Assembly (NCBI RefSeq): GCF_900637185.1
Contig: NZ_LR134352.1
Location: forward strand, 310,001 to 374,000
Direction of reading: 5' to 3'
Source: Nocardia asteroides
GTDB taxonomy: Bacteria; Actinomycetota; Actinomycetes; Mycobacteriales; Mycobacteriaceae
Length of the DNA: 64,000 bases
Shown here: positions 1-64,000 of the stretch, piece after piece
How positions within the stretch are numbered: position 1 is the stretch's first letter
Layout: each line of letters opens with the position of its first letter
The notes under the pieces: generated by a model
Database searches by the model: none
Told to the model about the DNA's origin: nothing
What the model saw: the letters and a program-made list of their open reading frames with translations, nothing else
Made by a program: the position numbers and the translations under genes

Positions 1-4117
<4,117 letters not shown>

Positions 4118-4187
4118 GCTGCCTCCATCCGGCCTGCTCGGGCGCCCTGCGTGGTTACGCGAGCTACCGCCTCCGGGCGCTGACCGA

Positions 4188-6266
4188 TCATGCCGAGTCT
4201 CCCTGAGCCTGGATGGCGGTGATGGCCACCGTGTTGACGATGTCGGCGACGAGCGCGCCCCGCGAGAGGTCGTTGACCGGCTTGCGCAGACCCTGCAGCA
4301 CCGGCCCGATCGCCACCGCGCCCGCGCTGCGCTGCACGGCCTTGTAGGTGTTGTTGCCGGTATTGAGGTCGGGGAAGACGAACACCGTCGCCCGGCCGGC
4401 CACCTCGGAGTCCGGCAGCTTGGTGCTGGCCACGGCGGGCTCGATCGCGGCGTCGTACTGGATCGGCCCCTCCACCGGCAGCTGCGGCGCGCGCTCGCGC
4501 ACGAATTCGGTGGCGGTGCGCACCTTGTCGACGTCGGCGCCGCTGCCCGAGGCGCCGGTGGAGTACGACAGCATGGCCACCCGCGGGTCGATGCCGAACC
4601 GGGCCGCGGTGCCCGCCGAGGAGATCGCGATGTCGGCCAGCTGCTCGGAGGTGGGGTCGGGCACCACCGCGCAGTCGCCGTAGGCCAGCACCCGGTCGGC
4701 CAGACACATCAGGAACACACTGGACACGGTGGAGACACCGGGCACGGTCTTGATGATCTCGAAGGAGGGCCGGATGGTGTGCGCGGTGGTGTGCGCGGCG
4801 CCGGAGACCATGCCGTCGGCGATCCCCTTGTAGACCATCATGGTGCCGAAATACGAGATGTCGGCCATGGTTTCGCGGGCGCGCTCGAGCGTCATGCCCT
4901 TGTGTTTGCGCAATTCGGTGTACTCGGCGGCGAATTCGTCGAGGTAGCCGGAGGTGCGCGGGTCCAGCACCTGCGCGGCGGCGATGTCGACGCCGAGTTC
5001 GGCGGCCCTGGCCCGCACCGAGTTCTCGTCGCCGAGGATGGTCAGATCGGCGATCTTGCGCTGCAGCACCCGGCCCGCCGCGCGCAGGATGCGGTCGTCG
5101 TCGCCCTCGGGCAGCACGATGCGCTTGCGGTCGGCGCGGGCCCGCTCGATCAGCCGGTATTCGAACATCTGCGGCGTCACCACGGTCGAGGACGGCACCT
5201 GGATCCGTTCCAGCAGGGCGGCGGCGTCGACGCGCTGTTCCATCAGGGCCAGCGCGGTGTCGACCTTGAGCGGGCTGCCCGCCCACATCCGGCCGCGGGT
5301 GCCGTGCACGGCGCTGGCCGTGTCGTAGGTGCCGAGCTCGGTGGTGAGGATGGGCAGCTTGGGGTGCAGGCCCTCCATCAGCCGGGCGATCGCCGGGTGC
5401 GGGCGGATGCCGCCGTTCATGATGACGCCGGCCAGCGACGGAAAGCCTTCGGCCTCATGGGCGTTGACCACGCTGAGCAGCACGTCGGACCGGTCGCCGG
5501 GCGCGATCACGACCACACCGTCGGACAGCCGCTCCAGGATGTGCTCGGCGGTCATGCCGCCGACCATGATCCGTAAGGCCTCGCGCTGTAAGAGTTCCGG
5601 GTCGCCGCTGTAGATCTCGCCGTCGATGGCGCCGCACAGCTCGCCCATCGTGGGCGCCATCAGCAGCGGCACCTCGGGCAGGGTCCACGACGGCACGTCG
5701 AAACCGTCCAGGGCGGCCCCGATCTCGTCGATCTCGGCCGGCTCGCAGCGGTTGGCCACCACCGCCACCAGCTGCGCGTGCTCGGCGGCCAGTTCGGTGG
5801 AACACAGCTCGACCAGGTGCTTGACCTCGGCGGGCGTGCGCTCGGCGCCGCGCACCACCAGCAGCACCGGCGCGCCCAGGTTCACCGCGATGCGCGCGTT
5901 GTAGCGCAGTTCGCTGGGGCTGGCGACGTCGGTGTAGTCGCTGCCCACGATCACCACCGCGTCGCAGGCCTTGGCCACGTCGTGGAACCGCATGACGATC
6001 TCGCTGATCGCGGCGTCCGGGTCGCGGTGCACGTCCTCGTAGGTGACGCCGACGGCCTGGTCGTAGCCGATGTCGGCGGTGCTGTGCTCGAGCAGCAGTT
6101 CGAGGATGTAGTCGGGTTCGTCGGTCGAACGGGTGATCGGGCGGAACACGCCCACCCGCGCCGCGGTGGCGCACACCATCTGCAGCACGCCGAGCGCCAC
6201 CGTGGATTTTCCGGTGTCACCCTCGGGCGAGGCGATGTACACAGCGGACGGCGATTGTTCGACCAT
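4188..6266 (-). CDS. pta: Phosphate acetyltransferase
   Basis: The 692-residue long-form Pta has three parts: an N-terminal P-loop-like BioD/CobQ-type domain beginning '[17 protein letters not shown]', a central DRTGG-type regulatory domain, and the C-terminal PTA catalytic domain from about residue 375 ('[18 protein letters not shown]'), with '[16 protein letters not shown]' and '[16 protein letters not shown]' as catalytic-domain motifs. It converts acetyl-CoA + phosphate to acetyl phosphate + CoA and feeds AckA downstream. The ATG start gives a length typical of actinobacterial Pta. Confidence 0.97.
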
Positions 6267-6327
6267 GGTCGCGAGCTTAGTTAATCGATGGCGATTCGGG
6301 CGTTCGGTGTGGTGCGTTCGACCGCGT

Positions 6328-6333
6328 TATAGT
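6328..6333 (+). promoter_or_regulatory. -10 element (TATAGT), probable leaderless promoter
   Basis: TATAGT is one base from the -10 consensus and ends 6 nt before ATG 6340, so transcription would begin at or next to the start codon. No ribosome binding site precedes the ATG, which fits a leaderless mRNA. No convincing -35 hexamer is visible. Confidence 0.5.
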
Positions 6334-6339
6334 CCGCCC

Positions 6340-6846
6340 ATGACTTCGCAGTTCCCGGACCGCCAGTGGGGCTCTCGCACGAATCCGCTGTCGCGCGCGG
6401 CCAATCGTTTCGCCGCCACCAAGCCGGGATCCTGGCTGATCCGCACGATCACCCCGCTGGACCGGGCCCTACTGGAACGCACCGACGCCAAGTACACGGT
6501 GCTGGGCCCGATCGGCGCCCCGGTGATCCTGCTGACCACCACCGGCCGTAAGTCCGGCGTCGCGCGCACCCAGCCGCTGCTCTACGTGCACGACGGCGAC
6601 ACCCTGTACGTGGTCGGCTCGAACTTCGGCCAGGCGCATCACCCGGCCTGGACCGGCAATCTGCTCGCCGATCCGGCGGCCACCGTGGCCATCGCCGGTC
6701 AGCGCATTCCGGTCGTGGCCACCCCGGTGCCCGACGCGGACAAGGACGCCCTCTACGCCCGGTTCATCGAGATCACCGGCGCGTACGCCGCCTACCGCGA
6801 CCGCACCACCCGCGATCTGCGCATGTTCGCGCTGCGCCGGGCATAG
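6340..6846 (+). CDS. F420-type deazaflavin-dependent nitroreductase family protein (Ddn/DUF385)
   Basis: The 168-residue protein has the split beta-barrel signature of the F420H2-dependent Ddn family: 'VILLTTTGRKSGVARTQPL' followed by 'VVGSNFGQAHHPAWTGNL' and 'DPAATVAI'. Members bind deazaflavin F420 and reduce quinones, nitro compounds or other activated acceptors; the substrate here cannot be told. The F420-dependent glucose-6-phosphate dehydrogenase about 0.5 kb downstream is the obvious supplier of F420H2. The gene appears leaderless. Confidence 0.88.
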   Translation: MTSQFPDRQWGSRTNPLSRAANRFAATKPGSWLIRTITPLDRALLERTDAKYTVLGPIGAPVILLTTTGRKSGVARTQPLLYVHDGDTLYVVGSNFGQAHHPAWTGNLLADPAATVAIAGQRIPVVATPVPDADKDALYARFIEITGAYAAYRDRTTRDLRMFALRRA

Positions 6847-6866
6847 CGAGCGAGCTCCCGGCGTTG

Positions 6867-6898
6867 TTGCCTTGACGCCGACGGCAAGGTCTACCTTG
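6867..6898 (+). promoter_or_regulatory. MerR-type promoter with long spacer and dyad operator
   Basis: A possible -35 TTGCCT (6867-6872) and -10 TACCTT (6893-6898) are separated by 20 nt, longer than the normal 17. The interrupted dyad CCTTG (6870-6874) / CAAGG (6885-6889) sits in the spacer region. A 19-20 nt spacer with a dyad between the hexamers is the hallmark of MerR-regulated promoters. It precedes the MerR gene at 6925, so autoregulation is inferred. Confidence 0.45.
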
Positions 6899-6924
6899 GC
6901 GCCCACGGTTGTCGAGGAGGTCGC

Positions 6925-7308
6925 ATGTTGATCGGTGAACTGGCCGAGCGCACCGGTTCCAGCGCTCGCGCCCTGCGCTACTACGAGCAGCAGGGCCTGA
7001 TCGAGCCGCGCCGCGACGCCAAGGGCTACCGGATCTACGACGAGGTGGAACTGCGCGTGGTGCGCAAGATCAACGCGCTGCGCACGGTCGGTTTCGAGCT
7101 GGCCGACATGCATCCGTTCGTCGCCTGCCTGCGCGCCGGCGACGACTCGGGCGACGGCTGCCCCGGCTCGGTCGGCGAACTGCGCCGCAAACTCGACGAG
7201 GTCGACGCGGCGGCCGCGCGACTGGCCGCGATCCGGCGGCAACTGGCCGCCCAGCTGGCCGAGGCGCTGGCCGCCGAGGCGGGCGAGCCGGCCTGCTCGC
7301 TGCGCTGA
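6925..7308 (+). CDS. MerR family transcriptional regulator
   Basis: The 127-residue protein has an N-terminal winged helix-turn-helix of the MerR type ('GELAERTGSSARALRYYEQQGLI'-like, residues 3-25), the wing 'GYRIYDEVELRVVRKI', then a dimerising coiled coil. Two cysteines in 'PFVACLRAGDDSGDGCPGSV' lie where CueR/SoxR-like members carry effector ligands, so a metal or redox signal is possible but not proven. A good GAGGAGG ribosome site precedes ATG 6925. It stands alone between the F420-type reductase and the convergent fgd gene. Its likely operator is at 6867-6898. Confidence 0.93.
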   Translation: MLIGELAERTGSSARALRYYEQQGLIEPRRDAKGYRIYDEVELRVVRKINALRTVGFELADMHPFVACLRAGDDSGDGCPGSVGELRRKLDEVDAAAARLAAIRRQLAAQLAEALAAEAGEPACSLR

Positions 7309-7349
7309 CGGGTGGGCCCGGCCGACCGACCGGACCCACCGTCGACGGG

Positions 7350-8360
7350 TCAGCCCAGCGCGCGCAGGCGCGGCGCCAGATCGCGCTGGAACAGGTCGAG
7401 GAAGCGCAGCTGGTCGTGGCCGGGCGCGTGGAAGACCAGGTGGTTCAGGCCCGCGTCCAGGTACGGCTTGATCTGGGCGACGGCCTCGTCCGGATCGCTG
7501 GCCACGATCCAGCGCTTGGCGACCTGTTCGATCGGCAGCGCGTCGGCGGCGGCCTCCATCTCGATCGGGTCGGTGATGTCGTGCTTCTGCTCCGCGCTCA
7601 GCGACAGCGGTGCCCAGAAGCGCGTGTTCTGCAGCGCCAGTTCGGGATCGGTGTCGTAGGAGATCTTGATCTCGATCATCTTGTCGATCTCGCCGGCGTC
7701 GCGGCCCACCTTCTCGGCGCCCTCGGCCACCGCGGGCATCAGCTTCTCGGTGTAGAGGTCCATGCCCTTGCCGGAGGTGCAGATGAAACCGTCACCCGCG
7801 CGACCCGCGTAACGGGCCACCACCGGGCCACCCGCCGCGATGTAGACGGGGATGCCGCCCTTGGGCACGTCATAGATGGAGGCGCCGACGGTGTGGTAGT
7901 ACTCGCCCTCGAAATCGGTGCGCTCGCCGGTCCACAGGGCCCGCATGAGCTGCACCGATTCGCGCAGCCGGGCGAACCGCTCCTTGAAGTCGGGCCATTC
8001 GCCCTTGTAGCCGGTGGCGATCTCGTTGAGCGCCTCGCCGGTGCCCACACCGAGCATCACCCGGCCCGGGTACAGGCAGCCGAAGGTGGCGAAGGCCTGC
8101 GCGATCACCGCCGGGTTGTAGCGGAAGGTGGGGGTGAGCACCGAGGTGCCGAGCATGATCCGCTCGGTCCGCTCACCGGTGGCGGCCAGCCAGGCCAGCG
8201 AGAACGGCGCGTGTCCGCCGTTGTGCCGCCACGGCTGGAAGTGATCGCTCACGGTCGCGCTGTCGAGACCGTGTTCCTCGGCGGCCACCGCCAGCTCGAC
8301 GAGCTCGCGCGGCCCGAACTGCTCTGCCGATGCCTTGTATCCGAGCTTGAGATCAACCAT
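7350..8360 (-). CDS. fgd: F420-dependent glucose-6-phosphate dehydrogenase
   Basis: The protein has exactly 336 residues from ATG 8360, the length of M. tuberculosis FGD1, and shares long recognisable stretches with it ('[12 protein letters not shown]', '[19 protein letters not shown]', '[17 protein letters not shown]', '[12 protein letters not shown]'). It oxidises glucose 6-phosphate to 6-phosphogluconolactone and makes F420H2 for F420-dependent reductases such as the protein at 6340. It has the luciferase-like TIM-barrel fold. A further in-frame start exists 102 nt upstream, but the AGGAGT site 8 nt before ATG 8360 and the homology fix this start. Confidence 0.97.
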
Positions 8361-8482
8361 CTCAGCCACTCCTGTCGTTCGCTTCGTCGCGGCCCCTGCC
8401 GCTTCGACACTAACCAACACCGGCCCCGACTGTCCGGTAGCGGCGGCTCGCACCGATCCCATATTTAGCGGATGATTAGCTG

Positions 8483-9283
8483 GTGACCGCCAAGGATGAG
8501 CAGATCTTGTCGTACCTGACCGACATGGACGGCGTGCTGGTGCACGAGGATCAACTGATCCCCGGCGCCGACGAGTTCCTGGCCGAACTGCGCGAGAACG
8601 AGATCCCGTTCCTCGTGCTGACCAACAACTCGATCCGCACCCCGCGCGACCTGCAGGCCCGCCTGCGCCACACCGGCCTCGACATCCCCGAGGAATCCAT
8701 CTGGACCTCGGCGCTGGCCACCGCCACCTTCCTCGACGACCAGCGCCCCAACGGCACCGCCTATGTCGTCGGCGAGTCCGGCCTGACCACCGCCCTGCAC
8801 GAGATCGGCTACGTACTCACCGACAGCGACCCCGACTACGTGGTGCTCGGCGAGACCCGCACCTACTCCTTCGAGGCGATCACCACCGCGATCCGCCTGG
8901 TGGAGCGGGGCGCCAAGTTCATCGCCACCAATCCCGACGCCACCGGCCCGTCCCGCGACGGCGTACTCCCGGCCACCGGCTCGGTCGCGGCCCTCATCAC
9001 CCGGGCCACCGGCAAGGAGCCGTACTACGTGGGCAAGCCCAATCCGCTGATGATGCGTTCGGCGCTGCGCCGCATCGGCGCGCATTCGCAGTCGACGGTG
9101 ATGATCGGCGACCGGATGGACACCGACGTCATCTCGGGCCTGGAAGCGGGCATGCGCACGATCCTGGTCACCTCGGGCATCTCCACCAAGTCCTCGGTCG
9201 AGAAATACCCGTTCCGCCCCACCCTGGTCGTCGACTCGGTCGCCGACCTGCTCAATCGCACTCGGACCCCCTTCCTGGAGTGA
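8483..9283 (+). CDS. HAD-IIA family (NagD-like) phosphatase
   Basis: The 266-residue protein carries the HAD motifs in order: motif I 'LTDMDGVLV' (nucleophile and acid Asp), motif II '[10 protein letters not shown]', the IIA cap, and motif IV '[13 protein letters not shown]', with '[11 protein letters not shown]' before it supplying the lysine. These are the marks of the NagD/AraL group, which removes phosphate from sugar phosphates, nucleotides or phosphoglycolate; the substrate cannot be deduced. The start is GTG 8483; the only SD-like bases upstream are weak. It diverges from fgd. Confidence 0.9.
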
Positions 9284-9332
9284 GCCGGGTGTGAGCTGCG
9301 TCTCACTGGAATAGGTTCCCGGCTGCCGTGGT

Positions 9333-9350
9333 TATAGTTGCCATGGCAAC
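9333..9350 (+). promoter_or_regulatory. -10 element overlapping a perfect 14-bp palindromic operator
   Basis: TATAGT (9333-9338) is a near-consensus -10. It overlaps the perfect palindrome GTTGCCATGGCAAC (9337-9350), which would cover the transcription start of the LLM monooxygenase operon. The placement is that of a repressor operator. A MarR gene lies about 2.4 kb downstream, but its own promoter shows a different palindrome, so the regulator is unknown. Confidence 0.5.
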
Positions 9351-9363
9351 CAAAGGAGGGCCC

Positions 9364-10455
9364 GTGCAGTTCGGAATCTTCACCGTGGGCGATGTGACCA
9401 CCGACCCCACGAACGGCCGCACCCCCACCGAGGCCGAGCGGATCAAGGCGATGGTCGCGATCGCGCAGAAGGCCGAGGAGGTGGGTCTGGACGTCTTCGC
9501 GATGGGCGAGCACCACAACCCGCCCTTCGTGCCGTCCTCGCCGACGACCATGCTCGGCTACATCGCCGGCCGCACCGACAAGATCATGCTGTCCACCTCG
9601 ACCACGCTGATCACCACGAACGACCCGGTGAAGATTGCCGAGGACTTCGCGATGCTGCAGCACCTGGCCGACGGCCGCGTCGACCTGATGCTGGGCCGCG
9701 GCAACACCGGCCCGGTCTACCCGTGGTTCGGCAAGGACATCCGCGACGGCATCCCGCTGGCCATCGAGAACTACCACCTGCTGCACCGGCTCTGGCGCGA
9801 GGACGTCGTGGACTGGGAGGGCAAGTTCCGCACCCCGCTGCAGTCGTTCACCTCCACCCCGCGCCCGCTCGACGACGTCCCGCCGTTCGTCTGGCACGGC
9901 TCCATCCGCAGCCCGGAGATCGCCGAACAGGCCGCCTACTACGGCGACGGCTTCTTCGCCAACCACATCTTCTGGCCCACCGACCACTTCCAGCGGCTGA
10001 TCGAGCTGTACCGCCGCCGCTACGAGCACTACGGTCACGGCAGCGCCGACCAGGCGATCGTCGGCCTCGGCGGTCAGGTGTTCCTGCGCAAGAACTCGCA
10101 GGACGCGGTCCGGGAGTTCCGGCCCTACTTCGACAACGCGCCCGTCTACGGACACGGCCCGTCGCTGGAGGAGTTCACCGAGCAGACCCCGCTCACCGTG
10201 GGCAGCCCGGAGCAGGTCATCGAGAAGACGCTCACCTTCCGCGAGCACTTCGGCGACTACCAGCGCCAGCTGTTCCTGGTCGACCACGCGGGCCTGCCGC
10301 TGAAGACGGTGCTCGAACAGCTCGACCTGCTCGGCGAGGAAGTGATCCCGGTGCTGCGCAAGGAATTCGCGGCCGGGCGCCCCGCCCACGTACCCGACGC
10401 GCCGACGCACGCATCGCTGCTCGCGGCGAAGAACGCCACGGAGGTGACCGCATGA
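9364..10455 (+). CDS. LLM-class FMN-dependent monooxygenase, CE1758 family
   Basis: The 363-residue luciferase-like protein starts at GTG 9364, directly preceded by an AAAGGAGG ribosome site (9352-9359); an ATG 36 nt upstream has no such site and lies in the promoter. Family marks are 'FGIFTVGDVTTDPTNGRTPT', 'MGEHHNPPF', 'GRVDLMLGRGNTGPVYPWF' and 'YYGDGFFANHIFWP'. Reduced FMN would come from the reductase encoded next, with which it overlaps by 4 nt (ATGA), a pairing known as the CE1758/CE1759 two-component system. The organic substrate is unknown. Confidence 0.9.
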   Translation: MQFGIFTVGDVTTDPTNGRTPTEAERIKAMVAIAQKAEEVGLDVFAMGEHHNPPFVPSSPTTMLGYIAGRTDKIMLSTSTTLITTNDPVKIAEDFAMLQHLADGRVDLMLGRGNTGPVYPWFGKDIRDGIPLAIENYHLLHRLWREDVVDWEGKFRTPLQSFTSTPRPLDDVPPFVWHGSIRSPEIAEQAAYYGDGFFANHIFWPTDHFQRLIELYRRRYEHYGHGSADQAIVGLGGQVFLRKNSQDAVREFRPYFDNAPVYGHGPSLEEFTEQTPLTVGSPEQVIEKTLTFREHFGDYQRQLFLVDHAGLPLKTVLEQLDLLGEEVIPVLRKEFAAGRPAHVPDAPTHASLLAAKNATEVTA

Positions 10456-11072
10456 CCACCCACATCGCGGTGGTGTCGGCCGGGCTCTCGCAGCCCTCGT
10501 CGACCCGGCTGCTGGCCGACCGGCTGGCCACCGCCACCGCCCGCGAACTGCGCGCCGCGGGTGCCGAGGTGGAACTCGACTTCGTCGACCTGCGCGACCA
10601 CGCCCGCGACCTCGCCGACAACCTGCTCACCGGGTTCCCGGCCCCGTCGCTGCGGACCGCGATCGATCACGTCGTCGGCGCCGACGGCCTGATCGCGGTG
10701 ACCCCGATCTTCAGTGCCTCCTACAGCGGTCTGTTCAAGACCTTCTTCGATGTGCTGGAACCGGATTCGCTCGCGGGCAAGCCGGTTCTGGCCGGTGCCA
10801 CCGGCGGCACCGAACGCCACTCGCTGGCACTCGAGCACGCGGTCCGTCCGCTGTTCGCCTACCTGCGTTCCGTCGTCGTACCCACCGCCGTGTACGCCGC
10901 TTCCCCGGACTGGGGCGCACGCGGCGCCGACCAGTCCCTCAACAACAGGATCGACCGCGCCGCAGGCGAATTCGCCACCCAGATCCTCGGCAGGCCCAGC
11001 GCCGGACCCGCCGACCCGTACGACGAGCCGACCCCGTTCGCGGACCTGCTCGCCGCCAACCTTCCGCGCTAG
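10452..11072 (+). CDS. NAD(P)H-dependent FMN reductase, CE1759 family
   Basis: The 206-residue flavodoxin-fold protein begins 'MTTHIAVVSAGLSQPSSTRLLAD', has the FMN-binding 'PIFSASYSGLFKTFFDVLEP' and 'GKPVLAGATGGTERHSL'. It should reduce FMN with NAD(P)H for the monooxygenase encoded upstream. Its ATG overlaps the upstream stop by 4 nt, so translation is probably coupled. The YceI gene follows after 25 nt. Confidence 0.9.
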   Translation: MTTHIAVVSAGLSQPSSTRLLADRLATATARELRAAGAEVELDFVDLRDHARDLADNLLTGFPAPSLRTAIDHVVGADGLIAVTPIFSASYSGLFKTFFDVLEPDSLAGKPVLAGATGGTERHSLALEHAVRPLFAYLRSVVVPTAVYAASPDWGARGADQSLNNRIDRAAGEFATQILGRPSAGPADPYDEPTPFADLLAANLPR

Positions 11073-11097
11073 AACCCAACCCCCACAAGGAGTTCCC

Positions 11098-11646
11098 ATG
11101 ACCACCGCACTCGCCAACGGCCTCACCGCGGGCACCTGGGCCATCGACCCCAGCCACTCCACCGTCGGCTTCTCCGTTCGCCACCTGATGGTGAGCAAGG
11201 TCCGCGGCCGCTTCACCGACTTCGACGGCGCCCTCGTCATCGGCGAGGACGGCTCCGCCTCGGCCACCGCCGAGATCCGCGTCGACTCCCTCACCACCGA
11301 CAACGCCCAGCGCGACGGCCACCTGCGCACCGCCGACTTCTTCCACGCCGAGCAGTTCCCGGTGATGACCTTCAAGTCCACCGGCTTCCGCGGCGAGGGC
11401 AGCGACTTCGTCGTCGACGGCGAGTTCACCGTCCGCGGCAACACCAAGCCGGTCTCCCTCGAGGTCGAGTTCCTCGGCGTCAACCCGGGCATGGGCAACG
11501 GCCCGGTCGCCGGCTTCGAAGCCAAGACCGTGGTCTCCCGCCGCGACTTCGGCCTCGACATCGACATGCCGCTCCCCGACGGCGGCGCCGTCATCGGCGA
11601 CAAGATCACCCTCACCCTCGAAATCGAGGTCGCCCTCCAGAGCTGA
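11098..11646 (+). CDS. YceI family lipid-binding-like protein
   Basis: The 182-residue protein is a full YceI lipocalin-like barrel: 'WAIDPSHSTVGFSVRHLMVSKVRG', 'HLRTADFFHAEQFPVMTF', 'LTVRG'-type 'FTVRGNTKPVSLEVE' and 'RRDFGLDI'. YceI proteins bind isoprenoid or other long apolar ligands. No signal peptide is visible, so it is probably cytosolic, unlike E. coli YceI. An AAGGAG site precedes the ATG. It is the last gene of the LLM monooxygenase operon and is followed by a strong hairpin. Confidence 0.93.
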   Translation: MTTALANGLTAGTWAIDPSHSTVGFSVRHLMVSKVRGRFTDFDGALVIGEDGSASATAEIRVDSLTTDNAQRDGHLRTADFFHAEQFPVMTFKSTGFRGEGSDFVVDGEFTVRGNTKPVSLEVEFLGVNPGMGNGPVAGFEAKTVVSRRDFGLDIDMPLPDGGAVIGDKITLTLEIEVALQS

Positions 11647-11659
11647 CCCCGACCACCCC

Positions 11660-11693
11660 GACGCCCCCGACACCTTCCGGTGCCGGGGGCGTC
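11660..11693 (+). terminator. Intrinsic-type hairpin after the LLM/YceI operon
   Basis: A 15-bp stem with one mismatch (GACGCCCCCGACACC against GGTGCCGGGGGCGTC) closes a TTCC loop. It lies 14 nt past the YceI stop. There is no U-tract, as is usual for terminators in this group. It also lies between the convergent YceI and MarR genes, so it may serve both strands. Confidence 0.75.
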
Positions 11694-11713
11694 GCGCTGT
11701 CGGCCGAAATTCG

Positions 11714-12163
11714 CTAGGGGGCCGCCCCCGTGACGGTGTCGACGGCGGCGGACAGGCGGGTGAGGGCGGCGACGACGGTGCGGAATTCGGTGGGGCCCAG
11801 TTCTTCGGCGAGGCGGTGGGCGAACGCGGCGTGCTGGGGGTTGATGCGCTGGACGGCGGCCAGGCCCGCGTCGGTTGCGGCGACGAGTTTGGCGCGTTTG
11901 TGGGCGGGGTTGGGGCGGTATTCGCACAGGCCCTTGTCGACCAGCAGGTCGGCGATGCGCTGCACGCTCTGACGGGTGATGCCCATCGCCCGGGCGATAC
12001 CCGCCACCGGGAGCGGTTCGGCGAGGACGGCGCCGAGGACCTGCCACCAGGCGGCGGTGAGGCCCGCCGGGGCGGCCAATTCCTCGGCGATGGCGAGGAA
12101 TTGGCCGTTGAGACGGAAGGACGTGATGGCGGCCGTGGCGAACAGTTCCTGACTGTCGTCCAT
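11714..12163 (-). CDS. MarR family transcriptional regulator
   Basis: The 149-residue protein has the MarR winged helix: 'WWQVLGAVLAEPLPVAGIAR', recognition helix region 'MGITRQSVQRIADLLVDKGL' and wing 'RPNPAHKRAKLVAATDAG'. Its ATG overlaps by one base the stop of the upstream DJ-1/PfpI-like gene (TGATG), so the two form one coupled operon. The double palindrome at 12792-12828 in front of the operon is its likely operator, making the system autoregulated (inference). The inducing ligand is unknown. Confidence 0.93.
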   Translation of the reverse strand: MDDSQELFATAAITSFRLNGQFLAIAEELAAPAGLTAAWWQVLGAVLAEPLPVAGIARAMGITRQSVQRIADLLVDKGLCEYRPNPAHKRAKLVAATDAGLAAVQRINPQHAAFAHRLAEELGPTEFRTVVAALTRLSAAVDTVTGAAP

Positions 12164-12792
12164 CAGACCCGGCTGGCCTCGTAGTCGGCGAGCACCGCGT
12201 AGGCCGCGGGATCACGATGCGCGAACAGCGCGTACCAGGCGTCGATGACGTGCGGCTCCGAGACCTCGAGCCGGGTGAAGACCTCCCTGGCGAACTCGAA
12301 CGGCGACATCCCGTCGGCGGTGATCACATCGCGATCGGTGACCGCGGGCGTGTCCACATAGTTGTCCGCGCCCGAATACCCGCTGTACATCAGGTATTCG
12401 GCGGCGTTGGAGGTGTGCGCGCGATCGTCGAGCAGCCCCGCCTTGGCCAGCCCGAAGGTGGCGCCGCAGATACCGGCGACCGGCACGCCCGCCGCGACGA
12501 ACTCGCGCGCCTTGTCCGCGAACGGCACCAGCTCCTCGCCCTCCCACAGATCGGCGCCGGGCAGGATCAGCATCGCGCTGTCGGCCGGATCGAGATCGGC
12601 CAGCGCGAGATCGGGCGTGACCCGCAGGCGGCCCATCGTGGTGATCGGCTCGGTGGTCAACCCCACCGTCTTCACCTGGAAGGTGCCCGGCTCGCGATGC
12701 CAGCTGCTGTTGGCGAGCTGCGCGGTGGCGGCGCCCACCTCCCAGTCGGCGAGGGTGTCGTAAACGGCCATGTGGACTGTTCGCATCGTCAT
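12163..12792 (-). CDS. DJ-1/PfpI family protein (class I glutamine amidotransferase-like)
   Basis: The 209-residue protein has the DJ-1/PfpI fold: 'LILPGADLWEGEELVPF', a nucleophile elbow 'PVAGICGATFGLAKAGLL' with the reactive cysteine, and a following 'AHTSN' where the partner histidine is expected. Family members are glyoxalases, amidases, chaperones or stress proteins; no specific function can be named. ATG 12792 is favoured over the ATG 6 nt downstream because AGGA lies 7 nt upstream of it. That ribosome site falls inside the operator palindrome. Confidence 0.9.
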   Translation of the reverse strand: MTMRTVHMAVYDTLADWEVGAATAQLANSSWHREPGTFQVKTVGLTTEPITTMGRLRVTPDLALADLDPADSAMLILPGADLWEGEELVPFADKAREFVAAGVPVAGICGATFGLAKAGLLDDRAHTSNAAEYLMYSGYSGADNYVDTPAVTDRDVITADGMSPFEFAREVFTRLEVSEPHVIDAWYALFAHRDPAAYAVLADYEASRV

Positions 12793-12828
12793 GACAGTAT
12801 CCTGTCATATTTGACAGCATGCTGTCAA
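12792..12828 (-). promoter_or_regulatory. Tandem palindromic operator of the DJ-1/MarR operon
   Basis: Two palindromes share TGACAG-N4-CTGTCA: 12792-12807 (TGACAGTATCCTGTCA) and 12811-12828 (TTGACAGCATGCTGTCAA, perfect over 18 bp). Their centres are 20 bp apart, about two helical turns, so two dimers could bind the same face. The distal copy contains a consensus TTGACA -35 hexamer on the minus strand and the proximal copy contains the AGGA ribosome site and start codon. The MarR protein encoded in the operon is the likely ligand (inference). Confidence 0.75.
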
Positions 12829-12907
12829 TAAGAAAATTGAAACCCACCGAAAGGCCGCGCGCCGTACGCTGACGTCGACCGGTGCGACACAGGGAGGTTC
12901 AGCCGCG

Positions 12908-13141
12908 ATGACCGACCCGGTGCACGGCCTGACGGGCACCATCACGTCACCGATCCGGGGGGCGGGCGCGCTGGGCGAAGTGCTGGTGGCGATTCGCGGG
13001 GGCACCGAGCTCTACCTCGCCCGCGCCGACGAGCCGATCGCGGCCGGGACCACCGTGCTGATCGTCGCGGTCCATCCGGGACGCATCGTCGATGTCGTCG
13101 TCTGGATCCCCCTCACACCGCAACTGCCGCAAGAGAACTGA
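12908..13141 (+). CDS. NfeD C-terminal-like small OB-fold protein
   Basis: This 77-residue protein is a compact all-beta sequence ('GLTGTITSPIRGAGALGEVLVAIRGG', 'VLIVAVHPGRIVDVVVW') resembling the soluble OB-fold tail of NfeD proteins ('G..G.a.t.l...G.v.v.g......a....i..G..V.Vv...g..l.V'). There are no membrane segments. It ends 14 nt before an SPFH-domain gene; NfeD and SPFH/flotillin proteins are classic operon partners, which supports the assignment. Confidence 0.7.
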   Translation: MTDPVHGLTGTITSPIRGAGALGEVLVAIRGGTELYLARADEPIAAGTTVLIVAVHPGRIVDVVVWIPLTPQLPQEN

Positions 13142-13155
13142 GAGAAGGGGCTCAC

Positions 13156-14253
13156 ATGCTGGGCTATCACGTCCCCGATCCCGACGAGGCCATGCTGGTC
13201 AGTGGCGCCAAGACCAAGGACAACGCGCCGTTCAAGGTCGTCATCGGTCGCGGCACCTGGGTGATCCCGCTGTTCCGCAAGGTCCGCTACCTGTCGCTGG
13301 CCATGTTCGAATCCGAGATCAAGGAACGCTGTGTCACCAAGCAGGCGATCCAGCTCGACGTGCGCGCGGTGATCGCGTTCAAGGTCGCCAACGACACCCC
13401 GTCCATCGTCAACGCCGCCCAGCGCTTCCTCTCCGAGCAGGAGCAGGAGATGTCGGTGCTCACCGGGCGGATCTTCTCCGGCCACCTGCGCTCGATCGTC
13501 GGCTCGATGACGGTCGAGGAGATCATCCGCGAGCGCCAGAAGCTGGCCGACGAGGTGCTGATCGCGTCCAAGGTGGAGATGAGCAATATCGGCCTGTGGG
13601 TCGACTCGTTCCAGATCCAGTCCATCGACGACGGCAACCTCGGCTACATCAACGCCCTCGCCGCACCGCACAACGCGGCCGTGCAGCGCGACGCCCAGAT
13701 CGCCCAGGCCCAGGCCGCGCAGCGGGCCGCCGAGGCCGAGCAGGAATCCCTGCGCCGCCGTGCCGAATACGAGCGGGAGACCTCGATCCTCAAGGCGCAG
13801 TATCAGCGCGATATCGACAAGGCCAATGCCGAAGCGGCACAGGCCGGTCCGCTCGCCGACGCCATCGCGCGGCAGGAAGTCCTCACCGCCCAGGCCGAGC
13901 AGGCCCGCAAGAACGCCGAACTGCGGGAACAGGAACTCCAGGCCGAGGTCGTGAAACCCGCACTGGCCGAGGCGGAACGCGTCCGGATTCTCGCCGAGGC
14001 AGAGGCCGACCGCACCCGCATCCAGGCCGAGGCCGCCGCCTCCAACAACCGGATCGCCCTGGACCAGTTGCTCATCGAGCAACTGCCCGAGATCGTCAAG
14101 CAGGCCTCCACCGGCCTCGCCAACGCCAACCTGACCGTCCTCAACGGGCCCGACGGCGTCGGCGAACTGGTCAACGGCATGGTCGGCCAGGGTCTGACAG
14201 TCTTCAACTCCCTGCAGAAGGCGCTGTCGAACGGCGATACCGACAGCGCCTGA
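13156..14253 (+). CDS. SPFH/Band-7 (flotillin-like) protein
   Basis: The 365-residue protein has an N-terminal SPFH domain (about 1-190: 'YHVPDPDEAMLVSGAK', 'VTKQAIQLDVRAVIAFKV', 'LTGRIFSGHLRSIVGSMTVEEI') followed by a long Ala/Glu/Gln-rich coiled coil (about 180-310) and a short C-terminal part. This is the flotillin layout, scaffolding membrane microdomains. No hydrophobic N-terminal hairpin is obvious, so attachment may be peripheral. GAGAAGGGG precedes the ATG. It pairs with the NfeD-like gene upstream and is closed by a strong hairpin. Confidence 0.9.
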   Translation: MLGYHVPDPDEAMLVSGAKTKDNAPFKVVIGRGTWVIPLFRKVRYLSLAMFESEIKERCVTKQAIQLDVRAVIAFKVANDTPSIVNAAQRFLSEQEQEMSVLTGRIFSGHLRSIVGSMTVEEIIRERQKLADEVLIASKVEMSNIGLWVDSFQIQSIDDGNLGYINALAAPHNAAVQRDAQIAQAQAAQRAAEAEQESLRRRAEYERETSILKAQYQRDIDKANAEAAQAGPLADAIARQEVLTAQAEQARKNAELREQELQAEVVKPALAEAERVRILAEAEADRTRIQAEAAASNNRIALDQLLIEQLPEIVKQASTGLANANLTVLNGPDGVGELVNGMVGQGLTVFNSLQKALSNGDTDSA

Positions 14254-14256
14254 TCC

Positions 14257-14300
14257 CGACATCCGGCCGGGCGCCATTAACGGTGCCCGGCCGGATGTCG
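14257..14300 (+). terminator. Strong hairpin terminator after the SPFH gene
   Basis: A 19-bp stem with a single G-U pair closes the 6-nt loop ATTAAC. The arms begin CGACATCCGGCCGGGC and end in the complementary GATGTCG. It starts 4 nt past the SPFH stop codon and is followed by ATTCTCT. Confidence 0.85.
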
Positions 14301-14342
14301 ATTCTCTGGCACGAACGCCGGGATCGACGCAAGGAATGACTG

Positions 14343-14690
14343 ATGGGATTGTGGATCGGTAGCCCCGAGCTGGACGCCTCCGAGAAGGTGATCTGGCAGC
14401 AGCTCGCCAATCGAACGCAGGGTGGCAGGGCCGTCGGCGGACGCCTCTACCTGACCGGAGCCCGCCTGCTCTTCGTGCCCAACCACCTGGACGCGCTCAC
14501 CGGCGGCAAGCGCTGGGAGGTGTCACTGGGCCAGGTTCGCGCCGTCGGACGGCAGAGCCCGGACGGCGGCCTGTTCAGCGGCGGCCTGCGCACCCGCCTG
14601 CTCATCGAGACCGACACCGGCACCGAGCTTTTCGTCATCGGCCAGCTCGACGAGGTAATCGAGATCCTCGAAACGGCGGTCCCCCTGTAG
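14343..14690 (+). CDS. GRAM domain-containing protein
   Basis: The 115-residue protein is a single GRAM/PH-like domain: 'GRLYLTGARLLFVPNHLDAL', 'WEVSLGQVRAVGRQ' and 'LLIETDTGTELFVIGQLDEVIE'. Such domains bind lipids or peptides at membranes. AAGGA lies 7 nt before ATG 14343. It follows the SPFH terminator, so it is probably a separate unit although it may act in the same membrane-related process (inference). Confidence 0.8.
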   Translation: MGLWIGSPELDASEKVIWQQLANRTQGGRAVGGRLYLTGARLLFVPNHLDALTGGKRWEVSLGQVRAVGRQSPDGGLFSGGLRTRLLIETDTGTELFVIGQLDEVIEILETAVPL

Positions 14691-14700
14691 CGCCGCCGGA

Positions 14701-15240
14701 TCAGCCCCGCCAGTTCGACGGGGCCTGCTGAAACCCCGGCCGCGGAGTGTCGAAGGTCGCGATCACCTCGCGCACGACCCGCACCGCGGCGCCGGGCCCG
14801 ACCTCGGGCCACCGCTCGATCGCCTCGAACTTCACCGCCGAGCCGGCGTAGACGATGAGCTCGTCGGTGCGGGTGGGATAGAAGCCGTAACCGATGCCGT
14901 CGGTGGTCTCGTAGTACTCGTGCCGCGTCGAGTAGGCCGAATCGATCCGACCGGGTTCGGGCAGCCGCACGATGCCGTCGGCGACCGCGCGATCGAGAAG
15001 CTTCCCCATGACCCCGGTGAGACCGATGGGCGTGGCGTAACCGACCTCCGCCGACCACGGGCCCCGATGCTCCTCGCGCAGTGGCAGCCCGGCGGCGGGA
15101 CCGGTGAAGATCCGGCCCGCCCACGCCACGATCGCGTCGTCGATCGGAAAAGTCCAGGTGCGCTCGTCGAACAGCTCTTTGGCCCGCCGCCTACGACGCT
15201 CGTTCTCGGCGTAATAGGCCTGACGTTCTTCGGCGTCCAT
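14701..15240 (-). CDS. Hypothetical protein, about 179 residues
   Basis: No family is recognised. The N-terminus is a highly charged helix ('EERQAYYAENERRRRRAKELF'-like); the rest is mixed alpha/beta with 'PEPGRIDSAYSTRHEYYETTDGIGYG' and a tail 'DTPRPGFQQAPSNWRG'. No signal peptide or membrane segment is seen. ATG 15240 is preceded in frame by GTG 15243; no clear ribosome site separates them. It converges on the GRAM gene with 10 nt between stops. Codon use is typical of the genome, so it is probably real. Confidence 0.7.
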   Translation of the reverse strand: MDAEERQAYYAENERRRRRAKELFDERTWTFPIDDAIVAWAGRIFTGPAAGLPLREEHRGPWSAEVGYATPIGLTGVMGKLLDRAVADGIVRLPEPGRIDSAYSTRHEYYETTDGIGYGFYPTRTDELIVYAGSAVKFEAIERWPEVGPGAAVRVVREVIATFDTPRPGFQQAPSNWRG

Positions 15241-15397
15241 CACCCGAAACTAACAGCGCGCCAGCACATCCGGTGTCGATTTTCGGTGACAGCGCCGCGC
15301 GCTGCGGGCTCAGCTCACGGCAGGAGTGCCACGGCGAGATCTCGGGGAGCATGCTAGGTTCCCGGACGAGAACGTGATCGAGTCCGGGGGCGGGCGT

Positions 15398-15706
15398 ATG
15401 TTGCAGGCCGATATCGACGAATTGGGCAAGCTGGTGACGGTCCTCGATGACGTCGGTCGAGAGGTCGACAAACGGGACGTCCGTTGCGAATCCGATCATC
15501 TCGGTGCAGCGGTAGCCGGAACCGACGTGGCGGCGGCGTGTGTACAGCTGGGTGAGTTCATCGAAGGCGCCTACTGGCGGGTGACCAATCGGTTGCAGGA
15601 GATCTCGAAGGCGGTGTCCGCCACCACGTCGACCATCCAGGCCACGGATGAGGACTTCGCGCAGGCCATGCGGAAGTTCGATGTGCACAGGCTGGAAGGC
15701 GCGTGA
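15398..15706 (+). CDS. Small helical protein, probable type VII secretion (EspC/WXG100-like) partner
   Basis: The 102-residue protein is predicted all-helical, with an amphipathic N-terminal helix 'LQADIDELGKLVTVLDDVG' and a second long helix after a W-containing turn ('GAYWRVTNRLQEISKAVSATTSTI'). Size and pattern resemble EspC/WXG100-type substrates or their partners, without a strict WXG motif. ATG 15398 follows a G-rich site; GTG 15374 is an alternative giving 8 more residues. Its stop overlaps the next start by 4 nt (GTGA). It opens the three-gene cassette 15398-17732. Confidence 0.65.
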   Translation: MLQADIDELGKLVTVLDDVGREVDKRDVRCESDHLGAAVAGTDVAAACVQLGEFIEGAYWRVTNRLQEISKAVSATTSTIQATDEDFAQAMRKFDVHRLEGA

Positions 15707-17220
15707 CGATCACCAAATCCCAGGTGGACAACTGGAAGATCAGCAAGCTGTACGACCTGGCCACCAAGATCGACGCGGAGAATCAGCTCTACCTCGGTCA
15801 GTTGGACAAGGCGAAGCAGGTATTCACCAACAGTCAGGACTACTGGTCGGGGAACGCACGCGACGCCGCCTACGACCGGGTGGCGCAGGACCACGGGCAG
15901 GGCTACAAGCTCTTTCTCGAGGTGCAGGACGCGCCGGTCGTGTTGCGAGCGGCGGCGTCCTCGCTCGACTCGCACCGAACCGTGCTACTCGGCAAGGTCT
16001 CCGACGCGACAGGTGCCGCCTTGACCGTCGACGACAACTGGAAGGTTACGGGTAGCGACGCGGACCAGGTTCGTACCCACCAGGATTCGATCAACACCGC
16101 GTACCGCGAACTCGAGTCGGCAGCCAAGCTGGCCGCTACCACGCTGGCCGAGCACGCCGGGTACATCCGAGCCGCGGGCGATCTCCTCGGCTCGGGCCTC
16201 GACGTTTCCGACGATCGCACGGCGGCCGCGGGCGCGCGACTCGGCGCCGAGGACGGTGCCACGCTCGCCGCCGCGCTGCGGCGCGGTGATTACACCGAGG
16301 CCGCCGCCATCATGGCGCACCGGCCCAAGGGACTGACCACCCAGGAGATCCAGGACCTCGCGGCGGGCAAGAACGTCGCTGGAGTGCCCGCCGATCTGCA
16401 GCAGTACTACAAGGATTTCAACACGTCCTTCTACAACGACCCCGGCAACACCGGCAATTACAAGAAGTGGATGGAGAACGCGGAACGCCGGGGCGTGTCA
16501 CCGGAGACCATCGTGGAAATCGCGAGCACGCACGGCATCACCCCGGAGGACTTCACCGTCCTCGACGGAATGGAGCCGGTCACCGACAAGGACGGCAAGA
16601 CCTACTTCATCATGCCTACCGGCACCAGCGGCGACGATGCGCAGCAGGCGGTGCTCATGACCTACGTTCTCAACGCGGGCACCGACTACGACAAGGCAGG
16701 CCTGGTACCGGGTGTCGTCAACGACTTCAAGGAAACGCCGTACTCCAGTGCGGAGATACAGCGGATCATCGACCGGCAGGACAAGAACGACTGGAGCTAC
16801 GACCAGGACGTCGCGTATGTCGACAGCAACGGTGGGCGGCTCGCGACCACGCCCAACGGCATGCTCATGGGACTCGGTGGCAACGAGCTGCAGGATTTGT
16901 ACAGCCAGAAGGGCGGCACCACCTACGGCGACATCTTCGTGATGAATCTCGATGACCTCGACGACCCGGCCGACCAGCTGCGCAAGATCGCCGAATCCGG
17001 AAGCAAGTGGTTCGACAACGGGAGCGGTCCGCAGCAGAGTACGACCGATCTGGATCGCCTGTTGCACCACGAGGAACGGCATTCCCAGCAGTGGGCGGAG
17101 AAGGGTTACGCGGGCATGATCGGGTCGGTGGCCTGGTCCGGTCTCAAAGCCTGGTGGACCGACAGTGACGACGAGATCGAGGAAGACGCCGGCCTGCACG
17201 ACGGGGGATACAAGAAATGA
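15703..17220 (+). CDS. Probable type VII secretion substrate with C-terminal HEXXH metallopeptidase-like motif
   Basis: The 505-residue protein opens with a WXG-like helical hairpin (about 1-130) whose turn is 'NSQDYWSGNARDAAYDRVAQ', typical of type VII (ESX) substrates. A middle helical/mixed part (about 200-420) includes 'TYFIMPTGTSGDDAQQAVLM' and 'GGNELQDLYSQKGGTTYGD'. Near the end lies 'LLHHEERHSQQWAEKGYAGM', an HEXXH zinc-site signature followed by S-x-Q-W. A short acidic tail follows. I infer a secreted zincin-like effector or wall-acting peptidase; the fold is not recognised beyond the motifs. It is translationally coupled to both neighbours (4-nt overlaps). Third-position GC looks lower than in flanking genes. 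Confidence 0.7.
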   Translation: MTITKSQVDNWKISKLYDLATKIDAENQLYLGQLDKAKQVFTNSQDYWSGNARDAAYDRVAQDHGQGYKLFLEVQDAPVVLRAAASSLDSHRTVLLGKVSDATGAALTVDDNWKVTGSDADQVRTHQDSINTAYRELESAAKLAATTLAEHAGYIRAAGDLLGSGLDVSDDRTAAAGARLGAEDGATLAAALRRGDYTEAAAIMAHRPKGLTTQEIQDLAAGKNVAGVPADLQQYYKDFNTSFYNDPGNTGNYKKWMENAERRGVSPETIVEIASTHGITPEDFTVLDGMEPVTDKDGKTYFIMPTGTSGDDAQQAVLMTYVLNAGTDYDKAGLVPGVVNDFKETPYSSAEIQRIIDRQDKNDWSYDQDVAYVDSNGGRLATTPNGMLMGLGGNELQDLYSQKGGTTYGDIFVMNLDDLDDPADQLRKIAESGSKWFDNGSGPQQSTTDLDRLLHHEERHSQQWAEKGYAGMIGSVAWSGLKAWWTDSDDEIEEDAGLHDGGYKK

Positions 17221-17732
17221 TTCGCCGTGCTGCCGTACTCGTCGCCATCGCCGCGGTTCTGACGTCCTGCGGCATATTCGGCAAAGACCAAGTGGACTTG
17301 CAGCCAGGACTACCGGATGCCTTCGGTGCGCGGATCACCGATGGTGAATTGCGGATCTGGACCGGATCGCGGTGTATGGGGGCCGAACGGGCCGTGGTCG
17401 CGTTCGAGCCGAGTCACTCCGCGTTCATTCTGGTCCCCGCGAGCGGAGCGAGAACCGATATCGAGTATCTGACAGTCGGACCGAACCCCGGCTGGGAGAT
17501 CGCGAAACCGCTCCCCGCCGGCTTCGAGTGGCGAAACGAGAGAAAGCTCTATCTCACGCAGATCGACGCGGGTTCGGGCGTGGCCGCCGATATCGAGACC
17601 ATTGTGCGGGACTCCGCGGCGCACCCCGCCGATACGTACTGGTTCCAGGGAGTGGGCTGGCTGAACCCCGCCGATGTCGCCGCGCGGGACGGGAAGACAT
17701 TCCGCTCCTTTTGCAGTCCCCACCCGCTGTGA
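17217..17732 (+). CDS. Lipoprotein, partner of the HEXXH cassette
   Basis: The 171-residue protein has a lipoprotein signal peptide 'MIRRAAVLVAIAAVLTSCG' with a lipobox ending at Cys18. The mature part is a soluble mixed domain with two further cysteines ('SRCMGAERAVVAFEP' and 'FRSFCSPHPL') that may pair. Its ATG overlaps the upstream stop by 4 nt (ATGA). As an exported lipoprotein coupled to a putative secreted peptidase, it could be an immunity or surface-tether protein; this is inference only. Confidence 0.72.
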   Translation: MIRRAAVLVAIAAVLTSCGIFGKDQVDLQPGLPDAFGARITDGELRIWTGSRCMGAERAVVAFEPSHSAFILVPASGARTDIEYLTVGPNPGWEIAKPLPAGFEWRNERKLYLTQIDAGSGVAADIETIVRDSAAHPADTYWFQGVGWLNPADVAARDGKTFRSFCSPHPL

Positions 17733-17741
17733 CTACCGATC

Positions 17742-17797
17742 GAAAGCCCCAGGACGGCCGAACGAATTTCGTTTCGACAGGCTGAACTGGGGCTTTC
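17742..17797. terminator. Bidirectional hairpin between convergent operons
   Basis: A perfect 11-bp inverted repeat, GAAAGCCCCAG (17742-17752) and CTGGGGCTTTC (17787-17797), encloses an inner AT-richer dyad around 17760-17776. It lies between the lipoprotein stop and the convergent metZ stop and can serve both strands. Confidence 0.7.
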
Positions 17798-17803
17798 TCG
17801 GAC

Positions 17804-19012
17804 TCAGCTCAGGGCGTGGTCGAGGTCGCCGAGGAGGTCATCGATGTCCTCGAGGCCGACCGAGATGCGGACCACGCCGTCGGACAGGCCGATGGAGGCG
17901 CGGCCTTCCGGGCCCATGGCGCGGTGGGTGGTGGTGGCGGGGTGGGTGATCAGGGTCTTCGCGTCGCCGAGGTTGTTGGAGATGTCGATGATGCGCAGGC
18001 GGTTGAGGACCTCGAAGGCGCGCTTCTTGCCGTCGTCGCCGGCCAGTTCGAAGGTGACGACGGTGCCGCCGCCCGACATCTGGGAGGTGGCGAGGGCGTG
18101 CTGCGGATGTGATTCCAGGAAGGGGTATTTCACCCAGTTCACGGACTTGTTCGTCTCCAGGAACTGGGCGACCTTCAGCGCGGATTCGGTGGACTGGCGC
18201 ACGCGCAGCGGCATTGTCTCGAGACCCTTGAGCAGGGTCCAGGCGTTGAACGGGCTCAGCGCGGGGCCGGTGTGGCGCATCAGGTTCTTGACCGGGCCGT
18301 CGATGTAGTCCTGGGCGCCGAGGATGGCGCCACCGAGCACGCGGCCCTGGCCGTCGATGTGCTTGGTGCCGGAGTAGACCACCACGTCGGCGCCGAGTTC
18401 GAAGCCATGCTGGAGCAGCGGGGTGGCGAAGACGTTGTCCAGCACCACCTTCGCGCCCGCGGCGTGCGCGAGCTCGGTGACCTTGCGGACGTCGACCAGG
18501 GTCTGCATCGGGTTGGCCGGGGTCTCGAAGAACACGGCCTGGGTAGGCACCGAGAGCGCCTGCTCCCACTGCTCGAGGTCGTCACCGTCGACGAAGACGG
18601 TCTCCACGCCCCAGCGCGGCAGGATCTCGTTGCACACCACGAAGCAGGAACCGAACAGGCTGCGCGCGGCCACCAGGCGGTCGCCCGCCTTCAGCAGCGC
18701 GCCGAGCGCGGTGAACACCGCCGACATGCCCGAGGCGGTCGCGAACGCGGCCTCGGCGCCGTCGAGCAGGCGGATGCGCTCCTCGAACATGGCCACCGTG
18801 GGGTTGCCGTAGCGGGAGTAGACGAAGTGCTCGACCTCGCCGGTGAACGACGCCTCGGCGGCCTCGGCGCTCTCGTAGACGAAACCCGAGGTCAGGTACA
18901 GCGCCTCGGAGGTCTCCTCGAAGCCGGAGCGGCGCAGGCCGCCGCGGACCCCGAGCGTGGCGGGGCCGACGCCCTCGGGCAGTGGCTTGTCGAACGAACC
19001 ACCGGTGATCAT
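17804..19012 (-). CDS. metZ: O-succinylhomoserine sulfhydrylase
   Basis: The 402-residue protein is a Cys/Met-metabolism PLP enzyme. It has the substrate motif 'HFVYSRYGNPTVAMFEERI', the PLP-binding 'ASGMSAVFTALGALLKAGDRLV', and the Schiff-base lysine 217 in 'YSGTKHIDGQGRVLGG'. The opening 'GVGPATLGVRGGLRRSGFEETSEALYLTSG' agrees with mycobacterial MetZ (Rv0391). It makes homocysteine from an activated homoserine ester and sulfide in methionine synthesis. It follows a rhodanese gene by 10 nt, both downstream of a SAM-IV riboswitch. Confidence 0.95.
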   Translation of the reverse strand: MITGGSFDKPLPEGVGPATLGVRGGLRRSGFEETSEALYLTSGFVYESAEAAEASFTGEVEHFVYSRYGNPTVAMFEERIRLLDGAEAAFATASGMSAVFTALGALLKAGDRLVAARSLFGSCFVVCNEILPRWGVETVFVDGDDLEQWEQALSVPTQAVFFETPANPMQTLVDVRKVTELAHAAGAKVVLDNVFATPLLQHGFELGADVVVYSGTKHIDGQGRVLGGAILGAQDYIDGPVKNLMRHTGPALSPFNAWTLLKGLETMPLRVRQSTESALKVAQFLETNKSVNWVKYPFLESHPQHALATSQMSGGGTVVTFELAGDDGKKRAFEVLNRLRIIDISNNLGDAKTLITHPATTTHRAMGPEGRASIGLSDGVVRISVGLEDIDDLLGDLDHALS

Positions 19013-19022
19013 GCGTTTCTCC

Positions 19023-19439
19023 TTATGCCTGACGCCACGGCAGGCCGACCGCGCGCCAGCCGACGCTGCCGCGCTGCCCGAACGCGTCCGGACCGCCCTC
19101 GAAACCGTCCAGCACGTTGTAGGACGGGGTGAAGCCCGCCGCGGTCGCCACGGTCGCCGCGCCGATGGAGCGCTGCCCGGAGCGACACAGGAACACCACG
19201 GGCGCGTCGTCGGGCCGCCCGGCCAGCGCCTGCTCGAGCTCGGCGCCGAAGTTCGGATTGCGGGTCCCGGTGTTGTCGACCCACTCGATGAAGTGGGCCG
19301 GACGCTCGATGGAGCTGGTGTCGGGGATGCCGATCTGCGCCCACTCGCCTTGGGTGCGCACGTCGACGAGCACCGCGCCGGGGTGCTCGGTCAGGATCTC
19401 CCACGCCTTCTCAGGGGTGATGTCGCCGGCGTAAGTCAT
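19023..19439 (-). CDS. Rhodanese-like sulfurtransferase domain protein
   Basis: The 138-residue single rhodanese domain has 'HPGAVLVDVRTQGEWAQIG' and the active-site loop 'VVFLCRSGQRSIGAATVA' with the catalytic cysteine. It could transfer persulfide sulfur or handle sulfide for MetZ. ATG 19439 is preceded by AGGAGG (19446-19451), which directly follows the SAM-IV riboswitch. The gene is the first of the rhodanese-metZ pair, matching Rv0390-Rv0391 of M. tuberculosis. Confidence 0.93.
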   Translation of the reverse strand: MTYAGDITPEKAWEILTEHPGAVLVDVRTQGEWAQIGIPDTSSIERPAHFIEWVDNTGTRNPNFGAELEQALAGRPDDAPVVFLCRSGQRSIGAATVATAAGFTPSYNVLDGFEGGPDAFGQRGSVGWRAVGLPWRQA

Positions 19440-19455
19440 GTCGAACCTCCTGCGT

Positions 19456-19574
19456 GAATCCGCTCTTGCCGTGCCGGTTGTCCAGACGCACGGCCAGGTC
19501 GTCACCCGGAGCACCCCACCGCGGAGGAGGGTTGCCGACCAGCGAGCCGGGGCTTGGCGCTGGCACTCATGACC
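19456..19574 (-). ncRNA. SAM-IV riboswitch
   Basis: Read on the minus strand, the 119-nt leader begins GGTCATGAGTGCCAGCGCC and continues with CCGGCTCGCTGG, CGGCAACCCTCC, CCGCGGTGGGGTGCTCCGGG and GACGACC, closely following the known SAM-IV aptamer sequence. P1 forms between GGTC (19574-19571) and GACC (19500-19497), and P2 between GCCAGCG and CGCTGG. A 3' segment GGCAAGAGCGGATTC completes the pseudoknot part. The AGGAGG ribosome site of the rhodanese gene lies 5 nt beyond the aptamer, favouring translational control by S-adenosylmethionine. A TTGACA -35 lies at 19614-19609. Confidence 0.92.
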
Positions 19575-19621
19575 TTGCGATCTGAGATTGCCCCGGCACA
19601 GGTCACCGTGTCAAACAGTTC

Positions 19622-20080
19622 CTAGGGAGTGCAGACCAGCCAGGTGCCGTCGACCCTGGTCAGGTTCCAGGTGCTGGTGGACGGCGTGTCGCCGATCCGC
19701 ACGGTGGCGTCGATCTTGGCCCGGTCGCCGTTCACGGTCGCCTTGTCGAAACCCTTCTTGTCGATCGTCACGGCCGATTTCGGGCCGCCGAGACGTTCGG
19801 ACAAACCGGATTTCTCCTCGTCGAAACCGGGGCAGGCGACACCGGCGGGCGGACGCTGCTCGCTGCGCGAGCGCGCGTCGATATAGTTGGTGACGGCGGC
19901 CGCGAGGCGGTCGGCCTCTGTGACATTTTTCTCAGCGGGCGAGAGCAGCCCACCGGCGACGATGGCGATGAGCACCACGATCGCGATCACCGCGGCCGCG
20001 ACGAACGGGACGATGGAACGCTTGTCGGTCTGATCCACCACGATGGGCTGGTCTTCCGAGCCTGTTTGCTCCTCGTTCAT
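19622..20080 (-). CDS. Single-pass membrane protein with extracytoplasmic DUF4878-like domain
   Basis: The 152-residue protein starts at ATG 20080 ('MNEEQTGSEDQPIVVDQTDK'); a longer in-frame opening upstream is non-coding in character. One membrane helix spans about 22-45 ('IVPFVAAAVIAIVVLIAIVAG'). The outer domain has two cysteines (in 'GVACPGFDEE' and the terminal 'TWLVCTP'). The C-terminal pattern 'W.L....GTW.VC' recurs in the large membrane protein at 35559-39389, so the two probably share a domain. Function is unknown. It diverges from the fprA gene. Confidence 0.75.
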   Translation of the reverse strand: MNEEQTGSEDQPIVVDQTDKRSIVPFVAAAVIAIVVLIAIVAGGLLSPAEKNVTEADRLAAAVTNYIDARSRSEQRPPAGVACPGFDEEKSGLSERLGGPKSAVTIDKKGFDKATVNGDRAKIDATVRIGDTPSTSTWNLTRVDGTWLVCTP

Positions 20081-20208
20081 GCTGTAATCCTGACAGACCG
20101 GGTGCGGGCAACCACACCGCGCGCCGGGTGGCCACGACGCCGCAGATAGAATTGCGTCCGAATGCGGCCTGCTGCCGATGTCGCTGGCAGCTGCCGACAG
20201 CCGGATCG

Positions 20209-20227
20209 TCAACTTAGCCTAAGCTAA
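20209..20227. promoter_or_regulatory. IdeR/DtxR-like iron box
   Basis: The reverse strand reads TTAGCTTAGGCTAAGTTGA, matching 15 of 19 positions of the IdeR/DtxR consensus TTAGGTTAGSCTAACCTAA, including both core TTAG/CTAA elements. It lies 45 nt upstream of the FprA start and abuts a TTGACC -35-like hexamer (20229-20234). Iron-dependent repression of the reductase gene is inferred. Confidence 0.65.
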
Positions 20228-20271
20228 ATTGACCCCGTCAACAGTTCTCGACCAAAGGGTGCGCGTAGAAA

Positions 20272-21660
20272 ATGACCGAACAGAGTGCAGCGACCCGCCC
20301 GCTCCGCATTGCGATCGTGGGCGCAGGACCGGCCGGTATCTACGCCGCCGACGCGTTGATGAAGTCCGATGCCGACGTGAGCATCGACCTCTACGAGCGG
20401 ATGCCCGCCCCGTTCGGTCTCATCCGCTACGGCGTCGCGCCCGACCACCCGCGCATCAAGGGCATCATCACCGCCCTGCACAAGGTCCTGGACAAGGACC
20501 AGGTGCGGCTGCTGGGCAACATCGACTACGGCACCGACATCACCCTCGACGACCTGCGTCAGTTCTACGACGCGGTGATCTTCTCGACCGGCGCCAACGC
20601 CGACCGCGCGCTGCCGATCCCGGGCATCGACCTCGACGGCTCCTACGGTGCCGCCGACTTCGTGTCCTGGTACGACGGCCACCCGGACGTGCCGCGTTCG
20701 TGGCCGCTGGACGCGGAGAAGGTCGCCGTCCTCGGCGTGGGCAACGTCGCGCTGGACGTGGCGCGCGTGCTGGCCAAGACCGGTGACGAGCTGCTGCCGA
20801 CCGAGATCCCGCCGAACGTCTACAAGGGCCTCAAGGCCAACAAGGCCGTCGAGGTGCACGTGTTCGGCCGCCGCGGTCCCGCGCAGGCCAAGTTCACCCC
20901 GCTCGAGCTGCGCGAACTCGACCACTCGCCGACCATCGAGGTCATCGTCGATCCCGAGGACATCGACTACGACGAGGGCTCCGAGGCCGCGCGCCGCAAC
21001 TCCAAGCAGGTCGACATGGTCGCCAACACCCTCGAGCAGTGGGCGATCCGCGACCAGGGCGACCGCCCGCACAAGCTGTTCCTGCACTTCTTCGAGTCCC
21101 CGGCCGAGGTCATCGGCGAGGACGGCAAGGTCGTCGGTCTCAAGACCGAGCGCACCCAGCTCGACGGCACCGGCAACGTCAAGGGCACCGGCGAGTTCAA
21201 GCAGTGGGACGTGCAGGCGATCTACCGCGCCGTCGGTTACCTGTCGCAGAACGTCACCCAGCTGCCGTTCGACGATCAGGCCGGCACCGTGCCGAACGAG
21301 GCCGGTCGCGTGATCTCCGACGAGACCGCCGAGGGCGCGGCCCGCTTCATGCCCGCCACCTACGTGACCGGCTGGATCAAGCGCGGCCCGGTCGGCCTCA
21401 TCGGCCACACCAAGGGCGACGCCAACGAGACCATCGCCTGCCTGCTCGACGACGCCAAGGACTTCGCCCCGGCCGCCAAGCCGGAGCCGGAGGCCGTCAC
21501 CGAGTTCCTCGAGAGCAAGGGCATCCCCTTCACCACCTGGGCCGGCTGGTACCGCCTCGACGCGCACGAGCGCGCCCTCGGCGAGCCCGAAGGCCGTGAG
21601 CGCGTGAAGGTCGTCGAACGCGAGGACATGCTGCGCGCCTCCGAGCCGAACAAGGTCTGA
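20272..21660 (+). CDS. fprA: Ferredoxin/adrenodoxin-type NADP+ reductase (FprA-like)
   Basis: The 462-residue protein has the FAD Rossmann motif 'AIVGAGPAGIYAADALM' near the N-terminus, 'YERMPAPFGLIRYGVAPDHPRIKGI', the NADP motif 'VLGVGNVALDVARVLAKT', and a C-terminal 'YVTGWIKRGPVGLIGHTKGDANET', which together define the adrenodoxin-reductase family including FprA. It passes electrons between NADPH and ferredoxins for cytochromes P450, sulfur or iron metabolism. An IdeR-like box lies just upstream, consistent with an iron-related role. A second FprA-type gene elsewhere cannot be excluded, so the symbol is by family. Confidence 0.88.
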   Translation: MTEQSAATRPLRIAIVGAGPAGIYAADALMKSDADVSIDLYERMPAPFGLIRYGVAPDHPRIKGIITALHKVLDKDQVRLLGNIDYGTDITLDDLRQFYDAVIFSTGANADRALPIPGIDLDGSYGAADFVSWYDGHPDVPRSWPLDAEKVAVLGVGNVALDVARVLAKTGDELLPTEIPPNVYKGLKANKAVEVHVFGRRGPAQAKFTPLELRELDHSPTIEVIVDPEDIDYDEGSEAARRNSKQVDMVANTLEQWAIRDQGDRPHKLFLHFFESPAEVIGEDGKVVGLKTERTQLDGTGNVKGTGEFKQWDVQAIYRAVGYLSQNVTQLPFDDQAGTVPNEAGRVISDETAEGAARFMPATYVTGWIKRGPVGLIGHTKGDANETIACLLDDAKDFAPAAKPEPEAVTEFLESKGIPFTTWAGWYRLDAHERALGEPEGRERVKVVEREDMLRASEPNKV

Positions 21661-21708
21661 CTCGTTCGGACTCGCCGGTACGGGGGTTGGTGAGGCATTC
21701 TGATACAC

Positions 21709-22575
21709 GTGTTCGATGCGCACGTCCACATCATCGATCCGCGGTACCCGCTGATCGAGAACGAAGGCTACCTCCCTGACCCCTACACCATCGCGGACTA
21801 TCGAAAGCGTATGGCGCACTTCGATGTTCGCGGTGGTGCGGTGGTCAGCGCGTCGTTCCAGGGTTCGGACCAGAGCTACCTGAAGGCCGCGCTGGCCGCC
21901 CTCGGCGAGGGCTGGGTCGGGGTGACCCGGCTGGACCTGGACGCCACCGACTCCGAGATCGTCGAGCTCGACCGGGCTGGAGTGCGCGCGCTGCGGTTCA
22001 ACCTCAAGCGCGCCGCCGCCGACATCACCGAGATGACGTTGCAGGCGCTGCGCGCGCACGAGCTGGCCGGCTGGCACGTGGAGCTCTACATCGACGGCCA
22101 GATGCTGGCCTCGCTGCAGCCGGTGATCTCGAAACTGCCCGCGCTCTCGATCGACCATCTCGGCATGTCCGCGGAGGGCCTGCCGTATCTGCTCGACCTG
22201 GTCGACCGGGGCGCCCGGGTGAAAGCCACCGGTTTCGGCCGGGTGGACATGGACGTGGCCGAGACGCTGCGCCGCATCCACGCGGTCAATCCGGGTGCGC
22301 TGATGTTCGGCACGGATCTGCCCGGCACCCGCGCGGGCAGGCCGTTCGCCGATACCGACGTGGACCTGATCTGCCAGGTCGTCGGGGCCGATCTGCACGC
22401 GGTGCTCGAGGACAACGCGCGCGAGTTCTATCGCCTGCCCGCCGCGCAGCGCACCGAGACCGACCCGATGCCGACCCGGCCGATCCCGCGCACCGACAAT
22501 CCGACGGTGCCGATTCCGCGTGGCGACCTGCCCGGCGCGGGCGCCTACACCCGCCCGCTGCCGGTCATCGAATAA
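21709..22575 (+). CDS. Amidohydrolase-2 family metal-dependent hydrolase
   Basis: The 288-residue TIM-barrel protein opens 'MFDAHVHIIDPRYPLIENEGYLPDPY', with the HxH metal motif, and has 'LSIDHLGMS' and 'MFGTDLPGTRAGRPFADTDV', where His and Asp ligands of the family lie. Relatives include 2-pyrone-4,6-dicarboxylate lactonases. A Pro/Thr-rich tail of about 40 residues ('PTRPIPRTDNPTVPIPRGDL') is unusual. The start is GTG 21709. It stops 2 nt before the convergent DUF456 gene ends. The substrate is unknown. Confidence 0.85.
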   Translation: MFDAHVHIIDPRYPLIENEGYLPDPYTIADYRKRMAHFDVRGGAVVSASFQGSDQSYLKAALAALGEGWVGVTRLDLDATDSEIVELDRAGVRALRFNLKRAAADITEMTLQALRAHELAGWHVELYIDGQMLASLQPVISKLPALSIDHLGMSAEGLPYLLDLVDRGARVKATGFGRVDMDVAETLRRIHAVNPGALMFGTDLPGTRAGRPFADTDVDLICQVVGADLHAVLEDNAREFYRLPAAQRTETDPMPTRPIPRTDNPTVPIPRGDLPGAGAYTRPLPVIE

Positions 22576-22576
22576 C

Positions 22577-23059
22577 TCAGGCCAGGATCGCGCCGGTGAG
22601 CCACACACCGGCGGCGATCAGCGCGCCGAACAGCTCCACCAGCATCGACAGCCCGACGCCCTTGAGCGCGTGCAGCGTCGCCGGCCAGGCCAGGTCGTTG
22701 GTCTTCAGGCGGTAGAGCTCGGCCAGGTACACACCGAGCACGAAGCCGATGAACAGGCCGACGATCGGGATGACGAAGAAGCCCGCCACACCCAGGATCG
22801 CGCCGACGAGCAGCGCCCGGTTCGACACCCCCGCTTCGCGCATCCGCCGGCCCGGCCAGGTGTATTTCACGATCCCGGAGATCGCCAAGGCCACGGTCGC
22901 CACGGCGAACACCGACCAGGCCGTGGAACCGCCGGTCATGAAGGCCCACACCGCGATCGCCGCGAAGATCAGGATGACCCCGGGCAGAATCGGCACGATC
23001 ACACCGATGAGACCGACCAGAATGACGAGGCCTACGATGACCTCACCCCACACACTCAC
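22577..23059 (-). CDS. DUF456 membrane protein
   Basis: The 160-residue integral membrane protein has about four hydrophobic segments and two Gly-rich stretches ('VGLIGVIVPILPGVILIF' and 'VGAILGVAGFFVIPIVGLFIG'), which mark DUF456. The GTG at 23059 is chosen because GGGAGG lies 8 nt upstream; the frame stays open 12 codons further. Function is unknown. Confidence 0.85.
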   Translation of the reverse strand: MSVWGEVIVGLVILVGLIGVIVPILPGVILIFAAIAVWAFMTGGSTAWSVFAVATVALAISGIVKYTWPGRRMREAGVSNRALLVGAILGVAGFFVIPIVGLFIGFVLGVYLAELYRLKTNDLAWPATLHALKGVGLSMLVELFGALIAAGVWLTGAILA

Positions 23060-23184
23060 TACCGGTCCTCCCGTTGTGGCGCCGAGTCGCGCCACCGGAA
23101 TTCTGACCCATGCCCTACCCGGCCCGCCATCCCGCCGCTATTGTCGATGTGTCAATACCGTTCGACGATGAACAGAGGTCAGGT

Positions 23185-24279
23185 GTGAGCGAGTCCACCG
23201 CCAAGCAGGGTCCCCTCGCGGGCATCAAGGTCATCGAGCTGGCCGGCATCGGGCCAGGCCCCCATGCCGCGCTACTGCTGGCGGACCTCGGCGCCGACGT
23301 GGTACGCGTGCAGCGCGCGGGCATGATGCCCGGCTTCATGGAACGCCCGCAGTGGCGCGGCCGGACCATCGTCGAGGCGAACCTGAAGGACCCCGCCGAC
23401 GTGGCCAAGATCCTCGACCTGGTCGAGAAGGCCGACGTGCTGCTCGAGGGCTTCCGCCCCGGCGTCACCGAGCGGATGGGCCTGGGCCCCGACGAGGCGC
23501 TGGCCCGCAACCCGCGCCTGGTCTACGGCCGGATGACCGGCTGGGGCCAGCACGGCCCGCTCGCCGATCGCGCGGGCCACGACATCAACTACATCTCGCT
23601 GACCGGCGTGCTCAACGCCATCGGCCGCAAGGGTGAGCGGCCGGTGCCGCCGCTGAACATGGTGGGCGACTTCGGCGGCGGCTCGATGTTCCTGGTGTTC
23701 GGCGTGCTCGCCGCGCTGGTCGAGCGGCAGAACTCGGGCAAGGGCCAGGTGATCGACGCCGCGATGATCGACGGCGCGCTGGCCCTGTCGCACATGATCT
23801 GGGGCATGCGCGGCGTGGGCCTGTGGTCCGACGAGCGAGGCACCAACCTGCTCGACACCGGCATGGCCTTCTACGACACCTACGAGACCTCCGACGGCAA
23901 GTACATGGCCGTCGGCGCGATCGAGCCGCAGTTCTACGCTCAGCTGCTGGCCGGGCTCGAGATCGACCCGGAGGGTCTGCCGATGCAGATCGATCCGAAC
24001 GGGCAGGAGCAGCTGCGCAAGCTGTTCGCGGACAAGTTCAAGACCAAGACCCGCGACGAGTGGGCCGCGATCTTCGACGGCACCGACGCCTGCACCACCC
24101 CGGTGCTCACCTTCACCGAGGCCGAGCAGAACCCGCACATCGTGGCCCGCACCGGCCTGATCGATATCGAAGGCGTGGTGCAGCACGCGCCGGCCCCGCG
24201 GTTCTCCCGCACCCCGGGCGGCGTGCCCACCCCGCCGCCGTCGGAGACGACACCGATCGAATCGGTCTGGGCTGACTGA
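23185..24279 (+). CDS. mcr: Alpha-methylacyl-CoA racemase (CaiB/BaiF CoA-transferase family)
   Basis: The 364-residue protein follows the MCR type: 'GIKVIELAGIGPGPHAALLLADLGADVVRV', 'RPGVTERMGLGPDEALARNP', 'AGHDINYISLTGVL' (catalytic His/Asp) and 'VGDFGGGSM'. It epimerises 2-methylacyl-CoA esters, needed for beta-oxidation of branched chains and sterol side chains. GTG 23185 after AGAGGTCAGG gives the family length (about 360); the frame continues 25 codons upstream without homology. A strong hairpin follows the stop. Confidence 0.92.
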   Translation: MSESTAKQGPLAGIKVIELAGIGPGPHAALLLADLGADVVRVQRAGMMPGFMERPQWRGRTIVEANLKDPADVAKILDLVEKADVLLEGFRPGVTERMGLGPDEALARNPRLVYGRMTGWGQHGPLADRAGHDINYISLTGVLNAIGRKGERPVPPLNMVGDFGGGSMFLVFGVLAALVERQNSGKGQVIDAAMIDGALALSHMIWGMRGVGLWSDERGTNLLDTGMAFYDTYETSDGKYMAVGAIEPQFYAQLLAGLEIDPEGLPMQIDPNGQEQLRKLFADKFKTKTRDEWAAIFDGTDACTTPVLTFTEAEQNPHIVARTGLIDIEGVVQHAPAPRFSRTPGGVPTPPPSETTPIESVWAD

Positions 24280-24285
24280 TTTCCG

Positions 24286-24326
24286 GGCCTGTCGTCGGTA
24301 GTCTCAGCGACTATCGACGACAGGCC
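24286..24326 (+). terminator. Strong hairpin terminator after mcr
   Basis: An 18-bp stem with one G-U pair (arms GGCCTGTCGTCGGTAGTC and GACTATCGACGACAGGCC) closes the 5-nt loop TCAGC, starting 7 nt past the mcr stop. No U-tract follows. It also isolates the small membrane protein gene downstream. Confidence 0.82.
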
Positions 24327-24357
24327 ACGGATCCGAACCGGCCACCGGCCACCGAAG

Positions 24358-24720
24358 GTGCTCGCCGCCCTCATCGCGGTCACCACCTTCGGCGCCGCGC
24401 TGCTCGCCTTCGCCGTGGCCGAGGCACTGCTCGACGACCGCACCGCCGGACTCGGCGAATCCCGTTGCCGCACCGACGCACCGGTGCCCGTACTGGTGAG
24501 CGTGCTGAACGGGCTCGCCACCGGGCTGCTGCTGGCCTGCATCCTCGCGCTGCTGTGTCTGCTGATGCTGCTGTTCCGGCATCCCTCCGCGCGCAGCGCC
24601 GTCGCGGTGCCGGTCACCACGGCGGCCGTGCTGATCGCCACGCTGTTCATGTTCGGCGCGGGTTACGAGACCGTGCGCCCGGCCCAGGCGGGCGCGCACT
24701 CGTGCGGATTCGGTCAGTAG
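24358..24720 (+). CDS. Small hypothetical membrane protein
   Basis: The 120-residue protein has three hydrophobic segments (about 1-22, 45-72 and 83-103: 'VLNGLATGLLLACILALLCLL' region and 'VAVPVTTAAVLIATLFMFGAG'). No family is recognised. GTG 24358 is the only conventional start after the upstream terminator; a charged in-frame stretch precedes it, so the exact start is doubtful. Its 3' end overlaps the convergent MocR gene by 7 nt. Confidence 0.55.
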   Translation: MLAALIAVTTFGAALLAFAVAEALLDDRTAGLGESRCRTDAPVPVLVSVLNGLATGLLLACILALLCLLMLLFRHPSARSAVAVPVTTAAVLIATLFMFGAGYETVRPAQAGAHSCGFGQ

Positions 24721-26216
24721 CAGGTGAGCGGCTGCAGCGGGTCGGCGGCGCGCGGGGTCAGCGCCTCGTAGGCGGCGGCGATCGACTTCACAGCCAGCCG
24801 CAGGTCCGCCTCCGGATGCGTGAACGGCAGGCGCAGGAAGCGTTCGAAGGCGCCCTGGACGCCGAAACGTGGTCCGGCGGCCAGCAATACGCCGTGATTG
24901 GGCGCGGTGGCGGCCAGCGCGGTGGAGACCGGGCTCGGCAGCTGCGCCCATACCGACATGCCGCCCGCGCCGGGCGTGATGTGCCAGCCGGGCAGATCCT
25001 CGGCCACGGCGTCGAGCAGCGCGGCGCGCTGGCCGAGCAGCTGTTCGCGGCGGCGTTCCAGGATCGGCTCTGCGTGCTCGAGCAGGTGGATGGTGGCCAG
25101 CTGGTCCATCACCGGGGTGCCGAGGTCGACGGTGGCGCGGATGCCGAGCAGCTTGGTGATCAGCGCCTGGTTGGTGCGGATCCAGCCGACCCGCAGACCA
25201 CCCCAGAACGACTTCGACGCCGACCCGATGGTGATGATCTCCGAGCCCTTCGCGAACGCGGCCACCGGCGGCGGCATGGTCGCGCCGGACAGGTTCAGCT
25301 CGCTCATCGACTCGTCGACGACGATGGTCATCCTGGTGTCGCGGGCGATGGCGGCCAGTTCGGCGCGACCCTCGGCGTCGAGCAGCAGGCCGGTGGGGTT
25401 GTTGAAGTCGGGGACCAGGTAGGCCAGCGTCGCCGCGGTCTGCCTGGCGGTGCTGCGCAGGCCCTCCAGATCCCAGCCCGCGTGCGGCAGTTCGGGGCGC
25501 AGCGGGACCGGGATCGGGCGGGCGCCGACATCGCGGATGGCCTCGATGGCGTTCGGGTAGCTGGGGTGCTCGATGAGCACGCGCGCGGCCGGTGAGGTGA
25601 GCACATTGAGCAGCAGGCGCAGGCCGTGCTGGGCGCCGAGGGTCACCAGGATCTGGTCGGGCTCGGTGGGCAGGCCGCGGGCGGTGTAGCGGCGGGCCAG
25701 CGCCTCGCGCAGGGCCAGCACGCCGACCGGGTCCATGCCGTGCGTGCCGAGGTAGGGCGGGATGCCTTGCAGCGCGGTCGAATACGCCTCGTGCAGTTCC
25801 GGCGGTGCCGACATCGCCGCGTAGGTCATGTCGACGGTCGGCAGTTCCGGCTGCGCCATCAGGGCCATGATCCCGCGGGTCGGCTTGGAGCCGTCGTGCT
25901 GGATGGCCGGCGGCAGGGCCACGGTGCTGCGGGAACCCTGACGGCTGATCAGGTAGCCGTGCTCGCGCAGCAGCGAGTACGTGGAGGTGATGGTGGTGCG
26001 GCTGACGCCGAGCGTGGTCGCCAGATCACGTTCGCTGGGCAGGGCGACGCCGAGCGGGGCGCGGCCGTCGTGGATCAGCAGCCGGATGGCTTCGGCCAGG
26101 GCCAGATAGGCGGGCCGGTGTGGGCGGCGCTCGGGAGCGTCGCCGTCGGTCTCGGGGTCGCGCCACCGGCCGAGGTCGCGGGCCAGGCCCGACGCGCCGA
26201 TCACTCTTGTCGCCAT
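24714..26216 (-). CDS. MocR/PdxR-type GntR regulator fused to aminotransferase domain
   Basis: The 500-residue protein joins a GntR winged helix (about 40-110: 'AIRLLIHDGRAPLGVALPSERDLATTLGVSRTTITSTYSLL' region) to a fold-type I aminotransferase domain with 'PDFNNPTGLLLDAEGR' and the PLP lysine in 'IGSASKSFWGGLRVGW'. This is the MocR architecture, in which PLP or an amino-acid adduct controls DNA binding. ATG 26216 has a -10-like AATACT 7 nt upstream and no ribosome site, suggesting a leaderless transcript; 23 further in-frame codons upstream lie in the promoter. AGTCCAGT octamers nearby may be its sites. Confidence 0.92.
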   Translation of the reverse strand: MATRVIGASGLARDLGRWRDPETDGDAPERRPHRPAYLALAEAIRLLIHDGRAPLGVALPSERDLATTLGVSRTTITSTYSLLREHGYLISRQGSRSTVALPPAIQHDGSKPTRGIMALMAQPELPTVDMTYAAMSAPPELHEAYSTALQGIPPYLGTHGMDPVGVLALREALARRYTARGLPTEPDQILVTLGAQHGLRLLLNVLTSPAARVLIEHPSYPNAIEAIRDVGARPIPVPLRPELPHAGWDLEGLRSTARQTAATLAYLVPDFNNPTGLLLDAEGRAELAAIARDTRMTIVVDESMSELNLSGATMPPPVAAFAKGSEIITIGSASKSFWGGLRVGWIRTNQALITKLLGIRATVDLGTPVMDQLATIHLLEHAEPILERRREQLLGQRAALLDAVAEDLPGWHITPGAGGMSVWAQLPSPVSTALAATAPNHGVLLAAGPRFGVQGAFERFLRLPFTHPEADLRLAVKSIAAAYEALTPRAADPLQPLTCY

Positions 26217-26277
26217 AAAGTCCAGTATTCCGTAAGTGGATATTTCTAGGCAAGGCCAGTCGGAGGATTCTTGCGAT

Positions 26278-26556
26278 ATGACCACTTTCCTCGCCCTCGC
26301 CGTCGCCGCCGCCTTCGGCTACGCCGTCTACCACTTCGCCCCCAAGCGCGGCGAACTACCGTTCTGGCCCTTCCAATATCTGCCCCACGACCGGGCTTTC
26401 GGCACCTACGACGAGCAACGGCTCTACCGCGACCTGGACGCGGTCCGAGCGCACGCCGCCGAGACCGAGGAGGCTACCGCAGGCGCGACCAGTCCAGTCC
26501 AGTTGCCCGTAACTGGACCTCTCCAGTCCAGTTCTCGGGGACCGCTCGCCGCGTAG
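26278..26556 (+). CDS. Small hypothetical protein with N-terminal membrane helix
   Basis: The 92-residue protein begins 'MTTFLALAVAAAFGYAVYHF', a membrane helix, followed by 'WPFQYLPHDRAFGTYDEQRLYRDLDAV' and a Ser/Pro-rich tail. No family is recognised. It diverges from the MocR gene. The last 20 codons overlap the AGTCCAGT repeat cluster, so either the tail is unconstrained or the true product is shorter. Confidence 0.55.
   Translation: MTTFLALAVAAAFGYAVYHFAPKRGELPFWPFQYLPHDRAFGTYDEQRLYRDLDAVRAHAAETEEATAGATSPVQLPVTGPLQSSSRGPLAA
26491..26533. promoter_or_regulatory. Cluster of AGTCCAGT operator-like repeats upstream of ogt
   Basis: AGTCCAGT occurs at 26491-26498, 26496-26503 and 26525-26532, and inverted as ACTGGAC(C) at 26512-26519. 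The middle pair forms GTCCAGTT-N6-AACTGGAC, a perfect 8-bp inverted repeat (26497-26518). A further copy lies at 26219-26226 next to the MocR start codon. The spacing suits binding by a dimeric regulator; the MocR protein is the best candidate (inference). Confidence 0.55.
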
Positions 26557-26597
26557 CCACCGCGAAACCTGTCGGCCCGTCGGCGCACACTGTGCTC

Positions 26598-27161
26598 ATG
26601 AGTTCCGGAACCAGGACCGAACCGGTTGCCGCGGCACTGTTCGACACCGCGATCGGGCTGTGCGCGATCGCCTGGCACGGCGACACCGTCGTACGGTTCC
26701 AGCTGCCCGAGGCGAGCGAGGAGGAGACGCTCGCCCGGATCACCCGGCCACTGCGCGGGACGCCCGTCGCCGAGGACGAGCCCGGCCCGGCGATCACCAC
26801 CGCGATCACCGGGATCCGGGCCCACCTGGCGGGCGCGCTCGACGCGCTGCGCTGGATCGAGGTCGACCTGGCCGGGGTGCCGGAATTCCATCGCGGGGTG
26901 TACGCCGTCACCCGCGACATCGACCCCGGCCACACCCTCAGCTACGGCGACATCGCCACTCGCCTCGGCGCCCCCGGCTCCGCCCAGGCTGTCGGCCAGG
27001 CGCTGGGCCGCAACCCGATCCCGCTGATCATCCCGTGCCATCGGGTCCTCGCGGCCGATCACGCACTGCACGGCTTCTCCGCGCCCGGCGGCATCGGCAC
27101 CAAGGCGCGGCTGCTCGAGATCGAGCGCACCCCCGGCTTCGGTGAGCCGATGCTGTTCTGA
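26598..27161 (+). CDS. ogt: Methylated-DNA-protein cysteine methyltransferase
   Basis: The 187-residue protein has the active-site signature 'IPLIIPCHRVLAAD' (acceptor cysteine in PCHRV) after the DNA-binding helix 'LSYGDIATRLGAPGSAQAVGQALGRNP'. It removes alkyl groups from O6-alkylguanine in a suicide reaction. The length suits an Ogt without an Ada regulatory domain. No clear ribosome site precedes ATG 26598. Repeats 65-107 nt upstream may regulate it. Confidence 0.94.
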   Translation: MSSGTRTEPVAAALFDTAIGLCAIAWHGDTVVRFQLPEASEEETLARITRPLRGTPVAEDEPGPAITTAITGIRAHLAGALDALRWIEVDLAGVPEFHRGVYAVTRDIDPGHTLSYGDIATRLGAPGSAQAVGQALGRNPIPLIIPCHRVLAADHALHGFSAPGGIGTKARLLEIERTPGFGEPMLF

Positions 27162-27295
27162 CCCTCGATCGATGAATTCGCCGGACCTGCGCCGTCTCTG
27201 CCTGTGACACCGGAAACCCGCGGCGACCTGCGCCGAACCGCATCGCGTACCGTCGAGGCCGGTGGTCATACGGCCCGAATGCGAGAGGAACCACG

Positions 27296-28114
27296 ATGCA
27301 GACTGTGACGTCGGCCGACGGCACCATGATTGCCTACGACCGGGTCGGTGAGGGCGCGGCGGGGACCGTCATCCTGATCGGCGGCGCGTTCAGCTACCGC
27401 GAGTTCGGGTCGATGGTCGAACTCGCACAGGCCCTGGCCGCCGACTACGACCTGACGGTGCTCAACTACGACCGGCGCGGGCGCGGCGACAGCACCGACT
27501 CCCCCGGCGTGTACGACGTGGCCAACGAGATCGCCGACATCGCCGCGCTGGTCGAGGCCGCGGGCGGGAAGGCGGCGCTGTTCGGGTGGTCCTCCGGCGC
27601 CGCGCTGGCCCTGCTGGCCGCGCGTGAGGTGCCCGGGGTGACCGCGGTGGTGGCGTTCGAGCCGCCGTTCGTCGTCGACCCGAAAGACCATGTGCCGCCT
27701 AAGGATCTGGATGTCAAGCTGCATCCGATGATCGCGGCGGGCAAGCGCAACAAGACCGTTCGCTACTACATGACCAAGGCGATGGGCATGCCGTGGCTGA
27801 TGGTGGGCGCCATGCGACTCACCCCGTTCTGGAAAAGCCTTGCCGCCAACTCGAATTCGACCGCGCACGACTGGGCGGTGATGAAGCCGTACATGCGCGG
27901 CGAGAAGCTGAAGCCCGCCGACTGGAGCGACGTGACGGTCCCGGTCCTGGTCCTCGCCGGCGACCGCACCGCGCCCATGCTCACCAAGGGCGCCAAGGCC
28001 GCGGCCGGCGTCCTGCCCGACGCGGAGTTCGCCGAACTGCCCGGCGTGAGCCACAACCCCAAGATCTCGATCCTGGCCCCGGCCGTGGGAGATTTCCTCA
28101 CCCGCGCCCGCTGA
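27296..28114 (+). CDS. Alpha/beta-fold hydrolase
   Basis: The 272-residue protein has an oxyanion-side 'VILIGGAFSYREF', 'LNYDRRGRGDSTDSPG' and nucleophile elbow 'LFGWSSGAALAL' (GxSxG), then a late 'VLVLAGDRTAPM' and 'LPGVSHNPKIS' carrying the Asp and His of the triad. It belongs to the small epoxide-hydrolase/lactonase-like group; the substrate is unknown. Start ATG 27296 follows AGAGGAACC. It stands alone and converges on a lipoprotein gene 5 nt away. Confidence 0.88.
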   Translation: MQTVTSADGTMIAYDRVGEGAAGTVILIGGAFSYREFGSMVELAQALAADYDLTVLNYDRRGRGDSTDSPGVYDVANEIADIAALVEAAGGKAALFGWSSGAALALLAAREVPGVTAVVAFEPPFVVDPKDHVPPKDLDVKLHPMIAAGKRNKTVRYYMTKAMGMPWLMVGAMRLTPFWKSLAANSNSTAHDWAVMKPYMRGEKLKPADWSDVTVPVLVLAGDRTAPMLTKGAKAAAGVLPDAEFAELPGVSHNPKISILAPAVGDFLTRAR

Positions 28115-28119
28115 AGCGG

Positions 28120-28413
28120 TCAGGGCGGGGGTGGATGGTCGCGGTAGAACTGGCACGGCTCCCCGGTGAGGTAGCCGTCCATGCAGGCGAAGTAGGTCTG
28201 CACGCAGGCATTGCTGGTACACCCGGCGGTGTAGAGCATGCCGCGAATACGTTCGTTGCGCTGCTGCGACGGGATCAGCGTCTGCGCGGGCGGCAGCACC
28301 GAACTCACCGGTGACGCGCTGGGCGGCGGCGTCGGCTCGTCCCGCGCGGCACACCCCGGCAGCACGGCCAGCGTGAGCAGCGCCGACACGGCGAGACCCG
28401 CGCGCACCACCAT
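28120..28413 (-). CDS. Small lipoprotein
   Basis: The 97-residue protein has a signal peptide 'MVVRAGLAVSALLTLAVLPGC' with a lipobox at Cys21, then a Pro/Ser linker and a small domain with four cysteines ('AGCTSNACVQTYFACMDG' and 'GEPCQFY') that could form two disulfides. GGAGGT lies just upstream of ATG 28413. No family is recognised; an outer-surface role is inferred. Confidence 0.78.
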   Translation of the reverse strand: MVVRAGLAVSALLTLAVLPGCAARDEPTPPPSASPVSSVLPPAQTLIPSQQRNERIRGMLYTAGCTSNACVQTYFACMDGYLTGEPCQFYRDHPPPP

Positions 28414-28507
28414 CACCCACCTCCGTCCGTCACCCGTCTCGACGGTACTACCAACCCGAACCGCCCGGGCGACCACAGGAGTGGTCCGCCCGGGGCGGGA
28501 GTCGGTA

Positions 28508-28744
28508 GTGCGCCGTAGGCGGCACGGACCGTGCCGGCAGCGCGCGGGGTCGGCGGATCAGATCGTCGCGCCGTACCCGCTGCCGAGGACGCCACCGACA
28601 ATCACCGGGGGCGCAGACCGTTGGGACGGGTCAGAGAGTCGCGCCGTGGGCGGCACCGGCCGTGCCGCCCAGAACGCCACCGACCACCGCGGCCGCACAC
28701 CGGATCAGATCGTCGCGCCGTACCCGCTGCCGAGGACGCCACCG
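28508..28744 (-). repeat. Tandem degenerate duplications of the 3' end of the 28705-29616 gene
   Basis: The 43-bp segment 28702-28744, which encodes the C-terminus 'GGVLGSGYGATI' plus stop, is repeated exactly at 28555-28597 (147 bp apart). Between them, 28631-28700 encodes the diverged copy 'VVGGVLGGTAGAAHGATL', also with a stop, and 28508-28545 resembles that copy again. Downstream units lack a start, so they are non-coding remnants of repeated C-terminal exchange or duplication. Confidence 0.8.
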
Positions 28745-29616
28745 GCGACCGCACCGGCAGCCGCCGCGGGGATGCCGAGTGCAGCGGCTCCCACGGCCGC
28801 GCCGACCCCCGCACCGATCGCGGCGCCCGCGCCCGTGGTCGCCGCGGCGATGGGCCACGCGGCGACGAAGCCCCCCGCGATGGTCGGCAGCGCACCGGCG
28901 CCCGCGGTGGGGATGGCCGCCGCGCCGGCGAGGATCGCGGTCGCGCCCGCCGTGCCCGCGGCGCCGACCGCGAAGCCGACGCCGGCCCCGATGCCCGCGC
29001 CGATGAGGCCGCCACCCACCGCGCCGACGGCGGCGGCCGGGACACCGGCGAGGGCGGCACCGGCCAGCGCGCCACCGACGGTCGCGGCCGCGATCTTGTC
29101 GGAACGGCTGGGGTTGATGCCGATCGAGCGGCCCTGGGTGGCGATGGCGGCTTCGACATCGGCCGCGGTGCCGTTGACGCCGTCGAGGACCTCACCGGGG
29201 ACCTCGTCGGGAACGGGGCTGGTGAAGTCGCCGACGCGCAGCGTGCGCGGCGGCGGGGCGATGGGGGCCACCGGCTCGACCGGTTCGGGGAGGTGGAGCT
29301 CCTCGATGACGATCGGCGGTGCGGGCGCGGTGTACTCGGGCACCGGGCGCGATTCCGGACGGTCGGGCGTCAGGCGCTCCAGCGTGTCGGGATTGTCGAA
29401 CTTCGCCAGATCGGAGCGGCCGCCCTCGTCGGCGGGGGTGGTGACACCCGGCTGCTCCGGGTTGATCCCGGGCTGCGGCACCGCGACCGCGACACCGGCG
29501 CAGGCCACCGCCAGCGCCATCGGCAGCACGCCGACGAGCGGGCGGGCCACCTGGCGCACCGTCGAATACTGCACATCATCGGACCGACGGAACACGCCGA
29601 ACACCCACTCACACAC
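28705..29616 (-). CDS. Exported Gly/Ala-rich protein
   Basis: Up to 303 residues from GTG 29616. A signal-peptide-like segment 'PLVGVLPMALAVACAGVAVAVPQPG' is followed by a Pro-rich acidic linker (about 50-160) and a Gly/Ala-rich half with repeated small-residue helices ('AVGAVGGGLIGAGIGAGVG', 'TTGAGAAIGAGVGAAVGA'), resembling glycine-zipper segments that oligomerise or insert in membranes. GTG 29574 is an alternative start. Function is unknown. The 3' end is duplicated downstream. Confidence 0.75.
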   Translation of the reverse strand: MCEWVFGVFRRSDDVQYSTVRQVARPLVGVLPMALAVACAGVAVAVPQPGINPEQPGVTTPADEGGRSDLAKFDNPDTLERLTPDRPESRPVPEYTAPAPPIVIEELHLPEPVEPVAPIAPPPRTLRVGDFTSPVPDEVPGEVLDGVNGTAADVEAAIATQGRSIGINPSRSDKIAAATVGGALAGAALAGVPAAAVGAVGGGLIGAGIGAGVGFAVGAAGTAGATAILAGAAAIPTAGAGALPTIAGGFVAAWPIAAATTGAGAAIGAGVGAAVGAAALGIPAAAAGAVAGGVLGSGYGATI

Positions 29617-29773
29617 TCGTCACAGTGCGGCACGTCCCCGCGTACCGCGCAGCGACGATAGCGGTTGCCGAGCGGATGCTGTCAAATCGATAGCGAGTCG
29701 ACATCACTCGCGCGTGTCGCGCCTGAGCTGGGCAAACAGCACAACCCACCTCACCCGCGACCCCGAGGAGCGG

Positions 29774-29882
29774 CGGCCACGAAAGTGGCCGGTCGGCGGC
29801 CGTCCCGCCGGTCAGGTGCCGTTGCGTCGGCGACGAAGGAGCAAGCAACGGTGCCTGACCGGCGGGACCCAAGGGGCCGCCG
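29774..29882 (-). terminator. Double hairpin downstream of purA
   Basis: Two inverted repeats follow the purA stop (minus strand). The near one has 24-nt arms (29802-29825 and 29845-29868) with two G-U type mismatches and an outer 8-bp pair CGGCGGCC/GGCCGCCG (29794-29801, 29875-29882). The far one, 29774-29791, is CGGCCAC-GAAA-GTGGCCG. Position suggests termination of purA transcription, but the arm length is unusual. Confidence 0.6.
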
Positions 29883-29905
29883 ACTCGAGCGCGCCAGCGC
29901 TCAAA

Positions 29906-31435
<1,530 letters not shown>

Positions 31436-31459
31436 CTACCGAGGAGGGTGTACCGCAGT

Positions 31460-32119
31460 TTGAGTACCCACGTTCTCCGATGTGGTGACATGCCGGTCCC
31501 GATCGCGCTCGCCTCGCAGCCGACCACGCAGACCGGGCAGATCCCGGATCTCACCGTGATCGACGAGCTGCTGCCGGTGCTGGCCGCCGACAGCCTGCCG
31601 CGACTGATCGTGCTCGGCGCCGACGCCGCCCTGGCCGCCGTGCTCACCCATCTGATGCGCACCGAGCGGCTGCACGTCGAGGTCGGCTACGTTCCGGTCG
31701 AGACCACCTATGCCTCGCGGGTGTATCAGACCGCGACCGGCAACGCCGCCGCGAAGATCGCGCTGGAGGGCAGGGCCATCGAGACCCCGCTGATCCGCGA
31801 CGACACCGGCACCGTGCTGGTCGGCCGGGCCGCGATCACCGGCATCGACGGCGCCAAGCTGGAGGGCGAGGCCTATGTCGACGACACCCTGCTGTTCAGC
31901 GGGCTGGTGACGACGATGCTGATCTCGCCGACGATGACCATGCCTGGCGTGCGCGCCCGGGTCCGCAAGGGCTTCCGCAAGCGCACCTGGGTGCACGGGC
32001 GGGCCGCGCAGCTCGGTACGCCGGGCGCGATCGTCACCCGCGACGGGATCACCGCCGAACGCAAGGTGCCCCGCTCCACCTTCTACCGCTTCGAACAACC
32101 CTGGCTCCTGGTGCGATGA
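31460..32119 (+). CDS. Conserved hypothetical protein, Rv0358-like
   Basis: About 219 residues. The body reads as an alpha/beta N-terminal part ('LLPVLAADSLPRLIVLGADAALAAVLTHLM') and a C-terminal part with 'GRAAITGIDGAKLEGEAYVDD' and Arg/Lys-rich 'GVRARVRKGFRKRTWVHGRA'. TTG 31460 follows GAGGAGG (31441-31447) at 12 nt; ATG 31490 is an alternative without a ribosome site. Its position between purA and an M50 peptidase matches mycobacterial Rv0358. It overlaps the peptidase gene by 4 nt. No function is known to me; the sequence has lipid-kinase-like flavour only at a vague level. Confidence 0.75.
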   Translation: MSTHVLRCGDMPVPIALASQPTTQTGQIPDLTVIDELLPVLAADSLPRLIVLGADAALAAVLTHLMRTERLHVEVGYVPVETTYASRVYQTATGNAAAKIALEGRAIETPLIRDDTGTVLVGRAAITGIDGAKLEGEAYVDDTLLFSGLVTTMLISPTMTMPGVRARVRKGFRKRTWVHGRAAQLGTPGAIVTRDGITAERKVPRSTFYRFEQPWLLVR

Positions 32120-32904
32120 CCCACTCCTTCCCGACCGGCAGGCGCGCCGGTCACAGTGCCGTCCGGCCCAGCCCGGTGTTCCTGCTCATCGTGCTGATCA
32201 CCGTGCTCGGCGGTGCGCTGGCCTGGGACGCCGACATCGACTCGATCCGCGCCAAGGTCGGCGTGTTCGTGCTGGTGGTCTTCGGCTGGATCATCAGCCT
32301 GTGTCTGCACGAATTCGCGCACGCCTATGTGGCGTGGCGCGCCGGTGATCATGAAGTGGAAGTGCGCGGTTATCTCACGCTCAATCCGCTGAAATACAGC
32401 CATCCGGTGTTGTCGATCGTGCTGCCGCTGGTTTTCATCGCGCTGGGCGGAATCGGATTGCCCGGCGGCGCCGTCTATGTGGACACAACTCGATTCAGAT
32501 CAGGAATCCAGCGCTTGGTCAGCGCGGTGGGTCCGGCGTCGAATGCGCTGTGCGCGGTGGTGCTGTTGATCGTGGTGCGGGCCTTCGGCTCGACCACCGA
32601 GCACGCCGCGTTCTGGTTCGGGCTCAGCTTCCTGGCGTTCCTGCAGATCACGGCGTTCCTGCTGAACATCCTGCCGGTGCCGGGACTGGACGGATACGGG
32701 ATCATCGAGCCGTCGCTGAGTTACGACACCCGCCGGTCGCTCGACCAGATCAAACCGTACGGGATGCTGATTCTTTTCGCTGTCATCTTTTTCACCCCGC
32801 TCAGCCGAGTGTTCTTCGACGCTGTTTACGCATTGTTCGAACTATCCGGGGTACCAGACGGGTGGGCCGCCTACGGTAGCCACTTGACCCGATTCTGGCG
32901 TTAG
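32116..32904 (+). CDS. Site-2 protease family (M50) membrane metallopeptidase
   Basis: The 262-residue polytopic protein has the zinc motif HEFAH (His65, Glu66, His69) inside a membrane segment 'VLVVFGWIISLCLHEFAHAY' and the third-ligand motif 'NILPVPGLDGYGI' further on, as in site-2 proteases. Five or six membrane segments are visible. It should cut membrane-embedded substrates; the target is unknown. The start overlaps the preceding gene by 4 nt (ATGA), so it is translationally coupled. This matches Rv0359. Confidence 0.93.
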   Translation: MTHSFPTGRRAGHSAVRPSPVFLLIVLITVLGGALAWDADIDSIRAKVGVFVLVVFGWIISLCLHEFAHAYVAWRAGDHEVEVRGYLTLNPLKYSHPVLSIVLPLVFIALGGIGLPGGAVYVDTTRFRSGIQRLVSAVGPASNALCAVVLLIVVRAFGSTTEHAAFWFGLSFLAFLQITAFLLNILPVPGLDGYGIIEPSLSYDTRRSLDQIKPYGMLILFAVIFFTPLSRVFFDAVYALFELSGVPDGWAAYGSHLTRFWR

Positions 32905-32948
32905 CTACCCTTGCCCGGGTCATCACCGACTCTGGAACGGAATTACGT

Positions 32949-33803
32949 ATGGGCAACACCGAATCGCCCGTAGTCCTCTCTGTCGTCATCCCGGCACTCG
33001 ACGAAGCCGCGGGCATCACCGCCTGCCTGGAGCGGCTCGTCGGGCAGGACACCATCGACGAAGTCGTCGTGGTCGACAACGGCAGCACCGACGGCACCCG
33101 CGAGATCGTCGCCGAACTGGCCGCCCGACATCCGAAGATCGAGCTACTGGACGAACCAGAGCCCGGCGTCGCGCACGCCCGCAACACCGGCTTCGACAAG
33201 TCCCGTGGCGACTACATCGGCCGCATCGACGCCGACACCCTGGTCTCGCCCGACTGGGGCGCCACCGTGCGCGCCCACCTCGGCGCCCACCCGGACACCG
33301 TGGCGGTGACCGGGATCAGCACCTATCACGACTCCCCCATCGGGTTCTTCCTCGCGGCCGCGATCGGCGGGCAGCAGCGGCTCGGGCTGATCAAGCATCA
33401 GCCGGTCGGCAATGTCCACGGCGCCAACATGGCCATCCGCCGCTCCGCGTGGGAACAGGTGCGCGAAGCCACCACCAACCGTCGCGACCTGCACGAAGAC
33501 CTCGACCTCGCGCTCTGCCTGACCAAGGCGAAGCTGCGCATCGACCAGCTGCCGCAACTGCGGGCCGAGATCTCGGCCCGCCGCCGCCAGACCCCGCCCA
33601 GCGTGTGGTGGAAGTACCAGCTGCGCGGGCTGGCGACCATCGCCAACCAGGGCTACAACGTGGTGGGCTTCCACCGTGCCGTCATCTCCGGCGCCTGGGT
33701 GATGCACACCGCGCAATGGCCGATCTACCGGCTGTGGGACTTCGACCGCAAGCGGTTCTCGCTGAACCCCGGCCGCCCCCGGGTCTCCCCCGTCGGCGAC
33801 TGA
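32949..33803 (+). CDS. Glycosyltransferase family 2
   Basis: The 284-residue GT-A protein has 'VVIPALDEAAGITACLERLV', 'VVVDNGSTDGTREIV', 'GVAHARNTGFDKSRGDYIGRIDADT' with the DxD metal motif, and the acceptor-side 'RRDLHEDLDLALCL'. A C-terminal amphipathic part lacks clear membrane helices. It would transfer a sugar from a nucleotide or lipid carrier to an envelope acceptor that cannot be named. It ends 4 nt from the convergent FUSC gene. Confidence 0.9.
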   Translation: MGNTESPVVLSVVIPALDEAAGITACLERLVGQDTIDEVVVVDNGSTDGTREIVAELAARHPKIELLDEPEPGVAHARNTGFDKSRGDYIGRIDADTLVSPDWGATVRAHLGAHPDTVAVTGISTYHDSPIGFFLAAAIGGQQRLGLIKHQPVGNVHGANMAIRRSAWEQVREATTNRRDLHEDLDLALCLTKAKLRIDQLPQLRAEISARRRQTPPSVWWKYQLRGLATIANQGYNVVGFHRAVISGAWVMHTAQWPIYRLWDFDRKRFSLNPGRPRVSPVGD

Positions 33804-33807
33804 GCGT

Positions 33808-34974
33808 TCACTCCTCCGGCGTCACATACGGATTGGGCACGGTGGGCGGGAGCAGCGCCATCGCCGAGATGCGCTGCATCCCGCACACCACCATCAGGTC
33901 CACCACGATCGACCGGATCTGGGCGAACACCACATGGGCCGACAGGCCCGCGCCGACCACCAGTTCGGGGCGGGCCTTCTTGGCGACGCTGCGCAGGGCG
34001 CGGGTGGCCTCGGCCTGATCGGGTTGCTCGCCCGGATCGGCCAGCATCATCCGGCGGACCACGTCGGAGGCGTTGCCGAGCTGGTCGACCAGGTCGATGA
34101 GCCGCGGGTCGAGCACCTCGTCGTCGCGGACCAGGGTGAGCGAACGGCGCAGCAGCACACGGGTGTTGCGGACCGCGTTGTCGAGCGGGTCGGCCGCGGA
34201 GTGGATGCGGGCCAGCCGCTGGCGTGAGTTCCAGTACAGCGGGGAGATCCGGCTGACCTCGCGGCCGCCCTCGAGCGCGGCCCGCAGCGCGTCGATCTGC
34301 TTCTGGGTAGCGCGCACCGCGGTCAGCGCCTCGTGCACCTTGTCCGAGTTCTGCTCGAGCAGGCCGTCGGCGCAGGTGATCATGGATTTGCTCATCACCG
34401 CCAGCACGTCGGCCGCGTGCTCGCGCGCCCGGCGCACCGGATGCAGCGGGATCAGCCCCACCATGAGCACCCCGACCAGACCGCCGACCAGGGCGTCGAT
34501 CATCCGGCTCGGGCCCGCGCCCGCCGACTGGCTCAGCGTCGAGACCAGCACCGCCGAGCCCGCCGCCTGGATCGTGATGATCGAGCCGCCGTCGAGGAAC
34601 ACCGCGCAGGCCATGGCGGCGGCGACGACCAGCCCCACCTGCCACACGCCGGTCCCGACCTGGGCGATGAACAGGTCACCGATGCCGATCCCGACCGCGA
34701 CACCCACCACCAGTTCCACCGAGCGGCGGATGCGCGCGCCGAACGAGATGCCGATCGAGACGACCGCGGCCGTCGGCGCGAAGAACGGATCGGGGTGCCC
34801 GATCACGTTGTGCGCGATGAACCAGGCCAGTGCCGCGCCGAGCGAACACTGGATGATCGGGATCGCCGACAGCCGCAACCGCACCGACGACGCCTTGAAG
34901 CGATCGACGGTGCTCGTCTTGGCCGCGGTCACGACCGGGGTCGCCGCGGCTACGACGGGGTTGGGATCGTTCAC
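33808..34974 (-). CDS. FUSC family membrane protein (aromatic-acid exporter-like)
   Basis: The 388-residue protein has an N-terminal block of about six membrane helices (about 25-175; 'IIQCSLGAALAWFIAHNVIG', 'FFAPTAAVVSIGISFGARIRRS', 'VGLVVAAAMACAVFLDGGS') with the FUSC signature, then a cytosolic helical half and no second membrane block. FUSC proteins export aromatic acids or other organics. GTG 34974 lies 16 nt after the DUF3151 gene, so they are probably cotranscribed. The start is by homology; no ribosome site is evident. Confidence 0.85.
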   Translation of the reverse strand: MNDPNPVVAAATPVVTAAKTSTVDRFKASSVRLRLSAIPIIQCSLGAALAWFIAHNVIGHPDPFFAPTAAVVSIGISFGARIRRSVELVVGVAVGIGIGDLFIAQVGTGVWQVGLVVAAAMACAVFLDGGSIITIQAAGSAVLVSTLSQSAGAGPSRMIDALVGGLVGVLMVGLIPLHPVRRAREHAADVLAVMSKSMITCADGLLEQNSDKVHEALTAVRATQKQIDALRAALEGGREVSRISPLYWNSRQRLARIHSAADPLDNAVRNTRVLLRRSLTLVRDDEVLDPRLIDLVDQLGNASDVVRRMMLADPGEQPDQAEATRALRSVAKKARPELVVGAGLSAHVVFAQIRSIVVDLMVVCGMQRISAMALLPPTVPNPYVTPEE

Positions 34975-34990
34975 CGACGACCCGGCCGGT

Positions 34991-35425
34991 TCAGTCCAGG
35001 CCGAGTTCGGTCGCCGCCCGCGGGTCGCAGTCCTCGAGCAGGTCGAGGCAGCGGGCGTACTCCTCGGTCTCGCCGATCGTCTTCGCGGCCCTGGCCAGCG
35101 CACCGACGCTGCGCAGGAAACCCTGGTTCGGCTCGTGATCCCACGGGACCGGGCCGAAACCCTTCCAGCCGTTGCGGCGCAACAGGTCGAGACCGCGGTG
35201 GTAGCCGGTGCGGGCGAAGGCGTAGGCGGCGACGGTCTCGTGGTTCACCTCGCCACCCGAGCGTTCCAGCGAGGCCTCGGCGAGCTGCGCCCAGGCAATC
35301 GAGGCGGCGGGATTGTCCGCGGCGACCTTGACGGGGTCGGTGCCGGCCGCGATGGCGTCCTCGGCGTCGATCAATTCGGGAAGGAGGACCGGCTGCGGTC
35401 CGAGCAGGTCACCGAAGGAGGTCAT
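34991..35425 (-). CDS. DUF3151 domain protein
   Basis: The 144-residue protein is a single DUF3151 domain ('MTSFGDLLGPQPVLLPE', 'AYAFARTGYHRGLDLLRRNGW' and 'WDHEPNQGFLRSVGALARAA'), matching Rv0360c in size and place. It is helical and cytosolic; function is unknown. ATG 35434 three codons upstream is an alternative. It diverges from the large membrane protein gene (Rv0361-like), as in M. tuberculosis. Confidence 0.88.
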   Translation of the reverse strand: MTSFGDLLGPQPVLLPELIDAEDAIAAGTDPVKVAADNPAASIAWAQLAEASLERSGGEVNHETVAAYAFARTGYHRGLDLLRRNGWKGFGPVPWDHEPNQGFLRSVGALARAAKTIGETEEYARCLDLLEDCDPRAATELGLD

Positions 35426-35558
35426 GCGTTTCATTGTGCACCGCGGCCGGGGACGGCGTCGCCCGGCCCGCCGCGGGGGCGATCGGCGAACCACCCGGCC
35501 CGGCGCGCATTAGGCTGATGCCCGAGTGGAACGTTCAAGCCTGAGCGAGGGGTGTTAG

Positions 35559-38500
35559 GTGTCCGACCCGACCGACGAGAACAATCCGGCAGCCCAGCCT
35601 GCCGACCCCGGCGCGCCCGCCGAGGGCGGCGCCGATTCGTCGAGCACCGCGCCGACACCCGGCGCACCCAAGTCGACCCCGAACGCGGTCACCGAACCCG
35701 GACGGCCCACCGTCCCGCCCAGCACTTCGGAGACGGTGGTCATCCGGCGCGGGGATCTGCCGGGGGCGGATGCTGCGGCGGGTCGGCAGGATGCCGGTCG
35801 GCCGGATGTTGCCGGGCAGCAGGCTGCGGGTCAGCCGGGCGACGCCGGGCAGCGGGACTCCGACAGTCCGGCCGGACAGGCATCGCAGGGTCGCCAGCCC
35901 GGCCAGCAAGCTCCAGGTCAGCCGGGGGACGCCGGACAGCGGGGCTCTGATCGACCGGCCGGACAGGCATCGTCGGGTCGCCCCGGCGACGCGACCAGAC
36001 GACAGGCTCCGGGCCATCCCGGCGGGCAGCAGGCCTTCGGTCGGCAGGCCGGGCAGCAGGCTCCGGGTCGGCAGGGCGGGCAGTCCGGCGGTGCGCAGCA
36101 GGGCGGTGGATACGCCGGCGACCAGCCCCTCGGCCCCGGCGGCGGGGTACCGCCTCGCCGGGCGCAGCCCGTCGGCCGGGGTGGGAACTCGCCTGCGGGC
36201 CAGTCCCGTTCCGGCCCCGACGCTCAGCGGCCGCAAGGACCCGGCGGATTCTCGGGCCGCCCGGGCGACGGACCGCACCCCGGCGGACGCCCTGGACCGG
36301 GCAACGCCCCTATGAACTTCCCGCCTCCCGGCCAGGGCAATGCACCTGGCTTCCCCCATGCCGGACCAGGCCAAGCCCCCGGCGCCCCGGCCTCCGGACC
36401 AGGCCACGCGCCCGGACGCCCCTCGGCGCAGGGCGACGCGTCCCGCGATCCGCGTCCTCACGGCGGACCCGGCACTCCCGGCGTCGACCGGCCCGGCGAT
36501 GCGCCTGGTGGGCAACCGGTCTCGGGGTCTGAAGGACCGCGAGACCCGGGTGGCCCGGGCACACCTCCCCCCGGCCGTCCGGGTGGACCCGGCGACGCAC
36601 AGCGGAACCCGGGTGCGCCCGGCGGCGGCTACTCCCAGGGTCCCGCGGGCTCGCACGGCAACCCGCAGAACTCGGGTGCTCCCGGCGGTCAGCGTCCGCT
36701 GGGTGGGCCCGGCGCACCCCACGGAGGCAGGCCCGGCGCGCCGTTCGTCGGTGGTCCGCGCCCGCAGCAGGGTCCTGCGCCGCAGGGCGGTTCGCCGCAG
36801 GGCGGTACGCCGCAGGGCGGTGGGCGGCCCGGCGATGTCGGCGCCGAATCAGGGCGGCCGGGCGGCCTAGGAACGCCTGCTTCGCAGCAGGGCCCTGCGC
36901 CGCAGGGCGGTTCGCCGCAGGGCGGTGGGCGGCCCGGCGATGCCGGCGCCGAATCAGGGCGGCCGGGCGGCCTAGGAACGCCTGCTTCGCAGCAGGGCCC
37001 TGCGCCGCAGGGCGGTTCGCCGCAGGGCGGTGGGCGGCCCGGCGATGCCGGCGCCGAATCAGGGCGGCCGGGCGGCCTAGGAACGCCTGCTTCGCAGCGG
37101 GGCCCAGGCGCGGCAGCCTCGCCGTTGGCCGGGCTTTCCCAGGGGCTCCCGGGTGGCGACCGCGCCGGACGAGACGCGTCCGAGCGCGGAAACTCGCCTG
37201 TCGGCGATGTCACCGGGCCGGATGCGCCGACGACCTCGATGTCGACGCCCGGCGGGAAACCGGCCGCCGCCCAAGGTGATTCCGCGGCCGACCGCACCGT
37301 GAAGATCGGCGGCGCGCAGTCGAAGGCCCGTCAAGCCGACATCTCGACTGCCGAGATGGCGCAGGCCGACCGGCCGACGCCGTCCGCAGCGAAGTCCAAC
37401 CAGCAGGCTCCGTCCATGGCGAAGGCCGACCAGCAGGCTCCGCCCACGGCGAAGTCCAACCAGCAGGCTCCCACCACGGCGAAGTCCAACCAGCCGACGC
37501 CGACCACAGCGAAGTCCGACCAGCAGGCTCCCACCACAGCGAAGGCCGACCAGCAGGCTCCCACCACGGCGAAGGCCGACCAGGCGACGCCGACCACGGC
37601 GAAGTCGGACGGGCCCTCGCCGTCCGCGGCCGTGTCGGGCAACGCGACGGTGATCGCGGCCGGCGCGGCGGCTGGTGCGGCTGTCACCGGAGCAGGTGTC
37701 GCCGGCGCCGCGCGCGATGCCGTGTCGGACGCCGGCCGTGGTCCGGCGAAGTCCGCGACGACACCTACCGGCGACGCCGAGTCCGCGGCTGCCGCTGCGG
37801 ATGCTCGCGACCAGGCCGTCGATTCGAATCAGCCGGACACGGCCCGGGCGGATGCCGCGACGGCAGTTGCCGGCGACGCTGCGGACGAGTCCGCGGATAC
37901 TCAGAGCCAGGCAGCTGATTCGCAGCGGGCAGACGCGGCCGGGGCGCGCGGCGACGCGGCCGACGGTGGAGCCGCCGAGGCGGGCACCGGATCCGCTGGG
38001 GGCACCGCGCCTACCGGCGGCGTTTCCTCCGGCGCCGGAGCAGGCGCGATCGCCCCTGGCGCCGACGTCGCGGGCGCAGGCGCCGAAGCGACCGATCATG
38101 TCATCGGTACGGAAGCCCCGGTTTCCGACGCGACGGTTTCAGGATCCGCCGCACGCACCGGAGCCGCCGCCGGCGCCGCTGCCGACAGTGCGTCGGGCGA
38201 CGCCGTAGCTGCCGACGCGGGCTCGGATGCGAACGCGAGCACGACGAAGTTCGGCGGCCGAAACACCGACACCCGCACGACCGGCGGCCGAAACGCCGAC
38301 ACCGGTTCGGCTGCGGGCGATCGTCCGGCCGACGACGATCCGAACGCGCCGACCGTCTCCGGAGCTGTTGTCGGTGGCGGTGTTTCGCGATCCCGCGATG
38401 TCGACGCGACCGAGAAGTTCGGGACAGCCGACGGCGGGCCCGGGCTGCGTAAGGAGCCGGGGGCAGGAAAGGGCGCGGTTCCCGGTGCGGCCGGGGCGGC

Positions 38501-39389
38501 GGCCGCGGCTGCCGGGGCGGCCTCGCTGCGGAAGGGCGAGATTCCCGCGTCCGAGGATCAGACCATCGCCATGCGGGTGGTGAATCCGGCCGACGCGCCG
38601 ACCACCGCCATGCCGGTGCAGCGGCCGCAGGGCACGGATCGGGTGGTGCCGCCCCAGGGTGGCAGGCCGATGACGCCCCCACCGAATACGCCGCGTGGAC
38701 CCGCGGGCCCGCGGCAGGCGGGACAGCAGGGACCGCACGGGCCCGGGGTGGAGGAGACCCAGCCGTCGCCGCCGCGCGGCCCCGTCGCGCCGCCGCGACC
38801 CGCTTCGGCGCCGTCGCCCGCCGACATCCAGCCGACCCGGCCCGCGCAGCAGCTGGCCGAGGGTAAGCGGCAGGTCGCGCCGCCGGACATGCCGCGTCCG
38901 GTCGCGCCGCCGCAGCGCATCGAGGCTCCACAGGAGCCGGCGCAGCAGCAGGGAAAGCCGAAGCGCTGGCTGCTGGCCGCGGCGGGCGCCGCGGTGCTGG
39001 TGGTGGCGCTGATCGCGGCCGTGGTCGTCCTGATGACCGGTGGCGACAATTCGCCGGAGGGTCAGGTCCGCACCGCCATCGGCACCTACGCCGACGCGCT
39101 GCGCAGCGGCGATCTGGCGGACCTGCGGTCGAGCACGTGCGGCCAGCTGCACGACTTCTATCAGGGCATCACCCCGGAGCAGTTCACCGGCGTGCACCAG
39201 CTCTCGGCCGAGCGCGGTTCCATCCCGATCGTCGAGAGCGTGGATGCGGTCCGCATCACAGGCGACACCGCGCTCGCCGAGGCGACCGTGTACACCTCGG
39301 CCGACCCGTCCAAGCGCACCGCGCGGACCTTCGACCTGCAGCAAACCGACGGAACCTGGAAGGTCTGCGACCCCTCCGGCACCCCGTGA
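35559..39389 (+). CDS. Giant disordered repeat-rich membrane protein with DUF4878-like outer domain (Rv0361-like)
   Basis: The 1276-residue protein is mostly disordered: a Gly/Pro/Gln-rich half (about 50-540), a Lys/Thr/Gln repeat zone (about 605-685) and an Ala/Asp-rich stretch, then one membrane helix near residue 1130 ('RWLLAAAGAAVLVVALIAAVVVLM') and a small outer domain with two cysteines ('SSTCGQLHDFYQGITPEQF' and 'DGTWKVCDPSG'). Place and C-terminus match Rv0361, but the cytosolic half is vastly longer. Start is GTG 35559. The outer domain resembles the protein at 19622-20080. The cytosolic part could be a scaffold or phosphotarget; that is inference. Confidence 0.85.
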   Translation: MSDPTDENNPAAQPADPGAPAEGGADSSSTAPTPGAPKSTPNAVTEPGRPTVPPSTSETVVIRRGDLPGADAAAGRQDAGRPDVAGQQAAGQPGDAGQRDSDSPAGQASQGRQPGQQAPGQPGDAGQRGSDRPAGQASSGRPGDATRRQAPGHPGGQQAFGRQAGQQAPGRQGGQSGGAQQGGGYAGDQPLGPGGGVPPRRAQPVGRGGNSPAGQSRSGPDAQRPQGPGGFSGRPGDGPHPGGRPGPGNAPMNFPPPGQGNAPGFPHAGPGQAPGAPASGPGHAPGRPSAQGDASRDPRPHGGPGTPGVDRPGDAPGGQPVSGSEGPRDPGGPGTPPPGRPGGPGDAQRNPGAPGGGYSQGPAGSHGNPQNSGAPGGQRPLGGPGAPHGGRPGAPFVGGPRPQQGPAPQGGSPQGGTPQGGGRPGDVGAESGRPGGLGTPASQQGPAPQGGSPQGGGRPGDAGAESGRPGGLGTPASQQGPAPQGGSPQGGGRPGDAGAESGRPGGLGTPASQRGPGAAASPLAGLSQGLPGGDRAGRDASERGNSPVGDVTGPDAPTTSMSTPGGKPAAAQGDSAADRTVKIGGAQSKARQADISTAEMAQADRPTPSAAKSNQQAPSMAKADQQAPPTAKSNQQAPTTAKSNQPTPTTAKSDQQAPTTAKADQQAPTTAKADQATPTTAKSDGPSPSAAVSGNATVIAAGAAAGAAVTGAGVAGAARDAVSDAGRGPAKSATTPTGDAESAAAAADARDQAVDSNQPDTARADAATAVAGDAADESADTQSQAADSQRADAAGARGDAADGGAAEAGTGSAGGTAPTGGVSSGAGAGAIAPGADVAGAGAEATDHVIGTEAPVSDATVSGSAARTGAAAGAAADSASGDAVAADAGSDANASTTKFGGRNTDTRTTGGRNADTGSAAGDRPADDDPNAPTVSGAVVGGGVSRSRDVDATEKFGTADGGPGLRKEPGAGKGAVPGAAGAAAAAAGAASLRKGEIPASEDQTIAMRVVNPADAPTTAMPVQRPQGTDRVVPPQGGRPMTPPPNTPRGPAGPRQAGQQGPHGPGVEETQPSPPRGPVAPPRPASAPSPADIQPTRPAQQLAEGKRQVAPPDMPRPVAPPQRIEAPQEPAQQQGKPKRWLLAAAGAAVLVVALIAAVVVLMTGGDNSPEGQVRTAIGTYADALRSGDLADLRSSTCGQLHDFYQGITPEQFTGVHQLSAERGSIPIVESVDAVRITGDTALAEATVYTSADPSKRTARTFDLQQTDGTWKVCDPSGTP
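36765..37094 (+). repeat. In-frame tandem repeats of 105 bp (35 residues)
   Basis: Units 36885-36989 and 36990-37094 are identical at the DNA level; the preceding unit 36765-36884 differs by two substitutions and a 15-bp insertion (120 bp). Each encodes a PQGG/GRPG-rich 35-mer ending 'GRPGGLGTPAS'. The identity shows recent expansion. Confidence 0.93.
37371..37610 (+). repeat. In-frame 30-bp repeats (eight units of 10 residues)
   Basis: Eight consecutive 10-residue units of the form QQAPTTAKSN/AD (for example 'QQAPTTAKAD' twice in a row) lie in the large membrane protein. They supply a Lys/Thr/Gln-rich low-complexity segment. Unit DNA is close but not identical. Confidence 0.9.
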
Positions 39390-39487
39390 CACCCCGGTCG
39401 ACCCGTCGTAGCGGCAGTTCCTGCCTGCTATGACGGGTCACACATAACTGGCTCTCAGGTTGGGCACTCGGTAGCATTTCCCGGATC

Positions 39488-40540
39488 ATGAGCAGGGAAC
39501 AGACAGTGTCGCAGCCGGACATCGAAGCTGTGGTCCCGGATGCGGCGCTGGTCGGCCAGCGCTTCGGATTCCGCGACCACTACGAGGTCGGCCGCGAGAA
39601 GATCAGGGAATTCGCCAGGGCGGTGCAGAACACGCACCCCGCCCACCACCAGGAAGTCGACGCGCGCAAGCTCGGTTACGACGGCATCATCGCGCCGCCG
39701 ACCTTCGCCTCGGTGATCGGCATGAGCGCCACCAGGGCGCTGCTCGACAGCGTGCTCACCGAGTACGACCTGTCCCAGGTGCTGCAGACCGACCAGGTCT
39801 TCGAGATCTACCGGCCGATGCTGGCGGGCGACCGGATCCGCACCGAGATCGAGATCGAGTCGATCCGCCAGTTCGGCGACAACGACTTCGTCAACGTCGG
39901 CTTCAAGCTGATCAACCAGAACGACGACATCGCCGTGCAGGGCACCACCACCATCGTGGCCCGCCGCGGCGTCGAGGTGGATCCGAACATCGTCGAGGCC
40001 GTCGAGAACATCAGCATGCACATGCGGCCGGAGTCCGTCGGCGACACCGACGACATCCTGATCCGGCACACCGGCCCGGGCGCCGCCACCCCGCCGCGCG
40101 AGCTCGCCGCGGTCAACACCGGGCCCGAGTTCGGCTCGGTCGCCAAGGGCGACGAACTGCCCGCGGCCACCGCCCGGGTGACCCGCGGCGACCTGGCCAA
40201 CTACGCCGGCGTCTCCGGCGACCCGAACCCGATCCACTTCAGCGACCGCGCCGCCGAGCTGGCCGGCCTGCCGACCGTCGTCGCGCACGGCCTGCTCACC
40301 ATGGGCCTGGCCGCCGAGTACCTGAGCGACTGGCTGGGCGACCCCACCGCGATCGAGAAGCTGGCCGTGCGGTTCTCCGGTTTCGTCCCGGTGCCGCCGA
40401 CCTCGGCCGGCGTCATCGAGTTCTCCGGCAAGGTCAAGTCCGTCGACCCCGAGCGGCGCGCGGCCACCATCCTGCTGAGCGGAATCTCCGAGGGCCGCAA
40501 GCTGTTCGGCCGCGCGGTCGCCGAGGTCCGGCTCACATAA
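39488..40540 (+). CDS. Fused (3R)-hydroxyacyl-ACP dehydratase HadA/HadB-like
   Basis: The 350-residue protein joins an N-terminal HadA/FAS1-type hot-dog domain ('VGREKIREFARAVQNTHPAHH', 'APPTFASVIGMSATR') to a C-terminal MaoC hydratase domain ('RVTRGDLANYAGVSGDPNPIHFSDRAAE', with the Asp/His catalytic pair in 'SGDPNPIH'). In mycobacteria HadA and HadB are separate subunits of the FAS-II dehydratase; here they are one chain. It likely dehydrates 3-hydroxyacyl thioesters in mycolate or fatty-acid elongation. It is a single gene converging on an EmbR-like regulator. Confidence 0.9.
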   Translation: MSREQTVSQPDIEAVVPDAALVGQRFGFRDHYEVGREKIREFARAVQNTHPAHHQEVDARKLGYDGIIAPPTFASVIGMSATRALLDSVLTEYDLSQVLQTDQVFEIYRPMLAGDRIRTEIEIESIRQFGDNDFVNVGFKLINQNDDIAVQGTTTIVARRGVEVDPNIVEAVENISMHMRPESVGDTDDILIRHTGPGAATPPRELAAVNTGPEFGSVAKGDELPAATARVTRGDLANYAGVSGDPNPIHFSDRAAELAGLPTVVAHGLLTMGLAAEYLSDWLGDPTAIEKLAVRFSGFVPVPPTSAGVIEFSGKVKSVDPERRAATILLSGISEGRKLFGRAVAEVRLT

Positions 40541-40638
40541 CCGCCTCCCCGCGAATTCTGGCCTGACTCAGGCGCGCCTCGCCTCGGGTCGGCGACCGGC
40601 GGTCCAAGGCCGCCGTGGTCAGCCCGTTCCCGGTGAGT

Positions 40639-40665
40639 TACCCATGTGCTGACGAGACATGGGTA
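40639..40665. terminator. Hairpin between convergent hadAB-like and embR-like genes
   Basis: TACCCATGT (40639-40647) and ACATGGGTA (40657-40665) form a perfect 9-bp stem with a 9-nt loop. It lies 13 nt beyond the stop of the embR-like gene on the minus strand and can serve either direction. Confidence 0.5.
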
Positions 40666-40677
40666 TCACCACGCGGC

Positions 40678-41796
40678 CTACCCCACTGCGATGAACGTCA
40701 ACACCGTGGCGCCGACCCGGATGATGTCGCCGTCGGCGAGCAGCGCGCCGCTGTCGATGGGCTGTTCGTTGATGTAGACGCCGTTGGCCGAATGCAGGTC
40801 CTTGATCAGCAGACCGGCGCGGCTCGGCATGATGTGCGCGTGGTAGCGGCTGGCCTTCGGGTCGTCGAGGACCAGCTCGTTGTCGGTCATCCGGCCGATC
40901 CGCAAGCCGCCGTGCGGAATCGGGATGGTGCGGCCGTCGGCGAAGCGCAGGTTGCCGTTGCGGATCGAGCGCGGCACCTCGGTGACCGTCTCGGTCATGG
41001 CCGCGGCCAGCTGCTCGGTGCGCTTGACCTCCGCCACGTTCAGCGGTTCCTGACGCAGCACCCGCTGTTCCAGTTCGATCAGCGCGACACCGGGGTCGAT
41101 GCCGAGCTCCTCGGCCAGCACCGCGCGCACCCGGCGGCACGCCTCCAGCGCGTCGGCCTGCCTGCCGGACAGGTACAGCGCGGTGATCAGCTGACCCCAC
41201 AGCGGTTCCCGCAGCGGATGCTCGTTGGTCATCGAGACCAGCTCGCCGATCACCGCCGACGCGCGCCCGCAGGCGATCTCGGCGTCGACCCGGGCGGAGA
41301 CGGCGAGCAGCCGCTCCTCGTCCATCGCGGTCGCGAAACCGTCGGCGAACTGCAGACCGGCCAGGTCGGACAGCGCGCGCCCGGACCATTCGCGCAGCGC
41401 GACGCCGAACAGGTTGGCCGCGCCGGGATGGTCGCCCACCTCGAGGCAGCGTGAACCGGCCTCGCGCGCGTTCTCGAACCGGCCGAGATCGCAGGCGGTG
41501 TCCGGGATCTCCAGCCGGTACCCCGCGCCCTCGGTGCGCAGCACCTGGGCCGAGTCGATGCCCGCGTTGCGCAGGGCCTTGCGGATATTCGAGACGAACA
41601 CCTGCAGGCTGGCGGCATAGGAGTCGGGCGGATCCTCGTTCCACACCATCTCGGCCAGCACGGCAGAGGACACCGCGCGCCGCCGGTTGACGGTGAGCGC
41701 GGCAAGCAGAGCGCGCGGCTTGGGCCCGCCGACCGCCACCGGCTCGCCGCCGACCAGCAGTCGAACGGGCCCGAGCACACGGACATCAAGACTCAT
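40678..41796 (-). CDS. EmbR-like transcriptional regulator (SARP DNA-binding, BTAD and FHA domains)
   Basis: The 372-residue protein has an OmpR/SARP winged helix (about 1-95: 'VLGPVRLLVGGEPVAVGGPKPRALLAAL', 'LRTEGAGYRLEIPD'), a helical bacterial activation domain (about 100-255) and a C-terminal FHA domain with 'GRMTDNELVLDDPKASRYHA' and 'KDLHSANGVYINEQ'. This is the EmbR layout; in M. tuberculosis EmbR binds phospho-PknH through FHA and controls arabinosyltransferases. The target here is unknown and no pknH lies in the window. Confidence 0.9.
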   Translation of the reverse strand: MSLDVRVLGPVRLLVGGEPVAVGGPKPRALLAALTVNRRRAVSSAVLAEMVWNEDPPDSYAASLQVFVSNIRKALRNAGIDSAQVLRTEGAGYRLEIPDTACDLGRFENAREAGSRCLEVGDHPGAANLFGVALREWSGRALSDLAGLQFADGFATAMDEERLLAVSARVDAEIACGRASAVIGELVSMTNEHPLREPLWGQLITALYLSGRQADALEACRRVRAVLAEELGIDPGVALIELEQRVLRQEPLNVAEVKRTEQLAAAMTETVTEVPRSIRNGNLRFADGRTIPIPHGGLRIGRMTDNELVLDDPKASRYHAHIMPSRAGLLIKDLHSANGVYINEQPIDSGALLADGDIIRVGATVLTFIAVG

Positions 41797-41833
41797 GAGC
41801 TCGGGCCCCGTTTGATTGTCGCGAAGGGACCGG

Positions 41834-42871
41834 TCAGGAACCCGAGACCGAGCGACCCGCGGACTTCAGGTCGTTGCACGCCTCGACGACACGCGCGGCC
41901 ATCGAGGTCTCGGCCTTCTTCAGGTAGCTGCGCGGGTCGTAGACCTTCTTGTTGCCGACCTCGCCGTCGATCTTCAGCACGCCGTCGTAGTTGGCGAACA
42001 TGTGGCCGGCGACCGGGCGGGTGAACGCGTACTGGGTGTCGGTGTCGACGTTCATCTTCACCACACCGAAGCGCAGGGAGTCTTCGATCTCGGACTTCAG
42101 CGAGCCCGAACCACCGTGGAACACGAAGTCGAACGGCTGCGAGCCCTCGGGCAGCGCCAGCTTGGCGGCCGCGACGCGCTGGCCCTCGGCCAGCACCTCG
42201 GGCTTGAGCACCACGTTGCCCGGCTTGTACACACCGTGCACGTTGCCGAAGGTGGCGGCCAGCAGGTACTTGCCGTTCTCGCCCGCGCCGAGCGCGTCGA
42301 TGGTCTTCTCGAAGTCCTCGGGCGAGGTGTAGAGCTTGTCGTTGATCTCGGCCTCGACGCCGTCCTCTTCACCGCCGACGACGCCGATCTCGACCTCGAG
42401 GATGATGTTGGCGGACTTCGAGAGCTTCAGCAGCTCCTTGGCGATCTCGAGGTTCTCGTCGATCGGGATGGCCGAGCCGTCCCACATGTGCGACTGGAAC
42501 AGCGGGTTCTGACCGTTGTTCACGCGCTCCTGGGAGATGGCGAGCAGCGGGCGGACGTAGGTGTCCAGCTTGTCCTTGGGGCAGTGATCGGTGTGCAGCG
42601 CGATCGTCACGTCGTAGCGGGCGGCGACCACGTGCGCGAACTCGGCCAGCGCCACCGCACCGGTGACCATGTCCTTCACGCCCAGGCCGGAGCCGAACTC
42701 GGCGCCACCGGTCGAGAACTGGATGATGCCGTCGCTGCCTGCGTCCGCGAAGCCCTTGATGGCGGCGTTGATCGTCTCCGACGAGGTGCAGTTGATAGCC
42801 GGGAATGCGAACGAGTGCGCCTTGGCCCGGCCGAGCATCTCGGCGTAGACCTCCGGAGTCGCGATAGGCAC
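41834..42871 (-). CDS. fba: Class II fructose-bisphosphate aldolase
   Basis: The 345-residue enzyme has the zinc motifs 'ALHTDHCPKDKLDTYVRP' and 'FGNVHGVYKPGNV', the class II signature 'VFHGGSGS' and the 'NVDTDTQYAFTRP' strand. It cleaves fructose 1,6-bisphosphate in glycolysis and gluconeogenesis. Length and position (Rv0363c homologue next to dedA, Rv0364) are as expected. A GGAGGTCACTGC-type site lies upstream of ATG 42871. Confidence 0.98.
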   Translation of the reverse strand: MPIATPEVYAEMLGRAKAHSFAFPAINCTSSETINAAIKGFADAGSDGIIQFSTGGAEFGSGLGVKDMVTGAVALAEFAHVVAARYDVTIALHTDHCPKDKLDTYVRPLLAISQERVNNGQNPLFQSHMWDGSAIPIDENLEIAKELLKLSKSANIILEVEIGVVGGEEDGVEAEINDKLYTSPEDFEKTIDALGAGENGKYLLAATFGNVHGVYKPGNVVLKPEVLAEGQRVAAAKLALPEGSQPFDFVFHGGSGSLKSEIEDSLRFGVVKMNVDTDTQYAFTRPVAGHMFANYDGVLKIDGEVGNKKVYDPRSYLKKAETSMAARVVEACNDLKSAGRSVSGS

Positions 42872-42973
42872 AGCAGTGACCTCCGTGTGTGGGGGAGCGA
42901 AAAACCAATTCTGTCAGGCGTCAGCCTACTGTGGGCCACTCATCACACAGATTCGCCCGGTACTGTGGGGCCC

Positions 42974-43705
42974 GTGACTTTGCTGGCGGTATCCGATGCG
43001 GTGACGAGCAACCTTGCGTTGACCCAGTTGCTGGACCCGATGTATCTGCTCCAGGAGACATGGCTGAAGAACGCCGTGCTACCGGCCATCCTGGCGATCG
43101 TCTTCATCGAGACCGGCCTGCTGTTCCCGTTGCTGCCCGGTGACTCGCTGCTGTTCACCGGCGGCATGCTGGCCGCGCAGCCGAACCCGCCGGTCTCCAT
43201 CTGGGTGCTCGTCCCGCTGGTGATCCTCGTCGCCTTCGCCGGTGACCAGTGCGCCTACTGGATCGGCCGCCGGATCGGCCCGGCGATCTTCCGCAAGGAG
43301 GACAGCCGCTTCTTCAAGAAGCAGTACGTCACCGAGACGCACGAATTCTTCGAGAAGCACGGTCCCAAGACCATCATCCTGGCCCGGTTCGTGCCGATCG
43401 TGCGCACGTTCATGCCGGTGCTGGCCGGTGTGTCGAAGATGAGCTACCGCAAGTACGTGGCCTTCGACATCGTCGGCGCCATCCTGTGGGGTGGCGGCGT
43501 GACCGTGCTCGGCTACTTCCTCGGCAACGTGCCCTTCATCCGCGACCACATCGAGGGCATCTTCCTGCTGATCGTGTTCGTCTCGATCCTGCCCGCGATC
43601 ATCACCGTCGGTAAGAAGATCCTGGACAAGCGCCGCGGCGACGCCGTGCCCGCTGACGACGCGCCGACCACCGAGCTGGCCGCTTCGGCGAACGAGATCC
43701 GCTGA
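42974..43705 (+). CDS. DedA family membrane protein (first copy)
   Basis: The 243-residue protein has DedA marks: 'FIETGLLFPLLPGDSLLFTGG' (the [F/Y]xxE..PGD motif), 'FAGDQCAYWIGRRIG' and 'ILARFVPIVRTFMPVLAG'. DedA proteins help recycle undecaprenyl phosphate or phospholipids. Start GTG 42974 follows a TGTGGGG site. It diverges from fba (the Rv0363c/Rv0364 pair). Confidence 0.93.
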   Translation: MTLLAVSDAVTSNLALTQLLDPMYLLQETWLKNAVLPAILAIVFIETGLLFPLLPGDSLLFTGGMLAAQPNPPVSIWVLVPLVILVAFAGDQCAYWIGRRIGPAIFRKEDSRFFKKQYVTETHEFFEKHGPKTIILARFVPIVRTFMPVLAGVSKMSYRKYVAFDIVGAILWGGGVTVLGYFLGNVPFIRDHIEGIFLLIVFVSILPAIITVGKKILDKRRGDAVPADDAPTTELAASANEIR

Positions 43706-43709
43706 GCAC

Positions 43710-44408
43710 GTGACCGCAGTACCGTCGACCCTGGCCGTGGGCAGCTTCGATCCACTGATCTCGGCAGGCCCCGCCGTGGTCTGGTCGGTGGTGCTCGTCT
43801 TCGTCTTCCTCGAGTGCGCGTTCATCATCGGGCTGTTCCTGCCCGGTGACTCCATGCTGATCACCGCCGGCATCGTGATGGCCTCGCACGCCAACGGCGA
43901 GGCCCAGATCTGGGCATTGTCGGTGGGCACGATGGTGGCCGCCATCGTGGGCAACCAGGTGGGGTACGTGATCGGCGCGCGCACCGGGCATCGCCTGGTC
44001 GCGCGCAAGAACGGCCGCTATTTCAACACCAGGAATCTGGCCAAGGTCACCGCGCTGCTGGAGAAACACGGGTTCCTCGCGGTGCTGGTGGCACGCTGGA
44101 TTCCCTGGGTGCGCACGCTGTGCCCGATGGTGGCGGGCGCAGCCGGGATGGACCACCGCCGCTACACCATCGCCAGCACCATCGGCGCGATCATCTGGGC
44201 GCCGGTGCTGCTGCTGATCGGCTATTACGCCGGCGAGTTCCTCGAGCAGGTGCCGTGGCTGATGCCCGCGGTGATCGTCGTGATGATCGTCTGCCTGGTG
44301 ATCGGCACCATCCTGGGGCTGCGGCACTACCGGCAGGAGATGGCCAAGCCGGCCGAGGACTTCGACGTGGAGCGGGCGCCGAGCGTCGCCGCCGACGCCG
44401 AACGCTGA
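43710..44408 (+). CDS. DedA family membrane protein (second copy)
   Basis: The 232-residue protein is a diverged paralogue of the gene ending 4 nt upstream: 'FLECAFIIGLFLPGDSMLITAG', 'VGNQVGYVIGARTGHRL' and 'VLVARWIPWVRTLCPMVAG'. The start is GTG 43710. The close spacing implies one transcript, so the two may act together or on different lipid substrates. Confidence 0.92.
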   Translation: MTAVPSTLAVGSFDPLISAGPAVVWSVVLVFVFLECAFIIGLFLPGDSMLITAGIVMASHANGEAQIWALSVGTMVAAIVGNQVGYVIGARTGHRLVARKNGRYFNTRNLAKVTALLEKHGFLAVLVARWIPWVRTLCPMVAGAAGMDHRRYTIASTIGAIIWAPVLLLIGYYAGEFLEQVPWLMPAVIVVMIVCLVIGTILGLRHYRQEMAKPAEDFDVERAPSVAADAER

Positions 44409-44409
44409 C

Positions 44410-45585
44410 TCACAGCCCCGCGGCGGTCACCTGGTAGGCGGCCTCCATCAGCATCCAGCCGGACAGCTGCACCGACAGGTCGCGTTCCGGCACCGCCGAG
44501 GCCGTCACCGAGCCGCCCGCGGTGAACTTGCCCGCGCCCGCGGTGCCGCCGGGTAGTCGGGCCGGCTTGCTCCAGTCGTGGCCGAACAGCGGTTCGCCCT
44601 CGACCTCGAGCCGGTTGGCCCAGGCCGCGGTGGCCGAAGCCTTCACGATGGCGGCCGCGACCCGCCGATCGGCCTCCTGCTGCTTGCCCTCGCCGGGCAG
44701 CATCAGCGCGACCACCGCCAGGTAGCGGGCGAGGATGCCGTTGAACAGGCCGCCGTCGCCACCGCCGCCCCCGGTGATGACCAGCCGGGTGGTCATGTTC
44801 TCCTCGACCGCGGCGAGCAGGCGGCTGACCCGCTCGACGTGGCGGTCGTCGTCGGTGTGCACGGCCAGTTCGGTCTCCAGCCCGAGCACAACGCCCTGGC
44901 AGTAGCTGAACATCGGGCGTTCGATCTCGCCGGAGGGCAGGTGGATGCCGTCGAGGATCAGGCCGGATTCGGGATCGCGCAGGGTGGCGTCGAGCCAGTC
45001 GGCCATCTGCTGTGCCCGTTCCACCCGGCCCAGCCGCAGCAGCGCGATGCCTGCCGGTCCGTTGGCCGGCGCGTTGAAGAAGTCCGAGCGGACCCGCCAC
45101 GGGATGCCGCCGCCGGTCTCCGGTTCCCAGGCGTTGTAGAGCTGCTGTTCGAGGGCGACCAGGCCGCGGCGGGCCTGGGTGAGCTCCTGGGTGCGTTCGG
45201 CGCGTTCGAGCGCGATCGCCAGCCAGGCCATGTCGTCGTAGTAGCGGTTGGTCCACCCGGTGATGTTGCGGACGCGGATGGCGCGGGCCAGCGCGCCGAT
45301 CCGACGGCGCCGGGCGGGCGTCGGCACGCGGTTGGCGGCGTCGACCGCGATGTCGAGCAGGTGCGCCTGCCACCAGTAGTGCCAGCCGACGAACGCGCGC
45401 TCGCGCCGGGTGGCGGGCCAGCCGACGACACCCAATTCCGTTCCGGGACAACCCCACAGCATGCGCAGGTGGCGCGAGACGATCGCGGACTCGGCCATGT
45501 CGGCACGCTCGGACCACAGCGCCGGCGTGGGCACGGATCCGGCGCGATCAGTGGGCTGTGGGCGCCGGCCGCTGCGCGAGGTCAT
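44410..45585 (-). CDS. Glycoside hydrolase family 76 protein
   Basis: The 391-residue (alpha/alpha)6-barrel protein has the GH76 catalytic Asp pair in 'TNRYYDDMAWLAIALERA' (Asp117 and Asp118) and 'GGGIPWRVRSDFFNAPANGPA'. GH76 enzymes are alpha-1,6-mannanases or transglycosidases. No signal peptide is present, so it may act in the cytosol. It matches Rv0365c. ATG 45585 is set by homology; the frame extends 29 codons upstream. It converges on dedA with 1 nt between stops. Confidence 0.9.
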   Translation of the reverse strand: MTSRSGRRPQPTDRAGSVPTPALWSERADMAESAIVSRHLRMLWGCPGTELGVVGWPATRRERAFVGWHYWWQAHLLDIAVDAANRVPTPARRRRIGALARAIRVRNITGWTNRYYDDMAWLAIALERAERTQELTQARRGLVALEQQLYNAWEPETGGGIPWRVRSDFFNAPANGPAGIALLRLGRVERAQQMADWLDATLRDPESGLILDGIHLPSGEIERPMFSYCQGVVLGLETELAVHTDDDRHVERVSRLLAAVEENMTTRLVITGGGGGDGGLFNGILARYLAVVALMLPGEGKQQEADRRVAAAIVKASATAAWANRLEVEGEPLFGHDWSKPARLPGGTAGAGKFTAGGSVTASAVPERDLSVQLSGWMLMEAAYQVTAAGL

Positions 45586-45698
45586 AGCACTATGGTGCCA
45601 GTTGCTGCCCGGTTTCCGCGCCCGTTCCGTTACCGATTCGAGGCTGATTCGATCACAACCGGGCCGGATCACACATCAACCGGCGAGGAAACGGACCG

Positions 45699-46382
45699 CT
45701 ACCAGGCCAGCGAGAGGTCGGCGTGCTGACGGATCCAGGCGTGCATGGCGATCCCGGCGGCGACGCCGGCGTTGATACTGCGCGTCGAACCGAACTGCGC
45801 GATCGAAACCGTCAGCGCCGCCGCGTCTTTCGCGTCGTCACTGACGCCGGGGCCTTCCTGGCCGAACAGCAGCAGGCACTCGCGGGGCAGCCGCGCGGTC
45901 TCCAGCGGGACCGCGCCGGGCACATTGTCGACCGCGACGACGGTCAGCCCCGCGGTTGCCGCGAACTCGCGCAGTTCGGCCAGATCGCTGTGGTGCACGA
46001 GGTGCTGATAGCGGTCGGTGACCATGGCGCCGCGCCGGTTCCAGCGCCGACGGCCGACGATGTGCACCGCGGCGGCCGCGAAGGCGTTGGCGGTGCGCAC
46101 CACGGTGCCGATATTGGCGTCGTGGCCGAAGTTCTCGATGGCGACGTGGAAGGGGAAACGGCGCGCGTCGATATCGGCGACGATCGCCTCGCGGGTCCAA
46201 TACCGGTAGGCGTCGACGACGTTGCGCCGGTCGCCCTCGGCCAGCAGCACCGGGTCGTAGCGTTCGTCGGCAGGCGCCGGGGTGCCGTATTCCTGTTCCC
46301 ACGGTCCGAGCCCGTGCGGATGCTCGCCCCATTCGGTCGGACCGGCGACCTCGATCTCGGGCGATGGCACAGACTCGTTCAC
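45699..46382 (-). CDS. TrmH/SpoU family RNA methyltransferase
   Basis: The 227-residue SPOUT enzyme has 'GHDANIGTVVRTANAFAAAAVH' (motif 1), 'ECLLLFGQEGPGVSDDAKDA' (motif 2) and 'SIAQFGSTRSINAGVAAGIA' (motif 3), the trefoil-knot SAM site. It should 2'-O-methylate a ribose in tRNA or rRNA. The N-terminal about 70 residues are a family-specific extension. It corresponds in place to Rv0380c. Confidence 0.93.
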   Translation of the reverse strand: MNESVPSPEIEVAGPTEWGEHPHGLGPWEQEYGTPAPADERYDPVLLAEGDRRNVVDAYRYWTREAIVADIDARRFPFHVAIENFGHDANIGTVVRTANAFAAAAVHIVGRRRWNRRGAMVTDRYQHLVHHSDLAELREFAATAGLTVVAVDNVPGAVPLETARLPRECLLLFGQEGPGVSDDAKDAAALTVSIAQFGSTRSINAGVAAGIAMHAWIRQHADLSLAW

Positions 46383-46407
46383 CCGGAGAATGCTAGGTGG
46401 GCGCCGG

Positions 46408-46719
46408 TCAGGCCGACGACTCGGCCGCCCCCACGATCAGGAACACCACCAGCCCGCCGAGCCCGACGAGCAGCGACAACGCCAGCATCGCGGTGCCGAT
46501 GATCCCCATGATGTAGCCGGCGTAGACCTGCGATCGGCCGCCGGTGCGCCCCTGCGAGGCGTCGATCTCGGCCAGCACCGTGCGGCCTTTCAGCCACGCG
46601 AACGGGGCGAGCACGCCACAGAACGCGAGCCCGAGGATGCCGAGGACCAGCACGGTGGTCGTCTGCGGATGATCCGGCGGCGGCCGGAAACCGGGGTAGC
46701 CGGGCGGCGGTGTACTCAT
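46408..46719 (-). CDS. DUF4190-type membrane protein
   Basis: The 103-residue protein has a Pro-rich opening 'MSTPPPGYPGFRPPPDHPQT' followed by two membrane helices around a short loop ('LGILGLAFCGVLAPFAWLKG' and 'YAGYIMGIIGTAMLALSLLVG'), the DUF4190 arrangement. Function is unknown. Confidence 0.85.
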   Translation of the reverse strand: MSTPPPGYPGFRPPPDHPQTTTVLVLGILGLAFCGVLAPFAWLKGRTVLAEIDASQGRTGGRSQVYAGYIMGIIGTAMLALSLLVGLGGLVVFLIVGAAESSA

Positions 46720-46803
46720 GCGCGAATCGTAATCCCGAGTGGCCGGGGCGGCGCGGTGGCGCGACCTATCCTGGAGGCGTAGGGCTCACGGGTGGTAGTC
46801 GGT

Positions 46804-47283
46804 ATGGAGCACACGCGCATTCTGCAAGCGCTGGCCTGCGTCGTCGCGATGTATCTGGTCGCCCTCGCGGTGTGGCTCGGCTGGCTGGCTCCGCACACGC
46901 CGCCGGGGACGATGCCGTATCAGGTGCTGATCATGGTGGGGCTGTTCGGTTCGGCCGCGGGTATCGCCATGGCCGTCGCGTCCATGCCGACCAGGGCCGA
47001 ACGGCGGCTGCGCAGGCACGGGCTGGAAGGCTGGGCCCGCATCGACGGCGTGCGCCCGCTGTCGAGGACCGATCACTCCAGCGAGCTCACCGAATTCGAT
47101 GTCGAGCTGACGGTGCCGGGGGCCGACACCTATCACGGGAAGATCGTGGTGGACGTGATGCCGGTCGACAAGCCGCGGATGATCATCGGGCAGGTCATCC
47201 CGATCCGCGTCGACCCGATGAACCGCGACCGCATCATGATCCTGCCGCAGGGTGCGCCTCCCCGCGATCCAGGCCGGACATAG
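46804..47283 (+). CDS. Membrane protein with DUF3592-like domain
   Basis: The 159-residue protein has two N-terminal membrane helices (about 8-28 and 40-62) and a small beta domain 'GWARIDGVRPLSRTDHSSEL' to 'GQVIPIRVDPMNRDRIMI', resembling DUF3592. ATG 46804 is chosen; GTG 46792 is in frame. It diverges from the DUF4190 gene and ends 6 nt from the convergent hydrolase gene. Function is unknown. Confidence 0.72.
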   Translation: MEHTRILQALACVVAMYLVALAVWLGWLAPHTPPGTMPYQVLIMVGLFGSAAGIAMAVASMPTRAERRLRRHGLEGWARIDGVRPLSRTDHSSELTEFDVELTVPGADTYHGKIVVDVMPVDKPRMIIGQVIPIRVDPMNRDRIMILPQGAPPRDPGRT

Positions 47284-47289
47284 GCGGGG

Positions 47290-48228
47290 TCAGCCCGGGG
47301 CCGCGTTGGATGAGGGTAGGCCGACTATCGGGCGGCCGCGGCGGAGGGTGCGTTGCCACCGGATCGGGTCGAAGACGGCGGGGTCGGTGGAGTCCACGAA
47401 GGCGCGCATGACTTTCACGAAGCGGTCGGGGTCGTGGTGATGGGGGAAATGCCCAGCACCGTCGAAGATTTCGAGCAGCGAGCCGGGAAAGGCGCGGTGC
47501 GCTCTGGCCGCGTGGGCCGAGGGGATGACGGTGTCGCGGGTGCCACCGATGATCAGGGTCGGCAGGTGAGCGGCCAGGTAGCCGCGGTCGAGCATGGTGA
47601 TGGACTGGCCGCGCCGGTCGGCGGCGGCACGGATCGTGCGCAGGAAGGCGTTGCGGGCGCCGTCGTCGGACAGGTGCCCGTAGAGGCGCAGCACGTAGTC
47701 CGCGTCCGGGCCGAGGCCGAGCCCGCCCAGCACATCGACCACCGGGATCGCGGCGCGCACCGCCGTGCGCACCGGCCAGCTGGTCAGCGCCAGCAGACCG
47801 GGGCCCGCGCCGGGCAGGGTGGCCAGGCGGAACGCCGGATGCACCCCGGCGCCCATCCCCGCCGGGCACACCAGCGCGAGCCGCTGCACCTTCTCCGGGA
47901 ACTGGTAGGCGAACTGCATCGCGATCCCGCCGCCCAGCGAATGCCCCACCACGGTGACCCGCTCGATCCCCAGCACGCTCAGCAGATCACGCATCCCGTT
48001 GGCGTACGCGGCGACCGCGTAGTCGGCGCGCGGCTTGGCCGAATCGCCGTGCCCGAGCAGATCCGGCGCGAGCACGGTGAAATGCTCGGCGAGCCCGTCG
48101 AACACCGCCGACCAGGTCCCCGAACTGTCGGAGATGCCGTGGATGAGCAGCAACGGCGGCCCCGACCCGGCCATCCGGAACGCACGACGATAGCCGTGCA
48201 CCTCGATGAACTGCACCTGCCCGGTCAT
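47290..48228 (-). CDS. Alpha/beta-fold hydrolase
   Basis: The 312-residue protein has 'LLLIHGISDSSGTWSAVFDG' (oxyanion HG), 'APDLLGHGDSAKPRADYAV', the nucleophile elbow 'VTVVGHSLGGGIAMQFA', 'GGTRDTVIP' and 'GAGHFPHHHDP' with the triad Asp and His. It is a typical serine esterase/C-C hydrolase type; the substrate is unknown. It converges on the DUF3592-like gene. Confidence 0.9.
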   Translation of the reverse strand: MTGQVQFIEVHGYRRAFRMAGSGPPLLLIHGISDSSGTWSAVFDGLAEHFTVLAPDLLGHGDSAKPRADYAVAAYANGMRDLLSVLGIERVTVVGHSLGGGIAMQFAYQFPEKVQRLALVCPAGMGAGVHPAFRLATLPGAGPGLLALTSWPVRTAVRAAIPVVDVLGGLGLGPDADYVLRLYGHLSDDGARNAFLRTIRAAADRRGQSITMLDRGYLAAHLPTLIIGGTRDTVIPSAHAARAHRAFPGSLLEIFDGAGHFPHHHDPDRFVKVMRAFVDSTDPAVFDPIRWQRTLRRGRPIVGLPSSNAAPG

Positions 48229-48304
48229 CCTCGAAGCGTGCGCGGCGGGTGTTGCGCCGGAACTACGTCCAGGTAAGCCCTATGTCACCGCGACGCGGCC
48301 GGCG

Positions 48305-49003
48305 CTACGGCTTCTGCGCCTGAGCCTGGCCAAAAGGCGCGGAGAGGAGGTACTGCGCTGCGGCGTAGGTCGCCAGGATGACGCCCTCGCTGACGCGGCG
48401 GGACCGCTCGCTCGTCGCGAACAGCCTGCGCAGCACGATCAGCCCGTCGGAGACCGTGAACAGCAGCGCACCCACACCGAGCCGGCTGCGCGGGTCGCCG
48501 CCGGGGATGTTCAGGCCCGCGATGTTCTTGGTCCCCGGCGCGAGATCGGGGTCCGAGGCCAGGGTGGCCGCGGTGCCGAGGGTGGCGCCGTAGGCCGTCA
48601 GCGGGACGGCCAGGACCGGCGCCTTGGCCCGCAGCAAACCCGCCGCACCGGCCCACGCCAGCACGCGCGGCGCGGCGATCGCGGCTTTCGGCCGGGCGCC
48701 GCGCCGCCACCACAGCAGCGAGTAGCCGGTCTGCATGACGGCGAACGAGGACGCGCCCGCGATCAGCCGGCGATCGTCGTCGGGGTCGATCAGCAGTACG
48801 TCACCGACGGTGGCCGCGGCCAGCGAGCCGAGCAGGATCCGGCGCTCGACCGGGTCCAGCTCGACCCCGCTGGTGACGGTGTCGGCCGCCAGCAGCGGCA
48901 TCAGCAGCGGCTTGCTCAGCCATTGCAGCCGCTCGCGGCCGGTGACGGCACCGAAGACGGTGACCGCCGCCGCCGCGAGATAGCCCGCGCGCAGCGGTCG
49001 CAC
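48305..49003 (-). CDS. YhhN/TMEM86 family lysoplasmalogenase-like membrane protein
   Basis: The 232-residue protein has about seven hydrophobic segments and YhhN-type signatures 'ATVGDVLLIDPDDDR' and 'RLGVGALLFTVSDGLIVLRR'. Characterised members hydrolyse the vinyl-ether bond of lysoplasmalogens. GTG 49003 lies 1 nt after the fabH-like stop, so the two are one operon; the link to lipid metabolism is consistent. Confidence 0.85.
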   Translation of the reverse strand: MRPLRAGYLAAAAVTVFGAVTGRERLQWLSKPLLMPLLAADTVTSGVELDPVERRILLGSLAAATVGDVLLIDPDDDRRLIAGASSFAVMQTGYSLLWWRRGARPKAAIAAPRVLAWAGAAGLLRAKAPVLAVPLTAYGATLGTAATLASDPDLAPGTKNIAGLNIPGGDPRSRLGVGALLFTVSDGLIVLRRLFATSERSRRVSEGVILATYAAAQYLLSAPFGQAQAQKP

Positions 49004-49004
49004 G

Positions 49005-50063
49005 TCAGAAGCTCGTTTCCTTGGGCGCGGGCGGCAGGACCACGACCTGGCCCGCGTAGCTCAGCCCGGCGCCGAACCCGAGCAGCAGCGCCAGCTGGCC
49101 ACCCTTGGCCTTGCCGGTCACCAGCATCTCCTCCATCGCCAGCGGGATCGAGGCGGCCGAGGTGTTGCCGGTGTTCTCGATGTCGTTGGCCATCGGGATG
49201 CCCTCGGCCAGGCCGAGGTTCTTCTTCATCAGTTCGTTGATCCTGGCGTTGGCCTGGTGCGGGATGAACACCTCGATGTCCTCCTTGGCCACGCCGGAGG
49301 CGTCCAGCGCCGCCGACAGCGCGCGCGGCAGGGTGACCGCGGCCCAGCGGAAGACCTTCGGGCCCTCCATGTGCAGCGACATCCGGCCGATCGGCTCGAC
49401 CTCGGGGTCGGTGCCCTGCATGGCCTGGGCCTTGTTCATGTACGCGAGGAAGTCGACGTCCTGGGCGATGGCCTCGGCGTTCTCGCCGTCACTGCCCCAC
49501 ACCGTGGGCGAGATGCCGTTCTCCTCGGCCGGACCGACCACCACGGCGCCCGCGCCGTCACCGAAGATCATCGCGGTGCCGCGGTCGGTCGGGTCGAGGC
49601 CCACGGTCATCGTCTCGGCGCCGATCACCAGGATGTAGTCGGCCGAACCGGCGCGGATCAGGTCGGCGGCGACGCCGAGCCCGTAGCCGAAACCGCCGCA
49701 GCCGGAGGTGAGGTCGAACGCGGCCACGCCGTTGAGGCCGAGATCGGAGGCCACCGACGGCGCGCCGTGCGGGGTGAGCTTGAGCCAGCTGGAGGTGCAC
49801 AGGATGACCGCGCCGATCTTCGCGCGGTCGATCGGGGTGTTGTTCAGCGCGCGCTCACCGGCGGCGGCGGCGATGGAACGGATGGTCTCGTCACCGCTGA
49901 TCCAGCGCCGGTTGTGGATACCGGTGCGCTCGAAGATCCATTCGGGCGTCGAGTCGAGTACTTCGCACACCTCGGCATTGCTGACGATGCGCTGCGGTCG
50001 GTACGCGCCGATCCCGAGCATCGCAACGTTGTCACGACTCTTGTTAACTGCAATGCTCACCAC
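49005..50063 (-). CDS. FabH-type 3-oxoacyl-ACP synthase III
   Basis: The 352-residue thiolase-fold enzyme has catalytic Cys122 in 'DLTSGCGGFGYGLGVA', His269 in 'IPHQANARINELMKKN' and Asn300 in 'ENTGNTSAASIPLAMEE', the FabH triad. It condenses an acyl-CoA starter with malonyl-ACP; whether it serves primary FAS-II or a side pathway is unclear. GTG 50063 is chosen. It is paired with the YhhN gene 1 nt downstream. Confidence 0.93.
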   Translation of the reverse strand: MVSIAVNKSRDNVAMLGIGAYRPQRIVSNAEVCEVLDSTPEWIFERTGIHNRRWISGDETIRSIAAAAGERALNNTPIDRAKIGAVILCTSSWLKLTPHGAPSVASDLGLNGVAAFDLTSGCGGFGYGLGVAADLIRAGSADYILVIGAETMTVGLDPTDRGTAMIFGDGAGAVVVGPAEENGISPTVWGSDGENAEAIAQDVDFLAYMNKAQAMQGTDPEVEPIGRMSLHMEGPKVFRWAAVTLPRALSAALDASGVAKEDIEVFIPHQANARINELMKKNLGLAEGIPMANDIENTGNTSAASIPLAMEEMLVTGKAKGGQLALLLGFGAGLSYAGQVVVLPPAPKETSF

Positions 50064-50131
50064 AGGTGACTCACACGTCCTTCAGACTTACCGGACCACC
50101 ACATCGTCGTCCAGGTTTGGCGTTGTTCAGG

Positions 50132-50695
50132 CTAACCCAGAGCAAGGTCGTCGAGACCGAGGATGGACCGATACTCGAGCCCCTCGGCGGCGATGACCTG
50201 GTCAGCGCCGGTTTCCCGGTCGACGACCGTCGCGACGCCGACCACGATGGCGCCGGCGTCGCGCAGCGCGCGCACCGCGGTGAGCGGGGAGTTGCCCGTG
50301 GTGGTGGTGTCCTCGACGACCAGCACCCGCTTGCCCACGATGTCGGGGCCCTCGATCTGGCGCTGCATGCCGTGCGCCTTGGCGGCCTTGCGGACGACGA
50401 ACGCGTCGATCGGGCGGCCCGGCGCGTGCATGACCGCCATCGCGACCGGATCGGCGCCCATGGTGAGTCCACCGACGGCGTCGAAGTCCCAGTCGGCGAC
50501 CAGCTCGCGCAGCAGCGAACCGATCAGCGGGGCGGCCTGGTGGTGCAGCGTCGCGCGGCGCAGGTCGACGTAGTAGTCGGCCTCCTTGCCCGAGGACAGC
50601 GTCACCTTGCCGTGCACGACCGCGAGCTCGCGCACGAGCGCGGCCAGCTGGTCGCGATCCGCCTCGGTGAGCGCCTGACGTGCCTGGTCGATCAT
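50132..50695 (-). CDS. pyrE: Orotate phosphoribosyltransferase
   Basis: The 187-residue enzyme has the PRPP motif 'KRVLVVEDTTTTGNSPLTAV' and 'HGKVTLSSGKEADYYVDLRR', as in PyrE. It forms OMP from orotate and PRPP in pyrimidine synthesis. AAAGGACACGC lies upstream of ATG 50695. It matches Rv0382c in the Rv0380c-Rv0384c neighbourhood. Confidence 0.97.
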   Translation of the reverse strand: MIDQARQALTEADRDQLAALVRELAVVHGKVTLSSGKEADYYVDLRRATLHHQAAPLIGSLLRELVADWDFDAVGGLTMGADPVAMAVMHAPGRPIDAFVVRKAAKAHGMQRQIEGPDIVGKRVLVVEDTTTTGNSPLTAVRALRDAGAIVVGVATVVDRETGADQVIAAEGLEYRSILGLDDLALG

Positions 50696-50769
50696 CGTTT
50701 GCGTGTCCTTTCGGTCATGAGCGGGCCGGTGCTAACGCTACGCGCCGCGTCCGAGGCCCAGCTCACGCC

Positions 50770-51576
50770 CTAGGTCCGGCCACGCGCGTTGAAGAGTCCG
50801 CGATTCAGGCGGGCCACCAGGGTCCGCGGGACGAATCCCGCCACCGCGGTGAGCACCTTGTATTGCACGCCGGGCACGCTGATCACCCGGCCTGCGTCCA
50901 GATCGTGCAGACAGCCGTCGACCACCTGGTCGACGTCGAGCCACATCCGCTGGGGAGTCGAACTCATCTCGATGCCCGCGCGCTCGTGGAACTCGGTGCG
51001 CACGAACCCGGGGCACAGCGCCTGGATGCGGACACCGGTGCCCGCCAATCCACCCGCCAACCCCTCCGAGAAGGATACGACGTAGGCCTTGGAGGCCGAG
51101 TAGGTCGACCCCCGTCCGGGAATCAGCCCGGCCACGCTCGCCACGTTCACGATCGACCCCGTCGCCGCCGCGATCATCGCGGGCAGCGCGGCCCTGGTCA
51201 GCTGCAGCACCGCGGTGACGTTCACGTCGAGCTGCGCCTGCAGTTCGGCGGGCTCGAGCGTCCAGAACTCCCCCGAATGCGCGAAACCGGCATTGTTGAC
51301 CAGGAATTCGAGGCCGGCCGCCGCACGCTCGGCGACGCGGGCGCGATCGTCGTCGTCGGCCAGGTCGGCCACCAGCACCTCGGCGGAGGTGGCGTAGCGG
51401 CGGCCGAGTTCGTCGGCGAGGGCGCGCAGCCGCTCCTCGTTCCTGGCCACGAGCACCAGGTCGTAGCCGAGCGCGGCGAGGCGGTGGGCGAAACCCTGCC
51501 CGATGCCGGACGTGGGTCCGGTGATCATGGCGACGGGACGGTGCACGCCGGGCAGGCGCAGGGGACTATCGGTCAT
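50770..51576 (-). CDS. Short-chain dehydrogenase/reductase
   Basis: The 268-residue SDR has the cofactor motif '[19 protein letters not shown]', '[11 protein letters not shown]', catalytic Ser in '[15 protein letters not shown]' and YxxxK in '[13 protein letters not shown]'. The Arg in '[11 protein letters not shown]' after the second strand favours NADP. Relatives act on keto or hydroxy lipids; the substrate is unknown. It is probably cotranscribed with the ttfA gene, which ends 54 nt upstream. Confidence 0.92.
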
Positions 51577-51630
51577 CGCAGGTCTATTCCGCTCGGCGGG
51601 TGATGCCGCGGCGACCGCCGCGGCACGGGA

Positions 51631-52737
51631 CTACTTCGGCACCGGCCCCTGGTACGGGCGGAAACCGGGATGGAACGGGCCGCCGGGCCGACCCGACTCC
51701 GATTCCTCGTCGGACTCCACCGGCGAGCGCGGCGGCTCGACCCGGGGACGCGGTTCCGGGACGACGGCCAGCGACGGGCGCTTCGGCGGTTCGCCGAGCG
51801 GGCGACGGCCGGGAGCCGGCTGGTCCTCGAAATCGGGGTCGTCGAGATCGGGGTCGTAGTCGGCGGGCACCGAGCGCCTGCCGCTGGTCCCGCGACTGTC
51901 GAAGTGCTCGGGCTCGATGCGGCCGCCCGCGGAACCGGGGGCGCCGGGCTCGGCGCGGTAGGAGTCGAACTCCGGCTCGTCGTCGGGGCCGGGGAAGCGG
52001 GCGCGGCCGCGCTCCTCGAAGTCGGCGGCGCGCTCGTCGTCGAGGTCGTCCTCGTCGTAGTCGGGGCGCAGGCCCTCCCCGAGGGGCACATCGGCGTTCG
52101 AGCGGGTGCGGGTGTACTCGCTCGGCTCGGCCACCGGCGGCAGCACGTGCAGCAGACCGGACAGGCGCAGCACCGCGTCGATCGCGGTCTCCCACTCCTT
52201 GGCACCGCTGCCGACGGGCAGCATGCCGAGGGTCCAGTTGCCCTCGCTCCACAGCATCTGCACGGTGTCGCTGAGCGACTCGATGAAGCCGACCATGCGC
52301 TGATCGACCGCGTGCCTGGCGATCTCGGGATCGGTCGCGAACACCACCCGGTCGCCGATGGCGCCGAGCAGTTCCAGATCGTGGTCCTTCGGCGGCGACG
52401 CGGTCTTGAGCCGCATGTCGACATCGATCTCGGACCCGATCTGGCGACGCACGGCCACCAGGGTCGCCGCGTCCTCCAGATCGAACAGGACGAACTTCTC
52501 GCCCTTGCGAATTCCGGACACCACGTCGACCGCGGAGAGGTAACCGAGCTTGGCCAGCGCGCCACGACGCCACGTCGAGGCGAGCGCGGGCTCGACCGAA
52601 ACGTAGGTGTAGCCCTGGGACTTCGCCCAGACCTGGCGGGCGTGCCCGGTCCGCTGTCGCTGGACCCGATCGAAATAGAGCAGTACGACCGCACCCACGA
52701 GTGCGATCGCCGCTAACCCGAACCACATAGCCGTCAT
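51631..52737 (-). CDS. ttfA: TtfA-like trehalose monomycolate transport factor
   Basis: The 368-residue protein has one N-terminal membrane helix ('MWFGLAAIALVGAVVLLYFD'), a cytosolic domain (about 30-200: 'VWAKSQGYTYVSVEPALAS', 'DVVSGIRKGEKFVLFDLEDAAT', 'GNWTLGMLPVGSGAKEWE') and a long acidic/Pro-rich disordered tail. Place upstream of pyrE and downstream of clpB matches Rv0383c, now called TtfA, which binds MmpL3 and is needed for trehalose monomycolate export. The tail is longer than in M. tuberculosis (284 residues). Confidence 0.82.
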   Translation of the reverse strand: MTAMWFGLAAIALVGAVVLLYFDRVQRQRTGHARQVWAKSQGYTYVSVEPALASTWRRGALAKLGYLSAVDVVSGIRKGEKFVLFDLEDAATLVAVRRQIGSEIDVDMRLKTASPPKDHDLELLGAIGDRVVFATDPEIARHAVDQRMVGFIESLSDTVQMLWSEGNWTLGMLPVGSGAKEWETAIDAVLRLSGLLHVLPPVAEPSEYTRTRSNADVPLGEGLRPDYDEDDLDDERAADFEERGRARFPGPDDEPEFDSYRAEPGAPGSAGGRIEPEHFDSRGTSGRRSVPADYDPDLDDPDFEDQPAPGRRPLGEPPKRPSLAVVPEPRPRVEPPRSPVESDEESESGRPGGPFHPGFRPYQGPVPK

Positions 52738-52805
52738 CGTCGCCTAGCCTATCCAGCCGTCGCCGTGATTGCCCGGCAGTGCCGGGCTATCGACGCGCGG
52801 GTCGC

Positions 52806-53588
52806 TCATCGGGGGCCGCCCGGCAACGCCGTACTGATGATGATCTTGGCGTGGATCGACCCGTCGGGGTTCTTGTCGCCCTGCACCATAACCATGTCGC
52901 CGACGGGCAGCTCGGCCGCCTTCGTGCTGGTCAGCGAGATCACCTGGGTGGCATCGTCGATCAGCACCCGGACAGTCGACCCGCCGAGGGTGCTCATCGT
53001 GATCTCGGTGCCGGTGTTGGCGGTGATGCTGCCCATGGTGGCGCCGAGATCGTCGCCGCCGCCGAGGCCGGGCAGCCCGGGCAGGCCGCTGGCGCTCGGC
53101 GGCACGACCGGAGTGGTCTGCCGGTTGGTCGGCGGGACCACCAGCTGACTGGTCGTCGGCGCCGACGCGGTGTCGTCCTCGGACTTGTCACCGCTGAGCA
53201 CCAGCCCGACGAAAACGCCGCCGATGGCGATCAACGCCAGGACACCGAGCCCGAGCGCGATCCACAGGCCGGTGTGTCGTTTGGGCGGTTCGCCCTGGTC
53301 ACCGTCCTGCGGGCGGGGTGGGTAGCCGGGCGGCGGCCCGGCCGGATACCCCTGGCCGTAGCCGGGTGGCTGCTGCTGGGGAGGTGGTTGCGCTGCGGGA
53401 TAACCACTTTCGTAGGCACCCCATTGCGCGTCGTGCGGCGGCAACGCCTGGGTCGGGTTCGACGGTGGCCCCCATTCGTCGAACCCGCCACCGCCGTACG
53501 GCTTGGTCGAGTCCATGCCCGGCGAACCCAACCGTTCGGTCGGCGAATCCTCCGGGCGTTGCCCCCACGGATCGTTCGGGTTCGTCAT
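52806..53588 (-). CDS. Membrane-anchored DUF5666-like protein
   Basis: The 260-residue protein has a Pro/Gln/Gly/Tyr-rich cytosolic part (1-110), one membrane helix ('GLWIALGLGVLALIAIGGVFVG'), a Thr/Pro linker and an outer beta domain 'GSITANTGTEITMSTLGGSTVRVLIDD' to 'VGDMVMVQGDKNPDGSIHAK', which follows the DUF5666 pattern. Function is unknown. It lies between ttfA and clpB. Confidence 0.85.
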   Translation of the reverse strand: MTNPNDPWGQRPEDSPTERLGSPGMDSTKPYGGGGFDEWGPPSNPTQALPPHDAQWGAYESGYPAAQPPPQQQPPGYGQGYPAGPPPGYPPRPQDGDQGEPPKRHTGLWIALGLGVLALIAIGGVFVGLVLSGDKSEDDTASAPTTSQLVVPPTNRQTTPVVPPSASGLPGLPGLGGGDDLGATMGSITANTGTEITMSTLGGSTVRVLIDDATQVISLTSTKAAELPVGDMVMVQGDKNPDGSIHAKIIISTALPGGPR

Positions 53589-53650
53589 GAGCTCCAGCGT
53601 AGGACAGCGCGGTGCGTTGGGAGGTCCCTACGCACCGCGCTGTGGATATT

Positions 53651-56224
<2,574 letters not shown>

Positions 56225-56263
56225 AGATCTCCTCCGGGTGTGTCTGACGGTATCGACTGGTTC

Positions 56264-56297
56264 AACGCTCACAAAGTTGAGTCTGTTCCGCTCAACT
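56264..56297 (-). promoter_or_regulatory. HspR-like HAIR element overlapping a SigH-type promoter of clpB
   Basis: The dyad AGTTGAG (56275-56281) N9 CTCAACT (56291-56297) has HAIR geometry (CTTGAGT-N7-ACTCAAG; 11 of 14 positions match). Within it, on the minus strand, GGAAC (56289-56285) and GTT (56266-56264), 18 nt apart, fit the SigH/SigE promoter consensus. Dual HspR/SigH control of clpB is known in mycobacteria and is inferred here. Confidence 0.65.
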
Positions 56298-56436
56298 CTA
56301 CAATTTTCCCCGCGGACACGGAATCGCTGTTCACGCTACGCCGCGACACCACCGAAGACGATCAATCGCCGCACGTCGCAGGGGTGGACGCCTAGGATTG
56401 CCGTGCCCGGACCATCCCGACAAGAGGAGCCGACCG

Positions 56437-57426
56437 ATGCGCGCGATCGTGGTTGAGAAGTTCGGTGCCACTCCGGAACTCGCCGATATGCCGGTGCCCC
56501 AGCCGGGCGCGGGCGAAGTGCAGGTCGCCCTGGACGCGGCGGGCGTGAACCCCTTCGACCTCAAGATGGCCGACGGCATCCTCGAGGGCAAGATGCCCAC
56601 CGACTTCCCGATGATCCTCGGCGTGGACGGCGCCGGCACGATCTCGGCCGTCGGACCGGGCGTGCGCTCGTTCAACGTGGGCGACCGGGTGGTCGGCAAG
56701 TTCCTCACCGCGCCGGCCGGGCACGGCAGCTGGGCGCAGTACGCGACCCTGCCCGAGGACGCCACGCTGGTACCGATCCCCGAGGGCGTCACCTCGGTGG
56801 CGGCCGCCGCGCTGCCAGTCGCCGGGGTGACCGCGCAGGACCTCGTCGAGACCGCGCAGATCCAGCCCGGCCAGACCGTGCTGATCGTCGGCGCGACCGG
56901 CGGCGTCGGCTCGTTCCTGGTGCAGCTGGCCAATATCGCGGGCGGGCACGTGATCGCGACCGCGCGCGGCGACGCCACCGACCAGGTGGCCCGCCTCGGC
57001 GCCGCCGAGACCATCGACTACACCCGGCCCCGGCCCGCCGACCCGAACGTCGTCGACCCCGATCCCGCCGCCTACCGCGACTCCAGCATCACCGACGCGG
57101 TCCACTTCACCCACCCCGACGGCATCGACATCCTCTTCGACCTGATCAGCGGCCCAGCCGATTTCGCCCGCCACGCCACCCTGGTCCGCGACGGCGGCCG
57201 CGCCTACTCCACCACCTGGGCCGCCGACGAACCCGCCCTGCGCGCCCGCGACATCACCGGCGGCAACTTCGAATCCAAGGGCCGCGGCCCCGAACTCACC
57301 CGCCTGCTGTCCCGCGTCGCCGCGGGCGACGTCGTGGTCCCCGTCGAAGCCACCGTCCCCCTCGAAGCCGCCCCCGCCGTCCTCGGCGCCGGCAGCGCCC
57401 GCGGCAAAACCGTCCTCGCCATCTGA
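56437..57426 (+). CDS. Zinc-independent MDR-family NADPH:quinone-type oxidoreductase
   Basis: The 329-residue protein has the quinone-oxidoreductase layout: 'AGVNPFDLKMADG', 'LGVDGAGTISAVGPGVRSF', and the NADPH Rossmann motif 'VLIVGATGGVGSFLVQLANIAGG'. The zinc-binding cysteines of alcohol dehydrogenases are absent. Its substrate is unknown. AAGAGGAG precedes ATG 56437. It converges with the EspG gene, 4 nt between stops. Confidence 0.92.
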   Translation: MRAIVVEKFGATPELADMPVPQPGAGEVQVALDAAGVNPFDLKMADGILEGKMPTDFPMILGVDGAGTISAVGPGVRSFNVGDRVVGKFLTAPAGHGSWAQYATLPEDATLVPIPEGVTSVAAAALPVAGVTAQDLVETAQIQPGQTVLIVGATGGVGSFLVQLANIAGGHVIATARGDATDQVARLGAAETIDYTRPRPADPNVVDPDPAAYRDSSITDAVHFTHPDGIDILFDLISGPADFARHATLVRDGGRAYSTTWAADEPALRARDITGGNFESKGRGPELTRLLSRVAAGDVVVPVEATVPLEAAPAVLGAGSARGKTVLAI

Positions 57427-57430
57427 CCGG

Positions 57431-58207
57431 TCAGTGGTTGCGGTAGGTGCCTTCTCTGGCCTTGGTGGCGGTGGTGGTGAGCATGGTGGTGAGGGTGGCG
57501 TGGAGGCGGGTGGGGGTGGTGGGTTTGGCGATGAAGGTGGCCTCGCCGTAGAAGACGTAGCGGCCGTCGCCGGTGAGGTCGTGCAGCTGGAAATCGTCGC
57601 GGCCCTCGGTGTGGCGGTTGTCGACGCTGCCGTGGGCGTAGACGCCGATGTGGGTGAGGGTGTCGGTGGGTTTGGCGAGGAAGGTCTCGAGTTGCTCGCG
57701 CGGGGTGGGGTTCCAGGCGTCGCGGACGTGCGGGCGGGGTGCCGCGAGTTCGGCTGCGGTGACCTTGATTTCGCGGCCGTTGCCGGGCGCGACCTTGGGT
57801 AACGTCGACAGGACGGCGGCGGCCAGCGTGTCCGGCGTCAGCAGATGCAGGGTGATGTCGCCGGCGTTGGCCTCCTCGCCCGGGGCCTGGACGGCGAGGG
57901 CGGCGTACCCGTCGCGGGTGCCGCCGTGCGCGCGGATCGTCCTGGTACCGCGGGCCATCCCCGCCACCTCGACGCGGGCGTGCGGGGCCAGCAGCGCGGC
58001 CACCGCGTAATCGAGGTTGGTGTCGAACTGGGCTTGCAGCGATTCGGCGGCCTTGCGGACCAGTCGATCGGTATCGGCACGGAAGTCGCTGGTATGGCAG
58101 TGATGGAGGGGGTAGGGCAGGACGTCGCGGCCCGTCGCCTCCCAGAGGGTGCGGAACTCCAGGGCGGTCAGGTGCCAGGTGTACACGGGAGATCTACTCT
58201 GCTGCAT
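57431..58207 (-). CDS. EspG family ESX secretion-associated chaperone
   Basis: The 258-residue protein fits EspG: N-terminal 'YTWHLTALEFRTLWEATG', 'APHARVEVAGMARGTRTIR', and a C-terminal 'TPREQLETFLAKPTDTLTHIGVYAHG' followed by 'DDFQLHDLTGDGRYVFYGEA'. EspG binds PPE proteins and delivers them to the type VII system. It lies 13 nt behind the PPE-like gene, its natural client. ATG 58207 is used; TTG 58213 is in frame and no ribosome site decides. Confidence 0.85.
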   Translation of the reverse strand: MQQSRSPVYTWHLTALEFRTLWEATGRDVLPYPLHHCHTSDFRADTDRLVRKAAESLQAQFDTNLDYAVAALLAPHARVEVAGMARGTRTIRAHGGTRDGYAALAVQAPGEEANAGDITLHLLTPDTLAAAVLSTLPKVAPGNGREIKVTAAELAAPRPHVRDAWNPTPREQLETFLAKPTDTLTHIGVYAHGSVDNRHTEGRDDFQLHDLTGDGRYVFYGEATFIAKPTTPTRLHATLTTMLTTTATKAREGTYRNH

Positions 58208-58220
58208 CGCCAATCAACGC

Positions 58221-59534
58221 CTAATCCGAGCCGATGACCGGCGGGACATTCGGGGGCAGGTCGCCCAGGCCGGTGAGTTCGTCGCCGTGCTCCTGGGTGA
58301 CGAGGTAGTCGGGAATGCCCTTGGTGGACTCGTCGTCCTTGCCGCCGCCCCGGGCGCCGGGCGACATCATGCCCGGCATCCCGGACCGCCCCGCCGCGCC
58401 GGAACCACCCGCGCGGACCGCGGCGGACGCGGCGCCGCCGGTCGACGGCGAGCCGGGCACCGCGCCACCGGGTGTGCCGCCGCCCGGTGTACCGCCGCCG
58501 GAGCCGCCCATGCCGGGAGCGCCGCCGCCGGAACCGGCCGGGCCACCCGAACCGGGCGTGGTGCCCGACGGGGTGGTCGACGCCGGGACGGTCGACTGGG
58601 GGGTGGTCGCGTCGTCGGTCGTCGAGTCGTCCGTGGTCGAGTCCTCGGTCGACGTGTCGTCGGTGGCGGAGTCGTCGGTCGTGCCGTCGTCGACAGCGGC
58701 CGGGTTCGTGGTCGCCGGGTCCGTCGTCTCGGGCTGGGTGGCGCCCGCGACGGTCGAGGCGGGCCCACCCGAGTCGGGTCGCGTCGCGCCGCCGCCGGTG
58801 CCGGGATCGGTCGCGTTCACCGCCTTCGGCACCGGGATCACCGGCACGCCCGTATCGGATTCGTGGATCACCGGCGCGTAGACCGTGCGCAGTACCCGGA
58901 CCGCCTCGGCCTTCGCGTTCCGTTCGGCGACATCGTCGTTGCGCCAGCCACGCCCGGCGAACCAGCTGTGCAGATTGGCGCCGCCACTGCGATGCTCCGG
59001 CGGATACGGCACGAGGTTCTTCGTCGGCTCCAGACCGGTGCGCAGTTCGTCCAGCTTGCTGCTGGTGAGCGCGGCCGCCGCCGTCACCCGCTTGCCGATG
59101 GTGTCGTATCCCGCCACGGTCGCCGCCGCCGCGGCCGCGGCCGCACCGGACCAGACATCCGGCGACGTACCGCGCGCGATCTGCTTGCGGAATTCGTCGA
59201 GCGAGGTGGAGTTGCGGGTCGACACCTGCTTCCAGGCGTCCACCAGGCCGTTGACGGTATCGAGATTGATCGCGTCGACCTTGGTCCGCAGCTCCGACAG
59301 GCTCGGCTTGTCGAATTCGTCTTCGCCGGTGACCGCCTTGCCGCGATACTCGCCGTCGAACCCGATGCCGTCGGCGTCGCGGCGGATCGTGCTGCGCTGG
59401 TCGTTGTACTTGTTCTGGACATCGGCCGCGTCGGGCGCCTCGGCCTCGCCGTTACCGGTGACCAGGTCGCTGACATTGCGCCGCCAGACCGAGAGGAAGT
59501 CCAGGCTCGCCAGGTGCGAGGTGGGGTTGACCAT
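58221..59534 (-). CDS. PPE/WXG-like type VII secretion substrate with Thr/Asp and Gly/Pro-rich tail
   Basis: The 437-residue protein has a helical N-terminal half (1-170) with 'TSPDVWSGAAAAAAAATVAG', where the W-x-G turn lies, then 'PYPPEHRSGGANLHSWFAGRGW', a Thr/Asp/Ser/Pro stretch (about 240-320), a Gly-rich stretch, and a conserved-looking end 'PDYLVTQEHGDELTGLGD'. It resembles actinobacterial PPE-like substrates paired with EspG. No signal peptide is present. The start is ATG 59534, 2 nt after the upstream gene. Confidence 0.78.
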   Translation of the reverse strand: MVNPTSHLASLDFLSVWRRNVSDLVTGNGEAEAPDAADVQNKYNDQRSTIRRDADGIGFDGEYRGKAVTGEDEFDKPSLSELRTKVDAINLDTVNGLVDAWKQVSTRNSTSLDEFRKQIARGTSPDVWSGAAAAAAAATVAGYDTIGKRVTAAAALTSSKLDELRTGLEPTKNLVPYPPEHRSGGANLHSWFAGRGWRNDDVAERNAKAEAVRVLRTVYAPVIHESDTGVPVIPVPKAVNATDPGTGGGATRPDSGGPASTVAGATQPETTDPATTNPAAVDDGTTDDSATDDTSTEDSTTDDSTTDDATTPQSTVPASTTPSGTTPGSGGPAGSGGGAPGMGGSGGGTPGGGTPGGAVPGSPSTGGAASAAVRAGGSGAAGRSGMPGMMSPGARGGGKDDESTKGIPDYLVTQEHGDELTGLGDLPPNVPPVIGSD

Positions 59535-59536
59535 CG

Positions 59537-59911
59537 CTACACCTGCCCCGCCGCGTAGTCGAGGGCGTTGGCGTTTTCGATATCGGTGCCGGTGAGGTGT
59601 TTGAAGGAGATCTTGAATACCTCCTGAAGTTGTTGCACCGCTTCGATATCGGCGAGCACCACCTCGTACAGCGAGTTCGGCTCGCCCTGGGCCTGCGCCC
59701 GGAACTTCGTTTCCAGATCCTTCGCCATCTGGAAATCGCCGAAACCGCTGACGTTCTGGGTGCGGCGCGCGAGATCGAGGATGTCGCGCAAATCGGTCAG
59801 CCGCTGATCGCAGGCTTTGAACATGTGATAGGCCGCCGCATCGTCATTGAGGTACACCTCACCGGCCTGCGCCTGTCCGAGCAACTGGCCGTACGGGTTC
59901 GGTTCCGCCAC
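59537..59911 (-). CDS. Small helical type VII secretion-associated protein
   Basis: The 124-residue all-helical protein ('GQLLGQAQAGEVYLNDDAAAY', 'QRLTDLRDILDLARRTQNVSG', 'NSLYEVVLADIEAVQQLQEVFK') probably partners the PPE-like protein as PE or WXG proteins do. GTG 59911 follows GGGAGA; the open frame extends 16 codons into the upstream gene region. It is in the same operon, 2 nt before the PPE-like gene. Confidence 0.72.
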   Translation of the reverse strand: MAEPNPYGQLLGQAQAGEVYLNDDAAAYHMFKACDQRLTDLRDILDLARRTQNVSGFGDFQMAKDLETKFRAQAQGEPNSLYEVVLADIEAVQQLQEVFKISFKHLTGTDIENANALDYAAGQV

Positions 59912-59927
59912 CGCGCGTCTCCCTCGG

Positions 59928-60452
59928 CTACTTCGGAAAAGTCGGCACGAGAACGGCACCGGTGCGCTGGAGGTAGTCGCACGGGTCGGCCAGGCCCTTG
60001 ATCAGCGGCGAGTTCAGTACCTGGAGCTGAACGACTCCTTGGGCAGCGGGGAAAACGGCGTCGCAGTCGAGGTTTCTGGTATCACCCTGCTCCTTGAACT
60101 GCCTACCTTGCCGACCGGCGATCGTGACGTCGGTGAAGTCGATGTTTCCGGGCTTCTGCTCGAAGTCCCGCACCGACTTGCTCGTCGAGTACACGGTCAG
60201 CGAGTACTCGCGACCCGACCATCCACAAATTTCCCACCCTGGCTGCGGAACGCCACCCAACCCCGCTTCCTCGGTTCCCGGATCCACCCCCGCCGCCTTC
60301 AACACCTCGTCGGGAATCTCCGCGCACGGATTCCACAGCACCGGCTTCGCCGTAGTGGTCACCCCCCGGGACGAGGTCTCCCCCGACTCGCACCCGGCCA
60401 CCCCCACCACCGCCACACCTGCGATCACCAGCGCCGTCACCGCGCGATTCAT
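59928..60452 (-). CDS. DUF3558 lipoprotein
   Basis: The 174-residue protein has a signal peptide with lipobox 'VAVVGVAGCESGE' (Cys21) and the DUF3558 pattern 'PVLWNPCAEIPDEVLKAAGVDPGTE' with 'GWEICGWSG', 'LDCDAVFPA' and 'DPCDYLQRTGAVLVPTFP', where conserved cysteines lie. DUF3558 lipoproteins often accompany type VII genes in Nocardia. GGAAGGGG precedes ATG 60452. It is the first gene of the cassette ending with espG. Confidence 0.9.
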   Translation of the reverse strand: MNRAVTALVIAGVAVVGVAGCESGETSSRGVTTTAKPVLWNPCAEIPDEVLKAAGVDPGTEEAGLGGVPQPGWEICGWSGREYSLTVYSTSKSVRDFEQKPGNIDFTDVTIAGRQGRQFKEQGDTRNLDCDAVFPAAQGVVQLQVLNSPLIKGLADPCDYLQRTGAVLVPTFPK

Positions 60453-60780
60453 CCCCGCCCCTTCCTGCCGGTCACTGCTTTGACCAGGGACGTTATCACG
60501 GTGAGGGGCCCGGAAAGGGGGCGCGCAGGTCGGTCGACCATGAGCGGATGGGGGCGGGGGATCATGGCAAACCGGTGGTGAATGGGGGCTGTCGACGAGC
60601 GGGGAATCGTCACCCTGACGCACACGCCGACGGTTTCGGGCGCGTCCCGCGTGCACACCGGCGTCTTCGGTCGACGGGCTCGGATGCTCCGGTGAACTTC
60701 CGGAACGGCCGGCGGTCCCCTGACTCATCGGATCGGCGGTCTGGGCAACCCCGAGCCCGCGCGTCGACGGCGCGGGGAAA
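60453..60780. other. Intergenic region, 328 bp, upstream of the DUF3558 cassette
   Basis: No convincing gene is visible; a 69-codon minus-strand frame (60449-60658) overlaps the lipoprotein start and looks non-coding. On the minus strand GATAAC at about 60501-60496 could be a -10 for the cassette. A short dyad TCGAC/GTCGA pattern occurs around 60583 and 60673 but nothing stronger. Confidence 0.5.
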
Positions 60781-61404
60781 TCACCCGCGGCACTGTGCGA
60801 CGCCGGGGCCGGTGAGGGCGGGCAGGGCGGATCGGCGTCCGGTGAGCAGCAGCAGGAGATCGAGTGTGGTGCCGCGGATCTCGGGTCCGGAGCCGACGGT
60901 CCAGGACGAGTCCTCGGCGACGAGGCGGACACCGGACAGCTTCCGTTTCGCCCAGAACGGCCAGCCCATGGTCCACACCCGCTCGGCGCCGACGGCCGCG
61001 GCGGCGGGGTCGACGGTGATGGTGTGGCCGAGGGGGCGGGCGATGTCCTGGGCGTGGACGATCACGTCGTAGTGGATGTTGCGGTAGTTGGTGACCGCGG
61101 GCAGGCGACGCGACTCGGCCACGACCGTCAGGTCGGCGACCGGGTCGGCGACGGCGTCGGCGTGGCGGACGGCGATGTCGTGGTTGAGGCGGTGGAAGCT
61201 GCCGCGGGCGCGGGCGGCTTCGCGGAGCATGCCGACCGGGCCGGGTGGCTGCGCGGCCAGCGCCACATGGGCGGCGACGTCGCGGACCCGCCAGCCGTCG
61301 CACAGCGAGGGGCGGTCCAGTTCGGCCGGGGTGAGGGTGTCGAGCAGACGCGCGATGGCGTACCGCTGTTCGGCGATGATCCGCCAGTGCTGATCGATGT
61401 CCAT
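60781..61404 (-). CDS. DinB/MDMPI-fold mycothiol-dependent enzyme-like protein
   Basis: The 207-residue protein is a four-helix DinB fold of the maleylpyruvate-isomerase-like family: 'LDRPSLCDGWRVRDVAAHVAL' and 'HYDVIVHAQDIARPLGH', with the His metal ligands. Members often use mycothiol as co-substrate; the reaction here is unknown. It diverges from a MarR gene across a double operator, so the MarR protein likely regulates it. Confidence 0.88.
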   Translation of the reverse strand: MDIDQHWRIIAEQRYAIARLLDTLTPAELDRPSLCDGWRVRDVAAHVALAAQPPGPVGMLREAARARGSFHRLNHDIAVRHADAVADPVADLTVVAESRRLPAVTNYRNIHYDVIVHAQDIARPLGHTITVDPAAAAVGAERVWTMGWPFWAKRKLSGVRLVAEDSSWTVGSGPEIRGTTLDLLLLLTGRRSALPALTGPGVAQCRG

Positions 61405-61418
61405 GACCGGCCTCCAAC

Positions 61419-61459
61419 TAGTCAGCCTTTCTGACTAATATAGTCAGTGAAGCTGACCG
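61419..61459. promoter_or_regulatory. Tandem MarR-type operators in divergent promoter
   Basis: TAGTCAG-N5-CTGACTA (61419-61437) is a perfect dyad; a second, TAGTCAG-N5-CTGACCG (61441-61459), matches in 5 of 7 bases on its right arm. Centres lie 22 bp apart. AT-rich AATATAG between them is a likely -10 region. The divergent MarR protein is the obvious ligand. Confidence 0.72.
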
Positions 61460-61474
61460 GATCAAGGAGTGGAC

Positions 61475-61912
61475 ATGCCGGACGACGCGCTCAACCTCGG
61501 AGTCCTGCTCTTCGTGCCGTACCGGGAGATGGAGCGCCGCGTGCTCGTCGCCCTGGCCGAGGCGGGCTTCGACGACCTCACCCAGGCCCAGGCCCGGCTG
61601 GTCGCCCGCATCGCGCCGGAAGGATCGCGCCTCACCGACCTCGCCACCCAGGCCCAGGTCACCAAGCAGACCGCGAAGGTACTCGTCGACCAACTCGTCC
61701 GCGCCGGCTACCTCAGCCGCGAACCCGACCCGACCGACGGCCGCGCCCGCCTGCTCCGGCTCGCAGAGCGCGGCGCCGGCGCGGCCGAGACCGCGAACCA
61801 GGCTGCCGCACTGGTCGAATCGGAGTGGATCGCGCATCTCGGCCCGCGCACCGCCGCCGACCTGCGCACCGCCCTCACGTCGTTACGTGCGATCACCGAC
61901 CCGTACGAGTAA
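61475..61912 (+). CDS. MarR family transcriptional regulator
   Basis: The 145-residue protein has the MarR helix-turn-helix: 'DDLTQAQARLVARIAPEGSR', 'QAQVTKQTAKVLVDQLVRAGYL' and wing 'REPDPTDGRARLLRLAERG'. ATG 61475 has AAGGAG at 7 nt upstream; GTG 61469 overlaps that site and is rejected. It diverges from the DinB-like gene and is probably autoregulated through 61419-61459. Confidence 0.93.
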   Translation: MPDDALNLGVLLFVPYREMERRVLVALAEAGFDDLTQAQARLVARIAPEGSRLTDLATQAQVTKQTAKVLVDQLVRAGYLSREPDPTDGRARLLRLAERGAGAAETANQAAALVESEWIAHLGPRTAADLRTALTSLRAITDPYE

Positions 61913-61929
61913 CCGCCAAACGCAGCGAT

Positions 61930-63264
61930 TCAAGACAGAAATGCTCCTGCTGTTGTGCGCATGCCAGTCGAATCCACAATCTCCGCGGCGGCTATCAGCG
62001 ACGCGTCGGGCGATCGCACCAGCGCTACCGGCATCGCACCGCCGATTCCCGGATTCGCCGTGATCCACCACCCGGCCGCCTCCCATGGCCGCGCGTTTGC
62101 TTTCAGCACAACATTGATGCGTCGGACAACTGGGTGCACCTGCCCACCGTCGACGTCGAGCTGGAAGCTGGGGAATCGGTAAGTTCCACCGACCCGCAAG
62201 CCGATGAGCTCGTCCCGAGATCGGAGGTACCGCACCGCGCTAGCCCTTCTTTTCGGCACGTCGCTGGTATCGACCACCAGACCCACCTCAGCAGTGGACA
62301 TACACTCGAAGTGACGTAAGGTATCGCGCTGCTCCTTCGAGAGCGGGTCAGCCGGTGGAACGTACGACGGTGACCAGAGCGCTTCAGCCGCCCATCCCTT
62401 CGGGCACCCCAGGTGGGAATCGGGGAGTCCGAGTTTGCGGAAGTCGACTGTGACGAGCTCGAAGGCTTGCCTGCGCCAGGTCGATGCGGGGTCGAGTTGA
62501 GCAGTAAGGAAGGCCAGCACTGCCAACGAGGAATATATCCGCGACTTCGGCGCCGGACCTGCCGCATGAGCCAGGTCGGGAACACCGTCCAATCGGCCGA
62601 GTTGCTCGACCATGTTCCTGTTCCACAGCCGACCATGGTGTGCGCAGATGTTGCGCACATACGCCAGATTTGCGATCCAGCTGACCAGCGCGGCGCCGTC
62701 ACCATCACAGTCCGCATCGAACACTCCGAACAACTCGGCGATCGAGTTCTTCTGGAGCCGCTTCGTCCCCCGGACCAGCGTCACCAAGCTCCCGAAGGTG
62801 AGCAGCTCGGTTACCACCCAGATAGGTAGCGGGAGACCATATCTGGCCTTGAAATGAGCGACGAAATCCTCCCTTGACCGGTCTTCTTCAGCGCGAACCC
62901 TCGACAACCACTTGACGTGCTCGCTACCGAGCCAATGTGATCGACTCTCGATCGGCCGATGCTCGTCGAATCCGGTGAATGACGGTTCGAGTGCCGCTGG
63001 ATCGAGATGGGCGAAGGCTCCCGTCTCGCCGAGTACGTAACCGAGTCGCATCCGCAAAGCGACCTCGACTCGTTCGATCCCGTCGAGAACGATCAGGCGC
63101 AACCGCCGATCGAACTCGTAGAGATCGACCACCTGATCAAAGGTGGTTCCGTCGACAAAGAAGTCGCCACGCAGCGCGTCATGTTCCCGGATAGGGCCGT
63201 AGTCTGCGGCATGCTCGCGGAAGATGTACCAATAGCCACTCAATCGGTAGTACCCGATGGCCAA
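61930..63264 (-). CDS. Abi family (Abi_2) HEPN protein fused to a C-terminal antitoxin-like domain
   Basis: The frame from TTG 63264 gives 444 residues. The N-terminal half is Abi_2: 'IGYYRLSGYWYIFREHA', 'LYEFDRRLRLIVLDGIERVE' and the HEPN motif 'YVRNICAHHGRLWNRN' (Arg204, His209), typical of abortive-infection RNases. The C-terminal part (about 320-430) resembles MbcA/ParS/Xre-type antitoxins: 'VRYLRSRDELIGLRVGGTYR' and 'WWITANPGIGGAMPVALV'. Fusion of the two is unusual. Coding similarity continues upstream to about 63387 ('KPFKTLPEQVGLLRSRGLAI'), but no ATG, GTG or TTG lies there. GC content looks lower than flanks, consistent with transfer. Single gene; converges with the MarR gene. Confidence 0.85.
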   Translation of the reverse strand: MAIGYYRLSGYWYIFREHAADYGPIREHDALRGDFFVDGTTFDQVVDLYEFDRRLRLIVLDGIERVEVALRMRLGYVLGETGAFAHLDPAALEPSFTGFDEHRPIESRSHWLGSEHVKWLSRVRAEEDRSREDFVAHFKARYGLPLPIWVVTELLTFGSLVTLVRGTKRLQKNSIAELFGVFDADCDGDGAALVSWIANLAYVRNICAHHGRLWNRNMVEQLGRLDGVPDLAHAAGPAPKSRIYSSLAVLAFLTAQLDPASTWRRQAFELVTVDFRKLGLPDSHLGCPKGWAAEALWSPSYVPPADPLSKEQRDTLRHFECMSTAEVGLVVDTSDVPKRRASAVRYLRSRDELIGLRVGGTYRFPSFQLDVDGGQVHPVVRRINVVLKANARPWEAAGWWITANPGIGGAMPVALVRSPDASLIAAAEIVDSTGMRTTAGAFLS

Positions 63265-63760
63265 CAGCCGCGCCCTCGCGGCCGACTCGTCCGCGATTGC
63301 CAGGCCGCGTGACCGAAGCAGGCCAACCTGCTCAGGAAGTGTCTTGAACGGTTTTCCGTAGGTGGTGACGAGCGAGCGCGTACTGATGACTCAACCCCCC
63401 CTGCTAATATGCAACTACATGGCCGATCGTCCACTCCCGCCCCAGGGAGGGGCGGTCGGTTCTCTTGTCGAAGCACAATCTGTGGCTACAGGCGAGCGCG
63501 AGGCTCCCGCATCGATACTGCGCACACCTCGTCGTGGCAGTGTAGGCCGCGGCGACGAGCACGCGAACAAGATCACCGACGGGTATCGATGACGGCGACA
63601 GCGCGCCAAGCCGCGATCGGCGGCATACGATCCGTCCGGCGACCGGGACCGTGACGAGCATCCCTGCACCCGACGAGGCGTTTTTAGGGATACTGGAGTC
63701 GGGGCCCGCCGCGAGGCGGGGCCACATTGCAGCAATTCCAGGGAAAGGGAGCTTGACGAC
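63265..63760. other. Region upstream of the Abi gene and globin gene
   Basis: 63265-63387 (minus) is the probable N-terminal extension of the Abi protein without a standard start. At 63395-63401 a run of seven C (G7 on the minus strand) could serve as a ribosome site, 7 nt before ATC 63387-63385; TATTAG at 63410-63405 could be the -10. From 63420 to 63760 no gene is convincing on either strand; TTTTTAGGGATACT near 63681-63694 and GGGAAAGGGA (63741-63750) are the promoter and ribosome site of the globin gene. Confidence 0.55.
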
Positions 63761-64000
63761 GTGGATGCGCGTTCGCTTGCGCTGGTCCGCGCCGATTTCC
63801 GCGGGGTGTCCGAGACGCCCGGTGGTCCTGAGCGGCTGATCAGCGCTTTCTACGGTCACCTGTTCGCGCAGAACCCGGCGTTACGGGAGCTGTTCCCGCC
63901 CGCCATGGACATGATGCCCAAGCGTCTGGTCACGGCGCTGCAGTATGTCCTGGACAACCTGGAGGACTTCGAGCGCGCGCAGAAGTTCCTCGAGCAACTC
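63761..64000 (+). CDS. Globin-domain flavohaemoprotein (3' truncated by window)
   Basis: Eighty residues are seen from GTG 63761: 'LVRADFRGVSETPGGPERLI', 'FYGHLFAQNPALRELFPPAM' and 'LVTALQYVLDNLEDFERAQK', the A to E helices of a bacterial flavohaemoglobin-type globin. The partner reductase domain lies beyond the window. It corresponds to Rv0385 next to clpB in M. tuberculosis (a type II flavohaemoglobin-like monooxygenase). GGGAAAGGGA lies 10 nt upstream. Confidence 0.8.
   Translation, partial: MDARSLALVRADFRGVSETPGGPERLISAFYGHLFAQNPALRELFPPAMDMMPKRLVTALQYVLDNLEDFERAQKFLEQL

Follow-up and report, generated by a model that had tools for sequence, protein, structure and literature searches.

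A HEPN protein of Nocardia asteroides fused to an antitoxin-like domain, with a predicted hairpin RNA gene on the opposite strand

In a 64,000-nucleotide stretch of Nocardia asteroides DNA (contig NZ_LR134352.1; hereafter the window), we observed a gene, abi, for an AbiF/AbiD-type HEPN protein that carries an extra C-terminal domain of about 120 residues, and directly upstream of it a predicted hairpin RNA gene on the opposite strand (Table 1). The observation of a HEPN protein with an additional C-terminal domain, made in the original prediction, is thereby confirmed. We read the locus as a diverged type III-like AbiF system in which the opposite-strand hairpin RNA would serve as antitoxin and the fused domain as a second control, and we put the probability of this reading at about 0.5. 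In its favor are the HEPN motif, the match to the solved structure 8VZ6, the kinship of the C-terminal domain, the lack of a RES gene that could partner this domain in the Nocardia genomes searched, the hairpin at all eight open-frame Nocardia loci, the strand preference of its pairing, sense copies of the RNA on plasmids, stem covariation and a −10 element. It is weakened by the lack of covariation within Nocardia alone, by one covariation measure that stays within the range of shuffles, by five of 15 plasmid loci without an RNA match, by the absence of the Rfam abiF RNA and by the lack of a clear start codon in the window copy.

Table 1. Features of the abi locus and related features elsewhere (window coordinates unless a locus handle precedes them)
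Feature	Position	Strand	Basis
abi, AbiF/AbiD-type HEPN protein with fused C-terminal domain	61930..63387	−	open frame, Abi_2, PADLOC AbiD, full-length homologues
C-terminal domain, kin of antitoxins partnering RES toxins	61963..62337	−	extent of profile A2, profile comparison, RES neighbors of relatives
Abi_2/HEPN domain, residues 41-256	62620..63267	−	Pfam PF07751
HEPN motif RNICAH, residues 245-250	62638..62655	−	alignment of 28 homologues
Extended −10 element TGC-TAATAT of the RNA gene	63402..63410	+	TANNNT at matching distance in 25/26 RNA genes
Predicted hairpin RNA gene, ~50 nt, U-rich end	63418..63470	+ (opposite abi)	covariance model, strand pairing, covariation
39-nt hairpin of the RNA	63422..63460	+	pattern search of Nocardia genomes
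Solitary RNA genes	1501-1539 of L092, L095, L098, L099 and L101		TANNNT kept in 4/5
RAMA proteins, weak VapB/SeqA-like N terminus	L105:7337-7771, L106:7135-7596, L107:7521-7943, L108:6747-7172, L110:7933-8427		

The fused protein and its two domains

Read from stop to stop, the abi frame contains no stop between 63390 and 61930 and comprises 485 codons counted from 63387. Its first in-frame ATG, GTG or TTG is the TTG at 63264, where the deposited 444-residue protein (P0001) starts; this form is short by 41 residues of the conserved frame. At the codon where most aligned homologues have their initial methionine, the window copy has GTC, and there is no in-frame ATG, GTG or TTG upstream of that codon, so the start of this copy is uncertain. 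Given the GTC codon and the 41 conserved-frame residues missing from the deposited form, expression of the window copy may be weak, or the copy may be in decay. The GC content over abi is about 0.59-0.67, compared with about 0.69-0.75 in most neighboring intervals, in agreement with the lower GC noted originally, and the interval 59250-60250 is likewise low (0.63). The gene is flanked on one side by a MarR-type gene and on the other by one that encodes globin, FAD and NAD domains. Elsewhere in the window, at 57431-59534, an EspG-family gene (2.6e-28) is followed by a minus-strand upstream gene with a weak PPE match below the cut-off, and this EspG/PPE-like pair forms an ESX-secretion-like group.

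The N-terminal part bears out the earlier description of an Abi HEPN nuclease-like protein. The window protein matches Abi_2 (PF07751) with an E value of 1.2e-49 and 169.6 bits against a cut-off of 25.6, and PADLOC assigns it to AbiD (E 2.1e-51). No NCBIfam family matches the window protein, and Abi_2 is its only Pfam match at E up to 10. The HMM check suggested at the outset thus succeeds for the Abi_2 part, with no match for the antitoxin part at that threshold. All 28 aligned homologues keep the R, N, C, A and H of the RNICAH motif without exception; the motif is the one originally placed at residues 204-209, with the TTG at 63264 taken as residue 1. The sole solved-structure match is 8VZ6 (E 6.8e-35), which an excerpt of a review (PMC12737573) identifies as PbAbiF with its ncRNA.

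The C-terminal sequence patterns quoted in the original prediction are present in the window protein, and P, F, Q, N and W residues occupy invariant columns in the 20 C-terminal domains that we aligned (20 of 28 parts; eight were omitted, including two that are shortened or frame-shifted). Among these 20 sequences, eight match Xre_MbcA_ParS_C (PF09722) weakly in Pfam, with a best E value of 0.003, and none exceeds the curated cut-off (an E value of 0.0036 corresponds to 17.7 bits against 24.5); the window protein's own domain is unmatched. A profile search of a protein database with the C-terminal domain returned 29 proteins, and a genome search with profile A2 found the domain in 25 of 396 actinobacterial genomes, the window's included. 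By profile–profile comparison, the domain matches ten RES-linked proteins at 99% and four Xre-type proteins, two of them over the Pfam cut-off, at 83%, with three controls at 0.1-0.2%. Thirteen of the 30 domain loci outside the fusion (L025, L033-L061; two overlap) entered a neighbor test, in which a RES toxin adjoins the stand-alone domain protein at ten; this fraction is not a rate for all 30 loci, because most of the 13 were picked for a RES-sized ORF directly downstream. The neighbor is not a RES toxin at the other three (L040, L042 and L034). Kinship to RES/Xre antitoxins, as first claimed, is therefore supported by the profile comparison and by the RES neighbors, while judged by Pfam alone the claim came close to falling.

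Around these stand-alone relatives, we also observe a domain protein adjoining a CHAT-domain ORF at L034 and, at L035, one beside a RES toxin, after which comes a weak TPR-S match. At L025:766-1815, a FPAWQFD-type domain comes first and is followed by what appears by eye to be a TetR-like part, a different architecture.

A search of 21 Nocardia genomes, seven of them with the fusion, found no RES gene. We read the fused domain as a probable member of the RES-toxin antitoxin family that has no RES partner remaining, and cross-talk in trans between the domain and RES toxins is unlikely, given that no RES gene was found. In the RES-partner relatives, an HTH-like part precedes the conserved FQF region. 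The fused domain aligns there by eye, with this part reduced, and none of the HTH families in Pfam matches it.

A hairpin RNA gene in Nocardia and on plasmids

The predicted RNA gene runs from the promoter element through the hairpin to the U-rich end. The 39-nt hairpin is common to all eight open-frame fused Nocardia loci (the window, L009 and L014-L019, with L019 counted as open despite an in-frame gap near the N terminus), within flanking DNA that has diverged. With up to three mismatches allowed, 13 of 148 Nocardia genomes contain the hairpin pattern, each in a single copy, and the backward control gives 0, which rules out a general genomic repeat. Eight of the 13 copies lie at the fused gene and five are without abi. 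For the five genomes with a solitary hairpin (G017, G067, G078, G108 and G113), the protein search gave no match, and there is no Abi-like sequence within about 1.5 kb of the hairpin (best E 0.06). In G114, a transposase-like stretch separates the hairpin from abi, which is frame-shifted, and in G087, the one fused locus that lacks the hairpin, the coding part is broken.

In Nocardia, standard pairs fill 98.6% of pair cells on the strand opposite abi and 85.1% on the abi strand, which rules out the latter as the RNA strand in this genus. Stem covariation within Nocardia alone shows no excess over shuffles. A covariance model built from 14 Nocardia copies (R1) scores 78 bits at the window, and across 85 sources searched, scores of at least 77 bits are confined to the window and the other fused loci. 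Among 298 genomes of the order, R1 matches 24 beyond the window's own at 24-39 bits, and the best of these matches appears by eye to be an unrelated intergenic stretch. A TANNNT element is found 5-9 nt before the model start at 25 of 26 RNA genes, compared with 1.4% at random places, and the extended form TGN-TANNNT occurs at the same distance in 8/8 open-frame Nocardia loci.

The Rfam abiF RNA (RF03085) is absent at E up to 10 from the window and nine other fused Nocardia loci, and has no match at 15 plasmid loci. Just upstream of abi, it is found at seven of 41 unfused loci scanned (L003, L022, L066, L063 weakly, L005, L006 and L081), four of them over the gathering score, and it is absent at the remaining 34. 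Because it is missing from most unfused loci too, its absence is no marker of the fusion.

On actinobacterial plasmids, RNA of the same family lies in sense directly before abi at ten of the 15 loci, fused or unfused. R1 detects it before fused abi at L180 (54.8 bits), L181 (50.6), L182 (31.0) and L183 (18.0) and before unfused abi at L184 (34.1), L186 (34.0) and L185 (29.5). A second model, R2, finds sense copies before the unfused genes of L188, L189 and L190 at 46-49 bits, these being close kin of the model copies, and re-detects L183 at 24.3 bits. Its sense matches at L002 and L010 (20-23 bits) are near noise, as judged from L023, where one of two matches at 20-21 bits falls downstream of the gene. 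L187 is unmatched by both models, and R2 likewise gives no match at L191, L192, L193 or L194. A similar hairpin is visible by eye before abi at L187.

Across 20 aligned copies from Nocardia and the sense relatives, counted without L183 and without weak opposite-strand matches of the same hairpins, eight of 16 stem pairs (19 cells) are changed on both sides, in an alignment that was fitted to the structure and is thus biased in favor of covariation. None of 500 shuffles equals these pair and cell counts and slid controls give 0-2 pairs, while further pair types show no excess over shuffles (216/500).

The hairpin conserved at the Nocardia fusions, and the RNA before both fused and unfused plasmid abi genes, eliminated one candidate, in which the fused domain had taken the place of an RNA antitoxin. 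With an RNA gene at the fused loci, the fusion did not displace the RNA, and the proposal of a self-contained protein loses its support: the hairpin RNA gene lies upstream at each of the eight open-frame Nocardia loci examined, and kin of the RNA precede unfused abi as well.

Spread and descent of the fusion

A search with the window protein gave 1333 matches. Among the best 120, at least 18 Nocardia-named proteins cover 83-97% of the query (P0010 and P0021, within this set, are shortened), a few long metagenomic proteins are present, and most others cover about 68%. Given this coverage by the Nocardia homologues and the long metagenomic proteins, the fused architecture is real and conserved, and it is also found at four plasmid loci (L180, L181, L182 and L183). 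Within Nocardia, it occurs in nine of 150 genomes, two of the copies being broken. This distribution and the relatives on plasmids lend indirect support to the mobility suggested originally. Abi_2 relatives occur in 81 phage records, none covering 80% of the query, and at 33 Abi loci on viral contigs the longest match extends to residue 385. Profile A2 at E up to 1 detects no C-terminal domain in the 33 viral loci or in the unfused plasmid loci L184-L187. The open-access papers listed in PMC searches name, in their titles and abstract openings, neither such a fusion nor a reversed AbiF RNA.

In a midpoint-rooted tree of the HEPN part with local support values, the Nocardia fusions group as a single clade (support 1.0) whose sister comprises the fused L180, L181 and P0023 (0.976), and this group as a whole is placed next to, and partly within, unfused proteins of Rhodococcus and Gordonia. 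A second deep group, mostly fused, contains L182 and L183, so that fused proteins stand in two places. In the tree of the C-terminal part, no single clade unites the fused domains to the exclusion of other proteins; the label "RES-partner" on L034, L036, L040, L042 and L046 in that tree is given without a demonstrated RES neighbor. At the nine fused Nocardia loci with the RNA, its direction is reversed, whereas it runs in sense at L180 and L181, at those unfused plasmid loci that gave a match, and at L182 and L183. A single inversion of the RNA gene at the base of the Nocardia clade would explain these orientations.

The surroundings of the fused genes vary. A small RAMA-domain protein is encoded immediately upstream of the RNA gene, or of the site where that gene would lie, at five of nine Nocardia loci; G114 is apparently a sixth, by eye, and the protein is absent at the window, G068 and G127. 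In G068 (L111:5240-6995), the abi unit adjoins an exonuclease III-like gene and terminates in a 101-bp, 93% copy of the 3′ end of that gene, a duplication that suggests insertion of the unit at this site. At L014, L016, L018 and L019, a leader frame of about 16 codons, recognized by eye, seems to overlap the abi start with its end (ATGA/GTGA). L180 comes from plasmid pAO1 of Paenarthrobacter nicotinovorans, where the fused abi lies beside a gene annotated as a Pycsar system effector and two cyclase-domain genes.

Possible mode of action and comparison with known systems

AbiF proteins are HEPN RNases neutralized by a small RNA, according to an excerpt of PMC12737573. By analogy with this family, the free HEPN protein of the window would cut RNA, with a toxic or abortive outcome, and the trigger would probably be phage. 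As with AbiF/AbiFr and RCd22, the ~50-nt hairpin RNA may be transcribed from its own opposite-strand promoter, bind the HEPN protein and hold it off. In Clostridioides difficile, RCd22 is reported to end transcription in cis and to bind the toxin in trans, with protein and generally not mRNA as its target (passages of PMC12373285). In the plasmid relatives, a sense RNA just before abi could likewise lower abi transcription by attenuation in cis; with the RNA turned round, as in the Nocardia clade, only trans action or antisense pairing would be left. The reversal would abolish cis action, but the RNA has hardly changed among Nocardia, and we therefore take trans action as the function that this RNA has probably kept. 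The clade thus offers a natural test of cis versus trans action, with cis attenuation gone and the RNA persisting. The C-terminal domain most likely adds a second control, whether through contact with the HEPN part or through DNA binding by its small HTH-like part; a type II antitoxin-like domain on an RNA-controlled toxin would unite two kinds of control in one system. A tentative extension, which we would sooner doubt than accept, is a doubly locked HEPN toxin whose RNA gene underwent a single inversion at the root of the Nocardia clade and became trans-only, with the RES-antitoxin domain as the second lock and the solitary RNAs giving protection as a form of RNA anti-addiction. These solitary copies would parallel the orphan antitoxin proteins known from other systems.

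The fused domain might instead serve DNA binding, autoregulation or trigger sensing and not restraint of the toxin, a possible reading that we do not favor. It draws on the HTH-like part of the RES-partner relatives, with which the fused domain aligns by eye, and on Xre-RES of Pseudomonas putida, which binds inverted repeats of its own promoter (excerpt of PMC12204516); against it count the reduction of that part, the unmatched HTH families and the lack of an identified operator. It is improbable that the domain is the true cis antitoxin and the hairpin only a terminator or repeat. Although the domain is kin to antitoxins that partner RES toxins, the hairpin is GC-rich and followed by a U-rich end, and the weak R1 matches elsewhere include an unrelated intergenic hairpin, conservation extends to the sequence and not to the stem alone, a −10 element precedes nearly all copies, no Nocardia genome has more than one, and the RNA also stands before abi genes that lack the domain.

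The position of the Nocardia RNA, directly upstream and on the strand opposite abi, would also suit a type I-like antisense RNA acting on the leader of the abi mRNA, which from this position would have to be long and complementary to the RNA. We give this little credence, since the RNA of the plasmid relatives runs in sense and cannot be antisense to abi, no abi promoter was found upstream of the RNA gene, and the binding of protein by RCd22 in the cited passages of PMC12373285 speaks for another kind of target. That the window copy is simply a decaying gene, ordinary in function, is unlikely: GTC stands at the usual start with no ATG, GTG or TTG before residue 42 and two other Nocardia copies are visibly broken, but the 485-codon frame is open and the catalytic motif, both domains and the RNA gene are intact.

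The closest known systems are AbiF-AbiFr (PbAbiF, 8VZ6) and AbiFCd-RCd22 of C. difficile, which share with the window the HEPN/Abi_2 domain, the RNxxxH motif and a structured RNA gene directly upstream. In those systems the RNA runs in the direction of the gene and has the Rfam abiF motif (RCd22), whereas here it belongs to another sequence class and lies on the opposite strand, and the window protein has the extra antitoxin-like domain. Among the features of a type III-like AbiF system, the window has Abi_2, RNxxxH and a predicted RNA gene upstream, and departs from it in the direction of the RNA relative to abi. The Rfam abiF RNA (RF03085) is likewise a short hairpin directly upstream of abi, although its sequence model finds no match at the window. 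AbiF RNAs have been proposed as forerunners of Cas13 guides (excerpt of PMC12737573). Stand-alone AbiD/AbiF proteins have the HEPN/Abi_2 domain and the plasmid occurrence of relatives in common with the window protein; they are about 330 residues long and have no tail. In a HEPN survey (PMC3710099), the Abi2/AbiF/AbiD row contains no such fusion, and other fusions are given for the wider Abi2/Swt1 group. The kin of the C-terminal domain are found in RES-Xre modules (P. putida Xre and MbcA of Mycobacterium tuberculosis, excerpt of PMC12204516), whereas the window, with no RES toxin near, has this domain fused to a HEPN protein.
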